The position numbers were made by a program, and so were the translations under genes. A stretch of 64,000 nucleotides of DNA, taken from Halobacteria archaeon HArc-gm2. GTDB taxonomy: Archaea; Halobacteriota; Halobacteria; Halobacteriales; Haloarculaceae. The first letter of the stretch is position 1. Every line of letters begins with the position of its first letter. The DNA is taken from NCBI GenBank assembly GCA_025517465.1, contig JAOPKE010000005.1, positions 310,001 to 374,000 of the forward strand, in the 5' to 3' direction. Below are positions 1-64,000 of the stretch, one piece after another. The notes under the pieces were generated by a model, which was not told the DNA's origin, searched no databases, and was given only the letters and a program-made list of their open reading frames with translations.

Positions 1-768
1 GCCGTCCGGGACGGCGCGGTCGTCGTCGAGCGCCTCGCTCACGGTCCGACCCACGAGCGCCGAGTCATCGCGGACGACGAGCTGGGAGAGGTGCCGGTCC
101 ATGTCGAACTCCTGGGTGAAGTCGGCTGCCGCGGGGATCCGTTCCGGGACGAGTCGGCGGCCGACCGTCAGGAGGTAGACGACGCCGACGACGAGCACCA
201 GGGCCCCGACGGGGGTGACCGTGAACATCCCCAGTGGTTCGTCGAAAAACTCCCGCGCGTACTCGCTGGCGAGCAGGTTCGTCGACGTGCCGACGAGGGT
301 GAGCGTCCCGCCGAGCATCGCGGCGAAGGACAGCGGCATGAGGAGCTTCGACGGCGAGATGCCGTATCGCTCCGAGAGGCCGGTGACGAGCGGGATGAAG
401 ACGGCGACGATCGGTGTGTTGTTGACGAACCCGGCGCTGATCCCGGTCGTCGCGACGGTCGCGCCGGTGAGCAATCCCTCGTCGCCGCCGGTGACGTCGG
501 CCATGATGGACCCGAGCCGCTCGACGATACCGGTCTCCTCGATGCCGGCGCTGAGGATGTACATCGCCATGATGGTGACGACCGCGGGGCTGGCGAACCC
601 TTCGATGGCCTTACTCGCGGAAACCCCCGTGAAGGGCGCGAGGACGGCCAGCGAGACGAGCACGCCGATCGCGGTCACGTCCGGCGGGACCACTTCGCTG
701 ACGAACAGCGCGAGCGCGGCGAGAACGAGGGCGAAGACGACGAGGACGTCGACGGAGAGCGCGGCCAT
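1..768 (-). CDS. SLC13/DASS-type transporter, N-terminal part (cut by window edge)
   Basis: The frame opens with ATG at 768 and is still open at base 1, so about 256 residues of a longer protein are visible. The first ~205 residues are nearly all hydrophobic helices. They carry the signatures NNTPIVAVFIP (about residue 118) and GTLTLVGTSTNLLAS (about residue 150), typical of divalent-anion:sodium symporters and ArsB/CitT-like permeases of the SLC13 superfamily. After the helices a soluble stretch begins (HLSQLVVRDDSALVGRTVSEAL), which looks like the start of a TrkA-C (RCK_C) domain; many bacterial and archaeal SLC13 proteins carry such domains between two membrane halves. Substrate (sulfate, phosphate, dicarboxylate) cannot be told from the sequence. 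It is convergent in neither direction with thrS: both lie on the minus strand, 80 bases apart. Confidence 0.85.
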   Translation of the reverse strand, partial: MAALSVDVLVVFALVLAALALFVSEVVPPDVTAIGVLVSLAVLAPFTGVSASKAIEGFASPAVVTIMAMYILSAGIEETGIVERLGSIMADVTGGDEGLLTGATVATTGISAGFVNNTPIVAVFIPLVTGLSERYGISPSKLLMPLSFAAMLGGTLTLVGTSTNLLASEYAREFFDEPLGMFTVTPVGALVLVVGVVYLLTVGRRLVPERIPAAADFTQEFDMDRHLSQLVVRDDSALVGRTVSEALDDDRAVPDG

Positions 769-848
769 AGACGGGAACGACGCTCAGGCCAGATAAATGC
801 GTGGTACGTGCCGGTTCGATCCGGTGATCGCGTCGCCGTCGGGCGGAC

Positions 849-2774
849 CTACACCAGGAACGTCACGGCGGTCCGCTTCTGGTCGACCTCCGTTTCGAGG
901 TGCTCCCTGAACTCGGCCAGCGAGACGTTCTTCTCCTCGCGCTCCTTCCGGTCGCGAACGGATATCTCGCCCGCTTCCTCCTCGTCGTCACCGATGATCA
1001 ACATGTACGGAACCCTATCGTCGTGGGCCTGCTGGATCTTCTTGCCGACGGTCCACGAGCGGTCCTCGATCTCGACGCGGAACTGCCCGAGTTCGTCGGC
1101 GAGTTCCTCGCAGTAGGGGATGTTGTCGTCCGAGACCGGCAGGATGCGGACCTGCTCGGGCGCGAGCCACGGCGGGAAGTTGCCGTTGAAGTGCTCGATG
1201 AGGACGCCCATGAAGCGCTCGAACGATCCCAGCAGGGCGCGGTGGATCATCACCGGGCGGTGCTCCTCGTTGTCCTTCCCGATGTAGGACAGATCGAGAC
1301 GTTCGGGGATGTTGAAGTCGGCCTGGACGGTGCCGATGGTCCACTCGCGGCCGAGCGCGTCGCGGGCGTCGAGACCGATCTTCGGGCCGTAGAAGGCCGC
1401 CTCGCCCTCCTCGACGTCGTAGTCCAGATCCTGCGATTCGAGGGCGTTCCGGAGGGCGGTCGTCGCCTCGTCCCAGATCTCGTCGCTCCCGACGGCGTTG
1501 TCGCCCTTCGTCTCCAGTTTGTAGAGGATTTCGAGGCCGAAGTGGCCGTAGATATCCTCGATGATGGAGAGGGTCTCGGTGATCTCCTCCTCGATCTGGT
1601 CGCGGCGGACGAAGGCGTGGCCGTCGTCCTGGGTGAGCCCGCGCACCCGGAGGAGCCCGGAGAGTTCGCCGGACTGTTCGTTGCGGTAGACCGTGCCGAA
1701 CTCGGAGAAGCGGATGGGGAGGTCACGGTAGGAGCGGGTCTGGTTGGCGTAGATGTACGCGTGGTTCGCGCAGTTCATCGGCTTCAGGCCGTACTCGGTG
1801 TCGTCCTGCTCCCAGGCGAACATCTCCCCTTCCTCCTTGAACGCGTCGTAGTGGCCCGTCGGCTTCCACAGTTCGGCCTTGTTGAGTTCCGGCGTCCACA
1901 CCTCGTCGTAGCCCAGCTCGTCGTTCTTGGTGCGGACGTACTCTTCCAGTTCTCGCCGGATGGCCATCCCGTTGGGGTGGTAGTGCGCACAGCCGGGGGA
2001 GTGCTCCGGCACCGAGAAGAGGTCCATCTCCCGGCCGATCTTCCGGTGGTCGCGCTCCTGGGCTTCCTGGCGCCGTTCGAGGTAGTCCTCGAGTTCGCTC
2101 TCGGTCGGGAACGCCGTCCCGTACACCCGCGTGAGGGTGTCGTTGGTCTCGTCACCGCGCCAGTACGAGGCCGAAATCTCCAGGAGGCCGAAGCCGCCGA
2201 TCTCGCCGGTCGACTCGACGTGGGGGCCCTGACAGAGGTCGTAGAACTCGCCCTGTTCGTAGAAGGAGACCGGGTCTTCACCGGCGGCTTCGGTCTCCAG
2301 GATCTCCCGTTTGTACTCGTTGTCCTCGTAGCGGTCGAGGGCCTCCTCGCGGTCGAGCATGACGCGCTCGATGGACAGGTCCTCCTCGATGATGGTCTGG
2401 GCCTCGTCCTGGATGTCTTCGAGGTCGTCCTCGTCGAGGTCGACCCCGGTGACGTCGTAGTAGAAGCCGTCGTCGGTCCACGGTCCGAGGGTGAGTTTCG
2501 CCTCGGGGAACTCTCGCTGGAGCGCCTGGGCGAAGACGTGGGCCGCCGAGTGTCGCAGGACGTCGACGTACTCGTCGGACTGGTCTGTCACGATCTCCAG
2601 GGAGATGTCCTCGTGCAACGGCGTGTGTTTGTCGACGAGTTCGCCGTCGACGACGCCGGCGACCGTGTCGCGACCGAGGCCGGGGCCGATTTCGAAGGCG
2701 GCGTCTTCGACGGTGGCCCCGTCCTTCATGTCGAGGGTGGAGCCGTCGGGCAGCGTGACCGTGACCGTGCTCAT
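849..2774 (-). CDS. thrS: threonyl-tRNA synthetase
   Basis: This class II synthetase charges tRNA-Thr with threonine in the cytoplasm. The 641-residue protein has the full-length architecture: an N-terminal TGS domain (1-60), a second-additional editing domain with HSAAH at 75-79, a catalytic core, and a C-terminal anticodon-binding domain. The zinc ligands known from the family are present as the Cys of PMNCANH, the His of DDGHAF and the His of VMIHRALLG. The frame stays open upstream to about 3038, but ATG at 2774 starts the TGS domain exactly and has a TATA-like CTTATCC 24-30 bases upstream, so I chose it. The N-terminal editing domain is of the bacterial type rather than the distinct DTD-like archaeal type, consistent with haloarchaeal thrS genes. 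Confidence 0.96.
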
Positions 2775-2796
2775 GCCCGGGATAAATCGGCACGTC

Positions 2797-2805
2797 GGGA
2801 TAAGT
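2797..2805 (-). promoter_or_regulatory. TATA-like promoter of thrS
   Basis: On the minus strand the sequence reads ACACTTATCCC about 24-30 bases before the thrS ATG. This is the spacing expected for a haloarchaeal leaderless transcript and supports the start at 2774. Confidence 0.5.
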
Positions 2806-2817
2806 GTATTGAGAGAG

Positions 2818-3052
2818 GGCGGGGCCGAACGAAGTGAGGGCCCGCCGAACGAGCGAGCGGGAGCGTTAGCGACACGCCAGCAGCGGGTCGGCCCGACCGC
2901 AGGGAGGGGCGACCGAACGAGCGAACGGTGAGCGAAGCGAGCCGTGAGCAGCGGGTCGGCCCGACCGAAGCGGCACGAAGTGCCGCGGTTGCTCGAACGG
3001 TGAGCGAAGCGAGCCGTGAGCAGGGCGGGGCCGAACACAGTGAGGGCCCGCC
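2818..3052. repeat. hairpin array with 11-base loops between thrS and usp
   Basis: At least five hairpins share an exactly 11-base loop of consensus GANCGNAGNGA. They lie at 2818-2846 (loop GAACGAAGTGA), 2886-2914 (GACCGCAGGGA), 2925-2945 and 2997-3017 (both GAGCGAAGCGA, stem ACGGT/GCCGT) and 3024-3052 (GAACACAGTGA, stem of the 2818 copy). A further hairpin at 2970-2986 has the 3-base loop GAA between GCGGCAC and GTGCCGC. Stems are 5-9 bp and differ between units while loops stay constant. The array sits upstream of both divergent genes (thrS and usp). Reading frames through it are low-complexity and not credible as coding. Confidence 0.8.
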
Positions 3053-3116
3053 GGACCTCGGCTCCTGGGAGCCGGCACCAGAGCTATCAACCACTGTGAC
3101 GAACTCCCATTCAGAT

Positions 3117-3554
3117 ATGGTGCGCTACGACACGGTGTTGCTGACGACGGACGGGAGCAAGGGATCCCGGGAGACCATCGACCACGCCGTCTCACTCGCG
3201 CGCGACAACGACGCGACGCTCCACGTGCTCTACGTCGTCGACCGGCGACGATACCTCGCGGCGGACAAGGACACCCAGGACGACGTCATCCAGTCCCTCG
3301 AGGAGGAGGGCGAACTCGCACTCGACGACGCCTCCGTCGCGGCCGAGGAGGCGGGCGTCGACGTCGTCACCGAGATGCGCGACGGCATTCCGCACAAGAC
3401 GATCATCGACTACACCGAGGAGATAGACGCCGACGTCGTCGCGATGGGAACCCACGGACGGACCGGGCGGGACCGCGTGGCGAACCTGGGTAGCGTCACC
3501 GAGCGCGTGGTGAAGTCTTCCGAAGCGCCCGTGCTCGTGGTCCGCATCGACTGA
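3117..3554 (+). CDS. universal stress protein (UspA family)
   Basis: The 145-residue protein is a single Usp domain of the usual length. It begins VRYDTVLLTTDGS, where the Asp belongs to the nucleotide-binding site. It ends with GTHGRTGRDRVANLGSVTERV, matching the ATP-binding G-x2-G-x9-G-S pattern of the family, and then PVLVVRID. Such proteins act as small soluble ATP-binding stress or signalling factors; the specific role is unknown. ATG at 3117 is chosen because the Usp fold starts there; a longer reading upstream would run through the hairpin array. Confidence 0.93.
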   Translation: MVRYDTVLLTTDGSKGSRETIDHAVSLARDNDATLHVLYVVDRRRYLAADKDTQDDVIQSLEEEGELALDDASVAAEEAGVDVVTEMRDGIPHKTIIDYTEEIDADVVAMGTHGRTGRDRVANLGSVTERVVKSSEAPVLVVRID

Positions 3555-3747
3555 TCCCGGCGCGTTCGGCCTTCCGATTCGGTGATGCCGGGCCGGTGGC
3601 ACTGGAACAATGATATCGATATTTTTGGAATCTCTGCCGAGTGCCGAGCTCAAACTTCGTTTGCTAACCACGGGACGGCAGCTTCACGTCGCCAATTACG
3701 ACAGCTGTCTGCCCTTTACAATATCAGTATTGATACTGAGATGCCTA

Positions 3748-3756
3748 TCTATATAT
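3748..3756 (+). promoter_or_regulatory. TATA box for the 3782 gene
   Basis: TCTATATATG is centred about 30 bases before ATG 3782, in a locally AT-rich stretch (about 3600-3760). It also overlaps an in-frame ATG at 3755, which argues that the upstream ATG is part of the promoter and that translation starts at 3782. Confidence 0.55.
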
Positions 3757-3781
3757 GTCTCGTGGCCAACTGGTGACACAG

Positions 3782-4147
3782 ATGTCGACAGCACGTGCGA
3801 ACTGGCTCACGCTCGAAGGCTCCTCCTTCAGCGTCGACGGATTCTCCCGCATGTGGCTCGTCGCCACCGCCACCTACGGCGTCGGTGACGTGGTGACGAC
3901 GATCGCGATGGTGTATTTCACCGCGACGCTTACCGAGGCAAACCCGGTGATCAGACTGGCCATCGAGACGTTCGGCGGCGGCGGCTTCCTCGGTCTGAAA
4001 CTCCTCGTCCTCTACGCCTGTATCGGTATCTCCCTCTGGGGCGGCGTCCTCGACGACGACCCGGTGCTGTTCTACGGCCCGCCGGCGGTGTTGACGGTGT
4101 TCGGCGTCGTCGTGACCGGGATGAATCTGGGGCTATTGTTCGGCTGA
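3782..4147 (+). CDS. small integral membrane protein (possibly DUF5658-like)
   Basis: The 121-residue protein has three to four predicted membrane helices: around residues 18-42 (MWLVATATYGVGDVVTTIAMVYF), 60-80 (GFLGLKLLVLYACIGISLWGG) and 92-118. A short EANPVIR motif lies between the first two helices, reminiscent of the E-NP motif of small DUF5658-type haloarchaeal membrane proteins; that assignment is from memory and tentative. No catalytic residues are visible. Start 3782 is preferred over the in-frame ATG at 3755 because the latter lies in the TATA box. The gene stands alone, facing the convergent secreted-fibre locus across palindromic element I. Confidence 0.75.
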   Translation: MSTARANWLTLEGSSFSVDGFSRMWLVATATYGVGDVVTTIAMVYFTATLTEANPVIRLAIETFGGGGFLGLKLLVLYACIGISLWGGVLDDDPVLFYGPPAVLTVFGVVVTGMNLGLLFG

Positions 4148-4197
4148 GGAAACGGCCTGACGCGTTGTTATCTCGACTTTCTCTGACTCCTGGAAAC

Positions 4198-4666
4198 GGT
4201 CAGTACAGGTGAAAGACTGAGCGATTTGGTGAGTTAGCGATTGCCACTGAGTAGGGGAGACACTACGTCGAAAGCCCTCGGCGCGCTCCAGTCCCGCGGA
4301 CCGACTGCGCTCCTCACTCCGTTCCGGTGCTTGTCGGTCCGGGGTTCCCGGAGCCCGCCTCGCCCTTTCAGTCCACCAGGTTCTGCATCGCTCGCGCGAT
4401 AAAACGCGCTCGCGATTGACTCCGCCATTCCTCCCCGGTCGCTCGCCGTCCGGCGAGCGATACGCTTCCTGGCCGCATAGCACGGCCGGGAGCGAGTGGC
4501 CGAGCAACAGCGAGGCCCTCGCGACCAGGGGAAGGGCAGGGCTGCGGTGCGGAGCCTGGAGGACTGAAAGGGCGAGGCGCGGTCGGCGAAGCACGGACCC
4601 GTAAGGACCGCAACGAAGTGAGGAGCGCAGCGTGGTCCGCGCGAGTCGAGCGCGCCGAGGGCTTTC
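4198..4666. repeat. long palindromic element, copy I (subfamily A)
   Basis: Perfect 19-base terminal arms GAAAGCCCTCGGCGCGCTC (4270-4288) and its complement (4648-4666) enclose a second perfect 19-base inverted pair, CGCCTCGCCCTTTCAGTCC (4356-4374) and its complement (4561-4579). The left half contains the side stem GGACCGAC (4298-4305) pairing with GTCGGTCC (4333-4340). A leader GGTCAGTACAG (4198-4208) and the following ~20 bases are shared with copy IV. The element lies between the 3' ends of convergent genes (4147 and 4812). Frames across it are long on both strands but differ between copies and look non-coding. Confidence 0.85.
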
Positions 4667-4811
4667 GAGTTGTTGCTGTGGGTATTCGTTTCATCAACTC
4701 CACCGAGAACCATCCACTCACTTCACACACGTACGCAACACGGATTCCGTCGCAACAATCTCGATAAAGAACAACTGAATCAAGTCTAACCACACCGAAC
4801 CCCAAACTCAC

Positions 4812-5642
4812 TCAAGCGGTCTGTCGCAGGACGAAGTCGACGTCGAATTCGACGCCGTCGCTCTGGACCTCGTTGCCGGTCGACGTCGGGAGTCGCCACT
4901 CGAACGTGACGGTCGCCTGCTCGCCGCCCCCGAGCGTCTCGGTGCTCGCGCGGTCTTCACCGTCGAGGGATCGCAGCGTCACGTAGTCGCTGGACGACCC
5001 GAACAGGTACTCGGTGGTCCCGTCGGCGTGGCTCACCGAGAGCCGAACTTCGAGCGCGCTGGAGAGCTCGCCCGTGGTCGCGTCGTCGCCGACGGCCTTC
5101 TCAGGGTTCAGGAGCCCGTTTTCGTGGTCGACGACGACGGTGTCGTTCACCAGCAGGCGTCCGCTCGCGTCGCCCGCGTTTTCGAAGGTGACCGCGTTCT
5201 GTCCGCTGTGGCCCGGGGCGAGGCCGACGGCGTCAACCAGGACGGTACTCCCGTCCGCCGTGAGGTCGACGCGCGACGGGCTGTCGTCGTCGTTGTCCCG
5301 GTCGTTTTTATCTTCACTATCGTCATCGTCGTCGTCCCGCCGCGTCTCGGTCGGCGTTGCGGTGTCGACCGCTGTCGGCGTCGCGGTGGGCGTGGCCGTC
5401 GCCGCGGGCGGGCCGGCGCCGGGGGTCGGCGTCGGTGTCGCCGTCGTCGGCGTGATCGTGACGGGCGCCGGCGTGGGCGTCGGTTCCTCGTCGGGTCCGG
5501 TCCCAGGAAACGCGATGGTACCGATACCGGCGCCGAGAATGACGAGCAACGCGAGCGCCAACAGGGCCAGCAACCGCCTGTCGTCGTTCGACTCCTCGAC
5601 TTCTTCGGGCTCATCGCGGAACGGCCGGGTAGGCCCAGTCAC
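4812..5642 (-). CDS. membrane-anchored TasA-like protein with Thr/Pro linker
   Basis: The 276-residue protein has an N-terminal cytoplasmic segment, one membrane helix (about 24-46, LLALLALALLVILGAGIGTI), a Thr/Pro/Ala-rich stalk (50-100), an acidic DDDDDD patch and a beta-rich extracellular domain. The C-terminus GNEVQSDGVEFDVDFVLRQ matches the C-termini of the two neighbouring TasA-like proteins (GNEFQSDGVSITFDFYLNQ; GNDAQADGVDITIDLIAEQ), so I infer the same fold family. It lacks their cleavable RR...FAYFSDTETS leader and instead keeps a transmembrane anchor, suggesting a wall or base anchor for the fibre. Its ATG overlaps the stop of the signal-peptidase gene by 4 bases, indicating one operon. 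Confidence 0.8.
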   Translation of the reverse strand: MTGPTRPFRDEPEEVEESNDDRRLLALLALALLVILGAGIGTIAFPGTGPDEEPTPTPAPVTITPTTATPTPTPGAGPPAATATPTATPTAVDTATPTETRRDDDDDDSEDKNDRDNDDDSPSRVDLTADGSTVLVDAVGLAPGHSGQNAVTFENAGDASGRLLVNDTVVVDHENGLLNPEKAVGDDATTGELSSALEVRLSVSHADGTTEYLFGSSSDYVTLRSLDGEDRASTETLGGGEQATVTFEWRLPTSTGNEVQSDGVEFDVDFVLRQTA

Positions 5643-6229
5643 GACCCGTCGTCACCTCTCGGCGGCGACGTCGATTCGTCGTCCTCCGTCGGCTTCGTCG
5701 CCGAGAGCAGGTCCCAGACTTCGGAGACCACCAGGAGGACGGCCGGGACGACGACGAGCGCGAGGATGCCCAGCCGGGTCTGGGCGAACGACGTGACGTA
5801 GCCCATGTAGGGGACGTGGAACTGCACGACGCCGACGACTTCCGACGGCGCGACGAGCCCCGGGTCGGGGTCCTCGTTGGCGTCTCCCTTGGTCCGGAAC
5901 CGGCGCTCGCCGTCCCGTTCGACCACCTCAACGACGCGGTGGGTCACGCGGGAGGAATCCCCAGTTGCGCCCGCTCGCTCGATGGTGATCACGTCCCCCT
6001 CGCCGATGTCGTCCGCAGGCACCTCTCCTACGAACACGACGGCGCCCGCTTCGATGGCTGGCGACATGCTGTCCGAGAGGACGACGTAGCTCTCGTCAGC
6101 GCCGACTATCTGTGGCACCGCCGCGGCGACGAAGAGGAAGACGACGATGGCGAGAACGGCCAGCCCCACGAGATTTGCTATCCGGCGCCAGTCGACGCCC
6201 GCCGAATCGCTGGGGTTACTGTCCGTCAT
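5639..6229 (-). CDS. sipW: signal peptidase I, SipW/ER type
   Basis: The 196-residue membrane protease removes leader peptides from exported proteins. An N-terminal helix (about 18-40) is followed by SYVVLSDSMSPAIEAG, whose SMSP serine (S54) is the nucleophile, and by RVTHRVVEVV, whose His97 takes the place of the bacterial lysine; this Ser/His arrangement defines the ER/SipW branch. A second helix lies near the C-terminus (VTSFAQTRLGILALVVVPAVLLVVSEVW). It overlaps the preceding TasA-like gene by 14 bases and the next gene by 4, so it is probably dedicated to the TasA-like substrates of this locus. General secretion signal peptidase is the alternative role. Confidence 0.9.
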   Translation of the reverse strand: MTDSNPSDSAGVDWRRIANLVGLAVLAIVVFLFVAAAVPQIVGADESYVVLSDSMSPAIEAGAVVFVGEVPADDIGEGDVITIERAGATGDSSRVTHRVVEVVERDGERRFRTKGDANEDPDPGLVAPSEVVGVVQFHVPYMGYVTSFAQTRLGILALVVVPAVLLVVSEVWDLLSATKPTEDDESTSPPRGDDGS

Positions 6230-6824
6230 TCTGGTTCAGGTAGAAGTCGAAGGTGATGCTGACGCCGTCGCTCTGGAACTCGTTGCCGACGTCCTTGAGT
6301 CGGAGGCCGACGGTGAACGGCGTGCCACTGCCGGGGTCGGCCAGGTTGATCAGGTCGTTCGGGGTGGACTCGTCGGCCCCGTGCTCGTTGTTCGCGAGAT
6401 CGTGAAGCGTCGGCGGGTCGGCACTCGAATCGATCTGATCCCTTATGTCCCCGCCGTAGTCGAGCGTCTCGACTTCGAGGCTTTCGGCCACGTCCTGAGC
6501 GCTCACGTCCTCGTCGTTGTTGTTCCCGTCACTCTCGGAGTAGGAGACGTCGACGTCAAGCGAACCAGTGATGCTTCCGCCCTTGACGAGTGTGACAGAT
6601 TCCTCCGTCGTCTGCGTGGGAGCGAGCGCCGTGTTGAACGCGAAGGTACCGTTGCTGTCAAAATCGAGTTCGAGGGTCCCCGCGCTGATGGTGTTGTCAG
6701 AACTGGTTTCGGTGTCGCTGAAGTAGGCCATCGTTCCAGCCCCGCTCGCGGCGCTCGCGCCGGCGACCGTGGCAAGGCCACCGAGGAGGTGCCTTCGCGT
6801 GATTTGGTACCCGTCTTTCACCAT
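6216..6824 (-). CDS. TasA/CalY-like secreted fibre protein with SipW-type leader
   Basis: The 202-residue protein starts MVKDGYQITRRHLLGGLATVAG and reaches SGAGTMAYFSDTETS, the RR-hydrophobic-AYFSDTE signature of SipW-dependent leader peptides. The remaining beta-rich domain has alternating acidic and aliphatic residues, no cysteine, and ends GNEFQSDGVSITFDFYLNQNDGQ. TasA-family proteins polymerise into biofilm fibres in Bacillus, and homologues form bundling pili in archaea. An AGGATCG sequence lies 5-11 bases before the ATG. The 3' end overlaps sipW, so subunit and peptidase are translationally coupled. Confidence 0.87.
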   Translation of the reverse strand: MVKDGYQITRRHLLGGLATVAGASAASGAGTMAYFSDTETSSDNTISAGTLELDFDSNGTFAFNTALAPTQTTEESVTLVKGGSITGSLDVDVSYSESDGNNNDEDVSAQDVAESLEVETLDYGGDIRDQIDSSADPPTLHDLANNEHGADESTPNDLINLADPGSGTPFTVGLRLKDVGNEFQSDGVSITFDFYLNQNDGQ

Positions 6825-6912
6825 TACTATACGATCCTCTATCGTGTATCTCGGCGACCGTTACGTTCGTTTAACGACCCGCTCTAAGTCGTGTGGACCA
6901 ATACGTATTCAG

Positions 6913-7551
6913 TCAGTCCCGGCCCGACTGCTCGGCGATCAGGTCGATAGTGATATCCACGCCATCTGCTTGTGCGTCGTTTCCAGCGTTCTCGTCGAAA
7001 GTCAAACTGAGAGTGACCGATACGTCTTCTCCATCTGTGACGTTGTTCCCAGTCACCGAGTCAAATGATGCTGCCGACACCAGGTCAGCGAGGTCCGTCA
7101 ACGAGTTTCCATTTGTGTCGCTCACACTCGAAAGGAGGTCTTCTTCGTGCGGGGTGCTACCGATGTCAACCGACGCTTCCGTGACCTCGAGGTATTCCGC
7201 GAACTCAGTGGCATTGAGTTCGGTGCTGTTCGACGTGGGCTCGGAGTTTTCGGTGATGGTGTCCTCGGCGACGGAAAAATCGACGTCCACTTCGGCGTCG
7301 ACGGATCCGGAATACGTCGAGGTGACGGTGACTGATGTTGTGTCACCCGGAACCGCGTTTGAGAGGCTGATAGTGCCCCCCGTAGATGACCCGAGATCTA
7401 GAGTCCCGGCATTGATCGTATTGCCGTCGCTCGTTTCGGTGTCACTGAAGTACGCAAACGTCCCTGCCCCAGCGGCCGCGCTGGCTGCACCGACCGTTGC
7501 TATACCACCCAGTACTCTGCGTCGTGAGAGTTCGATGTCCTTCCCGTTCAT
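6913..7551 (-). CDS. TasA/CalY-like secreted fibre protein with SipW-type leader (second)
   Basis: The 212-residue protein begins MNGKDIELSRRRVLGGIATV and continues to GAGTFAYFSDTETSDGNTINAGTLDLG, almost the same leader and N-terminus as the downstream copy. It is a paralogue with the same beta-rich, cysteine-free body and a closing GNDAQADGVDITIDLIAEQ. ATG 7551 is preceded by GAAGGATCAC, a usable ribosome-binding site; upstream in-frame codons lack the leader context. It stands 88 bases ahead of the sipW operon and may be co-transcribed. Having two related major subunits suggests a heteropolymer or a major/minor subunit pair. The AT-rich stretch 7640-7800 separates it from the divergent carbonic-anhydrase-like gene and should hold both promoters. 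Confidence 0.87.
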   Translation of the reverse strand: MNGKDIELSRRRVLGGIATVGAASAAAGAGTFAYFSDTETSDGNTINAGTLDLGSSTGGTISLSNAVPGDTTSVTVTSTYSGSVDAEVDVDFSVAEDTITENSEPTSNSTELNATEFAEYLEVTEASVDIGSTPHEEDLLSSVSDTNGNSLTDLADLVSAASFDSVTGNNVTDGEDVSVTLSLTFDENAGNDAQADGVDITIDLIAEQSGRD

Positions 7552-7817
7552 TGTGATCCTTCTACCGCGCTTTGACCGCGCTACTGGGCCCACCAGGCCC
7601 ACCAAGTCCAGATCGGATGTGTTCGATTGTTTACCGATCGGGCCTCGGTCTGTCTCAAATATACAGTCGCTTACCTATAATAGTCCCTTCGGTTTCAGGG
7701 GTCGATACCGGCGAAGGGTTCTTAGCCTCCCGAATTTCCGGGATACAGCAGCACGTAAAAAATAAACATCTCGTCTCGTTGCAACACCTTATAGCTTCGC
7801 GACACGTTTGTTCACAC

Positions 7818-8330
7818 ATGGACAGTCGGGAATACCGCTTCGAAGGGAGCGAGCCTGAGATCCACGGGTACGCCCACGTCAGCGCCGAGGCGACGGTCGT
7901 GGGCGACGTGTGCGTCGGTCCGAACGCGAACGTCTGGCCAGGCGTCGTGTTGCGCGGTGACGTCGGGCCGGTCGACATCGGCCGGGAGACGGCCATCGGC
8001 GACAACGCGGTGGTGCACGTCTCGAACGTGGGCGAGCGAGTGATGGTCGGCCACGGCGCGACGCTCAACGACTCCACCGTCGAGGACGGGGCGCTCGTGG
8101 GGTTCAACTCCACCGTCAGCGACGCGACCATCGGCGCGGGGTCCATCGTGGCGATGGGGACGGTGGTGCCGCCGGGCTACGACGTCCCGCCGGAGTCGTT
8201 CGTCAGGGGGATGCCCGCATCCGTGACGCCGCTGTCGGAGACGAACATCGACCCGGATTCGGTGTTCGAGGCGTTCTCGTCGGGTGACTACGCCAACCTC
8301 GCGGCGCGTCACGAGGACCTCTTCGAGTGA
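7818..8330 (+). CDS. gamma-carbonic-anhydrase-like hexapeptide-repeat protein
   Basis: The 170-residue protein folds as a left-handed beta-helix: repeated hexapeptide turns run from GYAHVSAEATVVGDV to about residue 125, followed by a C-terminal helix. It resembles YrdA/PaaY and gamma-class carbonic anhydrases (DNAVVHVS, then VGHGATLND). In that family three histidines bind zinc or iron, usually in H...GHxxxxH. Here the first two are present, but the third position reads Asn (GHGATLN), so carbonic anhydrase activity is doubtful or the site altered. ATG 7818 is chosen because upstream sequence is AT-rich promoter. It could instead be a scaffold or an acyltransferase-like protein. Confidence 0.85.
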   Translation: MDSREYRFEGSEPEIHGYAHVSAEATVVGDVCVGPNANVWPGVVLRGDVGPVDIGRETAIGDNAVVHVSNVGERVMVGHGATLNDSTVEDGALVGFNSTVSDATIGAGSIVAMGTVVPPGYDVPPESFVRGMPASVTPLSETNIDPDSVFEAFSSGDYANLAARHEDLFE

Positions 8331-8366
8331 GGGTCGGGCGGCGCCGCCGGGGGTGTGGCAACCGAC

Positions 8367-8375
8367 AGTATAAAC
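8367..8375 (+). promoter_or_regulatory. TATA box for the GCS2-like gene
   Basis: AGTATAAAC is centred 29 bases before ATG 8400. The in-frame GTG at 8355 lies upstream of this box, so the leaderless start at 8400 is preferred. Confidence 0.55.
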
Positions 8376-8399
8376 CAACCCCTCGTCAATACACTGCGC

Positions 8400-10211
8400 A
8401 TGGACGACGTCGTCGACCTGGTTCGCCGGTCGCTCGCCGACGAGACGGACGCGGAGTTCACCGCGCGCGTCGACGAGCAGGCCGCGGTGTTGCGGGAGGC
8501 CATCGCGGCGGGGCGATTCGACAACGAGGACTTCGCTGTCGGCCTCGAAGTCGAAGTCTACGCGATACACGAGAAGCCCGAACCGGTCGAGGACGACCCC
8601 GAAGACGGCGACGCGATAGCGGAGGCAGCCACTGACGAGGCCGACGAGGCGGACGCCGACGGAGCAGACCTCGACGCCGACCTGAGCAGCAGTGCGAGCG
8701 CCGCGCTCGATCCGTCGCTGGAACCAGCTGATCCCGTGCCAGACCCCGGAGCGGCCGACGCCGGTGCGGTGGACGGCGACGAGTCCGCAGATGACGACGC
8801 ACTTGACGAAGAACCCGACGACGTCGACGAACCGTACATGGACCCCGAGGAGTGGGAGGGAAAACTGGCTGCGCTCCCTGAGTCGGTGTTCGAGGGGCCG
8901 GCCGCGAAGGAACTCGGCGTCCATAACGCGGAGATCAACACCGACCCGGACGCCTTCGGTGCGACGGGGCTGGAGGTCCAGACGACGTCGGTCGAGATGC
9001 GCGTCAAGAAGGCCCGGGACGCCGCGCTCGCCGAGAACCGCGACATGGTGCTCGACGCGATGTGGACCATCCCGCCCGAGGGTGGCACCCTCGACTACTT
9101 CACCGACGTAGAGCAGCGTGACGGCGTCGTGTTCGCAGAGAACATGCGCCAGTATCCCCGCTACGTCGCGCTGGACAACGAGGCGCTGGCCCACGCTGGC
9201 GGCGAGATATCGTTCTCCGTGCCCGGCGCGGAGCACGCCTTCCCTTCCATCCTCTTCGAGTCGCTCACCACCTCGATCCAGCCCCACCTGCAGGTGCCGA
9301 CCGCCGGCGAGTTCCCGGACTACTACAACGCCGCCATCCGCACGCTCGGACCGGTGCTGGCGCTGACGGCGAACTCGCCACTCCTCCCCGCGGACCTGTA
9401 CAATCGAGTCGACGATCCGTACGAACTGCTCGACGAGACCCACCACGAACTCCGCATCGCGGCGTTCGAGCAGTCCGTCAACACCAGCGAGAATCCGAAA
9501 GTCAGGGTGCCGAGGGACATCGAGACGAGCGAGGACGTCGTCGACCGCGTCGTCGCGGACGACTGCTTCGCCCCGTTCCTCCGGGAGTGGATCACCGACG
9601 AACCCCGCCAGGGCGTCCACGACGAGCACTGGGAGTTCGACCACAAGCGGGGGACCTACTGGCGCTGGCTCCGGTGCGTCGTCGGCGGCGACCCGGTCGA
9701 CGGCGCGGGCGACCAGGAGTCGCTCCGTATCGAGTACCGACCGATTCCGACCCAGCCGACCGTCGAGGACCTCATCGGCACGCAGGTGCTCGTCGCCGGC
9801 CTCGTCCGGGGGCTGGTCGCGACCGGCCATCCGTTGGCCGAGCTCCCCTGGCAGGACGCGCGTCGCTCGTTCTACGACGCGGCCCGAAACGGCCTCGACG
9901 CGGAACTGGCGTGGGTGACCGAAGACGGCGAGCGGACCACCGACCACGACGTCATCTACGACGAGATATTCTCCCTCGCACGCGCGGGTCTCGACGCACA
10001 GGACGTGCCCGAACGCCGGGCCGACGAGTTCCTCGACCCGCTGGAACGCCGCTGGACCGCGGGCGAGACGCCGAGTTCGTGGAAAATCGGTCGCGTCCGC
10101 GAGCACCTCGACGACGGCCACTCCCTGGAGGACGCTATCTGCGAGATGCAGCGGGACTACTTCGAACTGAGCCAGGGCGAGGACTCCTTCGCCGACTGGC
10201 TCTCGTCGTAA
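8400..10211 (+). CDS. GCS2-like carboxylate-amine ligase with acidic insert
   Basis: The 603-residue protein carries glutamate-cysteine-ligase (GCS2) family hallmarks: FAVGLEVEVYAIHEKP near the N-terminus, ELGVHNAEINTDP, SLTTSIQPHLQVP, a KRGTYWRWLRC block and IEYRPIPTQPT, where conserved Glu and Arg shape the active site. A second family member lies at 62342-63856 and aligns over its whole length. This copy differs by an insertion of about 90 acidic, low-complexity residues (DADGADLDADLSSSAS and similar) between the first conserved block and EEWEGKLAALPESV. Haloarchaea make gamma-glutamylcysteine as their main thiol, but this is longer than the usual GshA, so the true substrate is uncertain. 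Confidence 0.75.
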   Translation: MDDVVDLVRRSLADETDAEFTARVDEQAAVLREAIAAGRFDNEDFAVGLEVEVYAIHEKPEPVEDDPEDGDAIAEAATDEADEADADGADLDADLSSSASAALDPSLEPADPVPDPGAADAGAVDGDESADDDALDEEPDDVDEPYMDPEEWEGKLAALPESVFEGPAAKELGVHNAEINTDPDAFGATGLEVQTTSVEMRVKKARDAALAENRDMVLDAMWTIPPEGGTLDYFTDVEQRDGVVFAENMRQYPRYVALDNEALAHAGGEISFSVPGAEHAFPSILFESLTTSIQPHLQVPTAGEFPDYYNAAIRTLGPVLALTANSPLLPADLYNRVDDPYELLDETHHELRIAAFEQSVNTSENPKVRVPRDIETSEDVVDRVVADDCFAPFLREWITDEPRQGVHDEHWEFDHKRGTYWRWLRCVVGGDPVDGAGDQESLRIEYRPIPTQPTVEDLIGTQVLVAGLVRGLVATGHPLAELPWQDARRSFYDAARNGLDAELAWVTEDGERTTDHDVIYDEIFSLARAGLDAQDVPERRADEFLDPLERRWTAGETPSSWKIGRVREHLDDGHSLEDAICEMQRDYFELSQGEDSFADWLSS

Positions 10212-10331
10212 CTCGTTCTCGCGATACGGGCTAGATCCCCTGAGAGTGGCCACCACGCGACTGTGCGTCGGATCCCCAAGCTGCCAACGTGACGATAGAT
10301 TCATATCACCCGTTTTCGAAGGTTTCGACAG

Positions 10332-11243
10332 ATGACGACCAACGGCCCGACGCATGACGTTTCGATTCACGGCGTGATCCCGCCGACGATTACCGCGTTC
10401 ACCGACGAGGAAGAGCTGGCACTCGACGCGACCGCCGCACACGCCCGGTTCGTCGTCGACCGGGGCGTCCACGGCGTCTTCCCGCTGGGGACCAACGGCG
10501 AGTTCCCGATGCTCAAGCCCGACGAGCGGGCGGCCGTCATCGAGGCCGTCGTCGACGAGGTGGGTGACGAAGTACCGGTCATCGCCGGCGTGAGCGCCCC
10601 GAGCACCCGGAACACCGTCTCCTACGCCCGGGACGCCGAGGCCAACGGCGCCGACGCCGCGGTCGTCGGCATCCCGTACTACTACCCTATCGACAGCACG
10701 GCGATCATCGAGCACTACGAGGAGGTCACCGCCGCCATCGACATCCCGGTGTACATCTACCACTTCCCCGCGCGGATGGGGAACAAGCTCGAACTGGAGA
10801 CGCTGGACCGGCTGGCCGACCTCGACGGCATCGTCGGCGTCAAGGACTCGAGCGGCGACGTCGCCTGGCTCGGACAGGCCATCGACCAGAACCCCGAACT
10901 GACCTACCTCGCCGGGCTGGACTCGCTGCTGTTCGCCGAACTCGAGATCGGCTGTACCGGACTCGTCAGCGCCGTCTCCAACGTCTTCCCTGAGCTCACC
11001 GTCGACCTGTACGAGTCCTACGTCAGCGGCGAGGAGAACCGCGCCCGGGAACTCCAGAGCACCGTCTTCGACATCTGGAAGGCCATCGACCGCGGCCCGT
11101 ACCTCGGCGGCGTCAAGTCCGCGCTCGACCTGCACCCCGAGGTCGACTTCGACCCCGGCCCGATGCGACGCCCGCTCTGGCGGATGGACGAGCAGGAGGA
11201 GGTCCAGCTCGAACGGACGCTCCGCACGCTCGACCTGATCTGA
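10332..11243 (+). CDS. DapA-family aldolase (dihydrodipicolinate synthase / KDG aldolase like)
   Basis: This class I aldolase of 303 residues belongs to the DHDPS/N-acetylneuraminate lyase superfamily, forming a Schiff base with an alpha-keto acid. The TIM barrel shows GVFPLGTNGEF (52-58 region), the catalytic Tyr143 in YIYHFPARMG and the Schiff-base Lys171 in GIVGVKDSSGD. The usual GTTGE loop reads GTNGE, as in many keto-deoxy-sugar-acid aldolases. It does not lie with lysine biosynthesis genes, so a 2-keto-3-deoxygluconate or related aldolase is likely. It converges with the dgcA gene across 48 bases; a functional link is not shown. Confidence 0.85.
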   Translation: MTTNGPTHDVSIHGVIPPTITAFTDEEELALDATAAHARFVVDRGVHGVFPLGTNGEFPMLKPDERAAVIEAVVDEVGDEVPVIAGVSAPSTRNTVSYARDAEANGADAAVVGIPYYYPIDSTAIIEHYEEVTAAIDIPVYIYHFPARMGNKLELETLDRLADLDGIVGVKDSSGDVAWLGQAIDQNPELTYLAGLDSLLFAELEIGCTGLVSAVSNVFPELTVDLYESYVSGEENRARELQSTVFDIWKAIDRGPYLGGVKSALDLHPEVDFDPGPMRRPLWRMDEQEEVQLERTLRTLDLI

Positions 11244-11291
11244 ACCCGTCGAAGGCCGCGGCAGACCGCCCACGATTTTGCCGATTTCCCG

Positions 11292-12323
11292 TCACTCGAC
11301 CAGCCGCGCGCCCGTCCCCGACGCGACGGCGCCGAGGTCGAACGCGCCGTTCTCGACGGGAATCCCCTCGCAGACGTCTTCGGCCAGCAGGAGCGCCCCG
11401 TCGAGGTCGGCGTAGTCGACCAGCGGCGCGAGGTGGCAGGCTGGGGCGATGGAGGCGTTCGACTCGACCATGCAGCCGAGCATCACTTCCAGGCCGTGCG
11501 CGCGTGCGGCGTGGATCTGTTCGAGTGCCGGGCGGAGGCCGCCGCACTTCATCAGCTTCACCGTGACGAGGTCGCAGGCGTCGGCGACTCGCGGGACGTC
11601 GCTCGCGGTGACGCAGGCCTCGTCGGCACACACCGGGAGCGACGTCTCTGCCCCGATCTTGCGGAGACCGTCCATATCGTCGGCGGGGACAGGCTGTTCG
11701 AGGAACTCGACGTCCGCCGCGGCGAGCCAGTCGGCCTTCGCTATGGCCTCGTCAGCGTCCCAGCCCTCGTTCGCGTCGACCCGAATCTCCGCGTCGGGTG
11801 CAGCCTCCCGGACGGCGTCGAAGCGGGCGCGGTCGTCGTCGGTGCCGAGTTTGATCTTCAGGTGGTCGAACCCCGCGTCGACGGCCGAACTGGCCCGGTC
11901 GGCCATCTCTCCGGGTTCGGCGATGCCGACGGTGTAGGACGTTGGCGGCGCGACGTCGGGGTCCAGTCCCCACTGGCGATACAGGGGAACCTCCAGGTCG
12001 CGCGCAGCGAGGTCGGCCAGCGCTGTCGAGACGGCGGCCCGCGCGGCGGGGGCGTCGGGTGCCCGACGCGAGAGTCGGTCGGCGATTCGCTGGCCGGCGT
12101 GGGGGTCGTCGACGTCCTCGACGACGGTGAGGAGGTCGGGAAGCACGTCGGCGACGGAGTCGGGGGACTCGCCGTAATAGGCGCTGGGCGTGCCACCGCC
12201 GACGCCGACGATTCCCTCGCGTTCGAGTCGAACGACGAACGCGTCGGTGGTGCCGGTCGTCCCGCGGGCGATGGTGAACGGGTCCTCGACCGGTAGCTCG
12301 TGGTAGTGGAAGGACGTGTCCAT
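11292..12323 (-). CDS. dgcA: enolase-superfamily racemase, probable N-acetyl-D-glutamate racemase
   Basis: The 343-residue protein has the N-terminal capping domain and C-terminal barrel of the muconate-lactonizing/dipeptide-epimerase subgroup. Catalytic residues are all visible: K156-I-K158, the metal ligands D183 (RVDANEG), E209 (EFLEQP) and D234 (CADEAC), and K256 (VTVKLMKCGG). On sequence alone it would be called an L-Ala-D/L-Glu epimerase. Its position directly after a DUF1611 gene matches the DgcN-DgcA pair described for D-glutamate catabolism in marine Proteobacteria and halophilic archaea, so I favour N-acetyl-D-glutamate racemase. An alternative GTG start at 12329 overlaps the upstream stop by 4 bases. 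Confidence 0.8.
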   Translation of the reverse strand: MDTSFHYHELPVEDPFTIARGTTGTTDAFVVRLEREGIVGVGGGTPSAYYGESPDSVADVLPDLLTVVEDVDDPHAGQRIADRLSRRAPDAPAARAAVSTALADLAARDLEVPLYRQWGLDPDVAPPTSYTVGIAEPGEMADRASSAVDAGFDHLKIKLGTDDDRARFDAVREAAPDAEIRVDANEGWDADEAIAKADWLAAADVEFLEQPVPADDMDGLRKIGAETSLPVCADEACVTASDVPRVADACDLVTVKLMKCGGLRPALEQIHAARAHGLEVMLGCMVESNASIAPACHLAPLVDYADLDGALLLAEDVCEGIPVENGAFDLGAVASGTGARLVE

Positions 12324-12325
12324 GG

Positions 12326-13342
12326 TCACAGCAACGCGTCGAGCACGTCGTCGCCGACGCCGAACCTGACGGGGTCCGTCGCCGGTGCGGTAAGTTCGTC
12401 GGCGAACGAATCGACTGCTTCGTGGGCCGGCCCATCGTCCAGGTCGCTCGTGTTGACCATCCCGGCGAGCACGTCGGCCTGCCGGACCGGCGCGGCCATC
12501 GCCTCGTAGAGGGTGGCGTAGCTCGCTGGGTCGGGAATCTCGAAGGACTCGTAGCCGTGGACTGTCTCCTGGCCGGCGACGTGGCAGAGGACGAGGGCGT
12601 CGGGCATCGCGCCGTGGAGGATGCTCATCGTCACGCCGGAGTAGGCGGGGTGGGCGATGGCCCCCTGGCCCTCGACGACGAGCAGGTCGTGGTCGTCGGC
12701 GGCCTCGCGGACCATCTGCTCGACTGCGCCGGCGGCGAAATCCGAGATCACCCGGTCGACGACCATCCCCCATCCGGCGATCATCACGCCGGTCTGGCCC
12801 GTCGGGACGACGGCGGCGTCGATGCCGCGCTCGCGCGCCGCGTCGCGCACCTCGAAGGCGGCGGTCATCTTCCCCGTCGAGCAGTCAGTTCCGACGGTCT
12901 CGATGACGCGCGCGTCGACCTCGCTCGCCCGTCCCTCCGAGACCGTGAGGTCGTCGGGCGGGCGGCGGACGTCCCGGAGTGCTGCGCCGTGTTCGGCGGC
13001 CAGCGTGGCGAACTCCTCGTCGTCGGCAAGGAAGTCGTGCAGACCCGCGATGACGTCGCAGCCCCGTTCCAGCGCCCGACGGACGTCGTCGCGCCAGGAC
13101 GGGTCGAACTCGCCACCGATGGGCGCGACGCCGACGATCAGCGCGTCCAGATCGTCCTCGGCGTCGTCGAGCGAGGCCACGATCGGGACGTCGGGGAGGT
13201 CCGGGACGTGGTCGCTGACCCGGTCGCCAGCGGTATCCCGGTCCAGCAGCGCCCGGACGTCGTGGTCGCCGTAGCGCAAGATGCCCACGGCTGTCTTTGC
13301 CCGGTCGGGAAACGATTCGTGGGCGAGCACGGCGACTCTCAT
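12326..13342 (-). CDS. dgcN: DUF1611 P-loop protein, probable D-glutamate N-acetyltransferase
   Basis: The 338-residue protein is a DUF1611 member: an N-terminal Rossmann-like domain (MRVAVLAHESFPDRAKTAVG) and a C-terminal P-loop-like domain with GTDCSTGKMT (151-160), then PTGQTGVMIAGWG and LLVVEGQGAIAHP. In the established DgcN-DgcA pathway, DgcN acetylates D-glutamate and DgcA racemises the product. The gene overlaps or abuts dgcA, so the two are one operon. ATG 13342 is favoured over earlier in-frame codons because TATA-like ATTTAGG lies about 27 bases upstream on the minus strand. Assignment rests on family and gene order. Confidence 0.8.
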   Translation of the reverse strand: MRVAVLAHESFPDRAKTAVGILRYGDHDVRALLDRDTAGDRVSDHVPDLPDVPIVASLDDAEDDLDALIVGVAPIGGEFDPSWRDDVRRALERGCDVIAGLHDFLADDEEFATLAAEHGAALRDVRRPPDDLTVSEGRASEVDARVIETVGTDCSTGKMTAAFEVRDAARERGIDAAVVPTGQTGVMIAGWGMVVDRVISDFAAGAVEQMVREAADDHDLLVVEGQGAIAHPAYSGVTMSILHGAMPDALVLCHVAGQETVHGYESFEIPDPASYATLYEAMAAPVRQADVLAGMVNTSDLDDGPAHEAVDSFADELTAPATDPVRFGVGDDVLDALL

Positions 13343-13366
13343 ACCTGTGAAATCGACCGCCCGCCT

Positions 13367-13374
13367 CCTAAATG
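13367..13374 (-). promoter_or_regulatory. TATA-like promoter of dgcN-dgcA
   Basis: The minus strand reads ACATTTAGGAGG centred about 28 bases upstream of ATG 13342. This fits a leaderless mRNA and sets the start of dgcN. Confidence 0.45.
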
Positions 13375-13430
13375 TTCGTCGGTGAGACCCAGTTCGGGAG
13401 AGGTGAATCGCGACGATGAACGGTACCGAG

Positions 13431-13693
13431 AACAACTTGAAAGCCCCGCGCGGTTCGAGTCCCGCGGCTCGCTGTGCTCCTCGCCCTCCGGGCTGCGGTG
13501 CTTGCTTCGCCGGGGTTCCTCGAACCGCACGCCCCTTTCAGTCCACCCGGTTCGGCCGATTAGCCAGGAGAAACGGGTGGGAATGAAAGGGGCCGCTGTC
13601 TCGGGGAAGGCGGACCCGACAAGCACCGCAGGCCGAAGGCCGAGGAGCGCAGTCGCGGTCCCCCGACCCGAGAGAGCGGGGGCTTTCGGGCTG
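13431..13693. repeat. long palindromic element, copy II (subfamily B)
   Basis: Terminal GAAAGCCCC (13439-13447) pairs with GGGGCTTTC (13679-13687). The inner arms GCCCCTTTCAGTCCACCCG (13531-13549) and CGGGTGG...TGAAAGGGGC (13574-13593) enclose only about 24 bases. The left half has the side stem CGGTTCGAG (13451-13459) with CTCGAACCG (13519-13527). The right half has GCTGTCTCGGG (from 13594) with CCCGAGAGAGC (about 13666-13676, one mismatch). Together this predicts a four-way junction. It lies between the 3' end of the Vms1-like gene and the promoter of dgcN. Confidence 0.85.
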
Positions 13694-13736
13694 TCGTACT
13701 CGTTCGTTCTCGCAGTCGAAGACCGGACAAATCGAA

Positions 13737-14630
13737 CTACAGCGTTCGCAACTGAAGGGTCCAGAACTCGTGGAGGGCGTCCCCCAGCGCGGACTCCGGG
13801 TCGCCGGTCGCGTCCACACTTTGCGTCACGTCGGCGACGTCGTCGAACTGGGAGAGCAGGCTGCGCTCGCCGACGACGAAGAGGCGCTCGGCGTCGCGCT
13901 CTTCGAGCGCGGCCTTGCAGCGCTCCAGGTGGGAATCGATCTGGGCGTCGCGGAGGCGTTCGAAGCGGGCCTGGGAGAACCCGCCCTTGGAGTGCTGGCT
14001 CTTTAGGTCGGCGTCGAAGCCGTGGAAGGCGGTGCGATCCTGGCCCTCGTACTCGCCGAGGGCGAAGAGATCCGAGCGGACGAGGGCGAGGGCGTACTCG
14101 CCGGTGGGTTCGAACCACTCGCGCTGGAGGGTGACGTGGTCGTCCCACGAGGCGAAGGGCTCGGGTGGGACGGGAACGGACAGACAGGCGCCCAGCAGCC
14201 CGGCGTCGTCGGTGACGGCCAGGCAGGGTGCGGCGCGGGCGACCAGCCCGGCGCGGTCGCCGAAGGCGTCGCGGACGGCCGGTGGGAGGTCGTGTTCCGC
14301 GTCGACGAAGGCGGTGAACACGCCCTCGGGACCGGTCTCGACGGATTCGAGTCGGTCCAGGATTTCGTCGCGACGGTCTCCGGCGACCGCCTCCTGCCGG
14401 CGGAAATCGGCGGTCGAATCGTCGCGCTTGAGCCGCTCGACGCGGTCTTCGAGTTCGGTTATACGGTCCTCCAGGTGGTTGACGCGCTGCTGGGCCGCCT
14501 GGCGGTCGCTCACGGCCTCGGCGCGGCGCTCGGACTCGGCGTCGCGTTCGCGTTCGAGGTGACGCTTCTCTTCCTCCAGCGTCTCGACCCGCGCTTTTAG
14601 CCTCGCCCGGCCGAGCAACCTGTCGATCAT
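13737..14630 (-). CDS. Vms1/ANKZF1-like peptidyl-tRNA hydrolase (aRF1-related)
   Basis: The 297-residue protein begins with a charged coiled coil (about 10-70), followed by an eRF1-like domain. The motif KGGFSQARFERLRDAQIDSHL has GGFSQ at 216-220, the position of the catalytic Gln in Vms1/ANKZF1 hydrolases, which free nascent chains from tRNA on stalled ribosomes. In release factor aRF1 the corresponding loop is GGQ. Archaeal members of this family are thought to rescue stalled translation or act on aberrant peptidyl-tRNA; I infer that role here. ATG 14630 is chosen since upstream codons in frame encode unrelated low-complexity sequence. Confidence 0.85.
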   Translation of the reverse strand: MIDRLLGRARLKARVETLEEEKRHLERERDAESERRAEAVSDRQAAQQRVNHLEDRITELEDRVERLKRDDSTADFRRQEAVAGDRRDEILDRLESVETGPEGVFTAFVDAEHDLPPAVRDAFGDRAGLVARAAPCLAVTDDAGLLGACLSVPVPPEPFASWDDHVTLQREWFEPTGEYALALVRSDLFALGEYEGQDRTAFHGFDADLKSQHSKGGFSQARFERLRDAQIDSHLERCKAALEERDAERLFVVGERSLLSQFDDVADVTQSVDATGDPESALGDALHEFWTLQLRTL

Positions 14631-14700
14631 CGACTCGAAAGGCGGCGTGTGACGGTAAAAATCTTGCAGGAGAGCGACCGTGGCCGCGGGTCGGTCGGCC

Positions 14701-15048
14701 CTACACTGCCGTCCCTTCGGCGACCGGGAGCAACTGCTCCGCACGGTCGGCTTTCGCCAGGAGTACCTCGTGGAGCGCCGGCGGGTTGCGAACGGAGGTG
14801 TCCTCGAGCAGGTCGCGCGGGACCGCGAGCGTGTCTGCGGGGACGGACTCGTCCCCCCGGACGGCGAGGTGGTGAGTGTCGAGTTTCATGACGAGCGGAT
14901 GGTCCGTCCGCTCGACGCCTTGGCCGGTCGCGTACAGTTCGCGGTTGACCTGTTCGTGTTGTTCGCGGGAGATCGCCGGTTCGCCCTCGGGATGGGGCTG
15001 AACGTACAGCCGCCCGAGGTAGTAGCCTCGGGAGAATCGTTCGAACAT
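14701..15048 (-). CDS. small haloarchaeal protein, DUF5802-like
   Basis: The 115-residue acidic soluble protein starts MFERFSRGYYLGRLYVQP, followed by ISREQHEQVNRELYATG and PLVMKLDTHHLAV. It looks like the haloarchaeal DUF5802 family, judged from memory. No catalytic or metal motif is evident and there is no cysteine. A GTG at 15057 is also in frame, but ATG 15048 has a TATA-like TTTATGTG about 30 bases upstream. The function is unknown. Confidence 0.8.
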   Translation of the reverse strand: MFERFSRGYYLGRLYVQPHPEGEPAISREQHEQVNRELYATGQGVERTDHPLVMKLDTHHLAVRGDESVPADTLAVPRDLLEDTSVRNPPALHEVLLAKADRAEQLLPVAEGTAV

Positions 15049-15361
15049 GCTGTTCACTGGGTGTTAGACATTAACACACATAAACACTCGCCCATAGCGT
15101 TTTGTCGACGGGCAATCCGACCGGTCGGTCGCCGGGCGGGGTCGGCGCTGTCGAAGGGTGAACGTATCTGCAAGATGTGATGTACTCGCCGGGAGCCGGC
15201 GTCGCGGACCAGAGCGACTGAAATCCGTCGATAAACGCTCTTCGAACTCCTGGTGGCGTTTCACCCCCTCGGTGAACGGTTCGAACGGAGCCGGAGGACG
15301 GGCTGAACGGTGAGAACAGTGACTGTCGTTTTATAGGTGTCTGGTATAGAATGAATCGAGT
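15049..15361. other. gene-free interval with two divergent promoters
   Basis: Nothing convincing is encoded in this 313-base stretch. The side near 15065-15090 is AT-rich and holds the promoter of the 15048 gene. The side near 15329-15337 (TTTTATAGG) is the TATA box of the 15362 gene, 29 bases before its ATG. A 66-codon frame on the minus strand (15064-15264) has no recognisable features and is not called. Confidence 0.5.
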
Positions 15362-16465
15362 ATGAACACTCGGGAGGTAGCGGTGGTCGCAGTCGTCGTC
15401 CTGGTGGGCGTTGCCGGTGCAGCGCTCCCCACCGTCGCGGCGACGACGGCGGACCCCGCGGCACAGGTCGAGGAACCGAACGAGACGGCCACGGAGGCGA
15501 ACGCCACCGACAGAGGGAGTGGCGACGAGCCGGCCGCGTTCGGAACCCAGATGACGGCGTTTATGCAGAGTAGCGCTTCGGAAGCGAACGACACGGTCGA
15601 ATCAGGCATGTGGACGGCCGGGTTCGAGCGTGCGAACGAGTCGAAACAGGCCCGGATGGCCGAACGGCGGGCGGGATCGCTCGAACAGCGACTCGAGCGT
15701 CTCCGGGAGCGGAACCAGACCCTCACGGAGCGATACGAGAACGGGTCACTCTCACGGAGTGCCTACGTCGCCCAGTCGAGCCAGCTCTCCGGGCGCATCG
15801 CGGCGCTCCGGACGAGCGTCGACGAGACCGACCGGGCCGCCGAGAGGGCGGGGATCAACGACACCCGGTTCGACACGCTCCGCACCGAGGCCAGGAACAT
15901 GACCGGCCCGGAGACTGCGGGCGTCGCCCGTGACGTCGTCGCCGGAGGGCAGGGCCCACCGGCCGACCGTGGCCTGCCAGGTGAGCGCGGGAACGGTCCC
16001 GACGTCGTCCCCGGCAGCGGGAACGGTACCGACGCCGGCAACCTGACCGGGAACGTGAGTCTCGGGAACGGCGACCTGAACGTGACGAATGCCTCTGGCA
16101 GCTCGACGGGGGGTGGGAACGCAAACCCTAGCGACAGGGGTGTGGGCACCGGGTCCGACGGTACGGGGTCCGGTGACGCCTCGAATAGCGGGAACAGTAG
16201 TTCCGACGGTGCCGGCGCTGACGGCGACTCCGACGACGTGAACGGGTCCGGAACCAGCGGTGACGTTCCGGGAAATGGGAACGCGGGATCTGGCACTGGT
16301 GACGCCGCCGATCCCGGCTCCGGTGACGACGGCGACGACTCCTCCGGGGACGGGGATGGAAACGGGAACGGGGACCGAAACGGGAACGACAACGGCGGCA
16401 CCGGTAACGAAGCCGGTGGAAACGGTACCGGCAACGGTCTCGTCGGGGACCTCCTCGGCCTCTAG
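15362..16465 (+). CDS. secreted coiled-coil protein with Asn/Gly/Asp-rich tail
   Basis: The 367-residue protein has a Sec-type signal peptide (MNTREVAVVAVVVLVGVAGAALPTVAATTA), then a helical region (about 90-165) with ERRAGSLEQRLERLRERNQ and RIAALRTSVDETDR likely to form coiled coil. From about residue 190 it becomes an extended Gly/Asn/Asp/Ser-rich tail (GNGNGDRNGNDNGGTGNEAG), rich in N-x-S/T glycosylation sequons such as NLT, NVS and NGT. There is no anchor at the C-terminus. It precedes a winged-helix regulator by 166 bases on the same strand. Function is unknown; a cell-surface or matrix protein is a guess. Confidence 0.8.
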   Translation: MNTREVAVVAVVVLVGVAGAALPTVAATTADPAAQVEEPNETATEANATDRGSGDEPAAFGTQMTAFMQSSASEANDTVESGMWTAGFERANESKQARMAERRAGSLEQRLERLRERNQTLTERYENGSLSRSAYVAQSSQLSGRIAALRTSVDETDRAAERAGINDTRFDTLRTEARNMTGPETAGVARDVVAGGQGPPADRGLPGERGNGPDVVPGSGNGTDAGNLTGNVSLGNGDLNVTNASGSSTGGGNANPSDRGVGTGSDGTGSGDASNSGNSSSDGAGADGDSDDVNGSGTSGDVPGNGNAGSGTGDAADPGSGDDGDDSSGDGDGNGNGDRNGNDNGGTGNEAGGNGTGNGLVGDLLGL

Positions 16466-16631
16466 ACGAACGACGCCCGGTCCGACGGCGACTGATCCGA
16501 CCGCACCTGGTCCGTTTCGACAGCCGGTTCGCGCCATCCGAACCAACCAGTAGACGACGGCGGGACGACGCCGGCCGCCGGCGCGTCGGAGGAGACACGC
16601 TTTTCCGTCCTGGGACACTATCCTCAGGTGA

Positions 16632-17375
16632 ATGGACTCCGCCGAGTTGCTCGACTTGCTCGGGAACGCGAACCGCCGTCGCATTCTCAGGTTGCTCGCG
16701 CACAAACCCTGTTACGTGACCGAGATCAGCGAGTACCTGGGCGTCAGTCCGAAGGCGGTCATCGACCACCTCGGTAAACTCGACGACGCCGGCCTGGTCG
16801 AGAGTCGCACCGACGACCGGCGGCGCAAGTACTTCTCTATCGCACGAAACCTCCGCCTCGAGGTCCAGGTCTCGCCTCACGAGTTCGGCGCGAAGAGCGC
16901 CTACCCCGCGAACCCGGGCTTCGACGTGAGTTCCTGTCGCTACGTCAGCATCGAAGTCGACGGCGCTGACGGGGACAGTACCGACGGGGACGGCGCCGAT
17001 GGCGCGACGAGCGTCGACGACGCCGGCGACGATGCCGGTGAGGACGTCGACGCCGATACGGAGGCGCTGAAACGACACGCCAGGGAACTCGAGCGACTCA
17101 AACAGCTCGAAAACGAGCTCTCGCTGGCCCAGCGGTGGGTCCAGGGCAGTCTCTCGGAAGTCCGGGAGAACATCGACGAGGCCGTCGAGGACGGCACCGA
17201 CGACGGCCGCCTCTACGCGGCCGTCATCGGCGCGCTCGCGACCGGTGACCGTGACGTCCGGACGATCAGCCGCGACGTCGAAGCCCATCCCGAGTTCGTC
17301 GAGGAGGCCCTGGAGTGGCTCGCCAGCGAGGGCATCGTCGAGCAGTCCGGCGGAACCTGGCGCCTGTGCGAGTGA
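16632..17375 (+). CDS. ArsR-type winged-helix regulator with second C-terminal wHTH
   Basis: The 247-residue cytoplasmic protein starts with an ArsR/winged-helix domain (ELLDLLGNANRRRILRLLA, recognition segment VSPKAVIDHLGKLDDAGLVESR). A central acidic low-complexity spacer (about 115-140) and a coiled coil (LKRHARELERLKQLENELS) follow. The C-terminal domain RTISRDVEAHPEFVEEALEWLASEGIVEQSGG looks like another winged helix. This layout suggests a dimeric DNA-binding regulator with two DNA- or partner-binding heads. No effector-binding cysteines are arranged as in metal sensors. The upstream exoprotein may be a target. Confidence 0.85.
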   Translation: MDSAELLDLLGNANRRRILRLLAHKPCYVTEISEYLGVSPKAVIDHLGKLDDAGLVESRTDDRRRKYFSIARNLRLEVQVSPHEFGAKSAYPANPGFDVSSCRYVSIEVDGADGDSTDGDGADGATSVDDAGDDAGEDVDADTEALKRHARELERLKQLENELSLAQRWVQGSLSEVRENIDEAVEDGTDDGRLYAAVIGALATGDRDVRTISRDVEAHPEFVEEALEWLASEGIVEQSGGTWRLCE

Positions 17376-17404
17376 GCGCCGGGTCCGGACCCACGCTTCG
17401 CGGA

Positions 17405-17977
17405 CTACAGGTCCCTGGTCACGCCGTCCCGCAGGTCACGTCCCGCGTAGAAGCCGCCGACCGCCGCCAGGGCGCCGACGGCGGCACCGGCGATGGGCAC
17501 CATCCCGCCCGTGACGACGGAGAGCCCCATCGCCCCGAGAAAGAGCGCCAGCGCACCGCTCGCACCACCGGCGGCCGCCGCCTCGAGGTAGCGCGGCTTC
17601 GCCGAGAGCGTCCCCACGAGGCCGGCCATCAGGAAGATGCCGAGAAAACCGGCGAAGGGGACCAGTGGGATCAGGTTCCCGAGGACGAAGACGCCGACGA
17701 GCGCCGCCCCGAGTTGCAGGACGAAGGTCGTCGGCGAGAAGACGCTGCTGGCGCGACGCTTGACGCGACCGACGCGCGAGGACGCTGCGTCAGTAGTCTC
17801 GGCCGGTGTCGACGTCGACGCACCGACCCCGAACTCCGTCCCGTGTTCGTCCGGGCTGGCGACGGTGCCGTCAGCGTCGACGCCGAACTCGTCGCTATCG
17901 ATGCCGACGACGTCCTCGTCTGCGCGCTTCCCGCCGCCGTCCCCGTTCCGGGTGAGTTCGTCCGTCCGTTCGGCCAT
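17405..17977 (-). CDS. small membrane protein, DUF456-like
   Basis: The 190-residue protein has an acidic, disordered N-terminal ~75 residues, a basic stretch (RVGRVKRRASS) and four membrane helices in Gly/Ala-rich sequence (FVLQLGAALVGVFVLGNLIP, FAGFLGIFLMAGLVGTL, ALALFLGAMGLSVVTGG, GAAVGALAAVGGFYAG). The pattern resembles DUF456-type membrane proteins, without certainty. ATG 17977 gives MAERTDELTR; an earlier in-frame ATG would add nine residues. It converges with the regulator gene across 29 bases. Confidence 0.75.
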   Translation of the reverse strand: MAERTDELTRNGDGGGKRADEDVVGIDSDEFGVDADGTVASPDEHGTEFGVGASTSTPAETTDAASSRVGRVKRRASSVFSPTTFVLQLGAALVGVFVLGNLIPLVPFAGFLGIFLMAGLVGTLSAKPRYLEAAAAGGASGALALFLGAMGLSVVTGGMVPIAGAAVGALAAVGGFYAGRDLRDGVTRDL

Positions 17978-18105
17978 AGTCGTGTCTCCGGACCGAGCGT
18001 TCAAGGTCCTTTCCCCGTCCGATCGCCGCGCGGTCAGGCCGTTGGCTGTCTGCTATTGGAAGCCCGTGTTCGCCGTCGAACAGCGTCGACGAGCCGGAGC
18101 CGACG

Positions 18106-20532
18106 TCACGCTCGCGTTTCGACGCCGGACAGGACGATCCGAGCGCCGCCGCCCTCGCTCTCGTGGACGTCGACCGTCCAGCCGTGGCCGTCGGCGATCT
18201 GTTCGACGATCCGCAACCCGAGCCCGGTGCCACCAGGGACGCTTGAACGACCGGCTTCGAACACCCCGTCACGGTCGGGCTCTGGAATTCCCTGGCCGTC
18301 GTCGGCGACGTAGAATCCGTCGTCGGCGTCACCGACCGTCACCGTCACGCCCTCCCCGTCGTGTTCCACGGCGTCCTCTGGAGCGTCAGCGACAGAGGGC
18401 TCGCCGGACGGTTGTCGTCCGGCGGCGTCCTCCCGAGCTTGCGAGGGAGGGCTCGTGGAACCGTGTTCCACGGCGTCCTCCTGAGCGTGCGAAGGAGGGC
18501 TCGTGGAGCTATACTTCACGGTGCAGTCACTCGTCTGCGACTCGTGACGGCTCGCCGAACCGTGTTCGACCGCGTTGTGGAACAGGTTCTCCAGGAGTTG
18601 CTGGAGCTGGCACCGGTCGGCACGGATCGTCAGGTCCGTCTGGACCGAGAGGCTCGCCTCGTCCGTCTCCACGTTCCGCCAGCAGTCCGCTGCCACGTCG
18701 GCGAGCGGGACGAACTCGGGTTCCGTGGCCGCGTCACCCTCGCGTGCGAGCGTCAGAATCTCGTCTATCATCGTCTCCATCCGGTCGTGTGCGCCCACCA
18801 CCGGGTCGACGTGCTCGCTGTCGCACTCCTCCTGGATCATCTCCATGCGACCGCGTGCGACGCTCAACGGGTTCCGGAGGTCGTGGCTGACGATGCTCGC
18901 GAACTCCGAGAGCCGCTCGTTCTGCCGTTCAAGTCGGCGCTCGCGTTCCGTCCGTTCGGAGATGTCGCGTCCCATCCCGACCACGCCGGTCACGTCGCCG
19001 CTGGTGTCCGTGAGTCGCGCGCCGGTGAACTCGTAGGGGACTCGGTCTCCATCCGCCGTCACGAGGTCCGCCTCGATGGTCGCGTGCCCCTCCGACAGCG
19101 CCGTGGCGATGGCCGCCCGGACCCGCTCGGAGTCGTCCTCGGGAAAGAGGTCCGACAGTTCGAGGTCGCCGATGGCGCCGTCTTCGTAGCCGGTCGCCGC
19201 CGCGAGCCGGTCGTTCCACCGGCGGAACATCCCGTCAGTGTCGAGCACGTAGAAGACGTCCGCGAGCGCGTTCAGCGCCTGGTCGACGAACTCGCGTTCC
19301 TCGCGGAGGTCGCGTTCCGACGCGATGCCGTCCAGCGCCGTCGTCGCGTGAACGGCGAGAGTCTGGGCGAGGGGAACGTCCGTCGTCTCGAACGCGTCGG
19401 CGTCGTCCACGCCGACGAGGAGGACGCCGTGGTCGCCGAGCGGGAGGATCATCTCGCTCCGCATCGGCGTGTCCTCGTTCAGACGGTCCTCGGCCGTGGA
19501 GACGTCGTCGTACACCCGCCGTTCGCCGTCTTCGAACACCTGCCACGCGATCCCTTCCCCTCGCGGGAACGCCGGGGGTTCGCCGAGTATCGCCTCGGTC
19601 TCCTCGGTCCAGATGGTCGGGGCCAGACAGTCCTCGTCCTCGTCGTAGCGGTAGACTGCGGCCGCGGGCAGGCCGAGGATGTCCCGCACTGCTTCCGTGG
19701 CGGTCTCGGCCACGTCCGCGAACGACGTCGCCTGCATGAACGAGCGGACGGTGCAGTGAAGCCCCTCGATGGCCCGCTCGCGGGACTTGCGCTCGGACTT
19801 GTCCCAGACGCTGCAGATGAGTTCGCCGTCCTTCGTCTTCGCGAGCGTGTGGTCTTCGACGAAGGTGGTGCCGTCGGCGCGCACGCCGGTCGTCTCGCCG
19901 GACCAGACGCCGGTCTTCTCCAGGTCGGGGATGACGTCCGCCTGAACGAGTTCGATGTCCTCGTCCGGGTACGTGATGGTGAACGACTCCCCGAGCATCT
20001 CCTCGGGCTCGTAGCCGTAGATGTCCGCGTACGCCTGGTTGACGTAGACGTACTCGCCGGATTCGGCGACGATGCTGATCCCCTCCTGGGCCGCTTCGAT
20101 GGCATCCAGGTGGCGACGCTTGGCCTGCTCGGCCCGCGCTCGCTCGACGGCGTTGACCACCCGGTTCGCCAGTATCGCGTACTGGTCCGCCCCGGTCTCC
20201 TTCTGGAGGTAGTCGGTGACGCCAGCCGAGATCGCGTCGCTCGCCACCTCCTCGCTCCCCTTGCCCGTGAACAGAATGAAGGGGAGTTCGGGGTGGTCCT
20301 CACGGACGGCCTCGAGGAACTCGATACCGTTTCGCTGACCCATGTCGTAGTCCGAGACGATGCAGTCGACACCGCCGTCCTCGAGCCGGTCGAGCCCGTC
20401 GCCGGCACTCGTCGCCGTCTCCACGACGAGGCGGTCGTTCTCGCGTTCGATGCAGGTCGCCACCATCTCCGCGAAGTCCCCGTCGTCCTCGACGTGGAGG
20501 ACGCGGATCCGGTCAACTGTCGACTGTTCCAT
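18106..20532 (-). CDS. hybrid sensor: REC-PAS-GAF-PAS-histidine kinase
   Basis: The 808-residue soluble protein begins with a response-regulator receiver (phosphoacceptor D61 in CIVSDYDMG; FILFTGKGSEEVASDAISAG). A PAS domain (DAIEAAQEGISIV), a GAF-like domain, a second PAS (ADVFYVLDTDGMFRRWNDRL) and a HisKA/HATPase module follow; the phosphorylated His lies in FASIVSHDLRNPLS. The ATPase has the N box (LFHNAVEHG) and G boxes (DDGQGIP, GTGLGLRIVEQ). An insertion of about 70 residues after the N box repeats the AVEHG(S/T) segment twice. No membrane helices are present, so it senses a cytoplasmic signal. ATG 20532 starts the receiver domain directly. Confidence 0.9.
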   Translation of the reverse strand: MEQSTVDRIRVLHVEDDGDFAEMVATCIERENDRLVVETATSAGDGLDRLEDGGVDCIVSDYDMGQRNGIEFLEAVREDHPELPFILFTGKGSEEVASDAISAGVTDYLQKETGADQYAILANRVVNAVERARAEQAKRRHLDAIEAAQEGISIVAESGEYVYVNQAYADIYGYEPEEMLGESFTITYPDEDIELVQADVIPDLEKTGVWSGETTGVRADGTTFVEDHTLAKTKDGELICSVWDKSERKSRERAIEGLHCTVRSFMQATSFADVAETATEAVRDILGLPAAAVYRYDEDEDCLAPTIWTEETEAILGEPPAFPRGEGIAWQVFEDGERRVYDDVSTAEDRLNEDTPMRSEMILPLGDHGVLLVGVDDADAFETTDVPLAQTLAVHATTALDGIASERDLREEREFVDQALNALADVFYVLDTDGMFRRWNDRLAAATGYEDGAIGDLELSDLFPEDDSERVRAAIATALSEGHATIEADLVTADGDRVPYEFTGARLTDTSGDVTGVVGMGRDISERTERERRLERQNERLSEFASIVSHDLRNPLSVARGRMEMIQEECDSEHVDPVVGAHDRMETMIDEILTLAREGDAATEPEFVPLADVAADCWRNVETDEASLSVQTDLTIRADRCQLQQLLENLFHNAVEHGSASRHESQTSDCTVKYSSTSPPSHAQEDAVEHGSTSPPSQAREDAAGRQPSGEPSVADAPEDAVEHDGEGVTVTVGDADDGFYVADDGQGIPEPDRDGVFEAGRSSVPGGTGLGLRIVEQIADGHGWTVDVHESEGGGARIVLSGVETRA

Positions 20533-20804
20533 TACTGTCCAGCACACGAAATCCGGTAATAATTGTTTTGGACTGACAACTAACTGTGAAATTTAACCGG
20601 CGGGTCGGTGACGTGCCCGCTCCGACCGGTGTACCTGTCGCCGACTCGTTCGCCCCGTTCGGTTCCTCGGTTCCGTTCTCCCTTGCCGGTTCCGTCGTTC
20701 CGTCCTCGCGGCGCGACCCGGCCGGCTGCGCCCGAAGCGAGTCCGACCGCGCCGTCGGCCGACGAACGAGTGGATTCAAGTCCGGCGGGGCGGTATCCCG
20801 GGGC

Positions 20805-22061
20805 ATGAACGCAGGCGACCGGGTGCGCGTCGACCGCGCGGACCAGACCTTCGAGGGCGTCCTCTTGCCCTCCAGCACGCCCGACCAGCTCGTCCTCAAA
20901 CTCGAGGGTGGCTACAACGTCGGCGTCGACCGCGACGCCGCGAGCGTCGACGTGCTCGAATCGGACGTGTACGACGTCGAGGGGGCACAGGACGAACAGA
21001 GCGAGTCCACCGTCGAGTTCGACGAGGACCTGCCGACGGTCTCCCTGATCTCGACGGGGGGTACTATCGCCTCGACCGTCGACTATCGAACCGGTGCCGT
21101 CACGGCCCAGTTCGACGCCGAGGACGTCCTCCGGGCGGTGCCCGACCTCGCCGGGATGGCCAACTACCGCGGTCGCGTCGTCGCCAACATCCTCTCGGAG
21201 AACATGACCCCCGCCGTCTGGCAGGACCTGGCCCGCGCCGTCCACGAGGAGATCGAGGCCGGCGCAGACGGCGTCGTCGTGATGCACGGCACCGACACGA
21301 TGCAGTTCTCTGCGGGCGCGCTGGCCTTCATGCTCGACACGCCGGTCCCCATCGTCTTCACCGGCAGCCAGCGCTCGGCGGACCGCCCGTCCTCCGACAA
21401 CGTGATGAACGCCGTCTGTTCGGTCGAGGCAGCACTCGGCGACTGCGCCGAGGTGCTGGTCTGCATGCACGAAAGCGAGTCGGACGACGCCTGCGCGCTC
21501 CACCGCGGCGTCCGCGTGCGCAAGAACCACACCTCCCGGCGCGACGCCTTCGAGACGGTCGGGTCCGAACCCCTCGGCCGGGTCGACTACGGCGGGAGCG
21601 ACGAGCCGAACGAGGTCACGTTCCGCCGCGAGCACGCCGAGCGCGGCGAGACAGACCTCGACCTGAACGACGACCTGGCCACCGACGTCGACCTCGTGAA
21701 GTTCACGCCCGGCACCGATCCTGCCTTCCTCGAACAGTGTTCCGACAACGCGGGCGTCGTCATCGAGGGCACCGGCCTGGGCCACGTCAACACGGACTGG
21801 ATCGACACCATCGAGGACCTGACCGACGACGGCACCCACGTCGTCATGACCAGCCAGTGCCTGGAAGGGCGCGTCTGTGACCGCGTCTACGACACCGGTC
21901 GTGACCTGCTCGACGCCGGCGTCGTCGAGGGCGAAGATATCCTGCCCGGCACGGCAAAGGTGAAGCTGATGTGGGCGCTGGCGAACGCCGAGGACGTCGC
22001 CGACACGATGGGGCGCTCGCTCGCCGGCGAGATGACGACGCGGTCCGTTCCCTGGACGTAG
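20805..22061 (+). CDS. gatD: Glu-tRNA(Gln) amidotransferase subunit D
   Basis: The 418-residue protein is the archaeal asparaginase-like subunit that releases ammonia from glutamine or asparagine for GatE, converting Glu-tRNA-Gln to Gln-tRNA-Gln. An N-terminal Tudor-like barrel (GDRVRVDRADQTFEGVLLP) is followed by the L-asparaginase fold with the catalytic Thr in LISTGGTIAS (81-90), the Thr-Asp pair in HGTDTM (161-166), and the family Lys in a later loop. Length equals that of typical GatD. The frame is open upstream to 20586, but the Tudor-like domain starts at ATG 20805. gatE is not in the window. Confidence 0.95.
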   Translation: MNAGDRVRVDRADQTFEGVLLPSSTPDQLVLKLEGGYNVGVDRDAASVDVLESDVYDVEGAQDEQSESTVEFDEDLPTVSLISTGGTIASTVDYRTGAVTAQFDAEDVLRAVPDLAGMANYRGRVVANILSENMTPAVWQDLARAVHEEIEAGADGVVVMHGTDTMQFSAGALAFMLDTPVPIVFTGSQRSADRPSSDNVMNAVCSVEAALGDCAEVLVCMHESESDDACALHRGVRVRKNHTSRRDAFETVGSEPLGRVDYGGSDEPNEVTFRREHAERGETDLDLNDDLATDVDLVKFTPGTDPAFLEQCSDNAGVVIEGTGLGHVNTDWIDTIEDLTDDGTHVVMTSQCLEGRVCDRVYDTGRDLLDAGVVEGEDILPGTAKVKLMWALANAEDVADTMGRSLAGEMTTRSVPWT

Positions 22062-22143
22062 CTCCGGCTCGTTCGTCGGTCACTCGACGGTTGCATCGTT
22101 ACGGACGCCACGTTGGAGACTAATTAGTCAGTACCGCAGTGGA

Positions 22144-22275
22144 CTACTCGTCCGAATCTGGGTCAGCACCGTTTTTCTGGAGCGTTTCCATCTCGGCGAC
22201 CAGCTCCCCCTCGTCGTCCCTGTACACCCCGTCGGCTTCGGCGAGAGTCCCCTCTGGCTTCTCGTAGTCAGTCAT
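22144..22275 (-). CDS. 43-residue acidic small protein
   Basis: From ATG 22275 the minus strand encodes MTDYEKPEGTLAEADGVYRD followed by DEGELVAEMETLQKNGADPD and a few acidic residues before TAG at 22144. The composition (11 Asp/Glu, no cysteine, one Tyr pair) fits haloarchaeal coding sequence, and the third-codon-position bias to G/C is kept. It lies between gatD and the GNAT gene with its own free intergenic space. No family is recognised. Such small proteins are easily missed; the call is moderately supported by codon use and a clean start and stop. Confidence 0.55.
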   Translation of the reverse strand: MTDYEKPEGTLAEADGVYRDDEGELVAEMETLQKNGADPDSDE

Positions 22276-22352
22276 CGTGCGGAAGTTGTCTGTCCAGGGT
22301 CAAGTATTCTTCCCGGACTGTGATTCAAGTCGCCTCGGCCCGACCTTCCTCC

Positions 22353-23258
22353 ATGACCGAAGCCGTCGTCCGGCAGGCCACCCACGACGATTTCGACGCC
22401 GTCGCAGCGTTCACTCGGGACACCTGGGCCGACCAGGGGCGGGGCGACTACATCCCCGACGTGTTCCACGACTGGGTCGACGCCAACGGCCCGGAGTGGC
22501 GAACCGTCGTCGTCGAAGTCGGCGGCGACGTCGCCGGGATTTGCCAGGGGAAGTTCCTCTCCGAGTACGAGACGTGGCTGGAGGGGATGCGAGTCCACCC
22601 GGAGTACCGCGGCGAGGGCCACGGCCTGCGGATGGTCGATTACCTCTTCGAGTGGGCCAGGGATGGCGGTGCGACCGTCGCGCGAAATATGGTGTTCGGG
22701 TGGAACGACGCGGGCCTGGGCCAGTCGATGGCGGCGGGGTTCGAACCGCGAACGAGCTTTCGGTGGGCGGAACCGGAACCTGAACCACAGTCGGCCGAAC
22801 CGGACTCACACGTCGTCGACGACCCGGCGGCGGCCTGGAGCTACTGGGCCCGGAGCGACGCGCGGGACGTACTGGGCGGCCTGGCACTCGACAGCGAGCA
22901 CTCCTGGACGCTCTCCGAACTCTCGCGCGAGCGCCTCCACGCGCTGGCCGACGACGAGCGCGTCTTCGCCGTGAAAGACGGCGGCACGCGCGGGATGGCG
23001 GCGCGGGTCCGGACCACGGAGCGACCCACTGGGGACGACGCCACCGAGACGCTGGCGGAGTACGCCGTCGGCGCGTGGGCCCACCTGCCGGCCGCGAGGC
23101 GACTGTTCGACGCGATTCGCGCCGACGCCCACGAGCTCGGCGCCGACGCGACCAGAGTGCTGATCTCCGAGTCCCCGCGCCACGTCGCCGAGGCGGCGGC
23201 GGTCCGCATCGGGATCAGCGAGCACTGCGACTTCGTGCTGGAGGCGGACCTGACGTGA
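22353..23258 (+). CDS. GNAT-family N-acetyltransferase (two-domain)
   Basis: The 301-residue protein begins MTEAVVRQATHDDFDAVAAF and has the acetyl-CoA-binding motif of the GNAT fold in LEGMRVHPEYRGEGHGLRMVDYLFEWA (R/Q-x-x-G-x-G/A type, here RGEGHG). The N-terminal ~140 residues make one complete GNAT domain. The remaining half (WSYWARSDARDVLGGLALD and onward) is probably a degenerate second GNAT domain, as in several haloarchaeal proteins. The acceptor substrate is unknown. ATG 22353 gives the expected N-terminal strand. Confidence 0.85.
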   Translation: MTEAVVRQATHDDFDAVAAFTRDTWADQGRGDYIPDVFHDWVDANGPEWRTVVVEVGGDVAGICQGKFLSEYETWLEGMRVHPEYRGEGHGLRMVDYLFEWARDGGATVARNMVFGWNDAGLGQSMAAGFEPRTSFRWAEPEPEPQSAEPDSHVVDDPAAAWSYWARSDARDVLGGLALDSEHSWTLSELSRERLHALADDERVFAVKDGGTRGMAARVRTTERPTGDDATETLAEYAVGAWAHLPAARRLFDAIRADAHELGADATRVLISESPRHVAEAAAVRIGISEHCDFVLEADLT

Positions 23259-23285
23259 GAAGAAATACGCTCCGCTGGCGCGCCC

Positions 23286-23564
23286 TCACCCGCCGCTGAC
23301 CGGGGGAAAGAGCGCGAGCTCGTCGTCGGCTTCGACCGGAGTCGCAAGGCCCTCGGCCTCGACGAAGGGGTCCCGGCCCTCGTGGAGGAGTCGGATGTGG
23401 TCCTGGACCGTGCCGTCCTCGTCGAGCACGTCGTCGGCGAGCGACGGGTGGGCGTCGATCAACGCGTCCAGCGCGTCGCCGACGGTCGCCGGGTGGTCGA
23501 CGTCGACCGAAACCTCCGAGTCGCCCGCGGTCTCGGCGAGCGTGGCGAACAGCGTCCACTCCAT
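23286..23564 (-). CDS. samp1: ubiquitin-like small archaeal modifier protein SAMP1 (MoaD type)
   Basis: The 92-residue beta-grasp protein starts MEWTLFATLAETAG and ends LFPPVSGG with the diglycine that UbaA adenylates. In Haloferax volcanii SAMP1 is conjugated to lysines of target proteins (sampylation) and also serves as the MoaD-like sulfur carrier for molybdopterin. The N-terminus, the ATVGDALDALIDAHP helix and the DDELALFPPVSGG tail agree closely with SAMP1 as I recall it. It lies downstream of the potassium TrkA-C genes on the same strand with a 48-base gap, with no evident functional tie. Confidence 0.93.
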   Translation of the reverse strand: MEWTLFATLAETAGDSEVSVDVDHPATVGDALDALIDAHPSLADDVLDEDGTVQDHIRLLHEGRDPFVEAEGLATPVEADDELALFPPVSGG

Positions 23565-23612
23565 GGCGGGAGACCGTCCCCGGGGACAAAGAGGGTTGCG
23601 GGGTCGGACGCG

Positions 23613-25430
23613 TCAGCGCTCGGGTTCGCCGTCCGCGTCGTCAGTCGCTTCGTCGGAACTGCCGTCCGCGTCGTCAGTTACGGCGTCGCGGTCGTCCGCG
23701 TCGTCGGTCCCGGCGTCGTCGGCTGCACCGGCGTCGTTGGCTGCACCGGCGTCGCCGTCTTCACGGCCGTCGTCGGGAGCGCCGTCGCTCTCGTTCGACT
23801 CGCTGTCGCCGTTCCCGCCGAGTAGCGGGTCTGACAGCGGGTCGTCCTCGCCCACGTCGAGGGTCGTGAAGGGGACGGCGTCGTCGCCTTCCGGTTCCTC
23901 CGGCGAACTCTCGTCTCCTCGCCCTCCGTCGGCGTCCTCGCCGGGCGAATCCACGCCGTCGACCTGCTCGGCTCCATCGGCCGCCGTTTCGGCTTCGCCG
24001 CCCGACGTCGCGTCTCCCTCGGCAACCGTCTCAGCCGCGGGCCCGTCGCCCGAGACGTCGACCTGGCGGTCCGTTCCGGGGAGGTCGTCGGTGTCCGGGA
24101 ACGCGTCACTCTCCGGAACGGCGTCATTCTCGGGGACGGCGTCGCTGTCGTCGGCCGTCCCGGTCCCGATGTCACCGACCGGCGTGGGCCCGGGCCCGCC
24201 ATCGTCACTGTCGCCCGCGTCACCGACCGCCGCGGGCGCGTCGTCGCCAGCCGGTCCCCGCCCGGCGGTCTCGACCTTCCGGAGGTTATCGGGCGTGGCG
24301 ATGGCGTAGACCACGTCGCCGGGCTGGAGGGTCCGGTCCCTGGCGGGTAACGGTTCGGGACGTTCGTCCTCGCGGGTGATGGCGGCGACGGTCACGTCGA
24401 GGGCGTCGACCGACACCCCGTCGAGGTCGCTGCCGGCCGCGACGGTGACGGTGGCGAGCGTCTCGTCGGCCGAGCGGAGTAGCGACGCGAACTCGCGGTC
24501 CGGTCGGTCCTGGACGGGCAGGGTCACGAGCTTGTACCGATCGGTCGGGTTCAGTTTCGGCGTGTCGGCGGCGTCGATGGCCACCGTGACGACGTCGCCC
24601 GCGACGCCGCGGAGTTCGCCCGTCAGGACGCGTTTCACTGGGTCCGTCTTCCAGACCTGAACGAGGTCGCCGGCGCCGGCGGCGTGGGCCGGGTCGGCGC
24701 GGATGGCGACGGCGTTGGTCGCGGGCGGGAGCGTCGGGCCGATGCCGGCCGCCCGCGACCCGACTGCCAGGAACTCGACCGACCCGTCGTCGCCGAACTC
24801 GACGTCGACGTGGCCGACGCCGTAGTCGGTCTTGAGTCGCGCGACGAGGCGCTCGCGGAGTTCGGTCTTCGAGAGCCGACGCGGGAAGAGGAACCGCCGT
24901 TCCGAGAGCGTCTCCTTGGTCTCCTCGGAGACCGGGTCGTAGCCGACGATGTCGGCGACCTCCTCGGGCAACTGGACCGTCGTGACACGGCCGACGGTCT
25001 GGACGATCTCGCTGACGTCTGCGTCGACGTCGCTGACGCCCGTCGCGGCGAAGAGGTCGACGCCGAGCCTGTCGCCGAAGCGGGTGCCGCCGGCGGCGGC
25101 AAGCCCGCTGATCAGGAACGCGGCGACGTGAACGAGCGCCGTCGCGAGCGCGATGTCCCGGCCGTCCGGCGCGATCTCCTCGGCCAGCAACGTCGTCGTG
25201 CTGAGCGACACCGCGACGACGGCGAGGCCGGCGAGCAGCGAGAGCCCGGCGGGCACGCGTTCGCGGACGTACCAGCGGTACGCGAGTGCGACGGCTCCCG
25301 CGACCGCGCCGGCCACGACCGCGACACCGATGACGCCGGCGACCGTTACCGTCACCCCCTCGGTCGTCGGCCCGCCTAACTGAGCGACTGTTCCGGCCGA
25401 CGTGAATGCTCCGGCCGACGGGATACTCAT
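23613..25430 (-). CDS. membrane TrkA-C domain protein (potassium transport related) with acidic tail
   Basis: The 605-residue protein has three N-terminal membrane helices (about 26-115), then a cytoplasmic region ending in a TrkA-C (RCK_C) domain: GSDLDGVSVDALDVTVAAIT and LQPGDVVYAIATPDNLRKVE. RCK_C domains bind nucleotides or c-di-AMP to gate potassium channels. About 190 residues of acidic, Gly/Asp/Ala-rich low-complexity sequence form the C-terminus. Its ATG overlaps the stop of the upstream 411-residue relative by 4 bases. The pair is divergent from a potassium channel gene. I infer an accessory or regulatory role in ion transport. Confidence 0.8.
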   Translation of the reverse strand: MSIPSAGAFTSAGTVAQLGGPTTEGVTVTVAGVIGVAVVAGAVAGAVALAYRWYVRERVPAGLSLLAGLAVVAVSLSTTTLLAEEIAPDGRDIALATALVHVAAFLISGLAAAGGTRFGDRLGVDLFAATGVSDVDADVSEIVQTVGRVTTVQLPEEVADIVGYDPVSEETKETLSERRFLFPRRLSKTELRERLVARLKTDYGVGHVDVEFGDDGSVEFLAVGSRAAGIGPTLPPATNAVAIRADPAHAAGAGDLVQVWKTDPVKRVLTGELRGVAGDVVTVAIDAADTPKLNPTDRYKLVTLPVQDRPDREFASLLRSADETLATVTVAAGSDLDGVSVDALDVTVAAITREDERPEPLPARDRTLQPGDVVYAIATPDNLRKVETAGRGPAGDDAPAAVGDAGDSDDGGPGPTPVGDIGTGTADDSDAVPENDAVPESDAFPDTDDLPGTDRQVDVSGDGPAAETVAEGDATSGGEAETAADGAEQVDGVDSPGEDADGGRGDESSPEEPEGDDAVPFTTLDVGEDDPLSDPLLGGNGDSESNESDGAPDDGREDGDAGAANDAGAADDAGTDDADDRDAVTDDADGSSDEATDDADGEPER

Positions 25431-26662
25431 GCGACCGCCTCCGCGAACGCGTCGAGGCCATCGCGGGAGCCGACGGCGTACAGTTCGTCGCCGGCGGCGA
25501 GCGTCGTCTCGTCGCCGGGAGCGATTTGCCAGTCGCTGCCGTTCCGGACCGCCAGGACGGCGACGCCGTACGTGTCACGGATCGCTGCGTCACCGAGCGA
25601 GGCGCCGGCGAGGGCGCCGTTGGCCGCCACCGTCAGGCGGCGGAACCGCTGGTCGGCACGTCGAAGCAGCGAGACGAGTTCGTACTCTCGCCGGGTGCCC
25701 CGGGACTCGACGACGACCTTCGCCTCGCTGGCGCGCAGCAGGGGCTGGGCGTCCGTTCGCGTGACGCCGACGGTGAGCCGCCCCTCGCCACCGTCGGTCG
25801 TCGGTGCCCGGACGGGTTTGGCGGGGAGGTCGTCGTCCTCTCCAGCGTCCGGGTCGACGGGGTCCGCGGTCTGATCGACCGCCGGCGCCTCGGCGTCGTT
25901 CGACCGGGCGCTCAGGACGGTTCCGCGCGCCTGTGCGTCCGGGGTGATCACCGTCAGTTCGTCGCCGCGGGCGAGCCCCGTCGGCAACAGGGCGTCGACG
26001 GAGACGGCGTGGTCGCCGTCGTCGATGCGCTTCGACAGGCCCGAGAACGGCGGCGCGGCGACGACCGACGCCCGCCCCCGTTCGTCGATGGAGACGGCGG
26101 CGTCGCCCAGGTCGAACGTCTTCGTCAGGCGCTCTTCGAACCGTTCTTCGAGCTCCGAGATCCGCAGGTCGGCCGGGAAGGTGAACTCCTCGCCGCGGAT
26201 CTCGGCCCGGAGTTCCTCCGAGAGGGGCGGGTACCCCTCCATGTCGGCGACTTCGCCGACGACGCGGACGTGGACTTCGCCGCGGCCGCCGACGAACTCG
26301 ACGACGTCCGCCGAGAGCGTCTTCTCCCGGATTTTGTCCAGCGAGAGTCGGCGCGGGAGCTCCGCCCCCATCTGGTCGCCCTTCGCGTGGGCGTACATCG
26401 ACGCCATCGTGACGACCAGAATGGCGGTCACGACCCGCTCGGCGTTGGGCGCCGAGGTGATCGACTTGTCCGCGAACGCGAGCAGGCCGCCGTTGACGCC
26501 CGCGAGCGCGATGGCCAGCACCGCCACACCGAAGGAGGGGATGGTGACGCCAGCGAAGTACTTGAAGGTGAACGCGAGCCCCCACGAGACGAGCGCCGGG
26601 ATGATCCCGACGAGCAGCCCCAGGTAGATGCCGAGGAGAATCTCGACCGGGAGGGAAGCCAT
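25427..26662 (-). CDS. membrane TrkA-C domain protein (paralogue of downstream gene)
   Basis: The 411-residue protein has three membrane helices at the N-terminus (LLGIYLGLLVGIIPALVSWGL; FGVAVLAIALAGVNGGLLAF; VVTAILVVTMASMYAHA). A cytoplasmic region with SLDKIREKTLSADVVEFVGG follows, and the C-terminal RCK_C-like domain is GALAGASLGDAAIRDTYGVAVLAVR with GDELYAVGSRDGL. Its plan matches the next gene, so the two are paralogues encoded as one operon with a 4-base overlap. The 116-base gap to the divergent potassium channel gene probably contains shared regulatory sequence. Confidence 0.8.
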   Translation of the reverse strand: MASLPVEILLGIYLGLLVGIIPALVSWGLAFTFKYFAGVTIPSFGVAVLAIALAGVNGGLLAFADKSITSAPNAERVVTAILVVTMASMYAHAKGDQMGAELPRRLSLDKIREKTLSADVVEFVGGRGEVHVRVVGEVADMEGYPPLSEELRAEIRGEEFTFPADLRISELEERFEERLTKTFDLGDAAVSIDERGRASVVAAPPFSGLSKRIDDGDHAVSVDALLPTGLARGDELTVITPDAQARGTVLSARSNDAEAPAVDQTADPVDPDAGEDDDLPAKPVRAPTTDGGEGRLTVGVTRTDAQPLLRASEAKVVVESRGTRREYELVSLLRRADQRFRRLTVAANGALAGASLGDAAIRDTYGVAVLAVRNGSDWQIAPGDETTLAAGDELYAVGSRDGLDAFAEAVA

Positions 26663-26778
26663 AATTGTTCACTCTGCTCGGGCCGTTTATCGTTTCCGGC
26701 GAGTGCACAACGGCCGGCACGGGAACGCCGTCTGCCAGACAGCGGGGTTTTACAGTGACTGACGGTAAGGAGGTGTGC

Positions 26779-27960
26779 ATGGACAGGGTACGGGACTGGT
26801 TCGGCGTCCGCGCGACGCTGCTGTTGCCCACGCTGGTGGCCGTCCTCTCGTTCGTCACCGGCCTCGCCAACATCAGTCTGCGGGACGTCTCTGGTCCGCT
26901 GGATCCCTACCTTCCCGCAGCGGTCCAGCAGACCGTCGGGTTCACCGGCGCCCTGACCGGGTTTCTCCTGTTGCTAAGCGTGTACGGACTGCGCCGTCGG
27001 CTCCGCGTCGCCTGGTACGCGACGGCAGTACTGTTGCCGATGGCTGCCGTGCAGGGAGTCTTGCTTAGCGGGGCCGCCATCCCGTTTCTCGACATTCCGG
27101 TAGCGACGCCGCTCGTCCTCCTCTCTTTGCTCTCGCTCCCCGTCGTCGGGCTCAACCGGCGGCTTTTCGACCGCGAGGTCCAGCTCTCGACGACCCAGCA
27201 GGCCGCCATCGCGGCGCTGCTCGGTGCGCAACTGTACATCACCGCGGGAACGTACGCGCTCCGGGACCACTTCACGAACGTCAATACGCTGACCGACGCG
27301 CTCTACTTCGCCATCGTCACTTCGAGCACGGTCGGTTACGGCGACATCGCGCCCAGGCCGGAGACCCAGAACGCCAAGCTGTTCACCCTCTCGGCCATCG
27401 TCGTCGGCACCTCCAGTTTCGCGCTCGCGCTCGGGTCCGTGCTCGGCCCGGCCATCCAGGACCGCATCAGCAGGGCACTCGGTACCATGACAGACACGCA
27501 ACTCGACCTGCTCGAGGACCACGTCCTGGTCCTCGGCTACGGCGAACTGACGGAACCGATCCTCGAAGAACTCACCGGCGTCGTGGAGTTCGTCGTCGTC
27601 ACGCCCGACTCGGCGACTGCCGCGACGCTCCAGCAACGCGACGTCGCGGTGCTCACCGCCGACCCGAGTGACGAGGAGCCCCAGCTCCGCGCCGGCGTCG
27701 AACGGGCGCGCGCCGTCGTCACCGCGACGAACGACGACGCCCAGGACGCGCTGGCCATTCTGACGGCCCGCGAACTCAACCCGGAGGTCCGCATCGTCGC
27801 CGCGGCGACCGACCGCGAGAACGTCCGGAAGCTCAAGCGAGCGGGCGCGGATTCGGTTATCAGCCCCGCGGTGCTCGGCGGCCACCTCCTCGCCGAGTCG
27901 GCGCTGGGCGATGACGACTCCGAGGCGGTCGCCGACCGCATCGTCGACGACGAGGTCTGA
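26779..27960 (+). CDS. RCK-type potassium channel
   Basis: The 393-residue membrane protein starts with four helices (about 12-127), then a two-helix pore module with the selectivity filter SSTVGYGDIAP (TVGYGD at 184-189). A cytoplasmic TrkA-N/RCK domain starts at about 248 (HVLVLGYGELTEPILEEL) with a Rossmann nucleotide-binding fold. The third glycine of the usual GxGxxG is replaced, so NAD binding may be altered. ATG 26779 follows a strong ribosome-binding site (GGAGGTG, 4-8 bases upstream), unusual in a window where most genes look leaderless, which fixes the start. It is divergent from the two TrkA-C genes. Confidence 0.92.
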   Translation: MDRVRDWFGVRATLLLPTLVAVLSFVTGLANISLRDVSGPLDPYLPAAVQQTVGFTGALTGFLLLLSVYGLRRRLRVAWYATAVLLPMAAVQGVLLSGAAIPFLDIPVATPLVLLSLLSLPVVGLNRRLFDREVQLSTTQQAAIAALLGAQLYITAGTYALRDHFTNVNTLTDALYFAIVTSSTVGYGDIAPRPETQNAKLFTLSAIVVGTSSFALALGSVLGPAIQDRISRALGTMTDTQLDLLEDHVLVLGYGELTEPILEELTGVVEFVVVTPDSATAATLQQRDVAVLTADPSDEEPQLRAGVERARAVVTATNDDAQDALAILTARELNPEVRIVAAATDRENVRKLKRAGADSVISPAVLGGHLLAESALGDDDSEAVADRIVDDEV

Positions 27961-27984
27961 CCAAGCTCCGTCTGGAGACCGCCG

Positions 27985-29469
27985 CTAGCCGCGATCGACG
28001 ATGGCGACGTCGGTGTCGAGGTCGCCCAGCCGTTCGAACGTCGGCGGCGAGACGAAGCGGGAGGCGGCGCTCCGGTCCCGACTCGCGCCGACGAATACGA
28101 TGTCGTAGTGGTGGGCGTTCTCTCCGAGGAACTCCAGGATCGGCGAGCGGGAGATGCGGGTCTCGATGGGGCCGCGGAACGGTTCGACCAGGTCGGCGAG
28201 CATCTCCTCGGCGTGGCGAAGATTCCCGCTGCCGCCGACGGAGTGACAGACGCTCACGGACCCCGCGTCACGAGCCAGCCGCAGGGAGAACTCGACCATG
28301 CTGTGGGCGACGTGGCTCGTCTGTCGGACCGGAACCATCGTCCGGCGCCAGTCGGTCCGGCCGTCGTTCGACCGGTGGACCAGCACGTCGATTTCGCTGG
28401 CGAACAGATCATGGACGAACGGCGCGAGGCTCCCCCCACGCTCCCGGTACGGGACGGCGAGGAGGTCACAGCCGGTCGCCCGGGCGGCCTGGAGGATCGT
28501 CGCGGCAGCGTCCCCGCGGTCGACGGCGACGACGACCTCACAGGGCACGTCGACGACGGACGCGATCTCGGCGGCCCTGTCTTCGAGGGTCTCGGCCGTC
28601 TCGGCGACGGCGCGCTCTGGGTCGGGCTCGGTGTCGCCGGCTGCCGAGGCCCTCTCGTCGCTGTTCGCAGCGTCTGTCGCGAGAGTGACGTCGTCGTGGC
28701 GGTCGAGGATCGCTCGCTCGGCCGCGGCCGCGGCCTCGTCTTCGACCACGTCGAGGAGGACGACCTTGCCGGCGTCGTGGGCCGCGGCGAGGCGGGCGCC
28801 GAGCATGGCCGTGGCGTGTGCGTGGTCGCCCCGCATCGGCACGAGGACGTGGTCGTCGCCGCTCGTCGACTGGTAGAGGATCGTCGCGCGCTTCTCGTAG
28901 AACTCCGTGCGCCAGATCCAGAAGACGACGGCCACGAGCGTCGACGTGAGTCCGACGCTGGTGACGAATGCGAGCTGGGTATCGAGCGGGACAAGCAGGC
29001 CCAGCAGCGCCGTCGAGTACGCCGCCGGCTCTTCGACGTCGGAGGCCCAGGTGATCGCGCCCGCCAGGAACACCGCGACAGCCGCGGCGACGACGCTGAC
29101 GCCGTTTCCGGTGGTCGGTGCGACGATGCCGACCGCGGTAGCGAGCCAGAGCGCGCCCCAGCCACAGCCCGCACCCACCGTCAGCCCCGTGACGAATCGC
29201 ACCGGTGAGGCGTACTTCCCCCGCGGGTTCGAGAAGAGCGTGTAGGTCCCCGACGCGAGTGGCGGGAACAGGAGAAAGGAGAGCGTCTCGAGCGTGTTCG
29301 AGAGGTACGTCACCGTGGCGACGAGCAGCGGGACGAACACCAGCGCGGACAGGCGGACGAGGTTGGACGTTCGCTCGACCCAGGCCCGGAACTCCCTCAG
29401 CTCTCGCCGTTCGAACCGACGGGCCCGGCGCGCGAACGACGTCCATCGGTCCCACAGCCGGTCACGCAT
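27985..29469 (-). CDS. HPP-family membrane protein fused to two Usp-like domains
   Basis: The 494-residue protein has an HPP-type membrane region (about 35-190) with the family's landmark FPPLASGTYTLFSNPRGKYA. Two UspA-like cytoplasmic domains follow (DDHVLVPMRGDHAHATAMLG; WRRTMVPVRQTSHVAHSMVEF). HPP proteins include nitrite transporters of cyanobacteria and chloroplasts; the transported species here is unknown. The Usp domains have no complete G-x2-G-x9-G[ST] loop, so ATP binding is uncertain. The first Usp domain contains an acidic insert (about 275-300). It converges with the potassium channel gene across 24 bases. Confidence 0.87.
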   Translation of the reverse strand: MRDRLWDRWTSFARRARRFERRELREFRAWVERTSNLVRLSALVFVPLLVATVTYLSNTLETLSFLLFPPLASGTYTLFSNPRGKYASPVRFVTGLTVGAGCGWGALWLATAVGIVAPTTGNGVSVVAAAVAVFLAGAITWASDVEEPAAYSTALLGLLVPLDTQLAFVTSVGLTSTLVAVVFWIWRTEFYEKRATILYQSTSGDDHVLVPMRGDHAHATAMLGARLAAAHDAGKVVLLDVVEDEAAAAAERAILDRHDDVTLATDAANSDERASAAGDTEPDPERAVAETAETLEDRAAEIASVVDVPCEVVVAVDRGDAAATILQAARATGCDLLAVPYRERGGSLAPFVHDLFASEIDVLVHRSNDGRTDWRRTMVPVRQTSHVAHSMVEFSLRLARDAGSVSVCHSVGGSGNLRHAEEMLADLVEPFRGPIETRISRSPILEFLGENAHHYDIVFVGASRDRSAASRFVSPPTFERLGDLDTDVAIVDRG

Positions 29470-29577
29470 TGGCTCCCTGTTGGTCGGACGGGCGATAAAA
29501 GTCCCGTGGACCGGCGGCGCGGCGGCCGGTCGGCCGGTGTCTGATGGCCGCTCAATACCTGACGGAGACGGCGCCGT

Positions 29578-30303
29578 TCAGAGTTCGGTCGTCGCGTCCA
29601 GCGCGATGCCGATGGCTCGCTCGACGTTGTTCTTCGCCTTCGGGGGCAGTTCCTCGGCGTCGGTCTCGCCCTTCTGGGTCCCTTCGACCAGGTTGCCGTC
29701 GACGGTACAGATAGCGCCGGCGCGCATCCCTTTCCGTCGTGCGAGGGTAAAGAGCGCGGCGGCCTCCATCTCGACGGCGAGCAGGCCGGCGGACTCCCAC
29801 TCCTCGACGTACTCCTCGGTCTCGGCGTAGAACGCGTCGTCCGTCGCGATGGGGCCGACGTGGACGTCCTCGTCGTTGGCCTCGGCGCCGTCGACCAGTG
29901 CGGAGAGAACCTCGTAATCCGAGACGGCTGGCACCGTCGCGTCCTCGTAGCGCTTCGTCGTCCCCTCGTCCTTGGCGGCGCCCGTCGCGACGACCATGTC
30001 TCCGATCTCGATACCCGCTTGGAGGGCGCCGGTCGTACCGACGCGCAGGACTGTGTCGACCCCGACGGCCTCCAGTTCCTCGACGGCAATCGCCGCAGAC
30101 GGCGACCCGATGCCGGTCGAGCAAATCGTTAGCTCTCGTCCCTCGTAGGTCGCGTTGACGACGCGGTACTCGCGGTTCTCGGCGACGACCGTCGAGTCGT
30201 CGCACTGGGCCGCGATGCGGTCGACCCGCCCCGGGTCCCCCGGCACGAGCGCGACGTCTGCCAGTTCGCCCGACTCCACGAGCAGGTGCGGTTGTTTCGC
30301 CAT
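29578..30303 (-). CDS. udp: nucleoside phosphorylase (uridine phosphorylase type)
   Basis: The 241-residue enzyme cleaves nucleosides with phosphate to base and (deoxy)ribose-1-phosphate. It shows VALVPGDPGRVDRIA (phosphate-binding GDPGR), ELTICSTGIGSPSAAIAVEEL, RVGTTGALQ and the C-terminal ALLAVEMEAAALFTLA, where the Glu-Met-Glu contacts ribose. These are hallmarks of the NP-I family, uridine phosphorylase branch. Together with deoC at 34073 the window holds two steps of nucleoside catabolism, although they are not adjacent. ATG 30303 (MAKQPHLLVE) is preferred over a codon seven residues earlier. Confidence 0.93.
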   Translation of the reverse strand: MAKQPHLLVESGELADVALVPGDPGRVDRIAAQCDDSTVVAENREYRVVNATYEGRELTICSTGIGSPSAAIAVEELEAVGVDTVLRVGTTGALQAGIEIGDMVVATGAAKDEGTTKRYEDATVPAVSDYEVLSALVDGAEANDEDVHVGPIATDDAFYAETEEYVEEWESAGLLAVEMEAAALFTLARRKGMRAGAICTVDGNLVEGTQKGETDAEELPPKAKNNVERAIGIALDATTEL

Positions 30304-30613
30304 GACGAATGCGAGGGCGGGCACGCCTTTAAACGTCGATGCTTCGCCGGTATCGCCGGCTGATCTGGTCCCGTATCAGCCTTTCGAATACGCTCGACGT
30401 ACTGCGGTTTCTGCTGCTAAGGCGGTGTCAATGAACCGTCTGGTGACCGCTAAGACGACACTAGTCTCGTCCGGCCTGTCGTTTGACTGTCACGGTGTCT
30501 CACGCCGGCGCGAGACAGGCCCATCCTATCGATTTCCGGCGAGAAGTATCCCAACGCTGATTTCTCGAACGGTTTTGCCGGTTTATCCGGTCTCAGGCCC
30601 TCCCTCGCAGTGC
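30304..30613. other. gene-free interval between divergent genes
   Basis: No credible gene is seen in these 310 bases. The sequence is less GC-rich than its neighbours in several places (for example 30400-30440 and 30535-30580) and should hold the promoters of udp and of the 30614 exoprotein gene. I see no strong repeat or hairpin. Confidence 0.4.
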
Positions 30614-32098
30614 ATGCTACGCAAAGTAACAGCCGTGCTGGTCGCGGTCGCCGTGATGGCTGCGGTGCCCACCGCAGCGTTGGCCGCGACAACATCGGAC
30701 GACGCGCAGGGGTCGATAGTGACCGTCACGAACGCCCAGGTCGACACGCTGGAGCTGCAGAACTCGTCGGTGGACAACGTGACCATCGAGGAGCTCCATA
30801 TCGACCAGATGACGGTCGAGAACCAGAGCGACGGGAACGCCTCCGAGCAGACGCTCGGTGACGACGGCACCGTCGTGCTCCACAACGTCTCGTTCGACAC
30901 CCTCTCGCTGGAGAACGCCTCCGCCCAGGGCCTCTCCGTCGGAGCGTCCGACGAGGAAGCGGGTGAGGAAGTGCTCAACGAGACCGAGGGGCTGAACGGT
31001 TCTGACGGGGTCAACGAGTCCGACGGCGAGAACGAGTCGAACGCGACGGATTCGATGGGCGTCGGCGCGAACGACACCGTCGCCACGGACGCCGGGACGA
31101 ACGACAGCGCTCAGGCTGGCGACGAGACCGACGTCGGTGACGTCGACAGCGTCACCATCGAGGAGATGCACGTCGAGAGCTTCACCGTCGAGAACCTGAA
31201 CGTCTCCGAGCAGGAAGGCGACGCCCGGGACGCCGACGGCTTCGTCGACTTCATCAGCAGCCAGTTCGAGGACGAGGAGAACGACAGTGACGCCGCCGGC
31301 CTGAACGACACCGAGAACGACTCGGTCGATGTCAGCGCCAACGACACCGGCGCGAACGCCACTGACGCCGGTCTCGACGAGTCCGAAGCCAATGGCACCG
31401 ACGGCGTCGACGTCGGCGACGACGACACCGAGAACAGCGGTGAACTGGTCGTCGAGAACGTCTCCGTCGGTGACCTCACCGTCGACCAGATGAACGTCGA
31501 CACTCTCACTGGCGGGCAGGCCGAGGAGGGCGAGGACACGCTCGGCGACGCTAACGAGACCGAGGCAGGTCTCGACGAGTCCGCCGAGAACGAGTCCGCC
31601 GGCACGAACGCCAGCGAGGACGGCGAAGATAGCGCGGCCCAGACGCTCGACAACGTCACAATCGACAGCGCCACCATCGAGACGCTCGACGCCGACACGA
31701 TGTCGGTCGAGAACGCCTCGCAGGAGTCTGGCGAGGCGAACGACACCGCCGGGCTCGCCGAAGACGAGAACGAGTCCGACGCGGGCATCGACTTCGACGA
31801 GACCGAGGAGAACGACACTGACGGCGTCGGTGTCGGCGACGACGCCAACGAGACGGACGCGGGTCTCGACGAGTCCGACGAGAACGGCACCGACGGGATC
31901 GGCGTCGGTGACGACGCCAACGACACCGACGTGAACGACACGACCGGTGCGAACGCCACCGACGGCAACGAGTCGGACGACGGCGGTATCTTCGGCATCT
32001 TCGGCGGCGACGACAACGAGAGAGCGAACGACACGGACGGGAACGACACCGACGGGAACGATTCGGACGGCGGCGGTATCTTCGGGGCGCTGGCGTAA
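30614..32098 (+). CDS. secreted acidic protein with repeated beta modules and N-glycosylation sequons
   Basis: The 494-residue protein has a Sec signal peptide (MLRKVTAVLVAVAVMAAVPTAALA). Four to five short modules then recur: AQVDTLELQNSSVDNVTIEE, NVSFDTLSLENASAQ, DVDSVTIEEMHVESFTVENL, NVSVGDLTVDQMNVDTL and NVTIDSATIETLDADTMSVE. The alternation of aliphatic residues every second or third position looks like short beta-solenoid rungs. Acidic linkers rich in NDT, NES and NGT sequons separate the modules, and the C-terminus repeats NDTDGND before GGGIFGALA. The frame is open far upstream, but the signal peptide starts at 30614. Function is unknown; a glycosylated surface or exopolymer protein is likely. 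Confidence 0.8.
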   Translation: MLRKVTAVLVAVAVMAAVPTAALAATTSDDAQGSIVTVTNAQVDTLELQNSSVDNVTIEELHIDQMTVENQSDGNASEQTLGDDGTVVLHNVSFDTLSLENASAQGLSVGASDEEAGEEVLNETEGLNGSDGVNESDGENESNATDSMGVGANDTVATDAGTNDSAQAGDETDVGDVDSVTIEEMHVESFTVENLNVSEQEGDARDADGFVDFISSQFEDEENDSDAAGLNDTENDSVDVSANDTGANATDAGLDESEANGTDGVDVGDDDTENSGELVVENVSVGDLTVDQMNVDTLTGGQAEEGEDTLGDANETEAGLDESAENESAGTNASEDGEDSAAQTLDNVTIDSATIETLDADTMSVENASQESGEANDTAGLAEDENESDAGIDFDETEENDTDGVGVGDDANETDAGLDESDENGTDGIGVGDDANDTDVNDTTGANATDGNESDDGGIFGIFGGDDNERANDTDGNDTDGNDSDGGGIFGALA

Positions 32099-32176
32099 TC
32101 GACGAGCGGCACGCTGAGGACCCTCCGATCCGGGTCACCCGAACGCATTTTTTCGTTGCCGGAGTACGTCCAGTCG

Positions 32177-32356
32177 ATGCCAAAGCTCGACGTCCAGCTC
32201 TGGGTCGACGACCGGACCGACGTGGTGACGTACACCGTCGACGGGGACCTGAAGCGACCCGGCGACGCCATCGAACGCGCGCGAGAGGAGGCCGCCTCGG
32301 AGGGATACGCCGAAGTCAATCTGAAGGAAGTGAGTCTTCGAGAGCCGGCCCAGTGA
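32177..32356 (+). CDS. small conserved haloarchaeal protein
   Basis: The 59-residue protein (MPKLDVQLWVDDRTDVVTYT ... DAIERAREEAASEGYAEVNL) has a beta-beta-alpha-beta look with no motif I recognise. A longer frame starting at 32156 adds seven residues; ATG 32177 follows a T-rich segment (CATTTTTTCG) at the right distance for a TATA element. It lies between the exoprotein and a convergent membrane-protein gene. No function can be assigned. Confidence 0.65.
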   Translation: MPKLDVQLWVDDRTDVVTYTVDGDLKRPGDAIERAREEAASEGYAEVNLKEVSLREPAQ

Positions 32357-32416
32357 GCGCCCGGTAGCGCGGCGAATTCGGGTGACGTCGGCCGGACCTC
32401 AGGTGGCGCCGGTCAG

Positions 32417-32451
32417 CCGTCAGGCGACGCTGGCCGGCCGTCAGGCGACGC
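32417..32451. repeat. 21-base direct repeat at the 3' end of the DUF63-like gene
   Basis: CCGTCAGGCGACGC occurs at 32417-32430 and 32438-32451. The second copy includes the stop codon region of the minus-strand gene ending at 32441, so the first copy is a short duplication just beyond the gene end. Confidence 0.6.
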
Positions 32452-33274
32452 CGGCCAGGAATAGGAAGAGGTTGTTCATCGCCGGGCCCAGACCGACGCC
32501 GATGACGGCCAGGAGCACGAGCGTCGCCTCGACAGGGTCTTCGTCGACGTAGCGGTTGAACGCGACGACGACGGCGGCGGAGACGACGAGCTTGACGGCG
32601 ACGAAGAGCCAGCCCACACCGATGATCTCTGCGGTCGGCAACTGGCCGGCGAACTCCATGATCGCTCGCGGAATCGGCGTCCGTTCGTGGACGCCGATGA
32701 CGTCCGCGCCCACGGCCGTCGAGACGCCGTCCAGGGCGTGGGCGAAAACGACGACCGGTCCGACGTAGCGCGTCCGGAAGAACACGGGCGTCCGCCAGAT
32801 ACTGATGAGGAATATCGTGACGACAGTGAGCGCCAGCGCGACGACGATGGAGATGGCGGGCCACACCGGGTCGAACGCGCCCAGCCCCATCCCCTGGTAG
32901 GCGACCAGCACGAACAACACCGTCAGCACGCCGGTACCGGCGAATCCCATGTTCCGGTGGATGTCGTCGTCTTTCCCGCGGACGATGCCGACCACCGAGA
33001 GGACGAGCCAGACGAACCCCGTCACGACGAACGTCGTCAGGTAGACAGACGGCGCGCCGAACAGCGGCGCGTACGTCGGCGTGAACGCGCCGAGCTGGTA
33101 GAACGCGTGGAGCGCGCCGCCGATGGCGATCCACGGCGCCATCGCGAGCGCGAGTTTCTGGTCGATCGGGGGTTCGACGGCGAACAGTAGCGCCGAAACG
33201 AGGACGCACCCGCCCACGAGGGCCAGGAGGTAGGGCAACGGCGGCAACGCCATCCCGGACGGAAGCACGAGCAT
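32441..33274 (-). CDS. DUF63-like integral membrane protein
   Basis: The 277-residue protein has about seven membrane helices from PPLPYLLALVGGCVLVSALLF to VEATLVLLAVIGVGLGPAMNNLFLFLAG. The loop motif VVVFAHALDGVSTAVGADVIG (split here by the 20-residue limit: AHALDGVSTAVGAD) is the feature by which I connect it with the archaeal DUF63 family. No transport or catalytic mechanism is known. ATG 33274 (MLVLPSGMALPP) is chosen; earlier codons encode a non-membrane, basic extension. Palindromic element III lies immediately upstream. Confidence 0.8.
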   Translation of the reverse strand: MLVLPSGMALPPLPYLLALVGGCVLVSALLFAVEPPIDQKLALAMAPWIAIGGALHAFYQLGAFTPTYAPLFGAPSVYLTTFVVTGFVWLVLSVVGIVRGKDDDIHRNMGFAGTGVLTVLFVLVAYQGMGLGAFDPVWPAISIVVALALTVVTIFLISIWRTPVFFRTRYVGPVVVFAHALDGVSTAVGADVIGVHERTPIPRAIMEFAGQLPTAEIIGVGWLFVAVKLVVSAAVVVAFNRYVDEDPVEATLVLLAVIGVGLGPAMNNLFLFLAGVA

Positions 33275-33432
33275 GTCCCTGACGGTGTTCCCCGCCGGGG
33301 AAAACCTTCCGGCCCGTCCGACGGCCGTCGGACAGTCGCTATCCGTCATCCGTGAACCGTTTGAGAGGGAGTGTCTGTTTCGATTCGGGGTGTCTCAGTG
33401 AGCCCTGGCACCAACGACGGCGCACACATCTC

Positions 33433-33914
33433 GAAAGCCCTCGGCGCGCTCGACTCGCGCGACCCCGCTGCGCGCCGTGGGTGCTTGCGGGGTCGTGCTT
33501 CGCCGACCGCGTCTCGCCCTTTCAGTCCTCCAGGGACCGCCGTGCTCGCGCGATGAAACGCGCTCACGATTAGGACCACCAGACCTCCCCGGTCGCGCCT
33601 TGCTCACGGCTGGCGCCGTTCGCAGTGAGGTGGCGCTGACGCGCCACCCTCGCGGCGCGACACGCTTCCTGACCGGCCCGCAACCGCCCGGCGGTCGGCC
33701 GGGAGGCCGTCTCGTCGGCCGACCAGGGGGAGGGCAGGGCTGCTGTGGTGTGCTGGCCTCGGAGGACTGAAAGGGCGAGGGGGGCTCCGGGAACCCGGGC
33801 GAAGCAAGCGACCGCGAGAGCGGAGCTCTCGCGTAGTCCTCAGCTCCGCTGAGGGCACCGGAACGGAGTGAGGGGCGCAGCGAGCCCCGGGACCGGAGCG
33901 CGCCGAGGGCTTTC
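33433..33914. repeat. long palindromic element, copy III (subfamily A)
   Basis: Perfect 19-base terminal arms GAAAGCCCTCGGCGCGCTC (33433-33451) and complement (33896-33914) are identical to copy I. The inner arms are CTCGCCCTTTCAGTCCTCC (33513-33531) and GGAGGACTGAAAGGGCGAG (33761-33779). The left side stem is CGACCCCGC (33460-33468) with GCGGGGTCG (33487-33495). The right half has GCTCCGG...CCGGAGC and small perfect hairpins with 3-base loops (CGCGAGAGC-GGA-GCTCTCGCG; CCTCAGC-TCC-GCTGAGG). It lies between divergent genes (33274 and 34073), so their promoters must lie in the remaining ~160 bases on each side. Confidence 0.85.
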
Positions 33915-34072
33915 GGGCTCTTGTTGTTCCCACAGTTCCCTCCTGCACTCAAATAACAGAACCACATGTTACAGAAGCAATATCGAACGGAACAGAAACA
34001 CTCACGCGCGGTCCGGAGTCCACGAAACTCACGGGCGGGACGTTTACGGTGGTACCCGACCACTCACCGAGC

Positions 34073-34720
34073 ATGGACGACGTGCCCGCGCGGATCGAAC
34101 ACACGGTGCTGGGGCCGGAGACGGCGTGGAGCGACGTCGAGGGAGTCCTGGACGACGCGCTCGAATACGGCATGCGGGCGTGTATCCCGCCGTGTTACGT
34201 CGCCGAGGCGGCAGACTACGCCAACGTGCCCCTGGTGACGGTGATAGACTTTCCACACGGGCAGGGAGCCACCGACGCGGTCTGCGAAGAGGCGCGCCAG
34301 GCCTGGAGCGACGGGGCCGAGGAGATAGATATGGTCTGCAACGTCGGCCGACTGCAGTCGAGGGAGGACGAGGCAGTCCGCGAGCACGTCGCGGAGGTCG
34401 TCGCCAGCGTGCCGGTGCCGGTGAAGGTCATCGTCGAGGCGCCGCTGCTGACCGACGAGGAGCTCGACCGGGTGGGGAAACTCGTCGCCGAGGCCGACGC
34501 CGCGTTCCTCAAGACGGCGACGGGCTTCTCGGAGGGTGGCGCGACGGTCGCGGACGTCGAGCGGCTGGCGACACACCTCCCGGTCAAGGCCAGCGGCGGG
34601 ATCGGCTCGTGGGACGAGGCGGCGGCCATGTTCGACGCCGGCGCGACGCGCATCGGCGCCTCTAGCGGTGACGTCATCGCCCGCGAGTGGTGCGAGGCGC
34701 AGTCGGACGGAGCCCGGTGA
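34073..34720 (+). CDS. deoC: deoxyribose-phosphate aldolase
   Basis: The 215-residue TIM-barrel enzyme splits 2-deoxyribose-5-phosphate into glyceraldehyde-3-phosphate and acetaldehyde in nucleoside catabolism. The Schiff-base lysine is K147 in AAFLKTATGFSEGGAT and the second active-site lysine is K172 in PVKASGGIG; the upstream EEIDMVCNVG carries the conserved Asp. N-terminus RIEHTVLGPETAWSDVE is typical of archaeal DeoC. It is 86 bases upstream of an aldo/keto reductase on the same strand, which could process a carbonyl product, though this is only proximity. Confidence 0.93.
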   Translation: MDDVPARIEHTVLGPETAWSDVEGVLDDALEYGMRACIPPCYVAEAADYANVPLVTVIDFPHGQGATDAVCEEARQAWSDGAEEIDMVCNVGRLQSREDEAVREHVAEVVASVPVPVKVIVEAPLLTDEELDRVGKLVAEADAAFLKTATGFSEGGATVADVERLATHLPVKASGGIGSWDEAAAMFDAGATRIGASSGDVIAREWCEAQSDGAR

Positions 34721-34806
34721 CGCGGCGTACTGAGCAAATAGTGCCGTACTGAGGGCGATAGCGGGGGAGCCACGACGTTTTTGGGGCCAGGAAGCGGAGT
34801 AATCCC

Positions 34807-35775
34807 ATGGAGTATACGACACTCGGTGACACGGGCATGGACGTCAGCCGCATCTGTCTCGGCTGCATGAGCTTCGGCACCGGCCGGGAGTGGATGCTCG
34901 ACCCCGAGGCGGGCGCGGAACTCGTCGAGCGCGCCATCGAACTGGGTATCAACTTCTTCGACACGGCGAACGTCTACTCGACGGGCGAGTCCGAGGAGAT
35001 ACTCGGCGACGTCCTCGCGGAGTACGACCGCGACGAACAGGTCGTCGCGACGAAGGTGTTCGGCGAGATGGCCGACGCGCCCAACCGGCAGGGCCTCTCG
35101 CGGAAGGCCATCGAGCAGGAACTGGCGGACTCGCTGGACCGACTGGGGATGGACACCGTGGACCTCTACCAGATCCACCGCTGGGACTACGACACGCCCA
35201 TCGAGACGACGCTCCGGGCGCTCGACGACGCCGTCCGTCGGGGGCAGGTCCGGCACCTCGGCGCCTCCTCGATGTGGGCTCACCAGTTCCAGGAGGCCCT
35301 GCGCGTCGCCGAGCGGGAGGGGCTGGAACAGTTCTCGACCATGCAGAACCACTACAACGTCGTCTATCGCGAGGAGGAACGGGAGATGGCCCCGCTCTGC
35401 GAGCGCGAGAACGTCGGCCTGATCCCGTGGTCCCCGCTGGCCCGCGGCGTCGCCGCGCGTCCCCACGAGGAGGCCGGGTCGACGACCCGCGGCGAGACGG
35501 ACGAGTACCTGGCCGGGATGCCGTACCTGCAGGGCGGCGGCGAGGCGATCAACGAGCGGATCCAGGAACTGGCCGAGGACCAGGGCGTCTCGATGGCGCA
35601 AATTTCGCTGTCGTGGCTGCTCCACCAGGACGCCGTCGACGCGCCCATCGTCGGCATCACGAGCGTCGAGCACCTGGAGGACGCCGCCGAAGCAGTCGAC
35701 CTGGACCTGTCCGACAGCGACCTCGAGTATCTCGAAGAACCGTACGAACCGCTGCCGGTCGCGGGCCACGAGTAG
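34807..35775 (+). CDS. aldo/keto reductase
   Basis: The 322-residue NADP(H)-dependent TIM-barrel oxidoreductase has the catalytic tetrad D52 and Y57 (FFDTANVYSTG), K83 (VATKVFG) and H124 (YQIHRWDYDT). The coenzyme-binding C-terminal part includes GLIPWSPLARGVAAR, and IVGITSVEHLEDAAEAVD. The sequence resembles the YajO/AKR11-like group found in many haloarchaea; the carbonyl substrate is unknown. It is followed by a Usp gene 63 bases later. Confidence 0.9.
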   Translation: MEYTTLGDTGMDVSRICLGCMSFGTGREWMLDPEAGAELVERAIELGINFFDTANVYSTGESEEILGDVLAEYDRDEQVVATKVFGEMADAPNRQGLSRKAIEQELADSLDRLGMDTVDLYQIHRWDYDTPIETTLRALDDAVRRGQVRHLGASSMWAHQFQEALRVAEREGLEQFSTMQNHYNVVYREEEREMAPLCERENVGLIPWSPLARGVAARPHEEAGSTTRGETDEYLAGMPYLQGGGEAINERIQELAEDQGVSMAQISLSWLLHQDAVDAPIVGITSVEHLEDAAEAVDLDLSDSDLEYLEEPYEPLPVAGHE

Positions 35776-35838
35776 TCGGCACCGAGCGTGGTCCGGCAAC
35801 GGCCAACAGTTAAGCGGAACCCGCTGCACGCCCAACGT

Positions 35839-36285
35839 ATGGTTCTGCTCGTCCCCTTCGACGGATCCGACCTCTCGACGGCGGCCCTGCACCGGGCCGC
35901 GGAGTTCTCCGAGTACACCGACGAGTCCGTCCTCGCGCTCAGTATCGTCCCCGAAGAACCCGATTACGCCATCGAGCGTGGCTGGATAGACGAGGGGGAT
36001 CCGTACGACCCCGAGGCCATCGGCCAGCGACTGCGCGGTCAGGTCACGGCCGTCGCGCCCGCCGCGGAGTTCCGCTGTGAGATCCCCGAAGACGTGAGTT
36101 CGATGGCGTCGGTGACGACCGACGTCGTCCGGACGATCCGGGAAGTCGCCCACGAGGTCGACGCCTCCATCGTCTTCGTCGGCAGCGAGAACGCTGGCCG
36201 GGTCTCGACGCCGGTGTCGAGCGTCGGCGCGCCGGTCTCGGAGGACCCTGGCTACGACGTCCACATCGTTCGCCACGCCGACTGA
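35839..36285 (+). CDS. universal stress protein-like, divergent
   Basis: The 148-residue protein starts MVLLVPFDGSDLSTAALHRA, a clear Usp N-terminus with the Asp of the nucleotide site. The C-terminal ATP loop is degenerate: IVFVGSENAGRVSTPVSSVG keeps only part of the G-x2-G-x9-G pattern. It is therefore probably a non-ATP-binding Usp. It is tail-to-tail with another Usp gene, 30 bases apart. Confidence 0.87.
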   Translation: MVLLVPFDGSDLSTAALHRAAEFSEYTDESVLALSIVPEEPDYAIERGWIDEGDPYDPEAIGQRLRGQVTAVAPAAEFRCEIPEDVSSMASVTTDVVRTIREVAHEVDASIVFVGSENAGRVSTPVSSVGAPVSEDPGYDVHIVRHAD

Positions 36286-36315
36286 TGGGCCCACGCGGGC
36301 CGGCCGATTCGCGAC

Positions 36316-36744
36316 TCAGCGCGTCACCGTGACCGGAACCGGCGAGCGCCTGACGACGTTCTCCGCGACGCTGCCCAGCAGAATGCGGGACATCCCCGAA
36401 CGGCCGTGGCTTCCCATCACGATCTGGTCGATGCCGTGCTCGCGGGCGTACTCGACGATGGTTCGCGTCGGCTTGCCGACCTCGACGACGCGCTCGACTG
36501 CCAACCCGGCGCTCTCTGCCTCGGCCTCGATCTCGTCGAACAGCGACTCGGCCTGTTCTTTCTCCCGCTCGTACCACTCTTCGGAGAACGAGGGTATCGA
36601 CGCCTGGGCGCTGTAGCCGGCCTCTGCGGGGTTGATCACGTGTAACAGCACGAGCGTCGCGTCGGGGAACTCGCCGACGACGAAGTCCGAGGCCTGGTGA
36701 GCCTGCTCCGAGCCGTCGACCGGAACCAGGATGCGTTTTGTCAT
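36316..36744 (-). CDS. universal stress protein (UspA family)
   Basis: The 142-residue protein begins MTKRILVPVDGSEQAHQASD and ends with GSHGRSGMSRILLGSVAENVV, an intact ATP-binding G-x2-G-x9-G-S loop, then SPVPVTVTR. ATG 36744 is chosen over an upstream in-frame codon because the Usp domain begins there. The long AT-rich upstream region (36843-36893) may hold its promoter and a leader. Confidence 0.93.
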   Translation of the reverse strand: MTKRILVPVDGSEQAHQASDFVVGEFPDATLVLLHVINPAEAGYSAQASIPSFSEEWYEREKEQAESLFDEIEAEAESAGLAVERVVEVGKPTRTIVEYAREHGIDQIVMGSHGRSGMSRILLGSVAENVVRRSPVPVTVTR

Positions 36745-37100
36745 GCGAACGTATCGCACGCAGGTCGCATTGAAAGTTCCCCTCTGTCAGACCGCTCGAC
36801 GCTCCGACCGTCCAGTACCTGGACGACGGCACTGGCCGCACCGTGAAAAGATGACTCGGCTCGGAATAAAAATTATTATCGCAAGTTATATCCACGGGTT
36901 CACCGAGGTGTCTGCCACAGGCGGAGTCGAGCGAGGTACTCCCTCGTTACGGTCTGCATCAACCAAGACCGCGGAGCGAGTCTCCGACTCGCCGCGGTCC
37001 GATTGTCCGCCTGTCTTCCCGACTCGCGAGCGCGCCGCTCGCCGTCTGGTTCGCCTGAACAATCGCGAATAGCTGCCGCCCGCCAGCGACCGGCCGCCAG
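36745..37100. other. gene-free interval with strong hairpin
   Basis: I see no gene here. An AT-rich stretch (36858-36893, including AAAAATTATTATCG) lies toward the usp gene. At 36967-36999 a strong hairpin has stem GACCGCGG / CCGCGGTC, an inner stem CGAGTC / GACTCG separated by a 2-base bulge, and the 3-base loop TCC. It lies downstream of the minus-strand 37101 gene and may end its transcript. Confidence 0.5.
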
Positions 37101-37403
37101 TCAGGTCCGTTCCCGTACCGCAGCGACGTGGTCGCGTGCCTCCTCGGGCGTCATCCCCCGGACGCCACACGAACACGACCGGAGCTCCGGGTCGGTCAGT
37201 TCGTCAACCTGTTCCTCCCGGGCGCGGACGAGTTCGCCGCTCTCCGCGTCGTAGTCGTAGTACATCCGATAGTTGACCTGCGTTACGCCCTCGATGCGGT
37301 GGTCCTCCTCCGGGTCGGGGTTCCTGATGGCGTCCTCGTGCTCGCCCTGCATCTCCTCTTTCCACTGCTGCAGCGTGGCCTCCGGGTCTCGCTCGTCGGT
37401 CAT
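37101..37403 (-). CDS. hypothetical protein with CSC motif
   Basis: The 100-residue soluble protein (MTDERDPEATLQQWKEEMQG...) is highly charged with predicted N-terminal helix, a middle segment VTQVNYRMYYDYDAESGELV and a C-terminal LRSCSCGVRGMTPEEARDHV. The Cys-Ser-Cys pair could bind metal or be redox active, but no second cysteine pair is present, so a zinc site would need a dimer. It is not recognised as any family. Codon use agrees with its neighbours. Confidence 0.7.
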   Translation of the reverse strand: MTDERDPEATLQQWKEEMQGEHEDAIRNPDPEEDHRIEGVTQVNYRMYYDYDAESGELVRAREEQVDELTDPELRSCSCGVRGMTPEEARDHVAAVRERT

Positions 37404-37451
37404 GTGGTGGGGATTGCGATATGAGGTGAAAAAGTGCCGGGGAACCTTCGT

Positions 37452-37691
37452 TTAAGCCAACACGTCCGGTGGTTCCTCGTCACCGGTCGTGTTGTCCGCG
37501 GGTTCGATACCGAGCGTCCGGAGTTCCTCGTTGGTCGGCTCACGGCCGATTTCGCCCTTCCGCAGAGCGACCGCATCGTCGAGATTTTCCAGGGCTTCGG
37601 TCCGCGTCTCGCCCTGGGTAGTTACCCCGGCTTCGACGTCTATGGCTACCCACCAGCCGCCCTCCTTCGTGAGGCGGATCTCCTGCACCAC
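37452..37691 (-). CDS. hicB: HicB-family antitoxin-like protein, orphan
   Basis: The 79-residue protein (from GTG 37691: VQEIRLTKEGGWWVAIDVEAG) has the HicB fold signature: WWVAIDVEAGVTTQGETRTEALENL and DDAVALRKGEIG, the partial RNase-H-like domain that binds HicA. Haloarchaea have many such genes. No HicA-like reading frame is found beside it on either strand, so it is an orphan or partners in trans. An ATG further upstream (37874) would add an atypical Arg-rich extension; GTG with GAGGACGG just ahead is preferred. HicB pairs normally repress their own promoter. Confidence 0.7.
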   Translation of the reverse strand: MVQEIRLTKEGGWWVAIDVEAGVTTQGETRTEALENLDDAVALRKGEIGREPTNEELRTLGIEPADNTTGDEEPPDVLA

Positions 37692-37913
37692 CCCGTCCTC
37701 ACCCGAGCGTTTGGAACTCGCTATAGTCGTTCTAGTGCGAACTGTCTGATAAGGATTCGGACGATTGCGCCGCTGGCTCAGGTGACAGCGTCGTGACTGT
37801 AGGTCGAGGGTTGGTTCGTGAATTCGAGGAACGAACTGTGAAAGGGGCCGACGTACGATGTCGGTAGTCTCCATCCACCTTTCACCCAAAAATCAGCACG
37901 GTAGGAAGACGAT

Positions 37914-38156
37914 CTATCCTCCGCTCTCGTCCAGATTGTCGAGTATTTCGGCCAGGCGCTCTTTGAGCTGTTTTTCTTCCCCAGAGAACTCGCTCTCCCA
38001 ATCTGAATACAGATCGATCTCGGTGTGCTCGTAGAACCCGTCAGTACGCCGGTCGATTTCCCGAATCATCTCGTTGATCTCTTCATCGTCGTACACGTCG
38101 ATTCCGTGGACGATAACGTCTGTATCTGGCCGGTCTCCTGGCTTTCCATTCGGCAT
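37914..38156 (-). CDS. hypothetical acidic protein
   Basis: The 80-residue protein MPNGKPGDRPDTDVIVHGID... ends with a helix, EKQLKERLAEILDNLDESGG. It contains a DDEEINEMIREIDRRTDGFY segment that looks helical. No family is recognised. GC content is visibly lower than in flanking genes, and together with the adjacent orphan hicB and palindromic element IV this suggests a recently acquired or fast-changing patch. It might be part of an unidentified toxin-antitoxin pair, but nothing in the sequence proves this. Confidence 0.6.
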   Translation of the reverse strand: MPNGKPGDRPDTDVIVHGIDVYDDEEINEMIREIDRRTDGFYEHTEIDLYSDWESEFSGEEKQLKERLAEILDNLDESGG

Positions 38157-38238
38157 TAGATGACCTTGGGACCGGGTGGGGAGTTAGTACCGCGGGTTTC
38201 GTTCCGTTCCACTGGCGTCTTTACTGAATTACCGATCC

Positions 38239-38253
38239 GGCTCTGTTGAAATT
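38239..38253. other. possible insertion-sequence end remnant
   Basis: GGCTCTGTTGAAATT, 35 bases upstream of the GGTCAGTACAG leader of element IV, is reminiscent of the terminal inverted repeats of haloarchaeal insertion sequences as I remember them. No transposase or second end is present, so this is a weak suggestion. Confidence 0.2.
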
Positions 38254-38287
38254 CTCTGGGGCTACCACACTCTGTCCCCCCGACCCT

Positions 38288-38864
38288 GGTCAGTACAGAT
38301 CAAGGACTTAGCGATCAGTGGATTTCGGTGTTTCAGCAGTGAGCACGAATTCAAACACCTCGAAAGCCCTCGGCGCGCTCGACTCGTGCGACTCGTTGCG
38401 CTCCTCGCTCCGCTGCGGTGCTTACTTCGTCGGACGTCGGCGACCGCACCTCGCCCTTTCAGTCCGCCAGGATCAACCTCGCTCGCGCGATGAAACGCGC
38501 TCGCGATTATGGCCACCAAACCTCCCCGAATTCGGCGCGTCCGCGCCGAATCACGCTTCCTGACCGCCCCGCAACCGCGCGGCGGTCGGCCGGGAGCGCG
38601 TTTCATCGCGCGATCAGGGGAAGGGCAGGGCTGCGGTGTGGGCCTGGCGGACTGGAAGGGCGAGGCGTGTTCCGGGAACCCGGGCGACGCAAGCACCGTG
38701 GTTCGAGAGAGCGAAGCTCTCTCGTCATCACGAAAGACGCGAAGCGTCTTTCGAACGACAGCGCTAGCGAGGAGCGCAACGAGTCGCGGAGTCACGAGCG
38801 TGCCGAGGGCTTTCCTCTGTTTGCTGTATTGATGCTGACTGCAGAGGGCGCGCCGAGGGCTTTC
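38288..38864. repeat. long palindromic element, copy IV (subfamily A, duplicated right end)
   Basis: Left arm GAAAGCCCTCGGCGCGCTC (38362-38380) pairs with GAGCGTGCCGAGGGCTTTC (38796-38814, one mismatch). A second right end GCGCGCCGAGGGCTTTC lies at 38848-38864. Inner arms CCTCGCCCTTTCAGTCCG (from 38449) and CGGACTGGAAGGGCGAGG (to 38665) pair with one mismatch. A further inverted pair CGCGCGATGAAACGCGCTC (about 38485-38503) and its complement (about 38591-38609) lies in the centre. The right arm 38690-38736 is identical to the reverse complement of part of copy V. The leader GGTCAGTACAG (38288-38298) matches copy I. Confidence 0.85.
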
Positions 38865-38946
38865 TGGCTGTTGGCATCGGTACTCGTCCTCTAAGTCCTG
38901 AAGATGAGACCGAAGACCACTCGATGACGACCAGCCCAAACTGCCC

Positions 38947-39732
38947 CTAGTCCAGCGAATCGACCGTCTTCTCGGCCCAGGTGACGGCGTACTCGGCGCC
39001 GTACTCGCGGTAGGCCTGGGTGTCCAGCGCGGCGAAGGGAGTCGGCAGTTCCACGTCGTGTTTCACTGCGGAACAGGCCAGTTCCGCCGCGGCGGCGAAG
39101 TCGGTCCGGCCCATCGCGACCTCTTCGCTCAGGTCCGAGAGCCGCGGTTCCAGGCGCTGGCCGGCGTCGACCCAGGCGGCGTGGAGGCGAGGGAGGTCAC
39201 CCTCCCAGTCGGCGAAGACTTCGCGGGAGTGGCGGCCGACGTAGGCGTCGAACAGCGCGGCGGCGAGCTGGTAGGTGCCGGCGGGGTCGAGCCGCCCGTC
39301 GACGGCGTCGGCGAGGTCGGCGTAGCGGTCCTCGAAGAAGCCCAGGAAGTGCTCGGGGAGGTCCAGACCCACCTCAACGAACGCCTCGGCGAGCAGGAAG
39401 TCGACGAAGTCCTCGGGCGAGCCTTCGAGGCGGGGCTTGACAAGCACGACTGGCGGGTCGGTCTGGCGAGTCCAGGCGACGCCGCCGTCGCCGGGCATGC
39501 CGACGGAGAAGGCCGTCGAAGCCAGCCGGTGGAGCGGTTCGGGCGCGTCGGCGGGCACCCAGTGGTCGGGGTAGGAGAGCGGGTCGACCGAATCGGTCAG
39601 GAGGAGGAGGTCCTCGGCGACCGCGGGGTCGAGCGTCTCGAAGTCGCGCTCGCAGTCGCGGACGACCGCGTCCGGGACGTGGCGCTCCCGGACCGTCGCC
39701 ACCTCGCCGTCGAGGGGGCGTTCCGAGAACAT
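38947..39732 (-). CDS. conserved haloarchaeal protein of unknown function
   Basis: The 261-residue soluble, mostly helical protein (MFSERPLDGEVATVRERHVP...) shows FVDFLLAEAFVEVGLDLPEHFLGFFEDRY and WVDAGQRLEPRLSDLSEEVA. There is no metal, nucleotide or membrane motif. I take it for one of the haloarchaeal core uncharacterised families but cannot name it. Its ATG (39732) shares one base with the stop codon of the upstream 31-residue peptide (TGATG), so translation of the two is coupled. Confidence 0.8.
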   Translation of the reverse strand: MFSERPLDGEVATVRERHVPDAVVRDCERDFETLDPAVAEDLLLLTDSVDPLSYPDHWVPADAPEPLHRLASTAFSVGMPGDGGVAWTRQTDPPVVLVKPRLEGSPEDFVDFLLAEAFVEVGLDLPEHFLGFFEDRYADLADAVDGRLDPAGTYQLAAALFDAYVGRHSREVFADWEGDLPRLHAAWVDAGQRLEPRLSDLSEEVAMGRTDFAAAAELACSAVKHDVELPTPFAALDTQAYREYGAEYAVTWAEKTVDSLD

Positions 39733-39827
39733 CACGCCGAGACGAGGACGAAGCTGGCGACGACGAGGAGCGAGAGGAGTGCGGAGATACCGACCGTGCC
39801 GACGACGATCTTCGTTGCCTTGCTCAT
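39732..39827 (-). CDS. 31-residue single-pass membrane peptide
   Basis: From ATG 39827 the minus strand encodes MSKATKIVVGTVGISALLSL and then LVVASFVLVSA before TGA. This is one membrane helix with a short basic N-terminus, so N-in orientation is expected. It overlaps the start of the next gene by a single base. The upstream sequence (39841-39865) is AT-richer (ACATTAAAGC) with a TATA-like element about 28 bases before the ATG, which supports this short start over longer frames. Function is unknown. Confidence 0.7.
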   Translation of the reverse strand: MSKATKIVVGTVGISALLSLLVVASFVLVSA

Positions 39828-39873
39828 ACGTTGAGTTTCGAAAGGGGCCGACATTAAAGCTTCAGTTCTCGGC

Positions 39874-39933
39874 AGCGACGACGAGCATCCCTGGTGGCGG
39901 CAACGACGAGCATCGACAGCGACGACGAGCATC
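39874..39933. repeat. three imperfect copies of AGCGACGACGAGCATC
   Basis: The unit occurs at 39874-39889, 39899-39914 (GGCAACGACGAGCATC) and 39918-39933 in the 138-base gap between the halocyanin gene and the 31-residue peptide gene. They are short direct repeats with no dyad symmetry and could be slippage products or a binding array. Confidence 0.6.
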
Positions 39934-39965
39934 GACCGCCGCCGGCCTGCCGTCGTCAGTCCGCG

Positions 39966-40682
39966 TCAGTCCGCGTCCTCGAGCAGTTCCCTCGTCCGCT
40001 CGTTCAGCCTCGTGATCGACTCGCTGGCGGCGTCGAGCAGTTCGTCCTGGGGGTCGGCGAGGCCCGACTGGCCGTCCGGGTCCGGCCGGCCGACGACGAC
40101 CGTCCCGACCATGCCGTTGGCCCGGTGGGGCTCGCAGTAGTAGTCGTAGACGCCGGGCGTCTCGAAGGTGTGTTCGAAGGTCGGGTTCGACTCCGCGAGC
40201 ACGTCGCTGTCGAAGGACGACGCGTCCTCGGGGATCCGCTGCGGGCGGTCGTTGTCGGGGTGGTAGGCCGTCACCGAGTGGTTCCCGCTCTCGAGGCCCC
40301 AGGTGACCGTGCCGCCCGTCTTCACCCAGACCAGCGGCGGATCGAACTGGAGTTTCGTGCCGTCTTCGCCCGCCACCATCGAGACCGTGAGACTGTCCCT
40401 GGGTTCCGACTGCAACGGGATTGTCTCGGTGCCGTCCGCGTCGGAGCCGTCGGTGGCCTCGCTGCCGTTCTCCGAATCGGAGCCGTCGCCGCCACCGCCG
40501 CTCCCGTCGTCACCGGCGCCAGTCTCGTCGGCGGCGCCGTCACTCCCACCGCCACCGCTTCCGGCGTCGGTCGCCTCCTCGGGCGACGAATCGTTCAGTA
40601 TCCCGCTACAGCCGGCCAGCGACGCGGCGGAGGCCCCCGCGAGTGCGGCCATCCGGCGTCGCGTCAGCGTCGGGTCGGACAT
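39966..40682 (-). CDS. halocyanin-like blue copper lipoprotein
   Basis: The 238-residue protein has a Tat/lipoprotein leader (LTRRRMAALAGASAASLAGC) with lipobox Cys25, a Gly/Ser/Asp-rich linker (32-85) and one cupredoxin domain (about 90-198). The type I copper ligands H135 (GNHSVTAYH), C183 and H186 (YYCEPHRANG) and M191 are all present. Halocyanins are membrane-attached electron carriers on the outside of the cell. A C-terminal helix (ELLDAASESITRLNERTREL) extends the domain. The redox partners are not nearby. Confidence 0.92.
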   Translation of the reverse strand: MSDPTLTRRRMAALAGASAASLAGCSGILNDSSPEEATDAGSGGGGSDGAADETGAGDDGSGGGGDGSDSENGSEATDGSDADGTETIPLQSEPRDSLTVSMVAGEDGTKLQFDPPLVWVKTGGTVTWGLESGNHSVTAYHPDNDRPQRIPEDASSFDSDVLAESNPTFEHTFETPGVYDYYCEPHRANGMVGTVVVGRPDPDGQSGLADPQDELLDAASESITRLNERTRELLEDAD

Positions 40683-40774
40683 CGTTCGAGATACCAGAGG
40701 AGTGCCCCCACCATTACTAGCGACGTACTACGTAGCGGCCTTAGAGAGGTGGTACGGGCCCATCCTCGCGGCCG

Positions 40775-42247
40775 TCAGTCGTCACCGGCGCCCGCACCGA
40801 CGCCCGATGCGCGAGCCACGTCGCGCCACTTCCCGGACCAGAACCGGCCCGTGTTGACGGCGGCCTTCAGGTAGAAGTCGCCGACGATAGCGGCGTAGAT
40901 GGCTGGTAATCCCCAGCCGAGGCCGGGCGCCAGCGTGACGCCGACGAGCGGAGCGGTCACGGTGAACCCCACCGGGAGCGCGAGGAAGGCCACGGGGAGG
41001 CGGTAGACGTAGGCCCCCAGAACGGTCCCGTACAGCGGCCAGCGCGTGTCGCCCGCGCCGCGCAGGCTCCCGCGCATCGTCCGCGAGACGCTGAAGCCGG
41101 CGACGCCCAGCGCGAACGCCCGGACGAACTGCACCGTCAGGTCGGGGTTCTCGGTGCCGAAGGCGGCGGCGATGGGGCGAGCGAGCGCCACCACGACGAC
41201 GGCGATGATCAGCTGGGTGACCAGCGCGATACGCAACGTCTGCCAGCCGTAGTCCGTCGCCGACCGGTCGTCGCCCGACCCGACGTGCTGACCGACGAGC
41301 GTGCTCGCCGCCGTCGAGTAGCCCCAGGCGGGCATCAGCGCGAGTTGCATCACGCGGTTGCCGATGGCGTAGGCCGCGACGACGGGCGTCCCGATGGTGC
41401 CCAGCACGAACAGGAAGGGGAAGCGGGCGAACGTCTGGAGCAGTCGCATCCCGGTCAGCGGCAACGCGACGCGGACGATCTCGGTGATGAGCCCGAGGTC
41501 GAACTGCCGCCCACCGAGGCGGAGAGTGACGACGTAGCGCCCGGAGACCAGCAGCGCGAAGAAGACCACACCGGCGATGGCGTTGGCGACGACGGTGCCG
41601 ATGGCCGCGCCGGCGATGCCGAGTTCCGGAGCGGGGCCGAGCCCGAAGATGAGCACGGCGTTGAGGGCGATGTTCGTCGGGAGGGTGAGCAGGCGGACGT
41701 ACATCGGCGTGCGCGTGTCCGCGCTGCCGGCCAGCGCTCGCGCGGCGATCATGCTCCAGAAGCGCGGCACGAGCGCGATCATCACGATAGAGAGGTAGGT
41801 CGCGCCGTTCCGGATGGCGTCCGGGTCGTCCGTGAGCACGTCGACCAGCGCCGGGGCGTGGAACCACGAGACCAGCGTGAGCGGAATGGAAATGGCGAGG
41901 CCGAGCCACAGCGACTGCTTGACCGCCAGATCGGCTCGCGCCGGGTCGCCCGCCCCCTGGAGCCGGGAGACGACGCTGATCGTCCCCGACGTGATCGCCA
42001 AGGAGAGCCCGAAGCCGACGAAGTAGTACTGGAAGCCCAGTTCGAGCCCCGCGATAGCGGCGTCGCCGAGCGCCAGCCCGACCATCGCGAAGTCGGCGAT
42101 GCGCAGCAGGATGCGGAGGGCGCCGGTGACCATCACCGGCGCAGCGAGATCCAGCGCCTCGGTGGCCTTCTCGCGCTCTACGAGGCCGAGGCGCGCGAGG
42201 AACGCGGGAAATCCTTCGATGAGCCGACGCGGGACGTCGCGGACCAT
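40775..42247 (-). CDS. MATE-family multidrug efflux transporter
   Basis: The 490-residue protein has twelve membrane helices in two six-helix halves: the first half includes TGALRILLRIADFAMVGLALG and SGTISVVSRLQGAGDPARAD; the second half has ATPVVAAYAIGNRVMQLALMPAWGYSTAASTLVG, typical of MatE repeats. The short cytoplasmic N-terminus contains LIEGFPAFLARLGLVEREKATEAL. It is probably a sodium- or proton-coupled exporter of cationic compounds. It stands alone between the halocyanin gene and a divergent PQQ-propeller gene. Confidence 0.92.
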   Translation of the reverse strand: MVRDVPRRLIEGFPAFLARLGLVEREKATEALDLAAPVMVTGALRILLRIADFAMVGLALGDAAIAGLELGFQYYFVGFGLSLAITSGTISVVSRLQGAGDPARADLAVKQSLWLGLAISIPLTLVSWFHAPALVDVLTDDPDAIRNGATYLSIVMIALVPRFWSMIAARALAGSADTRTPMYVRLLTLPTNIALNAVLIFGLGPAPELGIAGAAIGTVVANAIAGVVFFALLVSGRYVVTLRLGGRQFDLGLITEIVRVALPLTGMRLLQTFARFPFLFVLGTIGTPVVAAYAIGNRVMQLALMPAWGYSTAASTLVGQHVGSGDDRSATDYGWQTLRIALVTQLIIAVVVVALARPIAAAFGTENPDLTVQFVRAFALGVAGFSVSRTMRGSLRGAGDTRWPLYGTVLGAYVYRLPVAFLALPVGFTVTAPLVGVTLAPGLGWGLPAIYAAIVGDFYLKAAVNTGRFWSGKWRDVARASGVGAGAGDD

Positions 42248-42412
42248 CTACTCGGAGTGTGCGCGGGAGGGTCCTGTCGTTTTCGGACGAACGGGCGAAC
42301 CCGGTGGAATCCGCGGCAGGACGGCATACGTCTTTTGTCGCTCGACGGGATTCGGTGTGATCTAGCGGGTCGTTAAGTAAGTCCCCGTCCCCCGAGGTGG
42401 CGGATCGAAGTC

Positions 42413-43675
42413 ATGTCCACACGAAGAACATTCATCGGAACGATCGGTGCGGCGATCGGCGCGACCGGTTTCGCCACGGCGGTGTCAGGACAGACGAGCA
42501 ACGGCACGAGCCAACGGAACGGTGCGACTTCGGCGGCTGACCCCACCGACTGGCCCCGGTTCAAGTTCGACAGCGGCAACACCGGCTACAATCCGGCGGG
42601 GACGGCACCCCAGACGACACCGGAAACGCTGTGGACCGCCGAAAACGGGATATACGGGGATCAAACCCAGGACCCCTGCGTCGCCGGCGGGCTGGTGTAC
42701 GACGCCCGCCAGAGCACCAACGACCAGACCCCCGGAGTCTGGGCGTTCGACGCCGAGTCGGGTGAGGAAGTCTGGAGCGCCGAACTCACCCAGACCCCCC
42801 GAACGATCGTCGCGGCGGACGGATCGCTCCACGTCGCAACGAGCATGCGCCTGATAAAGCTCGACGCCGAGACGGGCGAGCGACTCGAACAGCGACTGAC
42901 GGCCGACGAGATCGATGCCACGCCGCCCGTCGTCGCCCCGCCGGCAGTCGCCGACGGAACGCTCTACGTCCTCAACAACGATCGGAACACGATCACCGCA
43001 GTCGACGTCGAGAGCTACGACCAGCTGTGGCAGACCGACCGGAACGTGGACGAGACACCACCGGCCGTCGCCGGCGGGTCCGTGTTCTTCGAATCCGACC
43101 ACCGCGTCGCGGAACTCGATGCCGCGAACGGCGGCGAGCAGCGCGTCTTCGAATTCGATCTCGTCAGGGCCCCGGTCGTGTCCGACGGGGTGCTCTACGC
43201 GGCCACCGAAGGGGCGCTCGACGCGTACGACCTCGACACGGGCGACCGCATCTGGCGCTACGTGTCTGACGAGGTACGCCGCTACTATCCGACCTCACCG
43301 GTCGTCGACGACGACCGCGTCTACGTGTCAGACGGCCAGCCCAACACGCCGCTCGTCGCACTCGACGCCGCCACCGGGTCCGTCGAGTGGCGCTTCACGG
43401 ACGATGCGGCCTGCGGAAGGCGGGACTGGGAGCCCGGTGTTGCTCGCGTCGGTGACCTCCTCGTCACGGCGAACAGCAAGGGCACGTTCTACGGTATCGA
43501 CCCGTCGTCCGGCGAGATGCGCTGGCGGTACCATACCGACGCTGTCGACCCGTGGTCGAGCCGCACCCTCGTCGATTTCGCCGTCGCGGACGGCCATATC
43601 TACGCCCAGTTCCACGGCGAGAACGGCACGTACGACGAGATCCACGCCATCGGGGTGGCGGGGGGAAGCGAGTAA
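42413..43675 (+). CDS. secreted PQQ-like beta-propeller protein with Tat leader
   Basis: The 420-residue protein begins MSTRRTFIGTIGAAIGATGF, a Tat signal (RRTFIG) ending near AVSGQ. The body consists of seven to eight WD-like quinoprotein repeats: PGVWAFDAESGEEVWSAELT, LIKLDAETGERLEQRLT, ALDAYDLDTGDRIWRYVSD, VALDAATGSVEWRFTDDA and YGIDPSSGEMRWRYHTD. No PQQ-dehydrogenase active-site residues are recognisable, so a binding or scaffold role is more likely, similar to BamB-like proteins. The start is set by the twin-arginine leader. Confidence 0.88.
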   Translation: MSTRRTFIGTIGAAIGATGFATAVSGQTSNGTSQRNGATSAADPTDWPRFKFDSGNTGYNPAGTAPQTTPETLWTAENGIYGDQTQDPCVAGGLVYDARQSTNDQTPGVWAFDAESGEEVWSAELTQTPRTIVAADGSLHVATSMRLIKLDAETGERLEQRLTADEIDATPPVVAPPAVADGTLYVLNNDRNTITAVDVESYDQLWQTDRNVDETPPAVAGGSVFFESDHRVAELDAANGGEQRVFEFDLVRAPVVSDGVLYAATEGALDAYDLDTGDRIWRYVSDEVRRYYPTSPVVDDDRVYVSDGQPNTPLVALDAATGSVEWRFTDDAACGRRDWEPGVARVGDLLVTANSKGTFYGIDPSSGEMRWRYHTDAVDPWSSRTLVDFAVADGHIYAQFHGENGTYDEIHAIGVAGGSE

Positions 43676-43969
43676 ACGAGCTACTCGATCCGGTGCAGCG
43701 GCGAACGGAACTCCCTGTCGCGGGTCTTCTCTCGCAGGAAGAAGCCATCCGGACGACAGCGCCCCGTGAGTACGCACGGATCCAGGCGGCCGGGAAACGA
43801 AACGGCGGGAGACTGGGTAGGCGTCCCACTCGGACGGAATCGACGGCCTCGTTCGACGGCTCCGTGAGCCGGCCGGGGACACCGGGTCGCCGTCGCACTC
43901 GCTCCGCTCGACGCCCGCGAAGCAGTCGAGCGACCCGCCGGCGAGTCGTCGAAGAAAGGACCGGAGCGG
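43676..43969. other. gene-free interval between convergent genes
   Basis: These 294 bases hold no recognised gene; short frames on both strands are Arg-rich and unlike the neighbours. A partial hairpin-type motif with TCGCTCCGCTC (43899-43910 region) occurs but its flanks pair poorly. I see nothing else. Confidence 0.4.
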
Positions 43970-45376
43970 TCAGTCGTCGGCAGCCGCCGCGTCGGCCTCG
44001 TCGACGGTCGCGTCACTCGCACCGTCCGCCGTGGCCCCGTCGGCACGCGGGAAGTTCCCGATGGTGGCCTCGCGGAAGCTCTCCTCGTCGAACTCGATCT
44101 CGCCGCCGAAGAAGTCGACGAGCGTGTGCGTGTCCTTCATCGCGTTCTTCAGGCAGGTCGAGGCGCCCGGCGAGGGCGTGATGTTGAAGATGACGCCGTC
44201 GCCGACGATCTTGGCCTCGCCCATGTCCAGGGACTTCTGGGAGGTGTCGACGATCTGCGGGCGGACGCCGCCGTAGCCCTCGGCGCGCTCGATGTCATCT
44301 AACTCGACGTTCGGGACGACCTTCTGGACGTGGGGGAGGAAGGCGCGCCCGCCGGCCTCCGGGACGTCGTAGACGAGGTTCCGGAGGACGTACGGCAGGA
44401 GGATCCGGTCGGCGAGGATGTTCCCGTAGCTGAGGAACGAGTCGGCACTGAGGCCGAACACGTCGAGGAAGTCCTGAACGGTCTCGTACTCGCCGCGTTC
44501 GAGCGTCGGGACGACCTTCGCCGTCGGACCGAACCGGGTGATCGAGCCGTCGTGGACGTCGGCGTCGCCGTGGACCGCGGCGAAGGGGAGCTTCTTCATC
44601 TGGAGGGTGTAGACCTTCCCGTTCAGCAGGTCGTCGGCCAGGAAGAAACTGCCCGCGACGGGGAGAAGGGACAGGTCCTCGCCGTAGCCCATCTCCTGGG
44701 CGATCTGGAGGCTGTGGGAGCCGGCGGCGACGACCGTGGCCTCGGCCTCGATGAGGGCCTCCTCGGTGTCGATGGTGAACCCGTCGGCGGTCTCCCGGAT
44801 GTCGCGGACCTCGGTCCCAGTGCGTACGTCGACGCCGGCCTCCGCGCGGGCGGCCTCGACGAGGGAGTTCGAGACCATGCCGTAGTCGACGACGTAGCCG
44901 TCGGGCGTCTGCAGCGCCAGCATCGGGACGTCGGGGTCCCGACCTTCGACGACGGCGGGTTCGATCTCGGCGATCTCCTCGCGCCCGATCGGTTCGAGCT
45001 TCGGGAACAGGTCGCCGAAGCCCTCCTCGTGGTAGCGCTCCTCGAGTTCGGCGACTTCGTCCTCGCCGACGGCCAGTACCATCTTCGAGCGCTTGCTGTG
45101 CATCTCACGGTTCGCGTCGACGCTCTCGAGGTAGCCGGCAAGCAGCTCGGCGCCCTCCTTGACGTCTTCGGCCTTCTCCAGGGTGTAGTTCGTCTCGATG
45201 TCCCCGAAGTGCAGCGTCTGTGAGTTGTTCGTGTGGTGGGAGTTGATCGCCGCGATCTCATCCTCCTTCTCGAGTAGTGCGACGCGCTCGACGTCGGTGA
45301 ACTTCGCGACGGTGTAGAGCAGCGACGCGCCACTGATGCCTCCGCCGACGATGACGAGGTCGTAAGTGTCAACCAT
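43970..45376 (-). CDS. FAD-dependent oxidoreductase, malate:quinone oxidoreductase-like
   Basis: The 468-residue protein starts with an FAD-binding Rossmann motif (LVIVGGGISGASLLYTVAKF) and has NSHHTNNSQTLHFGDIETNY, which resembles the substrate-site region of malate:quinone oxidoreductase. Later blocks VAAGSHSLQIAQEMG and FGPTAKVVPTLERG fit the DAO/Mqo superfamily. Mqo passes electrons from malate to quinone on the cytoplasmic membrane face. The last ~25 residues are a low-complexity acidic and alanine-rich tail (DGASDATVDEADAAAADD). L-2-hydroxyglutarate oxidase-like activity is the main alternative. Confidence 0.83.
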   Translation of the reverse strand: MVDTYDLVIVGGGISGASLLYTVAKFTDVERVALLEKEDEIAAINSHHTNNSQTLHFGDIETNYTLEKAEDVKEGAELLAGYLESVDANREMHSKRSKMVLAVGEDEVAELEERYHEEGFGDLFPKLEPIGREEIAEIEPAVVEGRDPDVPMLALQTPDGYVVDYGMVSNSLVEAARAEAGVDVRTGTEVRDIRETADGFTIDTEEALIEAEATVVAAGSHSLQIAQEMGYGEDLSLLPVAGSFFLADDLLNGKVYTLQMKKLPFAAVHGDADVHDGSITRFGPTAKVVPTLERGEYETVQDFLDVFGLSADSFLSYGNILADRILLPYVLRNLVYDVPEAGGRAFLPHVQKVVPNVELDDIERAEGYGGVRPQIVDTSQKSLDMGEAKIVGDGVIFNITPSPGASTCLKNAMKDTHTLVDFFGGEIEFDEESFREATIGNFPRADGATADGASDATVDEADAAAADD

Positions 45377-45526
45377 GGATCCTGAATTGTCCGGCGATAT
45401 CGCAGTCGCTCGATGGTATCACAGTGCGTCTCATACTTAATCCACACTATCTGACATTCTGTTAGAAGGCGTGAAAATGCGAGAGTGTGTCACCCAAAGT
45501 CGGCAGTGCCGGCGTGCGATCGTCGG

Positions 45527-45570
45527 CGTGGACGGGTGCGGGACGTGGACGGGTGCGGGACGTGGACGAG
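45527..45570. repeat. 17-base tandem repeat, 2.6 copies
   Basis: CGTGGACGGGTGCGGGA is repeated exactly at 45527-45543 and 45544-45560, with a partial third copy (CGTGGACGAG). It lies in the 227-base gap downstream of the ferredoxin gene's stop codon. Confidence 0.75.
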
Positions 45571-45603
45571 TTCGTGGCGACCGGGCGGACTCTGGCGGTC
45601 GCC

Positions 45604-45849
45604 TCAGGGGACGATCTGTTCGCCGTCGTCGTCGTAGACGGTGATGGCCTCCACCGGACAGGCCCGCGCCGCGAACTTCGCGTCGAGTTCCGACCCCTCG
45701 GGCACCTCGCGGACGAACAGGCCGTCCTCTGTCTCCTCGCTATCCGTGAGGACTGCTTTGCCGGCGTCCTCGTCCCGCTCGAAGGCGTCCCACTCGGCGA
45801 CGCACTGGAACATCCCGATGCAGGTGTCGCGGTCGTACTCGATTCGCAT
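45604..45849 (-). CDS. [3Fe-4S]-type ferredoxin
   Basis: The 81-residue protein MRIEYDRDTCIGMFQCVAEW... has cysteines at 10, 16 and 64 (RACPVEAI). The middle cysteine of the usual C-x2-C-x2-C group is Met13, so only three ligands remain, which is the pattern of single-cluster [3Fe-4S] ferredoxins; such proteins commonly serve cytochrome P450s or dehydrogenases. It is acidic and has the length of the single-cluster class. The neighbouring Mqo-like gene (227 bases downstream on the same strand) could be a partner, but this is only proximity. Confidence 0.88.
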   Translation of the reverse strand: MRIEYDRDTCIGMFQCVAEWDAFERDEDAGKAVLTDSEETEDGLFVREVPEGSELDAKFAARACPVEAITVYDDDGEQIVP

Positions 45850-45896
45850 TAGTGGGGGATTGGTCCGGACGGCCCTTAGCGTTCGGGATGTGCGCC

Positions 45897-46126
45897 GATA
45901 GACTCACTCCGTTCGTCTATCGAGCCCGGCCTCACGCAGTTCGGCCGGACGCCTGGAGATTCACTGCGTTCATCTCCCGAGCCCTGCGCTCGCTACGCTC
46001 GCGCAGGACGCCTTCGGATTCGCGCTGCTCATCCGATGAGCCCACGCTCACTTCGTTCGCGTGGACGCCGGCAGACTCGCTGCGCTCGACTCCCGAGCCC
46101 GGCCTCACACAGTTCGGCCGGATGCC
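45897..46126. repeat. regular array of eight hairpins with 11-base loops
   Basis: Eight consecutive hairpins alternate with linkers GAGCC and GACGCC (last one GATGCC). Stems and loops in order: GATAGAC-TCACTCCGTTC-GTCTATC; CGGCC-TCACGCAGTTC-GGCCG; GGAGAT-TCACTGCGTTC-ATCTCC; CTGCGC-TCGCTACGCTC-GCGCAG; TCGGAT-TCGCGCTGCTC-ATCCGA; CCACGC-TCACTTCGTTC-GCGTGG; GCAGAC-TCGCTGCGCTC-GACTCC (degenerate); CGGCC-TCACACAGTTC-GGCCG. Every loop is exactly 11 bases. The stem sequences differ but seven of eight are perfectly paired. The array lies between the REC-PAS-GAF gene (3' end at 46139) and the ferredoxin gene (start 45849). Confidence 0.9.
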
Positions 46127-46138
46127 GACCCGGCAGTG

Positions 46139-47389
46139 CTACCCGCCGTTCTCGAGACGGTCGAAGGTGGCGGCGACGGAGCGGGCGAGGATGCCCACCA
46201 GGTCGCGCTCGGCGTCGTCGAACGTCCGCGGAGTGGTCGAACCGATGGCGAGCAGGCCGTGCTCACCGAGCGGATACATGAAGAGAGTCTCGAAGGCGTC
46301 GGTGACGGCGTCCTCGCGGTCGCCGTACTCCTCGACGACGCGGGGGTCGCCCGCCTCGAAGACGGTCATCTCGACGGCCCAGTCGGGGAGCGGCGAGACG
46401 CCGGCTTCGAGGCCCGCTTTCTCGGCGATGCGAGTGGCGTTCTCGGTGGCGGCGAGCGGGGCGAGGCTGTCGCCGCCGGAGTCGTACTCCCAGACGACGG
46501 CGACGGACTCGTCGAAGACGTTCTCGACGACGTCGAGCGCGACGTCGGCGACGGTCCCGCGGTCCTCGGCGACGAGCAGACGTCTGGTCGCGTCGTGGAG
46601 CGCTTCCAGGCGCTGTTCCCGGCAGTAGCGGTCGGTGACGTCACGGAGGACGACCTGCGAGGCGCGGACGCCCTCGAAGACGACCGGAGCGGCCTGGCTC
46701 TCTACCCTGCGAATCTCGCCGTCGAACCGGCGGAGGCGCCAGGAGAGCCAGCCGGCGGGCTCCCGGTCCCGGAGCACGCGGTCGACCCGGTCGGCCAGGC
46801 GCTCGCGGTCGTCGGGGTGGACCAGCGTGACCGGGTCGCAGCCGTACACCTCGGCGGCGTCGGCGGCGCCGGCGAGTTCGACGAGTCGCTCGTTCGCGTA
46901 CCGGATCGCCTCGCCGTCGTGGACGAGGATGGCGTTCGGGGAGCTCTCGACGAGCGTCTGGTAGCGGGACTTCGTCTCGGCGGCGGCCTCGACCGAGCGC
47001 CGGTGGGCGACGGCGTTGCGGATCCGGTTGGCGAGGACGGCGTACTGGTCGGTCCCGGTCCCTTTCTGGAGGTAGTCGGTGACGCCGGCCGAGATGGCCT
47101 CGCTGGCGATCTCCTCGCTGCCGCGGCCGGTGAAGAGGACGAACGGCAGCGTCGCGTCGAACTCGCGGACCTCACGGAGCAGGTCCAGGCCGTCTCGCTC
47201 GGGCATCTCGTAGTCGCTGACGATGCAGTCGACGTCGCCGTCGAGGACGTCCAGCGCCTCGGCGGCGCTGTGGGCGACCTGCGTCTCGAACGCGCCGTCC
47301 CGACGTTCGAGATGCGTGCTGGTGACGGCCCCGAGGTCGGGGTCGTCGTCGACGAGGAGAACCCTGATCGGCTCCTCGACAGTAGCCAT
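46139..47389 (-). CDS. REC-PAS-GAF signalling protein without kinase domain
   Basis: The 416-residue protein starts with a receiver (VLLVDDDPDLGAVTSTHL; phosphoacceptor Asp in CIVSDYEMPERDG; FVLFTGRGSEEIASEAISAG), nearly identical in its core to that of the sensor kinase at 18106. A PAS domain (LVESSPNAILVHDGEAIRYA) and a GAF domain (ATRRLLVAEDRGTVADVALD ... MYPLGEHGLLAIGSTTPRTF) follow, and the protein ends there. No HisKA/ATPase and no bacterio-opsin-activator HTH are present. It would receive phosphate and ligand signals, but its output must be through protein contacts. ATG 47389 begins the receiver domain. Confidence 0.87.
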   Translation of the reverse strand: MATVEEPIRVLLVDDDPDLGAVTSTHLERRDGAFETQVAHSAAEALDVLDGDVDCIVSDYEMPERDGLDLLREVREFDATLPFVLFTGRGSEEIASEAISAGVTDYLQKGTGTDQYAVLANRIRNAVAHRRSVEAAAETKSRYQTLVESSPNAILVHDGEAIRYANERLVELAGAADAAEVYGCDPVTLVHPDDRERLADRVDRVLRDREPAGWLSWRLRRFDGEIRRVESQAAPVVFEGVRASQVVLRDVTDRYCREQRLEALHDATRRLLVAEDRGTVADVALDVVENVFDESVAVVWEYDSGGDSLAPLAATENATRIAEKAGLEAGVSPLPDWAVEMTVFEAGDPRVVEEYGDREDAVTDAFETLFMYPLGEHGLLAIGSTTPRTFDDAERDLVGILARSVAATFDRLENGG

Positions 47390-47459
47390 GACATCGGGGT
47401 AGGACCGTGGCGGGTTAATTTCTTGTGGCCGACTAGCACACACCGGGAAGGGGCGACAG

Positions 47460-47465
47460 TTTAAA
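47460..47465 (+). promoter_or_regulatory. TATA box of hel308
   Basis: GTTTAAACGG has TTTAAA centred about 29 bases before ATG 47492. The spacing fits a leaderless hel308-cgi121 transcript. Confidence 0.55.
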
Positions 47466-47491
47466 CGGCGGGAGGGGCAAAGGTCGCCCTA

Positions 47492-50005
47492 ATGGACGTC
47501 GCGGATCTGCCGAGCGTGCCCGACTGGTTACCCGACCACCTCCGCAACGAGGGGATCGAGTCGCTGTACCCGCCCCAGGCCGAGGCGGTCGAAGCCGGCG
47601 TCACGCGGGGACAGAACCTCGTCGCGAGCATCCCCACCGCCAGCGGGAAGACGCTGATCGCGCAACTGGCCATGCTCTCCGCTATTGCCGGAGGCCCCGC
47701 CGAGGGAACCAGCGACGAAGCAGCGGACGACGAGCGGGCGGCCGGCGGGACCGCCCTCTACATCGTCCCCCTACGCGCGCTCGCGAGCGAGAAGAAAGCC
47801 GAGTTCGAGGAGTTCGAGCAGTACGGCCTCGACGTCGGCGTCTCGACCGGCAACTACGAGTCCGAGGGCGGGTGGCTCGCCAGCAAGGACGTCGTCGTCG
47901 CGACCAGCGAGAAGGTGGACTCCCTGGTCCGCAACGACGCGCCGTGGCTCGAAGACCTCTCCTGCGTCGTCACCGACGAGGTCCACCTCGTCGACGACGG
48001 CGAGCGCGGCCCGACACTCGAAGTCACGCTCGCGAAACTCCGCCGCATCAACCCGGACATGCAGACCGTCGCGCTGTCGGCGACCATCGGCAACGCCGCC
48101 GAACTCGCCGAGTGGCTCGACGCCCACCTCGTCGATTCGGACTGGCGCCCCATCGAACTCCAGAAGGGCGTCCACTACGGCCAGGCGCTCCACCTGGAGG
48201 ACGGCAGCCAGAGCGAACTCCCTGTGCGGGGCAACGAGAAGCCCACCGCCGCCATCGTCCGCGACACGCTCGAGGACGAGGGGTCGACGCTCGTCTTCGT
48301 CAACTCCCGCCGGAACGCCGAGGCGGCGGCCCGCCGGCTGGCCAACACCGTCGAGCCGTACCTCTCCGGCGAAGAACGCGAGAAACTCCAGGGCGTCGCC
48401 AGCGAGATACGGGACGTCAGCGACACCGAGACGAGCGACGACCTGGCCGACGCCGTCGCGGGCGGCGCGGCCTTCCACCATGCAGGATTGTCGCCGGGCC
48501 ACAGAGAACTCGTCGAAGACGCCTTCCGCGACCGGCTGCTGAAGGTCGTCAGCGCCACCCCGACGCTCGCCGCGGGGGTCAACACGCCCAGTCGCCGCGT
48601 CGTCGTCCGCGACTGGCGCCGCTACGACGGCACCGCCGGCGGCATGCAGCCCCTCTCCGTGCTGGAGGTCCACCAGATGATGGGCCGGGCCGGTCGTCCG
48701 GGTTTGGACCCCTACGGCGAGGCCGTGTTGCTGGCAAACAGCCACGACGAACTCGACGAACTGTTCGAGCGCTACGTCTGGGCCGACCCCGAACCGGTCC
48801 GCTCGAAACTCGCCGCCGAGCCCGCCCTCCGTACGCACCTGCTGGCCACCGTCGCCAGCGGGTTCGCCCGCTCGCGGCAGGGCCTGCTCGACTTCCTCGA
48901 CCGGACGCTGTACGCCACCCAGACCACCGAGAGCGGCCGGCTGGAGGCCGTCGTCGACGATGTACTCGCCTACCTGCAGGTGAACGACTTCCTCGAACGC
49001 GAGGGTGACGAACTCTCTGCCACCTCGCTGGGCCACACCGTCTCGCGACTCTATCTGGACCCGATGAGCGCCGCCGAGATCATCGACGGCCTGCGGGAGT
49101 GGGAGCGGACCGCCGGGCAGCAGGAGACCCAGTCGCCCCACGACAGACGGGCGGCTGCCGATGCGGGGGATGCCGACGCGGACGGCGAGCCGCCGGGCTT
49201 CACGACCGCCAGCGACCTGGTATCGGACGACGATAGGAGAGCCGGCGACGAGGACGGCGACGACGACGAGATCCCGGACCCGACGGCGATGGGGCTGTAC
49301 CACCTCGTCTCGCGCACGCCGGACATGTACCAGCTCTACCTCCGCTCGGGCGACCAGGAGGAGTACTCGATGGTCGCCTACGAGCGCGAGGACGAGTTCC
49401 TCGGCGCGATGCCCTCCGAGTACGAGGACAACCGCTTCGACGACTGGCTCTCCGCGCTGAAGACCGCGCGCCTCCTCGAAGACTGGGCCGACGAAATCGA
49501 CGAGAACCAGATAACCGAACGCTACGGCGTCGGCCCGGGCGACATCCGCGGGAAGGTCGAGACGGCCCAGTGGCTGCTCGGCGCCGCCGAGTCGCTGGCC
49601 AGCGAACTCGACCTCGCCGCGACGCCGGGCGTCCGGAAGGCCCGAACGCGCGTCGAACACGGCGTCCGCGAGGAACTGGTCGACCTGGCCGGGATTCGCG
49701 GCGTCGGTCGCAAGCGCGCCCGCCGGCTGTTCGACGCCGGCATCGAGACCCGCGCCGACCTCCGGGACGCCGACAAGCCCGTCGTCCTGGCCGCGCTCCG
49801 TGGCCGCGAGAAGACCGCCGAGAACGTGCTGGAGAACGCCGGCCACCGCGACCCGTCGATGGACGGCGTCGAACCCAGCGACGACGTCTCCTACGAGCGA
49901 CCGGACCGAAGCAGGAGCGGTGGCGACGGCGGAACTACCGGGGCCGGCACGCCTGCAGCGGAGGCAGAGGACGACGAAGACCAGGCCAGCCTGGGTGACT
50001 TCTGA
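47492..50005 (+). CDS. hel308: ATP-dependent DNA helicase Hel308
   Basis: The 837-residue Ski2-like 3'-5' helicase acts on stalled replication forks. It shows the Q-motif region (LYPPQAEAV), Walker [11 protein letters not shown] (45-54), DEVH (162-165), [12 protein letters not shown], the motif IV-VI region with [19 protein letters not shown] and [18 protein letters not shown], a winged helix, the ratchet and a C-terminal helix-hairpin-helix ([20 protein letters not shown]). Haloarchaeal copies carry an acidic insert (about 550-590), present here as [20 protein letters not shown]-terminal acidic tail ends near [12 protein letters not shown], resembling PCNA- or RPA-contact tails. The stop codon overlaps the next start by one base (TGATG). 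Confidence 0.95.
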
Positions 50006-50505
50006 TGAAGCTCGTCGAGGGAACGGCGACCGTGGACGACGTTGACGACTTCGTCGAGCGACTGGGCGCCGTCGGCGACGAGCACGGCGTTTCGGTCCAG
50101 GCGTTCGACGCCCGCTACGTCGTCGACCGCGAGCACCTCGAACGCGCCGTCGAACTGGCCGACCGCGCCTTCGCCCGCAACGACGCCATCGCCCGCGACC
50201 GGAGCGTCGAGATTCTGCTCTACGCCGCGGGCCGGCGCCAGATCAACCGCGCGCTGGAGATGGGCGTCGACGAGGGCGAGACGCCCGTCGTCGTGGTCGT
50301 GCACGATGCCAGTGGCGATGGCGACGAATCGGGAGCCGTGGCCGTCGTCGCCGACCTGCTGGAACCGGCCAGCACTCTCGGAGAGTACGACGACGAGCGT
50401 GTCCGCGAGTTCTTCGACGTCGGGGACCGGGAACTGGCGGCGACGGACGGCACCCTGGCCGACCTGGTCCGCGAGCGCGTCGCGCTGTTGACCGTGGAGA
50501 AGTAG
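50005..50505 (+). CDS. cgi121: KEOPS complex subunit Cgi121
   Basis: The 166-residue protein is the KEOPS subunit that binds the tRNA 3' CCA end and Bud32 for t6A37 synthesis. It has the Cgi121 pattern: VQAFDARYVVDREHLERAVE, AFARNDAIARDRSVEILLYAAGRRQI and NRALEMGVDEG. A glycine/aspartate-rich loop (ASGDGDESGAV) is a halophile insert. It is translationally coupled to hel308. The remaining KEOPS genes (kae1-bud32, pcc1) are not in the window. Confidence 0.9.
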   Translation: MKLVEGTATVDDVDDFVERLGAVGDEHGVSVQAFDARYVVDREHLERAVELADRAFARNDAIARDRSVEILLYAAGRRQINRALEMGVDEGETPVVVVVHDASGDGDESGAVAVVADLLEPASTLGEYDDERVREFFDVGDRELAATDGTLADLVRERVALLTVEK

Positions 50506-50520
50506 TCGGGAGGAGCCGCT

Positions 50521-50991
50521 TCAGTTTTCGTCACCGAGGACCTGCCCGTGTTCGTCGATTTCGCCGGCGACCACGCGCGTCGACGAGATGCGCTCGCCGT
50601 CGTCGGCCAGGACGTACGGGACGAGAATTCCCTCGATTGGTTCGAGGTCGCGTGCCCGGCGGTTCGTGTTGATGTCCGCCAGCTCCTCGGCCGTCTCGGG
50701 CGAGGTGACCAGTGCGTCGATAGAGGGGTCGGTCGATGCGATACCGTGCTCGTCGTCGAGGGTTCGAATCTCGACGTCGCGGCCCCACTCGTTCAGGGCG
50801 TCGAACTCTTCCCGGACCGCCGCTGTGCGGTCTTCGAGCGACGGGACCTCGCGCGTGCGAGACGACGTGGCCATCTCCTGGCTCGTCACCGCGACCAGCA
50901 CGCCCTCGTCGCCGTACTGCAGGGCGTGCTCGAACAGGTTCCGGTGCCCGTCGTGGATGGGACCGAACGTCCCCGCGACTGCGACTTTCAT
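50521..50991 (-). CDS. coaD: archaeal phosphopantetheine adenylyltransferase
   Basis: The 156-residue nucleotidyltransferase makes dephospho-CoA from 4'-phosphopantetheine and ATP. The N-terminus MKVAVAGTFGPIHDGHRNLF contains the GxxHxGH nucleotide-binding motif (H13, H16), and ISSTRVVAGEID holds the ISSTR sequence of the family. A cytidylyltransferase-like fold of this length and sequence is the archaeal CoaD type. It is convergent with cgi121 across 15 bases. Start at 50991 puts the HxGH motif at its normal position. Confidence 0.93.
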   Translation of the reverse strand: MKVAVAGTFGPIHDGHRNLFEHALQYGDEGVLVAVTSQEMATSSRTREVPSLEDRTAAVREEFDALNEWGRDVEIRTLDDEHGIASTDPSIDALVTSPETAEELADINTNRRARDLEPIEGILVPYVLADDGERISSTRVVAGEIDEHGQVLGDEN

Positions 50992-51082
50992 TCTCGTGAC
51001 GACGGTTCGCTCGGAGAGGGGATAAGAATCGGGTCGGACGTGGATGATCTGAGTACGAAACTGCCGGAGCAACCTCTGCAAA

Positions 51083-51434
51083 CAACAAGAAAGCCCCCGG
51101 GCGTTCACGGGCTGCGAACCCGCCTGCGCTCCTCGTTGACGCTGTCGTTCGAAAGGCGCGCAGCTCCTTTCGTGATGACGAGAGAGCTTCGCTCTCTCGA
51201 ACCACGGTGCTTGACGGTTCTCGCTCCGTGAACGCCCGGCCCCTTTCAGTTCCGCCCCGTGGATCATCCAGTGGGTGGGACTGAAAGGGGCGCCCAGGTG
51301 GCCGAACCCCGGCGAAGGTGAGCCGAGTGCAACGAGGCGAACGTCGGAAGACGAGCGAAGCGAGTCTTCCGGAATAAGCACCGCAGGGAGCGCAGCGAGC
51401 CGCGGGAGGTCAGCCGGACGGGGCTTTCTTGTTG
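51083..51434. repeat. long palindromic element, copy V (subfamily B)
   Basis: Perfect 15-base ends CAACAAGAAAGCCCC (51083-51097) and GGGGCTTTCTTGTTG (51420-51434) define the element. Inner arms GCCCCTTTCAG (51239-51249) and CTGAAAGGGGC (51281-51291) enclose about 31 bases. The left half has a side stem GGGCGTTCACGG (51099-51110) with CCGTGAACGCCC (51226-51237), whose loop contains the hairpins GAAAGG/CCTTTC and CGAGAGAGC-TTC-GCTCTCTCG. The right half has CGGAAGAC-GAGCGAAGCGA-GTCTTCCG (51345-51371), an 11-base-loop hairpin. It lies between divergent coaD and the OYE gene. Confidence 0.88.
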
Positions 51435-51532
51435 GTAGTGGCGTCACCGAGTTCAGTTGCGGCGATCGAACCAGCTTGAAATTCCCGTAGCCCCACCAGC
51501 CTTACCACCGGACCGGGCCGTATCAGAAGTCG

Positions 51533-52930
51533 ATGGCGAGCCTGGAGGACCCCATCGACATCGGCGGCCTCACGGTGCCGAACCGCCTCTATCGCGCGCC
51601 CTTGCTCGAATGCGCGGGCAACGGTCCCGACGCCGTCGACCGCTTTCTCTCGGAACTCGAACCCACGGCGGCCTCGGGCGTTGGCCTCGTCTTCCAGGGG
51701 GCGAGCATCGTCAGCGCCGAGAGCGGCTGTGCGGCGCCGAACATGACGCGGGTCCACGACCCCGACTTCGTCGCCCGACTCCAGCGGCTCACCGACGCGA
51801 TTCATGCACACGAAGGAAAGATATTTATCCAGCTCGGCCACGGCGGGTTGCGGAGCCTGGAGGTGTGGCACGCCGAGCATCGCCGGCGGAATCCCGGCGT
51901 CTCCCAGCTCGCGGTTTCCCGGCCGCCGTGGCAACTTCGGGCGCTAGATCACGCCGGACTCATCGACCTAAACCCGCACGTCCTCTCGACGGCAGAGGTG
52001 TACGACCTGGCCGAGCAGTTCGGTCGCTGTGCGGGCTACGCCGTCGACGCGGGCTACGACGGCATTCACCTCTCCGGGGCGAACATGGGCATCGTCCAGC
52101 AGTTCCTCTCGCCGTTCTACAACCGCCGGGACGACGAGTTCGGGACCGGAGCGGACGGCCGCGGCGGCGTTCGCTTTCTGGAGGTCGTCCACGACGCCGT
52201 CCGCGACCACGCGGGCGACGTTCCGCTCGCGACGAAAGTGCCGGCAGAGACTGCCGCCCCTCCCATCGTTCGGCGGTCCCTCTCGGCGGCGGACGGCGTC
52301 GCCATCGCCGAGCGACTCGCGGCGGTCGGCTACGACGCGCTGGTTCCGGTCGAGGTCTCGACGTTCTGGGACATGAGCGTCGTTCGGGGAGCGTTTCCCG
52401 ACCGGGCGTGGGACGCCGCGGACCTGCAGAACGACTACGCGACGGCCTTCGGCGGGCCGTGGCGGGCCCGGGCAGTCGAACTTCTCAATCGGTTGCAGGC
52501 GACGCAATTCGGCGACGAGTCGGGCTGGAACGCCGGGTTCTGCCAGGCCGTGCGCGAGCGGGTCGACGTACCAGTGCTCTGCGAGGGCGGGATTCGCGAG
52601 CGGGCGACGTGCGACCGGTTGCTCGGTGACGACGGCGGCAGCGGCGCCGATGGCGACCGAGCCGGTGCAAGCTGTGAGCCCGCGGCGGACCTGGTCGGGA
52701 TGGGCCGGCCGTTCTACGTCGAGCCGCGGCTGGGAACGCGGCTGCTGGACGGGGCGGACGCCCTGTGCGAGAGCTGTAACAACTGCACGATTCCGCAGGT
52801 GGCCGGCGAGCCAGGCCGATGTCGAACGCCGTCGGTCGTCCGCGAACGGGCGCGACTGGAGCGGGCAGGAGAGTATTACGGGCAAAAGCGGAACGAAACG
52901 GACTCGGGGACCGGTGCGGGCGAGGACTGA
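51533..52930 (+). CDS. NADH:flavin oxidoreductase (Old Yellow Enzyme, 2,4-dienoyl-CoA reductase-like)
   Basis: The 465-residue flavoenzyme has the OYE barrel: IDIGGLTVPNRLYRAPLLEC, FIQLGHGGLRS, FGRCAGYAVDAGYDGIHLSG, SPFYNRRDDEFG and DLVGMGRPFYVEP. The C-terminus carries a cysteine cluster CESCNNCTIPQVAGEPGRC, matching the [4Fe-4S] site of 2,4-dienoyl-CoA reductase-type members, but the second NAD(P)-binding Rossmann domain of that class is absent. The sequence ends with an acidic tail. It probably reduces activated C=C bonds of enoyl compounds. A short Asp/Gly-rich insert (about 370-385) is an added loop. Confidence 0.87.
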   Translation: MASLEDPIDIGGLTVPNRLYRAPLLECAGNGPDAVDRFLSELEPTAASGVGLVFQGASIVSAESGCAAPNMTRVHDPDFVARLQRLTDAIHAHEGKIFIQLGHGGLRSLEVWHAEHRRRNPGVSQLAVSRPPWQLRALDHAGLIDLNPHVLSTAEVYDLAEQFGRCAGYAVDAGYDGIHLSGANMGIVQQFLSPFYNRRDDEFGTGADGRGGVRFLEVVHDAVRDHAGDVPLATKVPAETAAPPIVRRSLSAADGVAIAERLAAVGYDALVPVEVSTFWDMSVVRGAFPDRAWDAADLQNDYATAFGGPWRARAVELLNRLQATQFGDESGWNAGFCQAVRERVDVPVLCEGGIRERATCDRLLGDDGGSGADGDRAGASCEPAADLVGMGRPFYVEPRLGTRLLDGADALCESCNNCTIPQVAGEPGRCRTPSVVRERARLERAGEYYGQKRNETDSGTGAGED

Positions 52931-52979
52931 GTCACTCGACCACCGTGGTCGGCGTCGCGTCTGCCGCGACGTCGCCGGA

Positions 52980-53342
52980 TCAGTCGGCGTGTTCGATGTA
53001 CCAGTCGTCGATGTACGTGACCGAGCGGCTTCCGCGGAGGTTGTGCCAGTAAACCTGTACCCAGACGTAGCTGTCGTTCCCGCCCCGGTCGCACGTCCCG
53101 ACGACTTCGCCGGTGTCGCCCTTTTGCCGGTCTCCTCCGGGACAGAGCTCGTGGAAGTCGCAACACCGGGTCATCGTCGGCACGTGGTAACTGGTTACCT
53201 CGACGATGTCGCCCGGTTCGAAGCTGGCCGCCGTCGCCGAGATGGACGCCGTCGCGATACCTGTGGCCCCGACGGCCCCCGTCGCTGCGGTTTTCCGTAA
53301 CAGTGCTCGTCGGCTCATCTGCTGTGCGTCATCGTCTGACAT
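52980..53342 (-). CDS. small Tat-exported protein
   Basis: The 120-residue protein starts with a twin-arginine leader (QMSRRALLRKTAATGAVGAT). The mature domain is about 80 residues: FEPGDIVEVTSYHVPTMTRCCDFHELCPGGD, GDTGEVVGTC and YVWVQVYWHNLRGSRSVTYI, a likely SH3-like beta barrel with four cysteines (CC, C, C) that may form two disulfides. The function is unknown. A clean TATA box at 53362-53376 lies 24-30 bases upstream of ATG 53342. This region (53343-53400) is markedly AT-rich. Confidence 0.75.
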   Translation of the reverse strand: MSDDDAQQMSRRALLRKTAATGAVGATGIATASISATAASFEPGDIVEVTSYHVPTMTRCCDFHELCPGGDRQKGDTGEVVGTCDRGGNDSYVWVQVYWHNLRGSRSVTYIDDWYIEHAD

Positions 53343-53361
53343 ACAGTTCTAAAAGACGTGT

Positions 53362-53376
53362 ATTTAATATATAAAG
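53362..53376 (-). promoter_or_regulatory. AT-rich TATA box of the Tat-protein gene
   Basis: The minus strand reads CTTTATATATTAAATA centred 26 bases before ATG 53342. It is one of the most AT-rich segments in the window and supports a leaderless start. Confidence 0.55.
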
Positions 53377-53513
53377 TTTTTTCAGCCATCATTTATGGAG
53401 TGAAACGATCGTTGCGGCGCGTCTCTCCCGTCTCGTCTCGGCTTGACACCCGACACCGCGACGCCGGGCGTCCGGCAGAACGTTCATTCCCGTCGGGCCG
53501 TGAGTGGTATCAG

Positions 53514-54362
53514 ATGAATCGCCCACCAATCCGGACCAGTACCGCGTCCCTCGCCGTGGACGGGGACGACGTCGACGTGCGCTACCTCCACGGCGGCGAC
53601 GGGCCGCCGCTCGTCTTCCTCCACGGCATCGGCCTCGACGCCGCGGCGGTCTCCTGGCGCCACGCCCTCCCGGCGCTGGCCGACGAGTTCTCGGTGTACG
53701 CGCTCGACCTGCCGGGCCACGGGGAGAGTGACGGGGTCGACCGCACGTATACGACCGACTACTACGTAGACGTGCTGGCTGCGTTCCTCGAAGCGATGGG
53801 AATACGGGGTGCGGGGTTAGTCGGCATCTCGATGGGTGGTGCCGTCGCCCTGGGCCACGCGCTCGACGGCGGGTCGCCGGAGCGGCTCGTCCTCGTCGAT
53901 AGCTACGGCCTGGGCGCGGACGCCTACTGGCGTCAGGCAGCGAGCGCGGCGCTGCGCATCCCCTTCGCGAGTAGCTTCCTCTGGGGCAGCGTCTCTTCAC
54001 GCGCGGGCGTGCGAACCAACCTCCAGGGACTGCTCGGGTCGTCGGTGCCCGAAGAGCTGGTCGACGACGTCCACGGGACGGTGACGAGTCGGTCGATGGA
54101 CGCGCTCCGGAGCTGGCAGCGCCACGAGTTCCGGCCCCACGGCCTGCGGACGGACTACCGGTCGCGGCTCGGCGGGCTGTCGACGCCGACGCTGCTGGTC
54201 CACGGCGAGCACGACCCGCTGTTCCCGGTGTCGTGGTCGCGCGACGCGAGTACGCGGCTGAGCGACGGGGAGCTACGGGTGTTCGACCGGTGCGGTCACT
54301 GGGTGCCTCGCGAGCGACCGGAGCAGTTCAACGGGCTCGTGCGCGACTTCTGTCTGTCGTAG
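53514..54362 (+). CDS. alpha/beta-fold hydrolase
   Basis: The 282-residue protein has an alpha/beta-hydrolase core with oxyanion HGIGLDAAAVSW, the nucleophile elbow GISMGGAVALG (Ser), the acid in LLVHGEHDPLFPV (Asp) and the base in FDRCGHWVPRERP (His). It is similar to lactonase/esterase members that often lie near PHA genes, and a PHA-related depolymerase or thioesterase role is possible but not evident. ATG 53514 precedes the first beta strand (TSTASLAVDGDDVDVRYLH). Confidence 0.87.
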   Translation: MNRPPIRTSTASLAVDGDDVDVRYLHGGDGPPLVFLHGIGLDAAAVSWRHALPALADEFSVYALDLPGHGESDGVDRTYTTDYYVDVLAAFLEAMGIRGAGLVGISMGGAVALGHALDGGSPERLVLVDSYGLGADAYWRQAASAALRIPFASSFLWGSVSSRAGVRTNLQGLLGSSVPEELVDDVHGTVTSRSMDALRSWQRHEFRPHGLRTDYRSRLGGLSTPTLLVHGEHDPLFPVSWSRDASTRLSDGELRVFDRCGHWVPRERPEQFNGLVRDFCLS

Positions 54363-54434
54363 CGATCGCGACGCTCGGGAGCGAAAACCGTCGAAAATCG
54401 AAAGTAAGCGAGAAGTCGAGCCGCGTCCGTCCGG

Positions 54435-55055
54435 TCAGTCGTCGTCTTCGGGCAGGTCGTCGATCAGGACGACGGCCTCGCCGTCGATGACGACGTCGCC
54501 CGCGTCGACGACGCGGGTGGTGAGCCGGAACTGGTCGTTGCCGAGATCCTCGACGATCTCGACCTCGGCCGTGACGGCGTCACCGATGTGGACCGGGTTG
54601 TGGAACTCGAGATCCTGGGAGAGGTAGATAGTCAGCCCGGGCAGGCGCGCCAGCGCGGAGCTGATGAGCCCGCCGACGAGCCCGCCGTGGGCGATCCGGC
54701 TCTTGAACCGGGTCTCGCTGGCGAACTCCTCGTCGAGGTGGAGCGGGTTGGTGTCCCCGCTGGCGGCCGCGAACTTGCGCACGTCGTCGTCCGAGATGGT
54801 CTTCGTGAACTCGACGCGGTCGCCCACGCCCAGCCGGTCCGGGTGGTCTTCGCTCAGTTCGACGTGCCACTCCGGCAGGTCCTCGTCGGCCTCGATCCGC
54901 TCCGTCGGATCGGCAACGACGCCGTCCTCCTCGGAGGGATTGACGCCGAACGCGGCGAACGCGGCCCGGTTGGCCGCGACGACGCTGTTGAACATGTGCG
55001 TGGAGGTCTCCGTCCAGGTATCCAACAGCGTACTCCGGTGCGATTCAGAACTCAT
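54435..55055 (-). CDS. phaJ: MaoC-family (R)-enoyl-CoA hydratase, PhaJ-like
   Basis: The 206-residue protein has a hotdog fold with the MaoC hydratase motif KFAAASGDTNPLHLDEEFA, where the Asp and His catalyse hydration of enoyl-CoA to (R)-3-hydroxyacyl-CoA, the PHA monomer. The downstream GLVGGLISSALARLPGLTIY is also typical. The N-terminal ~55 residues are unusual: LLDTWTETSTHMFNSVVAAN looks like phasin-type amphipathic helix and is not part of the fold, so the enzyme may attach to granules. It is divergent from phaR, with a TATA box at 55081-55088. Assignment to PHA rests on this context. Confidence 0.82.
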   Translation of the reverse strand: MSSESHRSTLLDTWTETSTHMFNSVVAANRAAFAAFGVNPSEEDGVVADPTERIEADEDLPEWHVELSEDHPDRLGVGDRVEFTKTISDDDVRKFAAASGDTNPLHLDEEFASETRFKSRIAHGGLVGGLISSALARLPGLTIYLSQDLEFHNPVHIGDAVTAEVEIVEDLGNDQFRLTTRVVDAGDVVIDGEAVVLIDDLPEDDD

Positions 55056-55080
55056 CGACAGCCGTGTTTGGGACTGGTGC

Positions 55081-55088
55081 TATTAAAG
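55081..55088 (-). promoter_or_regulatory. TATA box of the phaJ-like gene
   Basis: CTTTAATAG on the minus strand lies 26-33 bases before ATG 55055, consistent with a leaderless transcript divergent from the phaR promoter. Confidence 0.5.
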
Positions 55089-55203
55089 CATGGTGGTGAA
55101 TCGGATCGAGGCTCGTTGACGGGGTCACAGGGCCGTAAACAGGACATTCGACTGTCGAAGACGACGCTTCGAGGGCGATTTCGGGGGCGGAATCTGGCGA
55201 TCG

Positions 55204-55231
55204 ATGGTAGCATATGGTAGCAGATGGTAAC
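55204..55231 (+). promoter_or_regulatory. three 10-base-spaced ATGGTAGC repeats upstream of phaR
   Basis: ATGGTAGC starts at 55204 and 55214, and ATGGTAAC at 55224. The exact 10-base period places each copy on the same face of the helix, as expected for cooperative protein binding. They end about 10 bases before the TATA-like CCTTATCC (55241-55248) of phaRPEC. The autoregulator PhaR (AbrB-type) is the obvious candidate ligand; this is inference. Confidence 0.5.
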
Positions 55232-55276
55232 GAGCGCAATCCTTATCCCTGCGAAGGATGTAGACTCTGTTGACAG

Positions 55277-55576
55277 ATGACCGACGAGGACGACGCCCTG
55301 CCGTGGACGCCCCCGATGTTCAAAGGGATGCAGGAGATGAGCGAGCAAGCGATAGAACGCCAGCAGGAGATGATGCAGCAGATGCTGGGCGCCGGGATGT
55401 CCGGCATGGACATGAACCAGCTCGGCGCGATGAGCCAGACGGCTGCGTTCAAGACCCGCGTGCAGAGCGGCGGCCGGATATCTATCCCGGACGCCGAGCG
55501 CGAGGCCCTGGACATCGAGGAAGGCGACATCGTGCAGGCGTTCGTCCTCCCGGTCAAACGTTCCCGAAACGAGTAA
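55277..55576 (+). CDS. phaR: AbrB-type regulator PhaR
   Basis: The 99-residue protein has an N-terminal methionine- and glutamine-rich helix (MFKGMQEMSEQAIERQQEMM) and a C-terminal AbrB/SpoVT swapped-hairpin DNA-binding domain (FKTRVQSGGRISIPDAEREA ... LDIEEGDIVQAFVLPVKR). In Haloferax mediterranei PhaR represses the phaRP promoter and is found on PHA granules through its helical part, so free PhaR reports granule surface. Sequence and gene order (phaR-phaP-phaE-phaC) match that system. The stop codon is 2 bases before the phaP start. Confidence 0.9.
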   Translation: MTDEDDALPWTPPMFKGMQEMSEQAIERQQEMMQQMLGAGMSGMDMNQLGAMSQTAAFKTRVQSGGRISIPDAEREALDIEEGDIVQAFVLPVKRSRNE

Positions 55577-55578
55577 TC

Positions 55579-56130
55579 ATGACTGAATACACCACCCCCG
55601 TCACCACCGCGTTCCAGCTGCAGCGACAGTCGATCGAACAGAGCCAGAAGGTCTTCGAGCAGAGCGTCGCGTTCCAGAAGAACGTCACCGACGCCGTCGT
55701 CGACAGCCTCGACAGCCAGGAGTCGGCCCAGCGCCGCGGCGTCGAGCTCGCCCAGACGGCCTTCCACAGCTACCTCGACACCGTCGAGGCTACCGTGCCC
55801 GGCGTCGCGCCGACCGTCGAGGAGGTCCGCGCGGCCGTCGACGAGCAGTACGAGTTCCTGCTCGAGAACCACGCCGAGGCGTTCGAGAACGTCGAGACCG
55901 AACTCGTCGAGCAAACCGACGCCTACGACGAACTCACCGAGGACGTGCTGACCGCGATGAACGAGCAGGTCGACCTGCTCGTCGAGGCCCACGAGGACCT
56001 CGAGGCACAGTCCGTCGAAGCAGCCGAGCAGTGGGGCACCCAGATCGAGGAGCTCCAGGATCAGGTCGAAGCGGTACAGGACCAGGTCCGCGAGGTCCAG
56101 GAGCAAGCAGCCGACGCCGTCGAGGCGTAA
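55579..56130 (+). CDS. phaP: PHA granule phasin PhaP
   Basis: The 183-residue all-helical, acidic protein (MTEYTTPVTTAFQLQRQSIE...) has long amphipathic helices rich in Glu, Gln and Ala and no cysteine, the expected phasin profile. It coats PHA granules and limits their size. The frame is open upstream to 55270, overlapping phaR, but ATG 55579 follows phaR by 2 bases and gives the phasin N-terminus. The C-terminal QIEELQDQVEAVQDQVREVQ repeats make a coiled coil. Confidence 0.9.
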   Translation: MTEYTTPVTTAFQLQRQSIEQSQKVFEQSVAFQKNVTDAVVDSLDSQESAQRRGVELAQTAFHSYLDTVEATVPGVAPTVEEVRAAVDEQYEFLLENHAEAFENVETELVEQTDAYDELTEDVLTAMNEQVDLLVEAHEDLEAQSVEAAEQWGTQIEELQDQVEAVQDQVREVQEQAADAVEA

Positions 56131-56172
56131 ACGCTCGCAGCTTTTTGTACCGCGGCCGCGATGTGATTCCCA

Positions 56173-56718
56173 ATGAGTAATTCAAACCAGATGCAACAGG
56201 AGTGGGCAGAGATGGTCGAACAGATGAACGAGGCGGTCTCCGAGTCCGTCGAACAGAACATGAAGGCCCAGGCGGCCTTCGTCGAGTCCTGGGCGGACGC
56301 CGTCGAGGACTCCATCCCCGAGGAAGACGAGTTCGCCGAGGGCATCCAGGGGTACAACCAGGCCTACGAGGAGTGGATGAACGCCGCAGAGCAGATGCTC
56401 GAACGGACCACCGACGCCGCACAGGGCGAGGAGGTCGACCCGACGGAGTTCCGGGACATCTGGCTCCAGTCGGCCAACGAGGCGTTCAAACACGTCATGG
56501 GCACGAGCGCCTTCGCCGCCGCGAACGGCCAGCTCGTCGAGGCGATGATGGAGATGCAACAGGAGGCCGACGACATCAGCCAGGACACCGTCGCCCAGCT
56601 GGGCTTCCCGACGCGGGACGACGTCGACGAGGTCGGCGAACGCCTCGTCGAACTGGAACGACGCCAGCACTCGGTCGAACAGAAGCTCGACCGCATCATC
56701 GACGAACTCGAGGACTAG
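56173..56718 (+). CDS. phaE: PHA synthase subunit PhaE (class III)
   Basis: The 181-residue protein begins [20 protein letters not shown] and has [40 protein letters not shown] and a C-terminal [20 protein letters not shown]. It has no catalytic motif; PhaE is the non-catalytic partner required by class III synthases and is shorter in haloarchaea than in bacteria. Its stop codon is 2 bases before phaC. It lies 42 bases after phaP, with a TTTTTG tract in between. Confidence 0.92.
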
Positions 56719-56720
56719 CC

Positions 56721-58163
56721 ATGGCGAGCAACCCCGCCAATCCGTGGGCCGCCGCGTTCAACTGGCAGCGCCAGTCCATCGAGGCGATGACGGAGGCCGT
56801 CGACAGTTCACAGGCGGTCCCCGACAGCGTCGAGACGATGCAGTCCGTCGACGTCGGCCAGACCCCTAGCGACGTCGTTTACGAGGAGAACAAGCTGGAA
56901 CTGCTCCACTACGACGCCGAGGCAGCCGGCATCGACGTGCCCGAGGAGGAGAAGGAGGAGATTCCCATCCTCATCGTGTACGCGCTGATCAACCGGCCGT
57001 ACATCCTCGACCTGCAGCCCAATCGCTCGGTCGTCCGCCGCCTGCTCGAAGGCGGCCACGACGTCTACCTCATCAAGTGGAACGAGCCCTCGCGACTCGA
57101 CCAGCACCTGACGCTGGACGACTACGTCAACCGCTACGTCGAGAACTGCGTCGACGAGGTCCGCGAGCGCTCCGGCCAGGACGCGATCAACCTGCTGGGC
57201 TACTGCATGGGCGGCACCATGTCCGTCATGTACAGCGCGCTCCACCCCGAGAAGGTCAACGCGCTGGGCCTGATGGCCGCCGGCCTCTGTTTCGAGGACT
57301 CTGGCGGCGTCCTCGAGGAGTGGGGCTCGGACGAGTACTACGACCCGGAGACGATCACCGAGACGTTCGGGAACGTCCCCGCGGAGTACCTCGACGTCGG
57401 CTTCGCGCTGATGGACCCGGTCGACAACTACGTCTCGAAGTACGTCCGCTTCGCCGAGAACCTCGAGAACGAGGGGTTCGTCGAGAACTTCGGCCGGATG
57501 GAGCGCTGGCTCTCGGAGGGCGTCGACGTCGCCGGCGACACGTACGTCGAGTTCCTGGAGAAGATCTACCAGAACAACGATCTGTACCACAACCGTCTGG
57601 AGATCGGTGGCAAACGCGTCGACCTGGACGAGATCACCATGCCCGTCCTCCAGCTCATGGGCGAGTACGACCACCTCGTCCCCGCGTCGGCCTCGAAGCC
57701 GTTCAACGACGTCATCGCCAGCGACGACGTCGAGACCATCGAGTACGCCACCGGCCACATCGGCCTCTCGGTGTCTTCCTCGTCCCACGAGGACGTCTGG
57801 CCCCGCGCCAGCGACTGGTTCAAAGAGCGGAACAGGGCGGCCGAACAGCGTGCAGCCGCCGACAGTGCGAGCGGGGCGGCCGAGCAGCGCGCAGCCGACG
57901 ACGGCGCCGTCGACATCGAGATCGAATCGCCCGAGGAGGCAGCCGCCGAGGCCGTCGAATCGGTCGAGGAGCAGACGGACGAGGCCGTGGACGAGTCGCC
58001 CGACGTCTCCTCGGTCTCGGGCATCGGCCCGACGTACGCGGACCGCCTGCGCGAAGCCGGCGTCGAGACCGTCGCCGACCTCGCCGACTACTCGGCAGCC
58101 GAACTCGCAGAGATCGCCCAGACCAGCGAGACGCGCGCACAGGACTGGATCGACCAGGCCTGA
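56721..58163 (+). CDS. phaC: class III PHA synthase PhaC with C-terminal helix-hairpin-helix
   Basis: The 480-residue catalytic subunit polymerises (R)-3-hydroxyacyl-CoA. Its alpha/beta-hydrolase core has the lipase-box-like GYCMGG with nucleophile C162, D317 in [11 protein letters not shown] and H346 in YATGHIGLS. The core ends near residue 370. The extension (371-480) consists of an Ala/Glu-rich linker with two EQRAA repeats and a helix-hairpin-helix domain (428-480: [20 protein letters not shown] then [19 protein letters not shown]). Long C-termini occur in Haloarcula-type PhaC, but the HhH-like fold suggests DNA or protein contact. ATG 56721 follows phaE by 2 bases; the longer open frame upstream overlaps phaE. 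Confidence 0.94.
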
Positions 58164-58186
58164 ACGTGGGTCGACGTCGGGAACGT

Positions 58187-58223
58187 TTTTGCGGTGACCG
58201 ATTTCCTAGTGGCGACCGCAAAA
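58187..58223. terminator. inverted repeat between convergent phaC and phosphatase genes
   Basis: TTTTGCGGT (58187-58195) pairs with ACCGCAAAA (58215-58223) across 19 bases. It is T-rich on both strands and lies between convergent genes ending at 58163 and 58228, so it can serve as a bidirectional transcription end. Overlap with the coding end is nil. Confidence 0.5.
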
Positions 58224-58227
58224 GAGA

Positions 58228-59499
58228 CTACGTCTGCAGTTCGTCGAGCCGGGCGGTCGCGAACGGGACCAACATCTCTCGCGGAGTCAGCCCGCCGTGC
58301 ATCCCAATCTTCGGAACCACCGTCTCGGTCTCGTCGGCGACGAGTTTCTTCTCCGGATGATAGCACACTAGATCCCCGCATCGCCGCTCGAACGTCGGCT
58401 CCGGACTGGGACCGTACAGACCGAGGTCGGCCACTTCCGAGCGAGTGAACGTCCGCACGCCCATCGCTTCGAGCGCTTCCACGACGACGTCGGCAGCCCC
58501 ATGGCGAAGCCAGAAGTGAGTCCCGCGAGGGTCGGCAACCGGCGGGATCACACGTCCCGACGACCACCGCGCCAGGTTCTCGGTGACCTCATCGATTTTA
58601 CCCAGGTTGAGACAGCCCGCGAGACCAGGTTCGAGATCTGTCATGCCGTGGTCAGCAGTGATGATCAGCAGCGTCTCACTAGCAACGGTGCTGTCGAGGT
58701 CGTCGTATAGTTCGCGAGAGAGGTGACGAGTTACACGGGCGAGCGCGTCGTGATACGCACTCGAGTCAGTACCGTTGTCGTGCGAGGTACTGTCGAGCGC
58801 GGGCACGTAACAGTAGGCGTACGTCGGGCCCACGCTCGTCTCTAGGATCCGTCGCAGGCCCGCGGCCCCCGCTCCGTACTGGTCGTAGGGGACCTGCCGC
58901 GCGCCACGGAAGGTGGCGTCTGCGTAGTCAGTTCCCAGCGTGTCCGCCGGCTGGACCACGTGGGACGTGACGCCCGTGTCAGCGAGCGTCGGATAGATGG
59001 GTTCGACGGCAACGACGTCCGCAGCCCCGACCGGGGTTGCGTCCAGTCCGTCGGCGTTCTCGCCAACCTCGTGTGGGAAGACCGAGACGACCGCTTCCTC
59101 GACTGGAAGGTGGACATCCCAGCCGAAGACGCCGTGGGCGGCCGGTGGCGCGGCTGTGTGGATCGTCGTTATCGCGGCCGCGGTAGATGACGGAAAGGTG
59201 CTCGTGAGCGGCGTGACAGTGCCCCGTTCGGAAACTCTGTCGAGGAACTTGTGGTCGGTCCGGTCGCGCTTCCAGCGGTGGAGACCGAGACCGTCCAGGA
59301 GGACGACCACGACGTTTTCGATGGTCGTCGATCCAATTGGGACGACATCCGCCGGGAGCGATGGACCCACCTCGACGCCGAAGACGTCCCCGATGGTGCC
59401 GGGGACGTTCGCCAGGCAGTAGTCGCGGTAGGCGGGGACGAGACCGGTGTCCCGGGCTTGCCGATCGCGGAGTGTCAATTCAACGTCTTCTCGGATCAC
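58228..59499 (-). CDS. type I phosphodiesterase/nucleotide pyrophosphatase family protein
   Basis: The 423-residue enzyme is of the alkaline-phosphatase superfamily with metal and nucleophile sites VVLLDGLGLHRW (Asp), TSTFPSSTAAAI (Thr/Ser nucleophile), DSTSHDNG, LLIITADHGMTD and PKIGMHGGLTPREMLVP. No signal peptide is visible, so it is cytoplasmic. The substrate is not known; nucleotide sugar or phosphonate hydrolysis is possible. It is divergent from phaB with a 117-base gap that contains AT-rich sequence (59510-59535). Codon use looks slightly less G/C-biased than in its neighbours. Confidence 0.88.
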   Translation of the reverse strand: MIREDVELTLRDRQARDTGLVPAYRDYCLANVPGTIGDVFGVEVGPSLPADVVPIGSTTIENVVVVLLDGLGLHRWKRDRTDHKFLDRVSERGTVTPLTSTFPSSTAAAITTIHTAAPPAAHGVFGWDVHLPVEEAVVSVFPHEVGENADGLDATPVGAADVVAVEPIYPTLADTGVTSHVVQPADTLGTDYADATFRGARQVPYDQYGAGAAGLRRILETSVGPTYAYCYVPALDSTSHDNGTDSSAYHDALARVTRHLSRELYDDLDSTVASETLLIITADHGMTDLEPGLAGCLNLGKIDEVTENLARWSSGRVIPPVADPRGTHFWLRHGAADVVVEALEAMGVRTFTRSEVADLGLYGPSPEPTFERRCGDLVCYHPEKKLVADETETVVPKIGMHGGLTPREMLVPFATARLDELQT

Positions 59500-59584
59500 T
59501 GCTAGTTACTCAAAAACTTAGTAAATAAGTGTGGTGGCGGTGTGTAGACAGATTATATCCTTCGTAGGAGACCGCCCGACGCGT

Positions 59585-59593
59585 ACCTTTTTG
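59585..59593 (+). promoter_or_regulatory. TATA-like element of phaB
   Basis: TACCTTTTTGT lies 24-32 bases before ATG 59617 and has the spacing of a leaderless promoter. Confidence 0.4.
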
Positions 59594-59616
59594 TCGCGGC
59601 GTGCGATTGTCAGCCC

Positions 59617-60357
59617 ATGTTGGACGGTCAGACCTGTCTGGTCACGGGGTCGTCTCGCGGCATCGGGCGCGGGATCGCCGAGGACCTGGGCGAACACGGG
59701 GCCGAGGTCGTAGTGAACTACCGGTCCTCGGAGGAGGCGGCCCACGACGTCGTCGACGCCATCGAGGAGTCGGGCGGCACAGCGATCGCCGCCCAGGGCG
59801 ACATCTCGAAGTACGAGGACATGGAGGCCCTGGCCGAGCGGGTCCACGAGGCCTTCGGCCCACTCGACGTGCTCGTCAACAACGCCGGCATCACCGTCGA
59901 CAAGAAGTTCGACAACATGACCAAGGAGGACTGGGACGCCGTCATCGACGTCAACCTCGGCGGCGTGTTCAACGTCACCCACTGCTTCTGGGACGACATC
60001 AAACGCTCCGAGACGGGCCGGCTGATCAACGTCTCCTCCGTCGTCGGCCAGCAGGGCAACTACGGGCAGGCCAACTACGCCACCACGAAATCGGGACTGT
60101 TCGGCTTCACCCGGACGCTCGCGCTGGAACTCGCGAGCACCGGGTCGACCGCGAACTGCATCGCCCCCGGGTTCGTCGCGACGGACATGCTGGAGGAAGT
60201 GCCCAAGCGCGTCCAGGAGAAGATTCTCCGCCGCATTCCCCTCGATCGGTTCGCCACCATCGACGACATCGCGCCGGTGATCCGCTTTATGGCCAGCGAG
60301 GATTCGAGTTACATGACTGGCCAGATCATCGGGGTGAATGGGGGAATGGAGTGGTAG
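59617..60357 (+). CDS. phaB: acetoacetyl-CoA reductase (PhaB), SDR family
   Basis: The 246-residue short-chain dehydrogenase reduces acetoacetyl-CoA to (R)-3-hydroxybutyryl-CoA with NADPH. It shows TGSSRGIG (10-17), NNAG (88-91) and the catalytic set S140, Y154 and K158 in the NYGQANYATTKSG region. VNYRSSEEAAHDVV fits a NADP(H)-type site. It resembles FabG/PhaB, and the proximity to phaEC and the phaJ-like gene makes the PHA role likely; FabG2-type activity cannot be excluded. It ends with TGQIIGVNGGMEW. Confidence 0.9.
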   Translation: MLDGQTCLVTGSSRGIGRGIAEDLGEHGAEVVVNYRSSEEAAHDVVDAIEESGGTAIAAQGDISKYEDMEALAERVHEAFGPLDVLVNNAGITVDKKFDNMTKEDWDAVIDVNLGGVFNVTHCFWDDIKRSETGRLINVSSVVGQQGNYGQANYATTKSGLFGFTRTLALELASTGSTANCIAPGFVATDMLEEVPKRVQEKILRRIPLDRFATIDDIAPVIRFMASEDSSYMTGQIIGVNGGMEW

Positions 60358-60362
60358 GCAGG

Positions 60363-60458
60363 CTGGGGCCGACCGTAGGGAGGGCCCAGCTTATGGACGA
60401 ACGGCGAACGAAGTGAGCCGTGTGGTAGGGTGATTCCGACCGCAGGGAGGAATCACCT
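60363..60458. repeat. hairpin cluster with 11-base loops downstream of phaB
   Basis: Three hairpins have exactly 11-base loops: 60363-60391 (loop GACCGTAGGGA, stem GCTGGGGCC/GGGCCCAGC with one mismatch), 60402-60422 (loop GAACGAAGTGA, stem ACGGC/GCCGT) and 60430-60458 (loop GACCGCAGGGA, perfect 9-bp stem GGTGATTCC/GGAATCACC). The next 50 bases hold an imperfect fourth unit with the loop GACCGTAGGGA. This lies between convergent phaB and the membrane protein gene. Confidence 0.8.
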
Positions 60459-60566
60459 CGATTGCGAGCGGGAGCGACCGTAGGGAGCGACACGCGAGCA
60501 GGGTGGTTTCGAGCGACGTGAAGGGCCGACAAATTTCGAGCAGGCTGGTGCGAACTGAAGAACGTT

Positions 60567-61418
60567 CTAGAGCGCGTAGCCGTAGTATCGGTCCTCGTCC
60601 GATACTTCGAACAGGGCGACGTAGGGCTCGCCGTCCTCCGCCGTCGGGCACTCGTCGGTCCGTTCGACGGGGAACTGCGCACCGGACAGGTTCGCGCCGT
60701 TAACGTCGAGCGTCACGGGGTACGACTTCGAGTCGAAGCCGAGGACGTGTTCGTTGTACCCGTCGTCGACGTACAGGCTCACGTGGACATCGCGTTCGGG
60801 TTCGCCCTGGGGCGACGGCGGGGCGTAGGCACTCCAGTTGCCGGCCGGACAGGCCTCGTACCGGGGCGCCTCGACGCGCTCGGGGAGCGGCGTCGGGTTG
60901 GTGGCGGTGATCGATCCGAGTTCGATCTGGTGCCGGTCGGCGCCGTCGACTTCGACCGTCGCGTCGTGCTGGAGCTCGTACGCGAGACCGCCGGTGACGA
61001 CGTCCACGGCGAGGACGACGACCGCCAGCGCGACGAGCGCGCCGAAGGCGTAGGTCGCCAGCCGACCGCTGACGAACTGGCCGTCGGCGTCGAGCCGCGT
61101 TCGGAGGCCGAACAGGAGCCCGGCCAGGACCAGCAGTCCGAGGACGGTCAGTCCGTCGCCGAGGTCGAACGTCCCGACGACGTCGAAGAAGAGGATGACG
61201 GCGCTGACGACGACGACGGCGTAGCCGAACAGGACCAGCTGGTAGTCGTCGGAGCGCTGGGTGAGTGCGAAGACGCCGGACAGGAACGCCGCGACGAGGG
61301 CGACCTCCGACACCGGCGAGTAACCCAGTTCCACGTTGAGGACGAACACGAGGACGGCGATGGTGGCGACCGCGGCCGCCGCCCCGTTGAACAGCGTCTC
61401 GGAGTCGATGTCGACCAT
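60567..61418 (-). CDS. haloarchaeal membrane protein with extracellular domain
   Basis: The 283-residue protein starts MVDIDSETLFNGAAAAVATI and has about five membrane helices in the first 150 residues (for example LVLFGYAVVVVSAVILFFDVV and RLATYAFGALVALAVVVLAV). The soluble C-terminal half follows (YELQHDATVEVDGADRHQIE; VSLYVDDGYNEHVLGFDSKS). Three cysteines are in the C-terminal domain. No known family is recognised. The frame is open upstream but the membrane region starts at 61418. Confidence 0.75.
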   Translation of the reverse strand: MVDIDSETLFNGAAAAVATIAVLVFVLNVELGYSPVSEVALVAAFLSGVFALTQRSDDYQLVLFGYAVVVVSAVILFFDVVGTFDLGDGLTVLGLLVLAGLLFGLRTRLDADGQFVSGRLATYAFGALVALAVVVLAVDVVTGGLAYELQHDATVEVDGADRHQIELGSITATNPTPLPERVEAPRYEACPAGNWSAYAPPSPQGEPERDVHVSLYVDDGYNEHVLGFDSKSYPVTLDVNGANLSGAQFPVERTDECPTAEDGEPYVALFEVSDEDRYYGYAL

Positions 61419-61547
61419 ACGAGTAGCTCCCCGACCGGCGTAAAAAAGCCGCGGGTGGGTGAAACGGCCGTTTGACCGTGGCGAGCCGCGGCGAGGGTCG
61501 CCACGGCCGGCGGTGGATTCACGGCGGCGTCGTACGCACTGGCAGGC

Positions 61548-61997
61548 ATGCGTGTTGCAGTCATCGGCGGCGGCACAGTGGACGACGCGGCGGCCGAACT
61601 GGCCCGCGAGGTGGGCAAACTGCTGGGGAAGCGCGACCACACCGTGGTCTGTGGCGGCCTCGGCGGCGTGATGGAAGCGGCCTGCGAGGGCGCGAAACGT
61701 GAGGACGGCGAGACGATCGGTATCCTCCCGACGGAGCGCCAGGCTGACGCCAACGAGTTCGTCGACACCGCTATCGCGACCGGCCTTGGTCACGGCCGGA
61801 ACCACCTCGTCGTGCTCAACGGCGACGCGGTGATCGCCATCGACGGCGGATCGGGGACGCTCTCGGAGATCGGCTTCGCCGGCGTCTACGACCGGCCGAT
61901 AGCGGGGCTCGGGACCCACCAGATCGACGGCCTCGACCACGTTATACACTGCGAGACGCCGAAAGAGGCCGTCGACTACGTGGAATCGAAGGTGTGA
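61548..61997 (+). CDS. TIGR00725-like SLOG-domain protein
   Basis: The 149-residue protein MRVAVIGGGTVDDAAAELAR has a Rossmann-like fold with CGGLGGVMEAACEGAKREDG and AIDGGSGTLSEIGFAG. The GGxGT/S-E pattern is that of the LOG/SLOG superfamily, TIGR00725 branch, which is related to cytokinin-activating phosphoribohydrolases and to Smf/DprA nucleotide-binding domains. The ligand is unknown. It is convergent with the GCS2-like gene across a half palindromic element. Confidence 0.85.
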   Translation: MRVAVIGGGTVDDAAAELAREVGKLLGKRDHTVVCGGLGGVMEAACEGAKREDGETIGILPTERQADANEFVDTAIATGLGHGRNHLVVLNGDAVIAIDGGSGTLSEIGFAGVYDRPIAGLGTHQIDGLDHVIHCETPKEAVDYVESKV

Positions 61998-62082
61998 GGG
62001 GAGGAACGAAGTTGCGGTCGCGGGAGTTCAGTGAGTCCTGGGGTTCGGGCTGGCGTGATTCAGAGCCCAAATACCAACAGAA

Positions 62083-62193
62083 GAAAGCCCTCGGCCCGCT
62101 CGCCTCGTGCGACTCGCTGCGCGCGCTCACTTCGTTCGCGTGCTTACGTCGTCGGACTTCGTCGACCGCGCCTCGCCCTTTCATTCCTCCAGG
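62083..62193. repeat. long palindromic element, half copy VI
   Basis: GAAAGCCCTCGGCCCGCTC (62083-62101, one change from the 19-base arm of copies I and III) is followed by the left-half sequence through CGCCTCGCCCTTTCATTCCTCCAGG, split here as CGCCTCGCCCTTTC and ATTCCTCCAGG (62169-62193). A hairpin GCGCGC-TCACTTCGTTC-GCGTGC (about 62117-62139) lies inside with an 11-base loop. No matching right half is found downstream, so the element is truncated. Confidence 0.75.
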
Positions 62194-62275
62194 AACGTAC
62201 CGCATCACGGCCACACGCCTCCCCAGCCGATTCACTCGGTCGCTGCGCTCCCTCGCTCATCCCTCGCGCAGTTTT

Positions 62276-62297
62276 GTCGCGGCCCGGAGGCCGCGAC
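62276..62297. repeat. GC hairpin near the end of the GCS2-like gene
   Basis: GTCGCGGCC (62276-62284) and GGCCGCGAC (62289-62297) form a perfect 9-bp stem with loop CGGA. A TTTT tract precedes it on the plus strand. It is 45 bases beyond the stop codon at 62342 and may mark the end of that transcript. Confidence 0.5.
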
Positions 62298-62341
62298 AGC
62301 GCACGCCACAGTGGAGGTCAGGTGTCAAGTGCGAAACCAGA

Positions 62342-63856
62342 CTACAGCCAGTCGACGAAGCTTCCCTCCAGCAGGGTCCCCTGCTGTCGGTCGACGTAGC
62401 GCGATTGCATCCCCCAGATGGCTTCGGCCAGGGGGACGTTCTCGTCGACGGCCTCGCGGACCTGGTCGTGTTTCCAGCGGGCGGGGGTCAGGCGGCGGTC
62501 GACGCGTTCGCGGAGCGGGCGGACGTAGGAGTGGGCCGCCTCCGTCGAGAGGCCGCGCTGTTCGAGGCCCTCCCGGGCTATCTCGAACAGTTCGCCGTAG
62601 AGCTGGTCGGTGTCGGTGGTGTGGGTCCCGTCGACGGTGATCCACTCCATGTCGGCCCGGAGGCCGTCGTCGGCGGCGGCGTAGAAGTTCTCCCGTGCCG
62701 TCTCCCAGTCGAGGGCCTGGATGGGGTGTTCGACGCGGGGGAGTGCCTCCATCAGCCCGCCGAAGACGGCCTGGAAGGCGACGGCGTCGGAGAGGGTCGG
62801 CTGGCCGGGCAGTGGGCGGAACTCGATGCGGGCGTTGGCGGCCGACCGGGAGGCGCCGTCGAAGACGGGGCGGATCCACCGCCAGTAGGAGCCGTGTTTG
62901 TGCCGGAAGTGCGCGAAGGCGTCGTCGAAGCGGTCGCCCTCGGGGACGTCCATCGGGACGATGGTGTGGTCCGCGAGCACGTCGTCGATGGCGTCCTCGA
63001 CCGTCTCGAAGTCCGGCGGGAAGCGGACCTTGTCCTCGTACTGATCGTCAGCCGCGTTAAGGACGGTCTCGAAGACGCCGATGCGGTTCTCCATGCGGGC
63101 ATCGGCGACGATTTCGGGGTCGGGCGCGTCGTCGTACAGGTCCGGTGGGAAGAAGGGGGCGTTGACCCCCAGTGCGAGCAGCGGGCCGGCGATCCGGAGC
63201 GCGTAGCTGAAGTACTCGGGGAGGTCTGGCGCGTGGGGGATCTGATAGTGGGGTTGGATGGAAGTGATGAGGCTCTCCGGCATGACGGTGTCGCAGGAGA
63301 GGGAGACGTGCGGGGCGTCGAGGCGCATGCCGGCCGGATAGTCGGCGTTGGCCATGACGTGGTAGCGAACGGCGTCGGACATGTTGGTCGCCAGCCGCAC
63401 GCCCTGTTCCTCGACGGAGTCCGAGAGGTAGCTCCGGGCGGTCTCGCCCGTCGGCGGCACCGTCCACATGCCGTCGCTGACGAGCCGGATCCCCTGGTGG
63501 CCCGTCCGCTCCTGGGCGGGCGCGAGGTTGGCCCGGAGTTCGGCGACCTGGGCCGACAGCCCGTAGGAGTTCAGCGGCTGTGGGCTGGTCTGCATCTCCG
63601 CGTTGTGCAGCCCCAGCTCCTTCTCGAAACCGATGAGCCCGAGCAGTTCGCGAGGCATCCGCCGGAGCGCGTCGGTCTGGTCGTCGACGCCGTACAGCTC
63701 CAGCTCCAGCCCGACGATAGCCTGGGTGTTGTCGAAGGTGCCGGCCCGGACCTCCTCTTTGAGCCGGTCGGCCTCCGCGGCCGCCCGCTCCTGAAACTCC
63801 TCGGGGTCGACCTCCAGGGCCGCGGCCACCTGACTCGCCAGTTCCGAGGCAGACAT
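62342..63856 (-). CDS. GCS2-like carboxylate-amine ligase (second copy)
   Basis: The 504-residue protein lacks the acidic insert of the 8400 copy. Landmarks are QAIVGLELELYGVDDQ, EKELGLHNAEMQTSP, SLITSIQPHYQIPHAPDL, KHGSYWRWIRPVF and ARIEFRPLPGQPTLSDA, again GCS2-family (gamma-glutamylcysteine ligase-like) signatures. The product is unknown. The two paralogues lie about 52 kb apart, on opposite strands. ATG 63856 gives MSASELASQV and the next gene ends 41 bases upstream. A glutathione-related or amide-ligase role is likely. Confidence 0.78.
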   Translation of the reverse strand: MSASELASQVAAALEVDPEEFQERAAAEADRLKEEVRAGTFDNTQAIVGLELELYGVDDQTDALRRMPRELLGLIGFEKELGLHNAEMQTSPQPLNSYGLSAQVAELRANLAPAQERTGHQGIRLVSDGMWTVPPTGETARSYLSDSVEEQGVRLATNMSDAVRYHVMANADYPAGMRLDAPHVSLSCDTVMPESLITSIQPHYQIPHAPDLPEYFSYALRIAGPLLALGVNAPFFPPDLYDDAPDPEIVADARMENRIGVFETVLNAADDQYEDKVRFPPDFETVEDAIDDVLADHTIVPMDVPEGDRFDDAFAHFRHKHGSYWRWIRPVFDGASRSAANARIEFRPLPGQPTLSDAVAFQAVFGGLMEALPRVEHPIQALDWETARENFYAAADDGLRADMEWITVDGTHTTDTDQLYGELFEIAREGLEQRGLSTEAAHSYVRPLRERVDRRLTPARWKHDQVREAVDENVPLAEAIWGMQSRYVDRQQGTLLEGSFVDWL

Positions 63857-63896
63857 GTCCGCGGCTTGGCGTCCGTCCGTGTTAAGCGCGGGGGAG

Positions 63897-64000
63897 TCAG
63901 GAGAGCGCGGGAGTCGGTACCACGACGACGGGCCGGTCCAGTTCGGCCAGCAACGCCTGTGCCGTCGACCCGACGCCCGCGGCCCCTGCCCCGCCGCGGT
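63897..64000 (-). CDS. universal stress protein, C-terminal end (cut by window edge)
   Basis: The visible minus-strand codons read GAGAAGVGSTAQALLAELDR PVVVVPTPALS and then TGA at 63897. GSTAQALLAELDRPVVVVP matches the C-terminal Usp strand with the G-S of the ATP loop. Only 34 residues are in the window, so the assignment is moderate. Confidence 0.6.
   Translation of the reverse strand, partial: RGGAGAAGVGSTAQALLAELDRPVVVVPTPALS

Follow-up and report, generated by a model that had tools for sequence, protein, structure and literature searches.

The window, the whole 64,000-nt stretch of DNA analyzed here, carries an array of about 230 bp at 45897..46126 on the minus strand, made up of four head-to-tail double-hairpin units. 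Both flanking genes are coded on the array's own minus strand, called the GA strand below. The gene for a response-regulator receiver/PAS-type sensor protein (46139..47389) has its stop codon 12 nt before the array, and the gene for an 81-aa ferredoxin-like protein (45604..45849) starts 47 nt past it; gene calls near arrays were made with a simple codon model. Further downstream of the ferredoxin gene, at 45527-45568, there is an exact 17-bp tandem repeat (CGTGGACGGGTGCGGGA, 2.5 copies) that is variable in the related genome G006.

An earlier note had described the locus as four repeats of a two-hairpin module of about 57 bases. Tandem Repeats Finder (period 57, 3.9 copies) and covariance model R1 (units of 57, 59, 57, and 57 nt) bear this out, with the correction that Unit 3 has 59 nt. 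All four units are on the minus strand. Unit 1 (46070..46126; 73.5 bits with model R1) consists of hairpin A, CCGGCC/GGCCGG with head GAACTGTGTGA, and a degenerate hairpin B, GGGAGTC/GTCTGCC with head GAGCGCAGCGA. Unit 2 (46013..46069; 70.2 bits) has hairpin A CCACGC/GCGTGG with head GAACGAAGTGA and hairpin B ATCGGAT/ATCCGAA with head GAGCAGCGCGA. Unit 3 (45954..46012; 62.6 bits) has hairpin A CCTGCGC/GCGCAGG with head GAGCGTAGCGA and hairpin B GGAGAT/ATCTCC with head GAACGCAGTGA. Unit 4 (45897..45953; 82.1 bits) gives the top-scoring match in the genome, with hairpin A CCGGCC/GGCCGG and head GAACTGCGTGA, and hairpin B GATAGAC/GTCTATC and head GAACGGAGTGA; an identical copy of it is found at G000:C18:129290 in the same genome. 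Directly 3' of the array is the pre-existing GG(C) that served as insertion target (45894..45896, minus strand), which is present as GGC in the empty site of G006.

With two hairpins in each of four units, there are eight hairpins in 45897-46126. Seven of the eight stems are perfect and at least 6 bp long, as had been noted before; in the remaining hairpin (about 46071-46095), 5 of 7 positions are paired. The linkers between hairpins alternate between GAGCC and GACGCC, again as read earlier. The array is not a chance product: counting head hairpins whose stem has 5 bp or more, we found 10 in the window, where first-order Markov sequences gave 0.25 (maximum 2), and 84 in 1.2 Mb of G006 against 2-5 expected by chance, while control heads with permuted loop letters gave 0-5 hairpins.

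Structure of the hairpin head and the folded strand

On the minus strand, a unit reads GGCGT, hairpin A (6-bp stem), GCTC, hairpin B (7-bp stem), with a length of 57 nt and variants of 48-59. All eight 11-nt spans between the stem arms match TCNCNNNGNTC on the plus strand, which is GANCNNNGNGA on the minus strand. The earlier note took these spans for 11-base open loops and suggested a loop-binding protein. The open loop proved to be wrong, and with it the structure on which that protein was postulated, since the span is paired internally. The minus-strand head has the form GA-NC-NNN-GN'-GA: tandem G·A mismatches, two base pairs, and a 3-nt tip that is often GNA (64 of the 84 head hairpins of G006). 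N and N' are complementary in 8/8 heads of the window array and in 77/84 hairpins of G006, and the pair differs among units, being A-T or G-C. In DNA, both C(GNA)G tips and GA/AG mismatches show unusual stability, as in the d(GCGAAGC) mini-hairpins. The head core NC-GNA-GN' of many units has the same form as the extraordinarily stable d(GCGNAGC) mini-hairpins; unlike the bare mini-hairpin, the core here lies inside a genomic element, flanked by tandem G·A mismatches and carried on a variable stem.

Across 34 distinct aligned units, 95.3% of cells are paired, and the covariation score was 0.528 compared with 0.188 for shuffled and 0.04-0.06 for slid partners. Non-Watson-Crick pairs on the GA strand are mostly G·U rather than A·C (49:13), and RNA folding was better for the GA strand than for its complement in 95/95 units, whereas as DNA, under standard parameters, the two strands gave nearly equal folding energies in four folds. 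We concluded from the G·U preference and the better RNA fold that the GA strand is the strand whose folding is kept; the G·U bias fits folding as RNA as well as folding as single-stranded DNA.

These two asymmetries, together with the position of the window array 12 nt past a stop codon in co-orientation with both neighbours, are what one would expect of an RNA element that benefits the host, whose hairpins serve in the transcript as a 3'-UTR stabilizer, a processing site (as the earlier note had offered), or a dock for a protein that binds the GA/GNA head. Against it, the orientation of 101 arrays to their flanking genes is balanced (opposite/opposite 24, same/opposite 23, opposite/same 21, same/same 19), copies are found inside ORFs, the window is without an Rfam match, and the array is missing both from a 94%-identical neighbourhood in G006 and from G005 (see below). 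An RNA stabilizer was dropped after the balanced orientation and the empty sites had been seen, RNA processing is likewise unsupported given that orientation and the absence of the array from the closest sampled relative, and a conserved local function of the window array is not supported. We regard a host-beneficial RNA element as quite improbable.

Dispersal, empty sites, and insertion into protein genes

In a blastn search, the array matched 44 places in its own 4.25-Mb genome (G000), and identical units reappear in other arrays of this genome, often in other orders. Model R1 found 124 units in G000 and 111 in G004, with matches in 50 of 59 genomes (relatives and the own genome), at most 150 matches being scored for any one genome. 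In a phylum-wide draw of 197 genomes, 29 of the 33 from the same order were matched and 0 of the 164 outside it; the latter differ in base composition, and so test specificity without being a matched control. The earlier proposal to search haloarchaeal genomes against a shuffled expectation is thus answered by a recurrence far above chance. Copies are present between genes, within an 80-bp MITE, in the spacers of tRNAs, and also inside protein genes. Units and single head hairpins occur between the tRNA genes of a dense tRNA cluster (L096 3001-4161, L108, L136), some of them directly after a tRNA 3' end. No match to the array was obtained in plasmid and phage collections (blastn) or, by pattern search, in viral contigs, and there is therefore no sign of plasmid or virus carriage. 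Rfam 15 gave no match above the gathering score in the window and none at E up to 5 around the array; the Rfam matches obtained were tRNAs only. Literature searches with the exact head sequences returned nothing relevant, and a description of the 57-nt family was not found in the open-access literature searched.

Unit counts come from genome-wide searches, and empty sites from a comparison with partial G006 sequence (1.2 Mb), in which a handful of sites were aligned. In G006, the gene upstream of the window array has an ortholog of 94% identity, with the same ferredoxin gene after it and no array. The window minus strand reads ...GGTC|[GGCATCC ... GTCTATC]GGCGCACATCCCGAACGC at the occupied site, and G006 reads ...GGTC|GGCCCGCATCCCGAACGC, an exact empty site from which about 230 bp are missing. 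The site beside the same ferredoxin neighbour in G005 is likewise empty. The window array has thus been inserted exactly and is missing at the orthologous site. Single 57-bp insertions were also found relative to G006 at L135, L137, and L109, and a 51-bp in-frame insertion at L113. In a histidine kinase, G000 carries 57 bp at ERH|GGDIW and G006 a different 57 bp at RR|GDWW. At the window site alone, precise loss in G006 and G005 instead of insertion is conceivable; as a general explanation it is unlikely because the kinase insertions are reciprocal. The units have no terminal inverted repeats (TIRs), and insertion is precise, directly 5' of a GG that is already there at empty sites.

Since the window array is an exact insertion and identical units exist elsewhere, the units are individual copies of a mobile element, and this is why their stems differ. 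The stems that the earlier note called unrelated belong to different family members placed side by side. Its picture of conserved heads on free but complementary stems stands; a stepwise covariation of stems at a fixed locus does not, the copies being separate mobile ones.

Some units lie within reading frames. HyuB of G004 compared with its G006 homolog shows an exact gap of 19 residues, and the insertion (440-458) lies inside PF02538 (93-628). The sulfite/nitrite reductase-like protein at L113 has a 17-residue gap at 85% identity, and the kinase homologs show two reciprocal 19-residue gaps. Two other Pfam domains are stretched by insertions, AMP-binding_C to 95 residues for a 76-position profile and HATPase_c to 129 residues for 109 positions. 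One forward frame of the unit contains a stop in only 5 of 103 units compared with the roughly 44 that shuffling predicts; in one reverse frame, 3 of 103 units have a stop. Among merged matches inside spanning ORFs, 12 of 18 are same-strand and in frame 0, and yield peptides such as GVHANDVSVGSKDERSESF. Off-frame insertions also exist and break genes: the 57 bp at L135 (3001-3057) put a stop into a gene (PQWQGGNWTGMSYTN...) that is intact in G006, and the 57 bp at L137 truncate the C-terminus. Given these two broken genes, we attribute in-frame placement to selection, not mechanism; the bias probably reflects survival.

Three related units of 48-54 nt (31-44 bits with model R1) are located at 18370..18519 on the plus strand, inside a histidine-kinase-like ORF (18106-20532, minus), where they are translated as VEHGSTSPPS-type repeats. 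Read on the opposite strand, these units and L269 11081-11128 give VEHGSTSPPSQAREDA-type repeats beside an NAVEHG motif. A kinase in G006 holds a similar repeat. Kinase-borne units are possibly the origin of a repeat that is widespread in haloarchaeal kinases.

Array growth and candidate carriers

GG follows directly 3' in 47 of 53 arrays whose last hairpin is intact, and GG also begins every unit, so that the target would be re-formed at the left end of every new insertion. A self-restored target predicts unlike neighbours in perfect register, which is what we observed: adjacent units are 66.6% identical compared with 72.2% after permutation, and only 0.1% of permutations were as low. Because neighbours are less alike than random pairs, we concluded that arrays grow by serial insertion, not duplication. 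Tandem duplication or slippage predicts the opposite neighbour pattern and was rejected, as was a CRISPR or simple tandem repeat, in which the repeats should be near-identical or neighbours most alike.

It could still be argued that arrays arise purely from enzyme-free host recombination, through slippage, gene conversion, and template switching at GG/GGC identities and hairpins. Multi-unit blocks of two or three units are common to different arrays (L002/L009; L003/L004/L007), L139 contains an internal repetition, inner units of the shared array L117 have been swapped between G000 and G006, and our searches gave no mobilizing enzyme. The shared blocks and exchanged inner units do indicate that recombination or segmental copying also contributes. 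As the sole source, host recombination is unlikely: the low similarity of neighbours runs opposite to slippage, and single 57-bp units sit at unrelated sites where the flanking similarity is limited to GG.

At least 10 arrays lie within an 80-bp MITE (TIR TAGTGGTGGTTGTAA; 3-bp TGA/TCA direct repeats in most copies), which units enter before the GGCG of its centre. In G000 the MITE measures 80 bp (26 copies), 137 (80+57), 308 (80+4x57), and 365 (80+5x57), that is, 80 + 57n. Six array-bearing copies begin exactly at a TGA stop codon, which is the reason why several arrays are found exactly 24 nt past a stop. This MITE (L167-L206 and L093, L095, L123, L133, L134, L138, L141; about 55 copies, target CTSAG) has a TGA preference that puts it on stop codons, and no full-length partner transposon was seen for it among the listed TIR pairs. 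The nested sizes would suit a unit that is no more than cargo of the MITE (with its 3-bp TSA duplication) and is moved by it. However, among 77 genomes the MITE is numerous in G000 and G006 alone, the 111 units of G004 are without this TIR, and the window array and the ORF insertions, without TIRs themselves, have exact empty sites of n x 57. The MITE is contradicted as the sole carrier by the window array and the G004 units, and the cargo reading is very improbable; the MITE is one landing place of the unit, not its source.

A single related two-hairpin unit at 51317..51370 (plus strand; 43.1 bits with model R1) lies within a longer repeated non-coding element (GGGACTGAAAGGGG ... GGGGCTTTC). 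The element in this region (51250-51450) is 150-250 nt long (GGACTGAAAGGGCGAGG ... AAGCACCG ... GAGGGCTTTCT) and has the same head hairpins and many copies, among them L085, L088, L100-L102, L110, L116, L125, L126, L128, and L140. It matches no Rfam family and may represent a structured RNA or a further mobile element.

The 57-nt unit might instead be a PATE, i.e., a core-deleted IS605-type or RAYT/REP-like element mobilized by a Y1 (HUH) transposase via single-stranded DNA. Haloquadratum walsbyi carries transposase-free MITEs, PATEs, and SMRs (PMC3119063). In PATEs the palindromes are near-terminal, and the minimal, terminal-only form measures 52 bp (PMC3119063); the unit resembles them in having two near-terminal palindromes, no TIR, a similar size too short for a transposase, one favoured strand, and a short fixed target. 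In G003, a Y1_Tnp gene has two identical units roughly 1 kb away, separated from each other by about 200 nt (L061, G003:C2:539812-542868), the only such neighbourhood seen. On the other hand, the head hairpin was found at the ends of none of 30 TnpB loci, which carry other hairpins, model R1 detected no unit at the 12 other Y1 loci, and unit copy number does not track Y1 transposases, with unit-rich genomes lacking any Y1 match (35 units in G058, 25 in G038, and 23 in G008). An IS605/PATE/RAYT origin was rejected for want of both end similarity and a copy-number link, and we consider mobilization by Y1 improbable.

Taken together, the window feature is very probably an array built from copies of a haloarchaeal palindromic element that is mobile and non-autonomous. 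In the mechanism that we propose, the form folded and recognized would be the GA...GA strand, as single-stranded DNA or RNA. A trans-acting, structure-reading enzyme would bind the GA/GNA head, much as hairpins are read in IS605-type, REP, and attC systems, and the stem would need only to pair, leaving it free to drift among family members while the head is held constant. Insertion of a unit beginning with GG would recreate the target and thereby allow serial insertion of different family members. A host function would not be required, and in-frame copies may be tolerated peptide insertions. More tentatively, the unit may represent an undescribed class of single-strand hairpin elements, whose enzyme would read the GA/GNA head independently of the stem and would cut and insert 5' of GG, with stem-divergent arrays and in-frame gene entry across haloarchaea.

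Comparison with known palindromic elements

By analogy, the 57-nt unit works most like the Rickettsia palindromic elements (RPEs), which insert in frame (PMC3733652) and are translated (Ogata 2000, 2002 as reviewed in PMC10969869). The likeness extends to small dispersed palindromes that occur in frame in unrelated protein genes as well as in intergenic DNA and have no known enzyme (PMC10969869). The unit, too, is a multi-copy palindrome of coding and non-coding DNA (intergenic, MITE, and ORF copies among those in G000), and its in-frame insertions into unrelated genes and Pfam domains, seen as 19- and 17-residue gaps, are absent from homologs. RPE-4 and RPE-6 are members of the CGTC-tagged repeats (PMC3733652), and CGTC also precedes hairpin A of the 57-nt unit. 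The likeness drawn here is one of behaviour. The host is an unrelated organism, an archaeon, and the unit has 57 nt compared with about 100-150 for RPEs. Its pair of hairpins, in which heads are conserved and stems free, its head-to-tail serial arrays, and the GG target set the unit further apart.

The GTAG/CGTC-tagged REPs and REPINs share with the unit short palindromes, a conserved non-paired tag, dimers, and many copies (PMC3733652, PMC3116915). REP stems are conserved, their loops are short and variable, and their dimers are mostly inverted (HH) (PMC3733652, PMC3116915), whereas the 57-nt unit has free stems, conserved heads, and two hairpins in direct orientation; the contrast with classical REPs drawn in the earlier note was correct. 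CGTC-tagged REPs, families reported from bacteria only, have a CGTC tag, a conserved 8-9 bp stem, a 4-5 nt loop, and a CCA tail (PMC3733652). The unit does not belong with them, having CGTC before hairpin A only, free stems of 6-7 bp, and the 11-nt head described above. Nor is it a REPIN/RAYT system of two inverted REPs and a Y1 enzyme, given its direct hairpins and unit numbers independent of Y1 genes.

PATEs and SMRs are also haloarchaeal and transposase-free, make no long target duplication, and often lie inside other mobile elements (PMC3119063). PATE palindromes by definition resemble IS605-type ends (PMC3119063), a link that the unit does not show at TnpB ends or, apart from the nearby L061 units, at Y1 loci; SMRs have terminal inverted repeats (PMC3119063) and the unit has none. 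The 80-bp element of G000 that hosts some arrays is a MITE, and the unit differs from it in lacking a TIR, in duplicating at most GG, and in being present in genomes without that MITE.

In-frame palindromic elements have been described as a Rickettsia peculiarity. The haloarchaeal unit would be a smaller archaeal counterpart, one that occurs in most haloarchaeal genomes sampled, and its clear anatomy of conserved head, free stem, and GG target makes the mechanism open to test. It would explain odd insertions of 16-19 residues in haloarchaeal proteins, including the VEHGSTSPPS-type kinase repeats, which annotation takes for ordinary sequence. Where a target regenerates itself, serial insertion would be a simple route to arrays of unlike repeats that resemble a designed structure.
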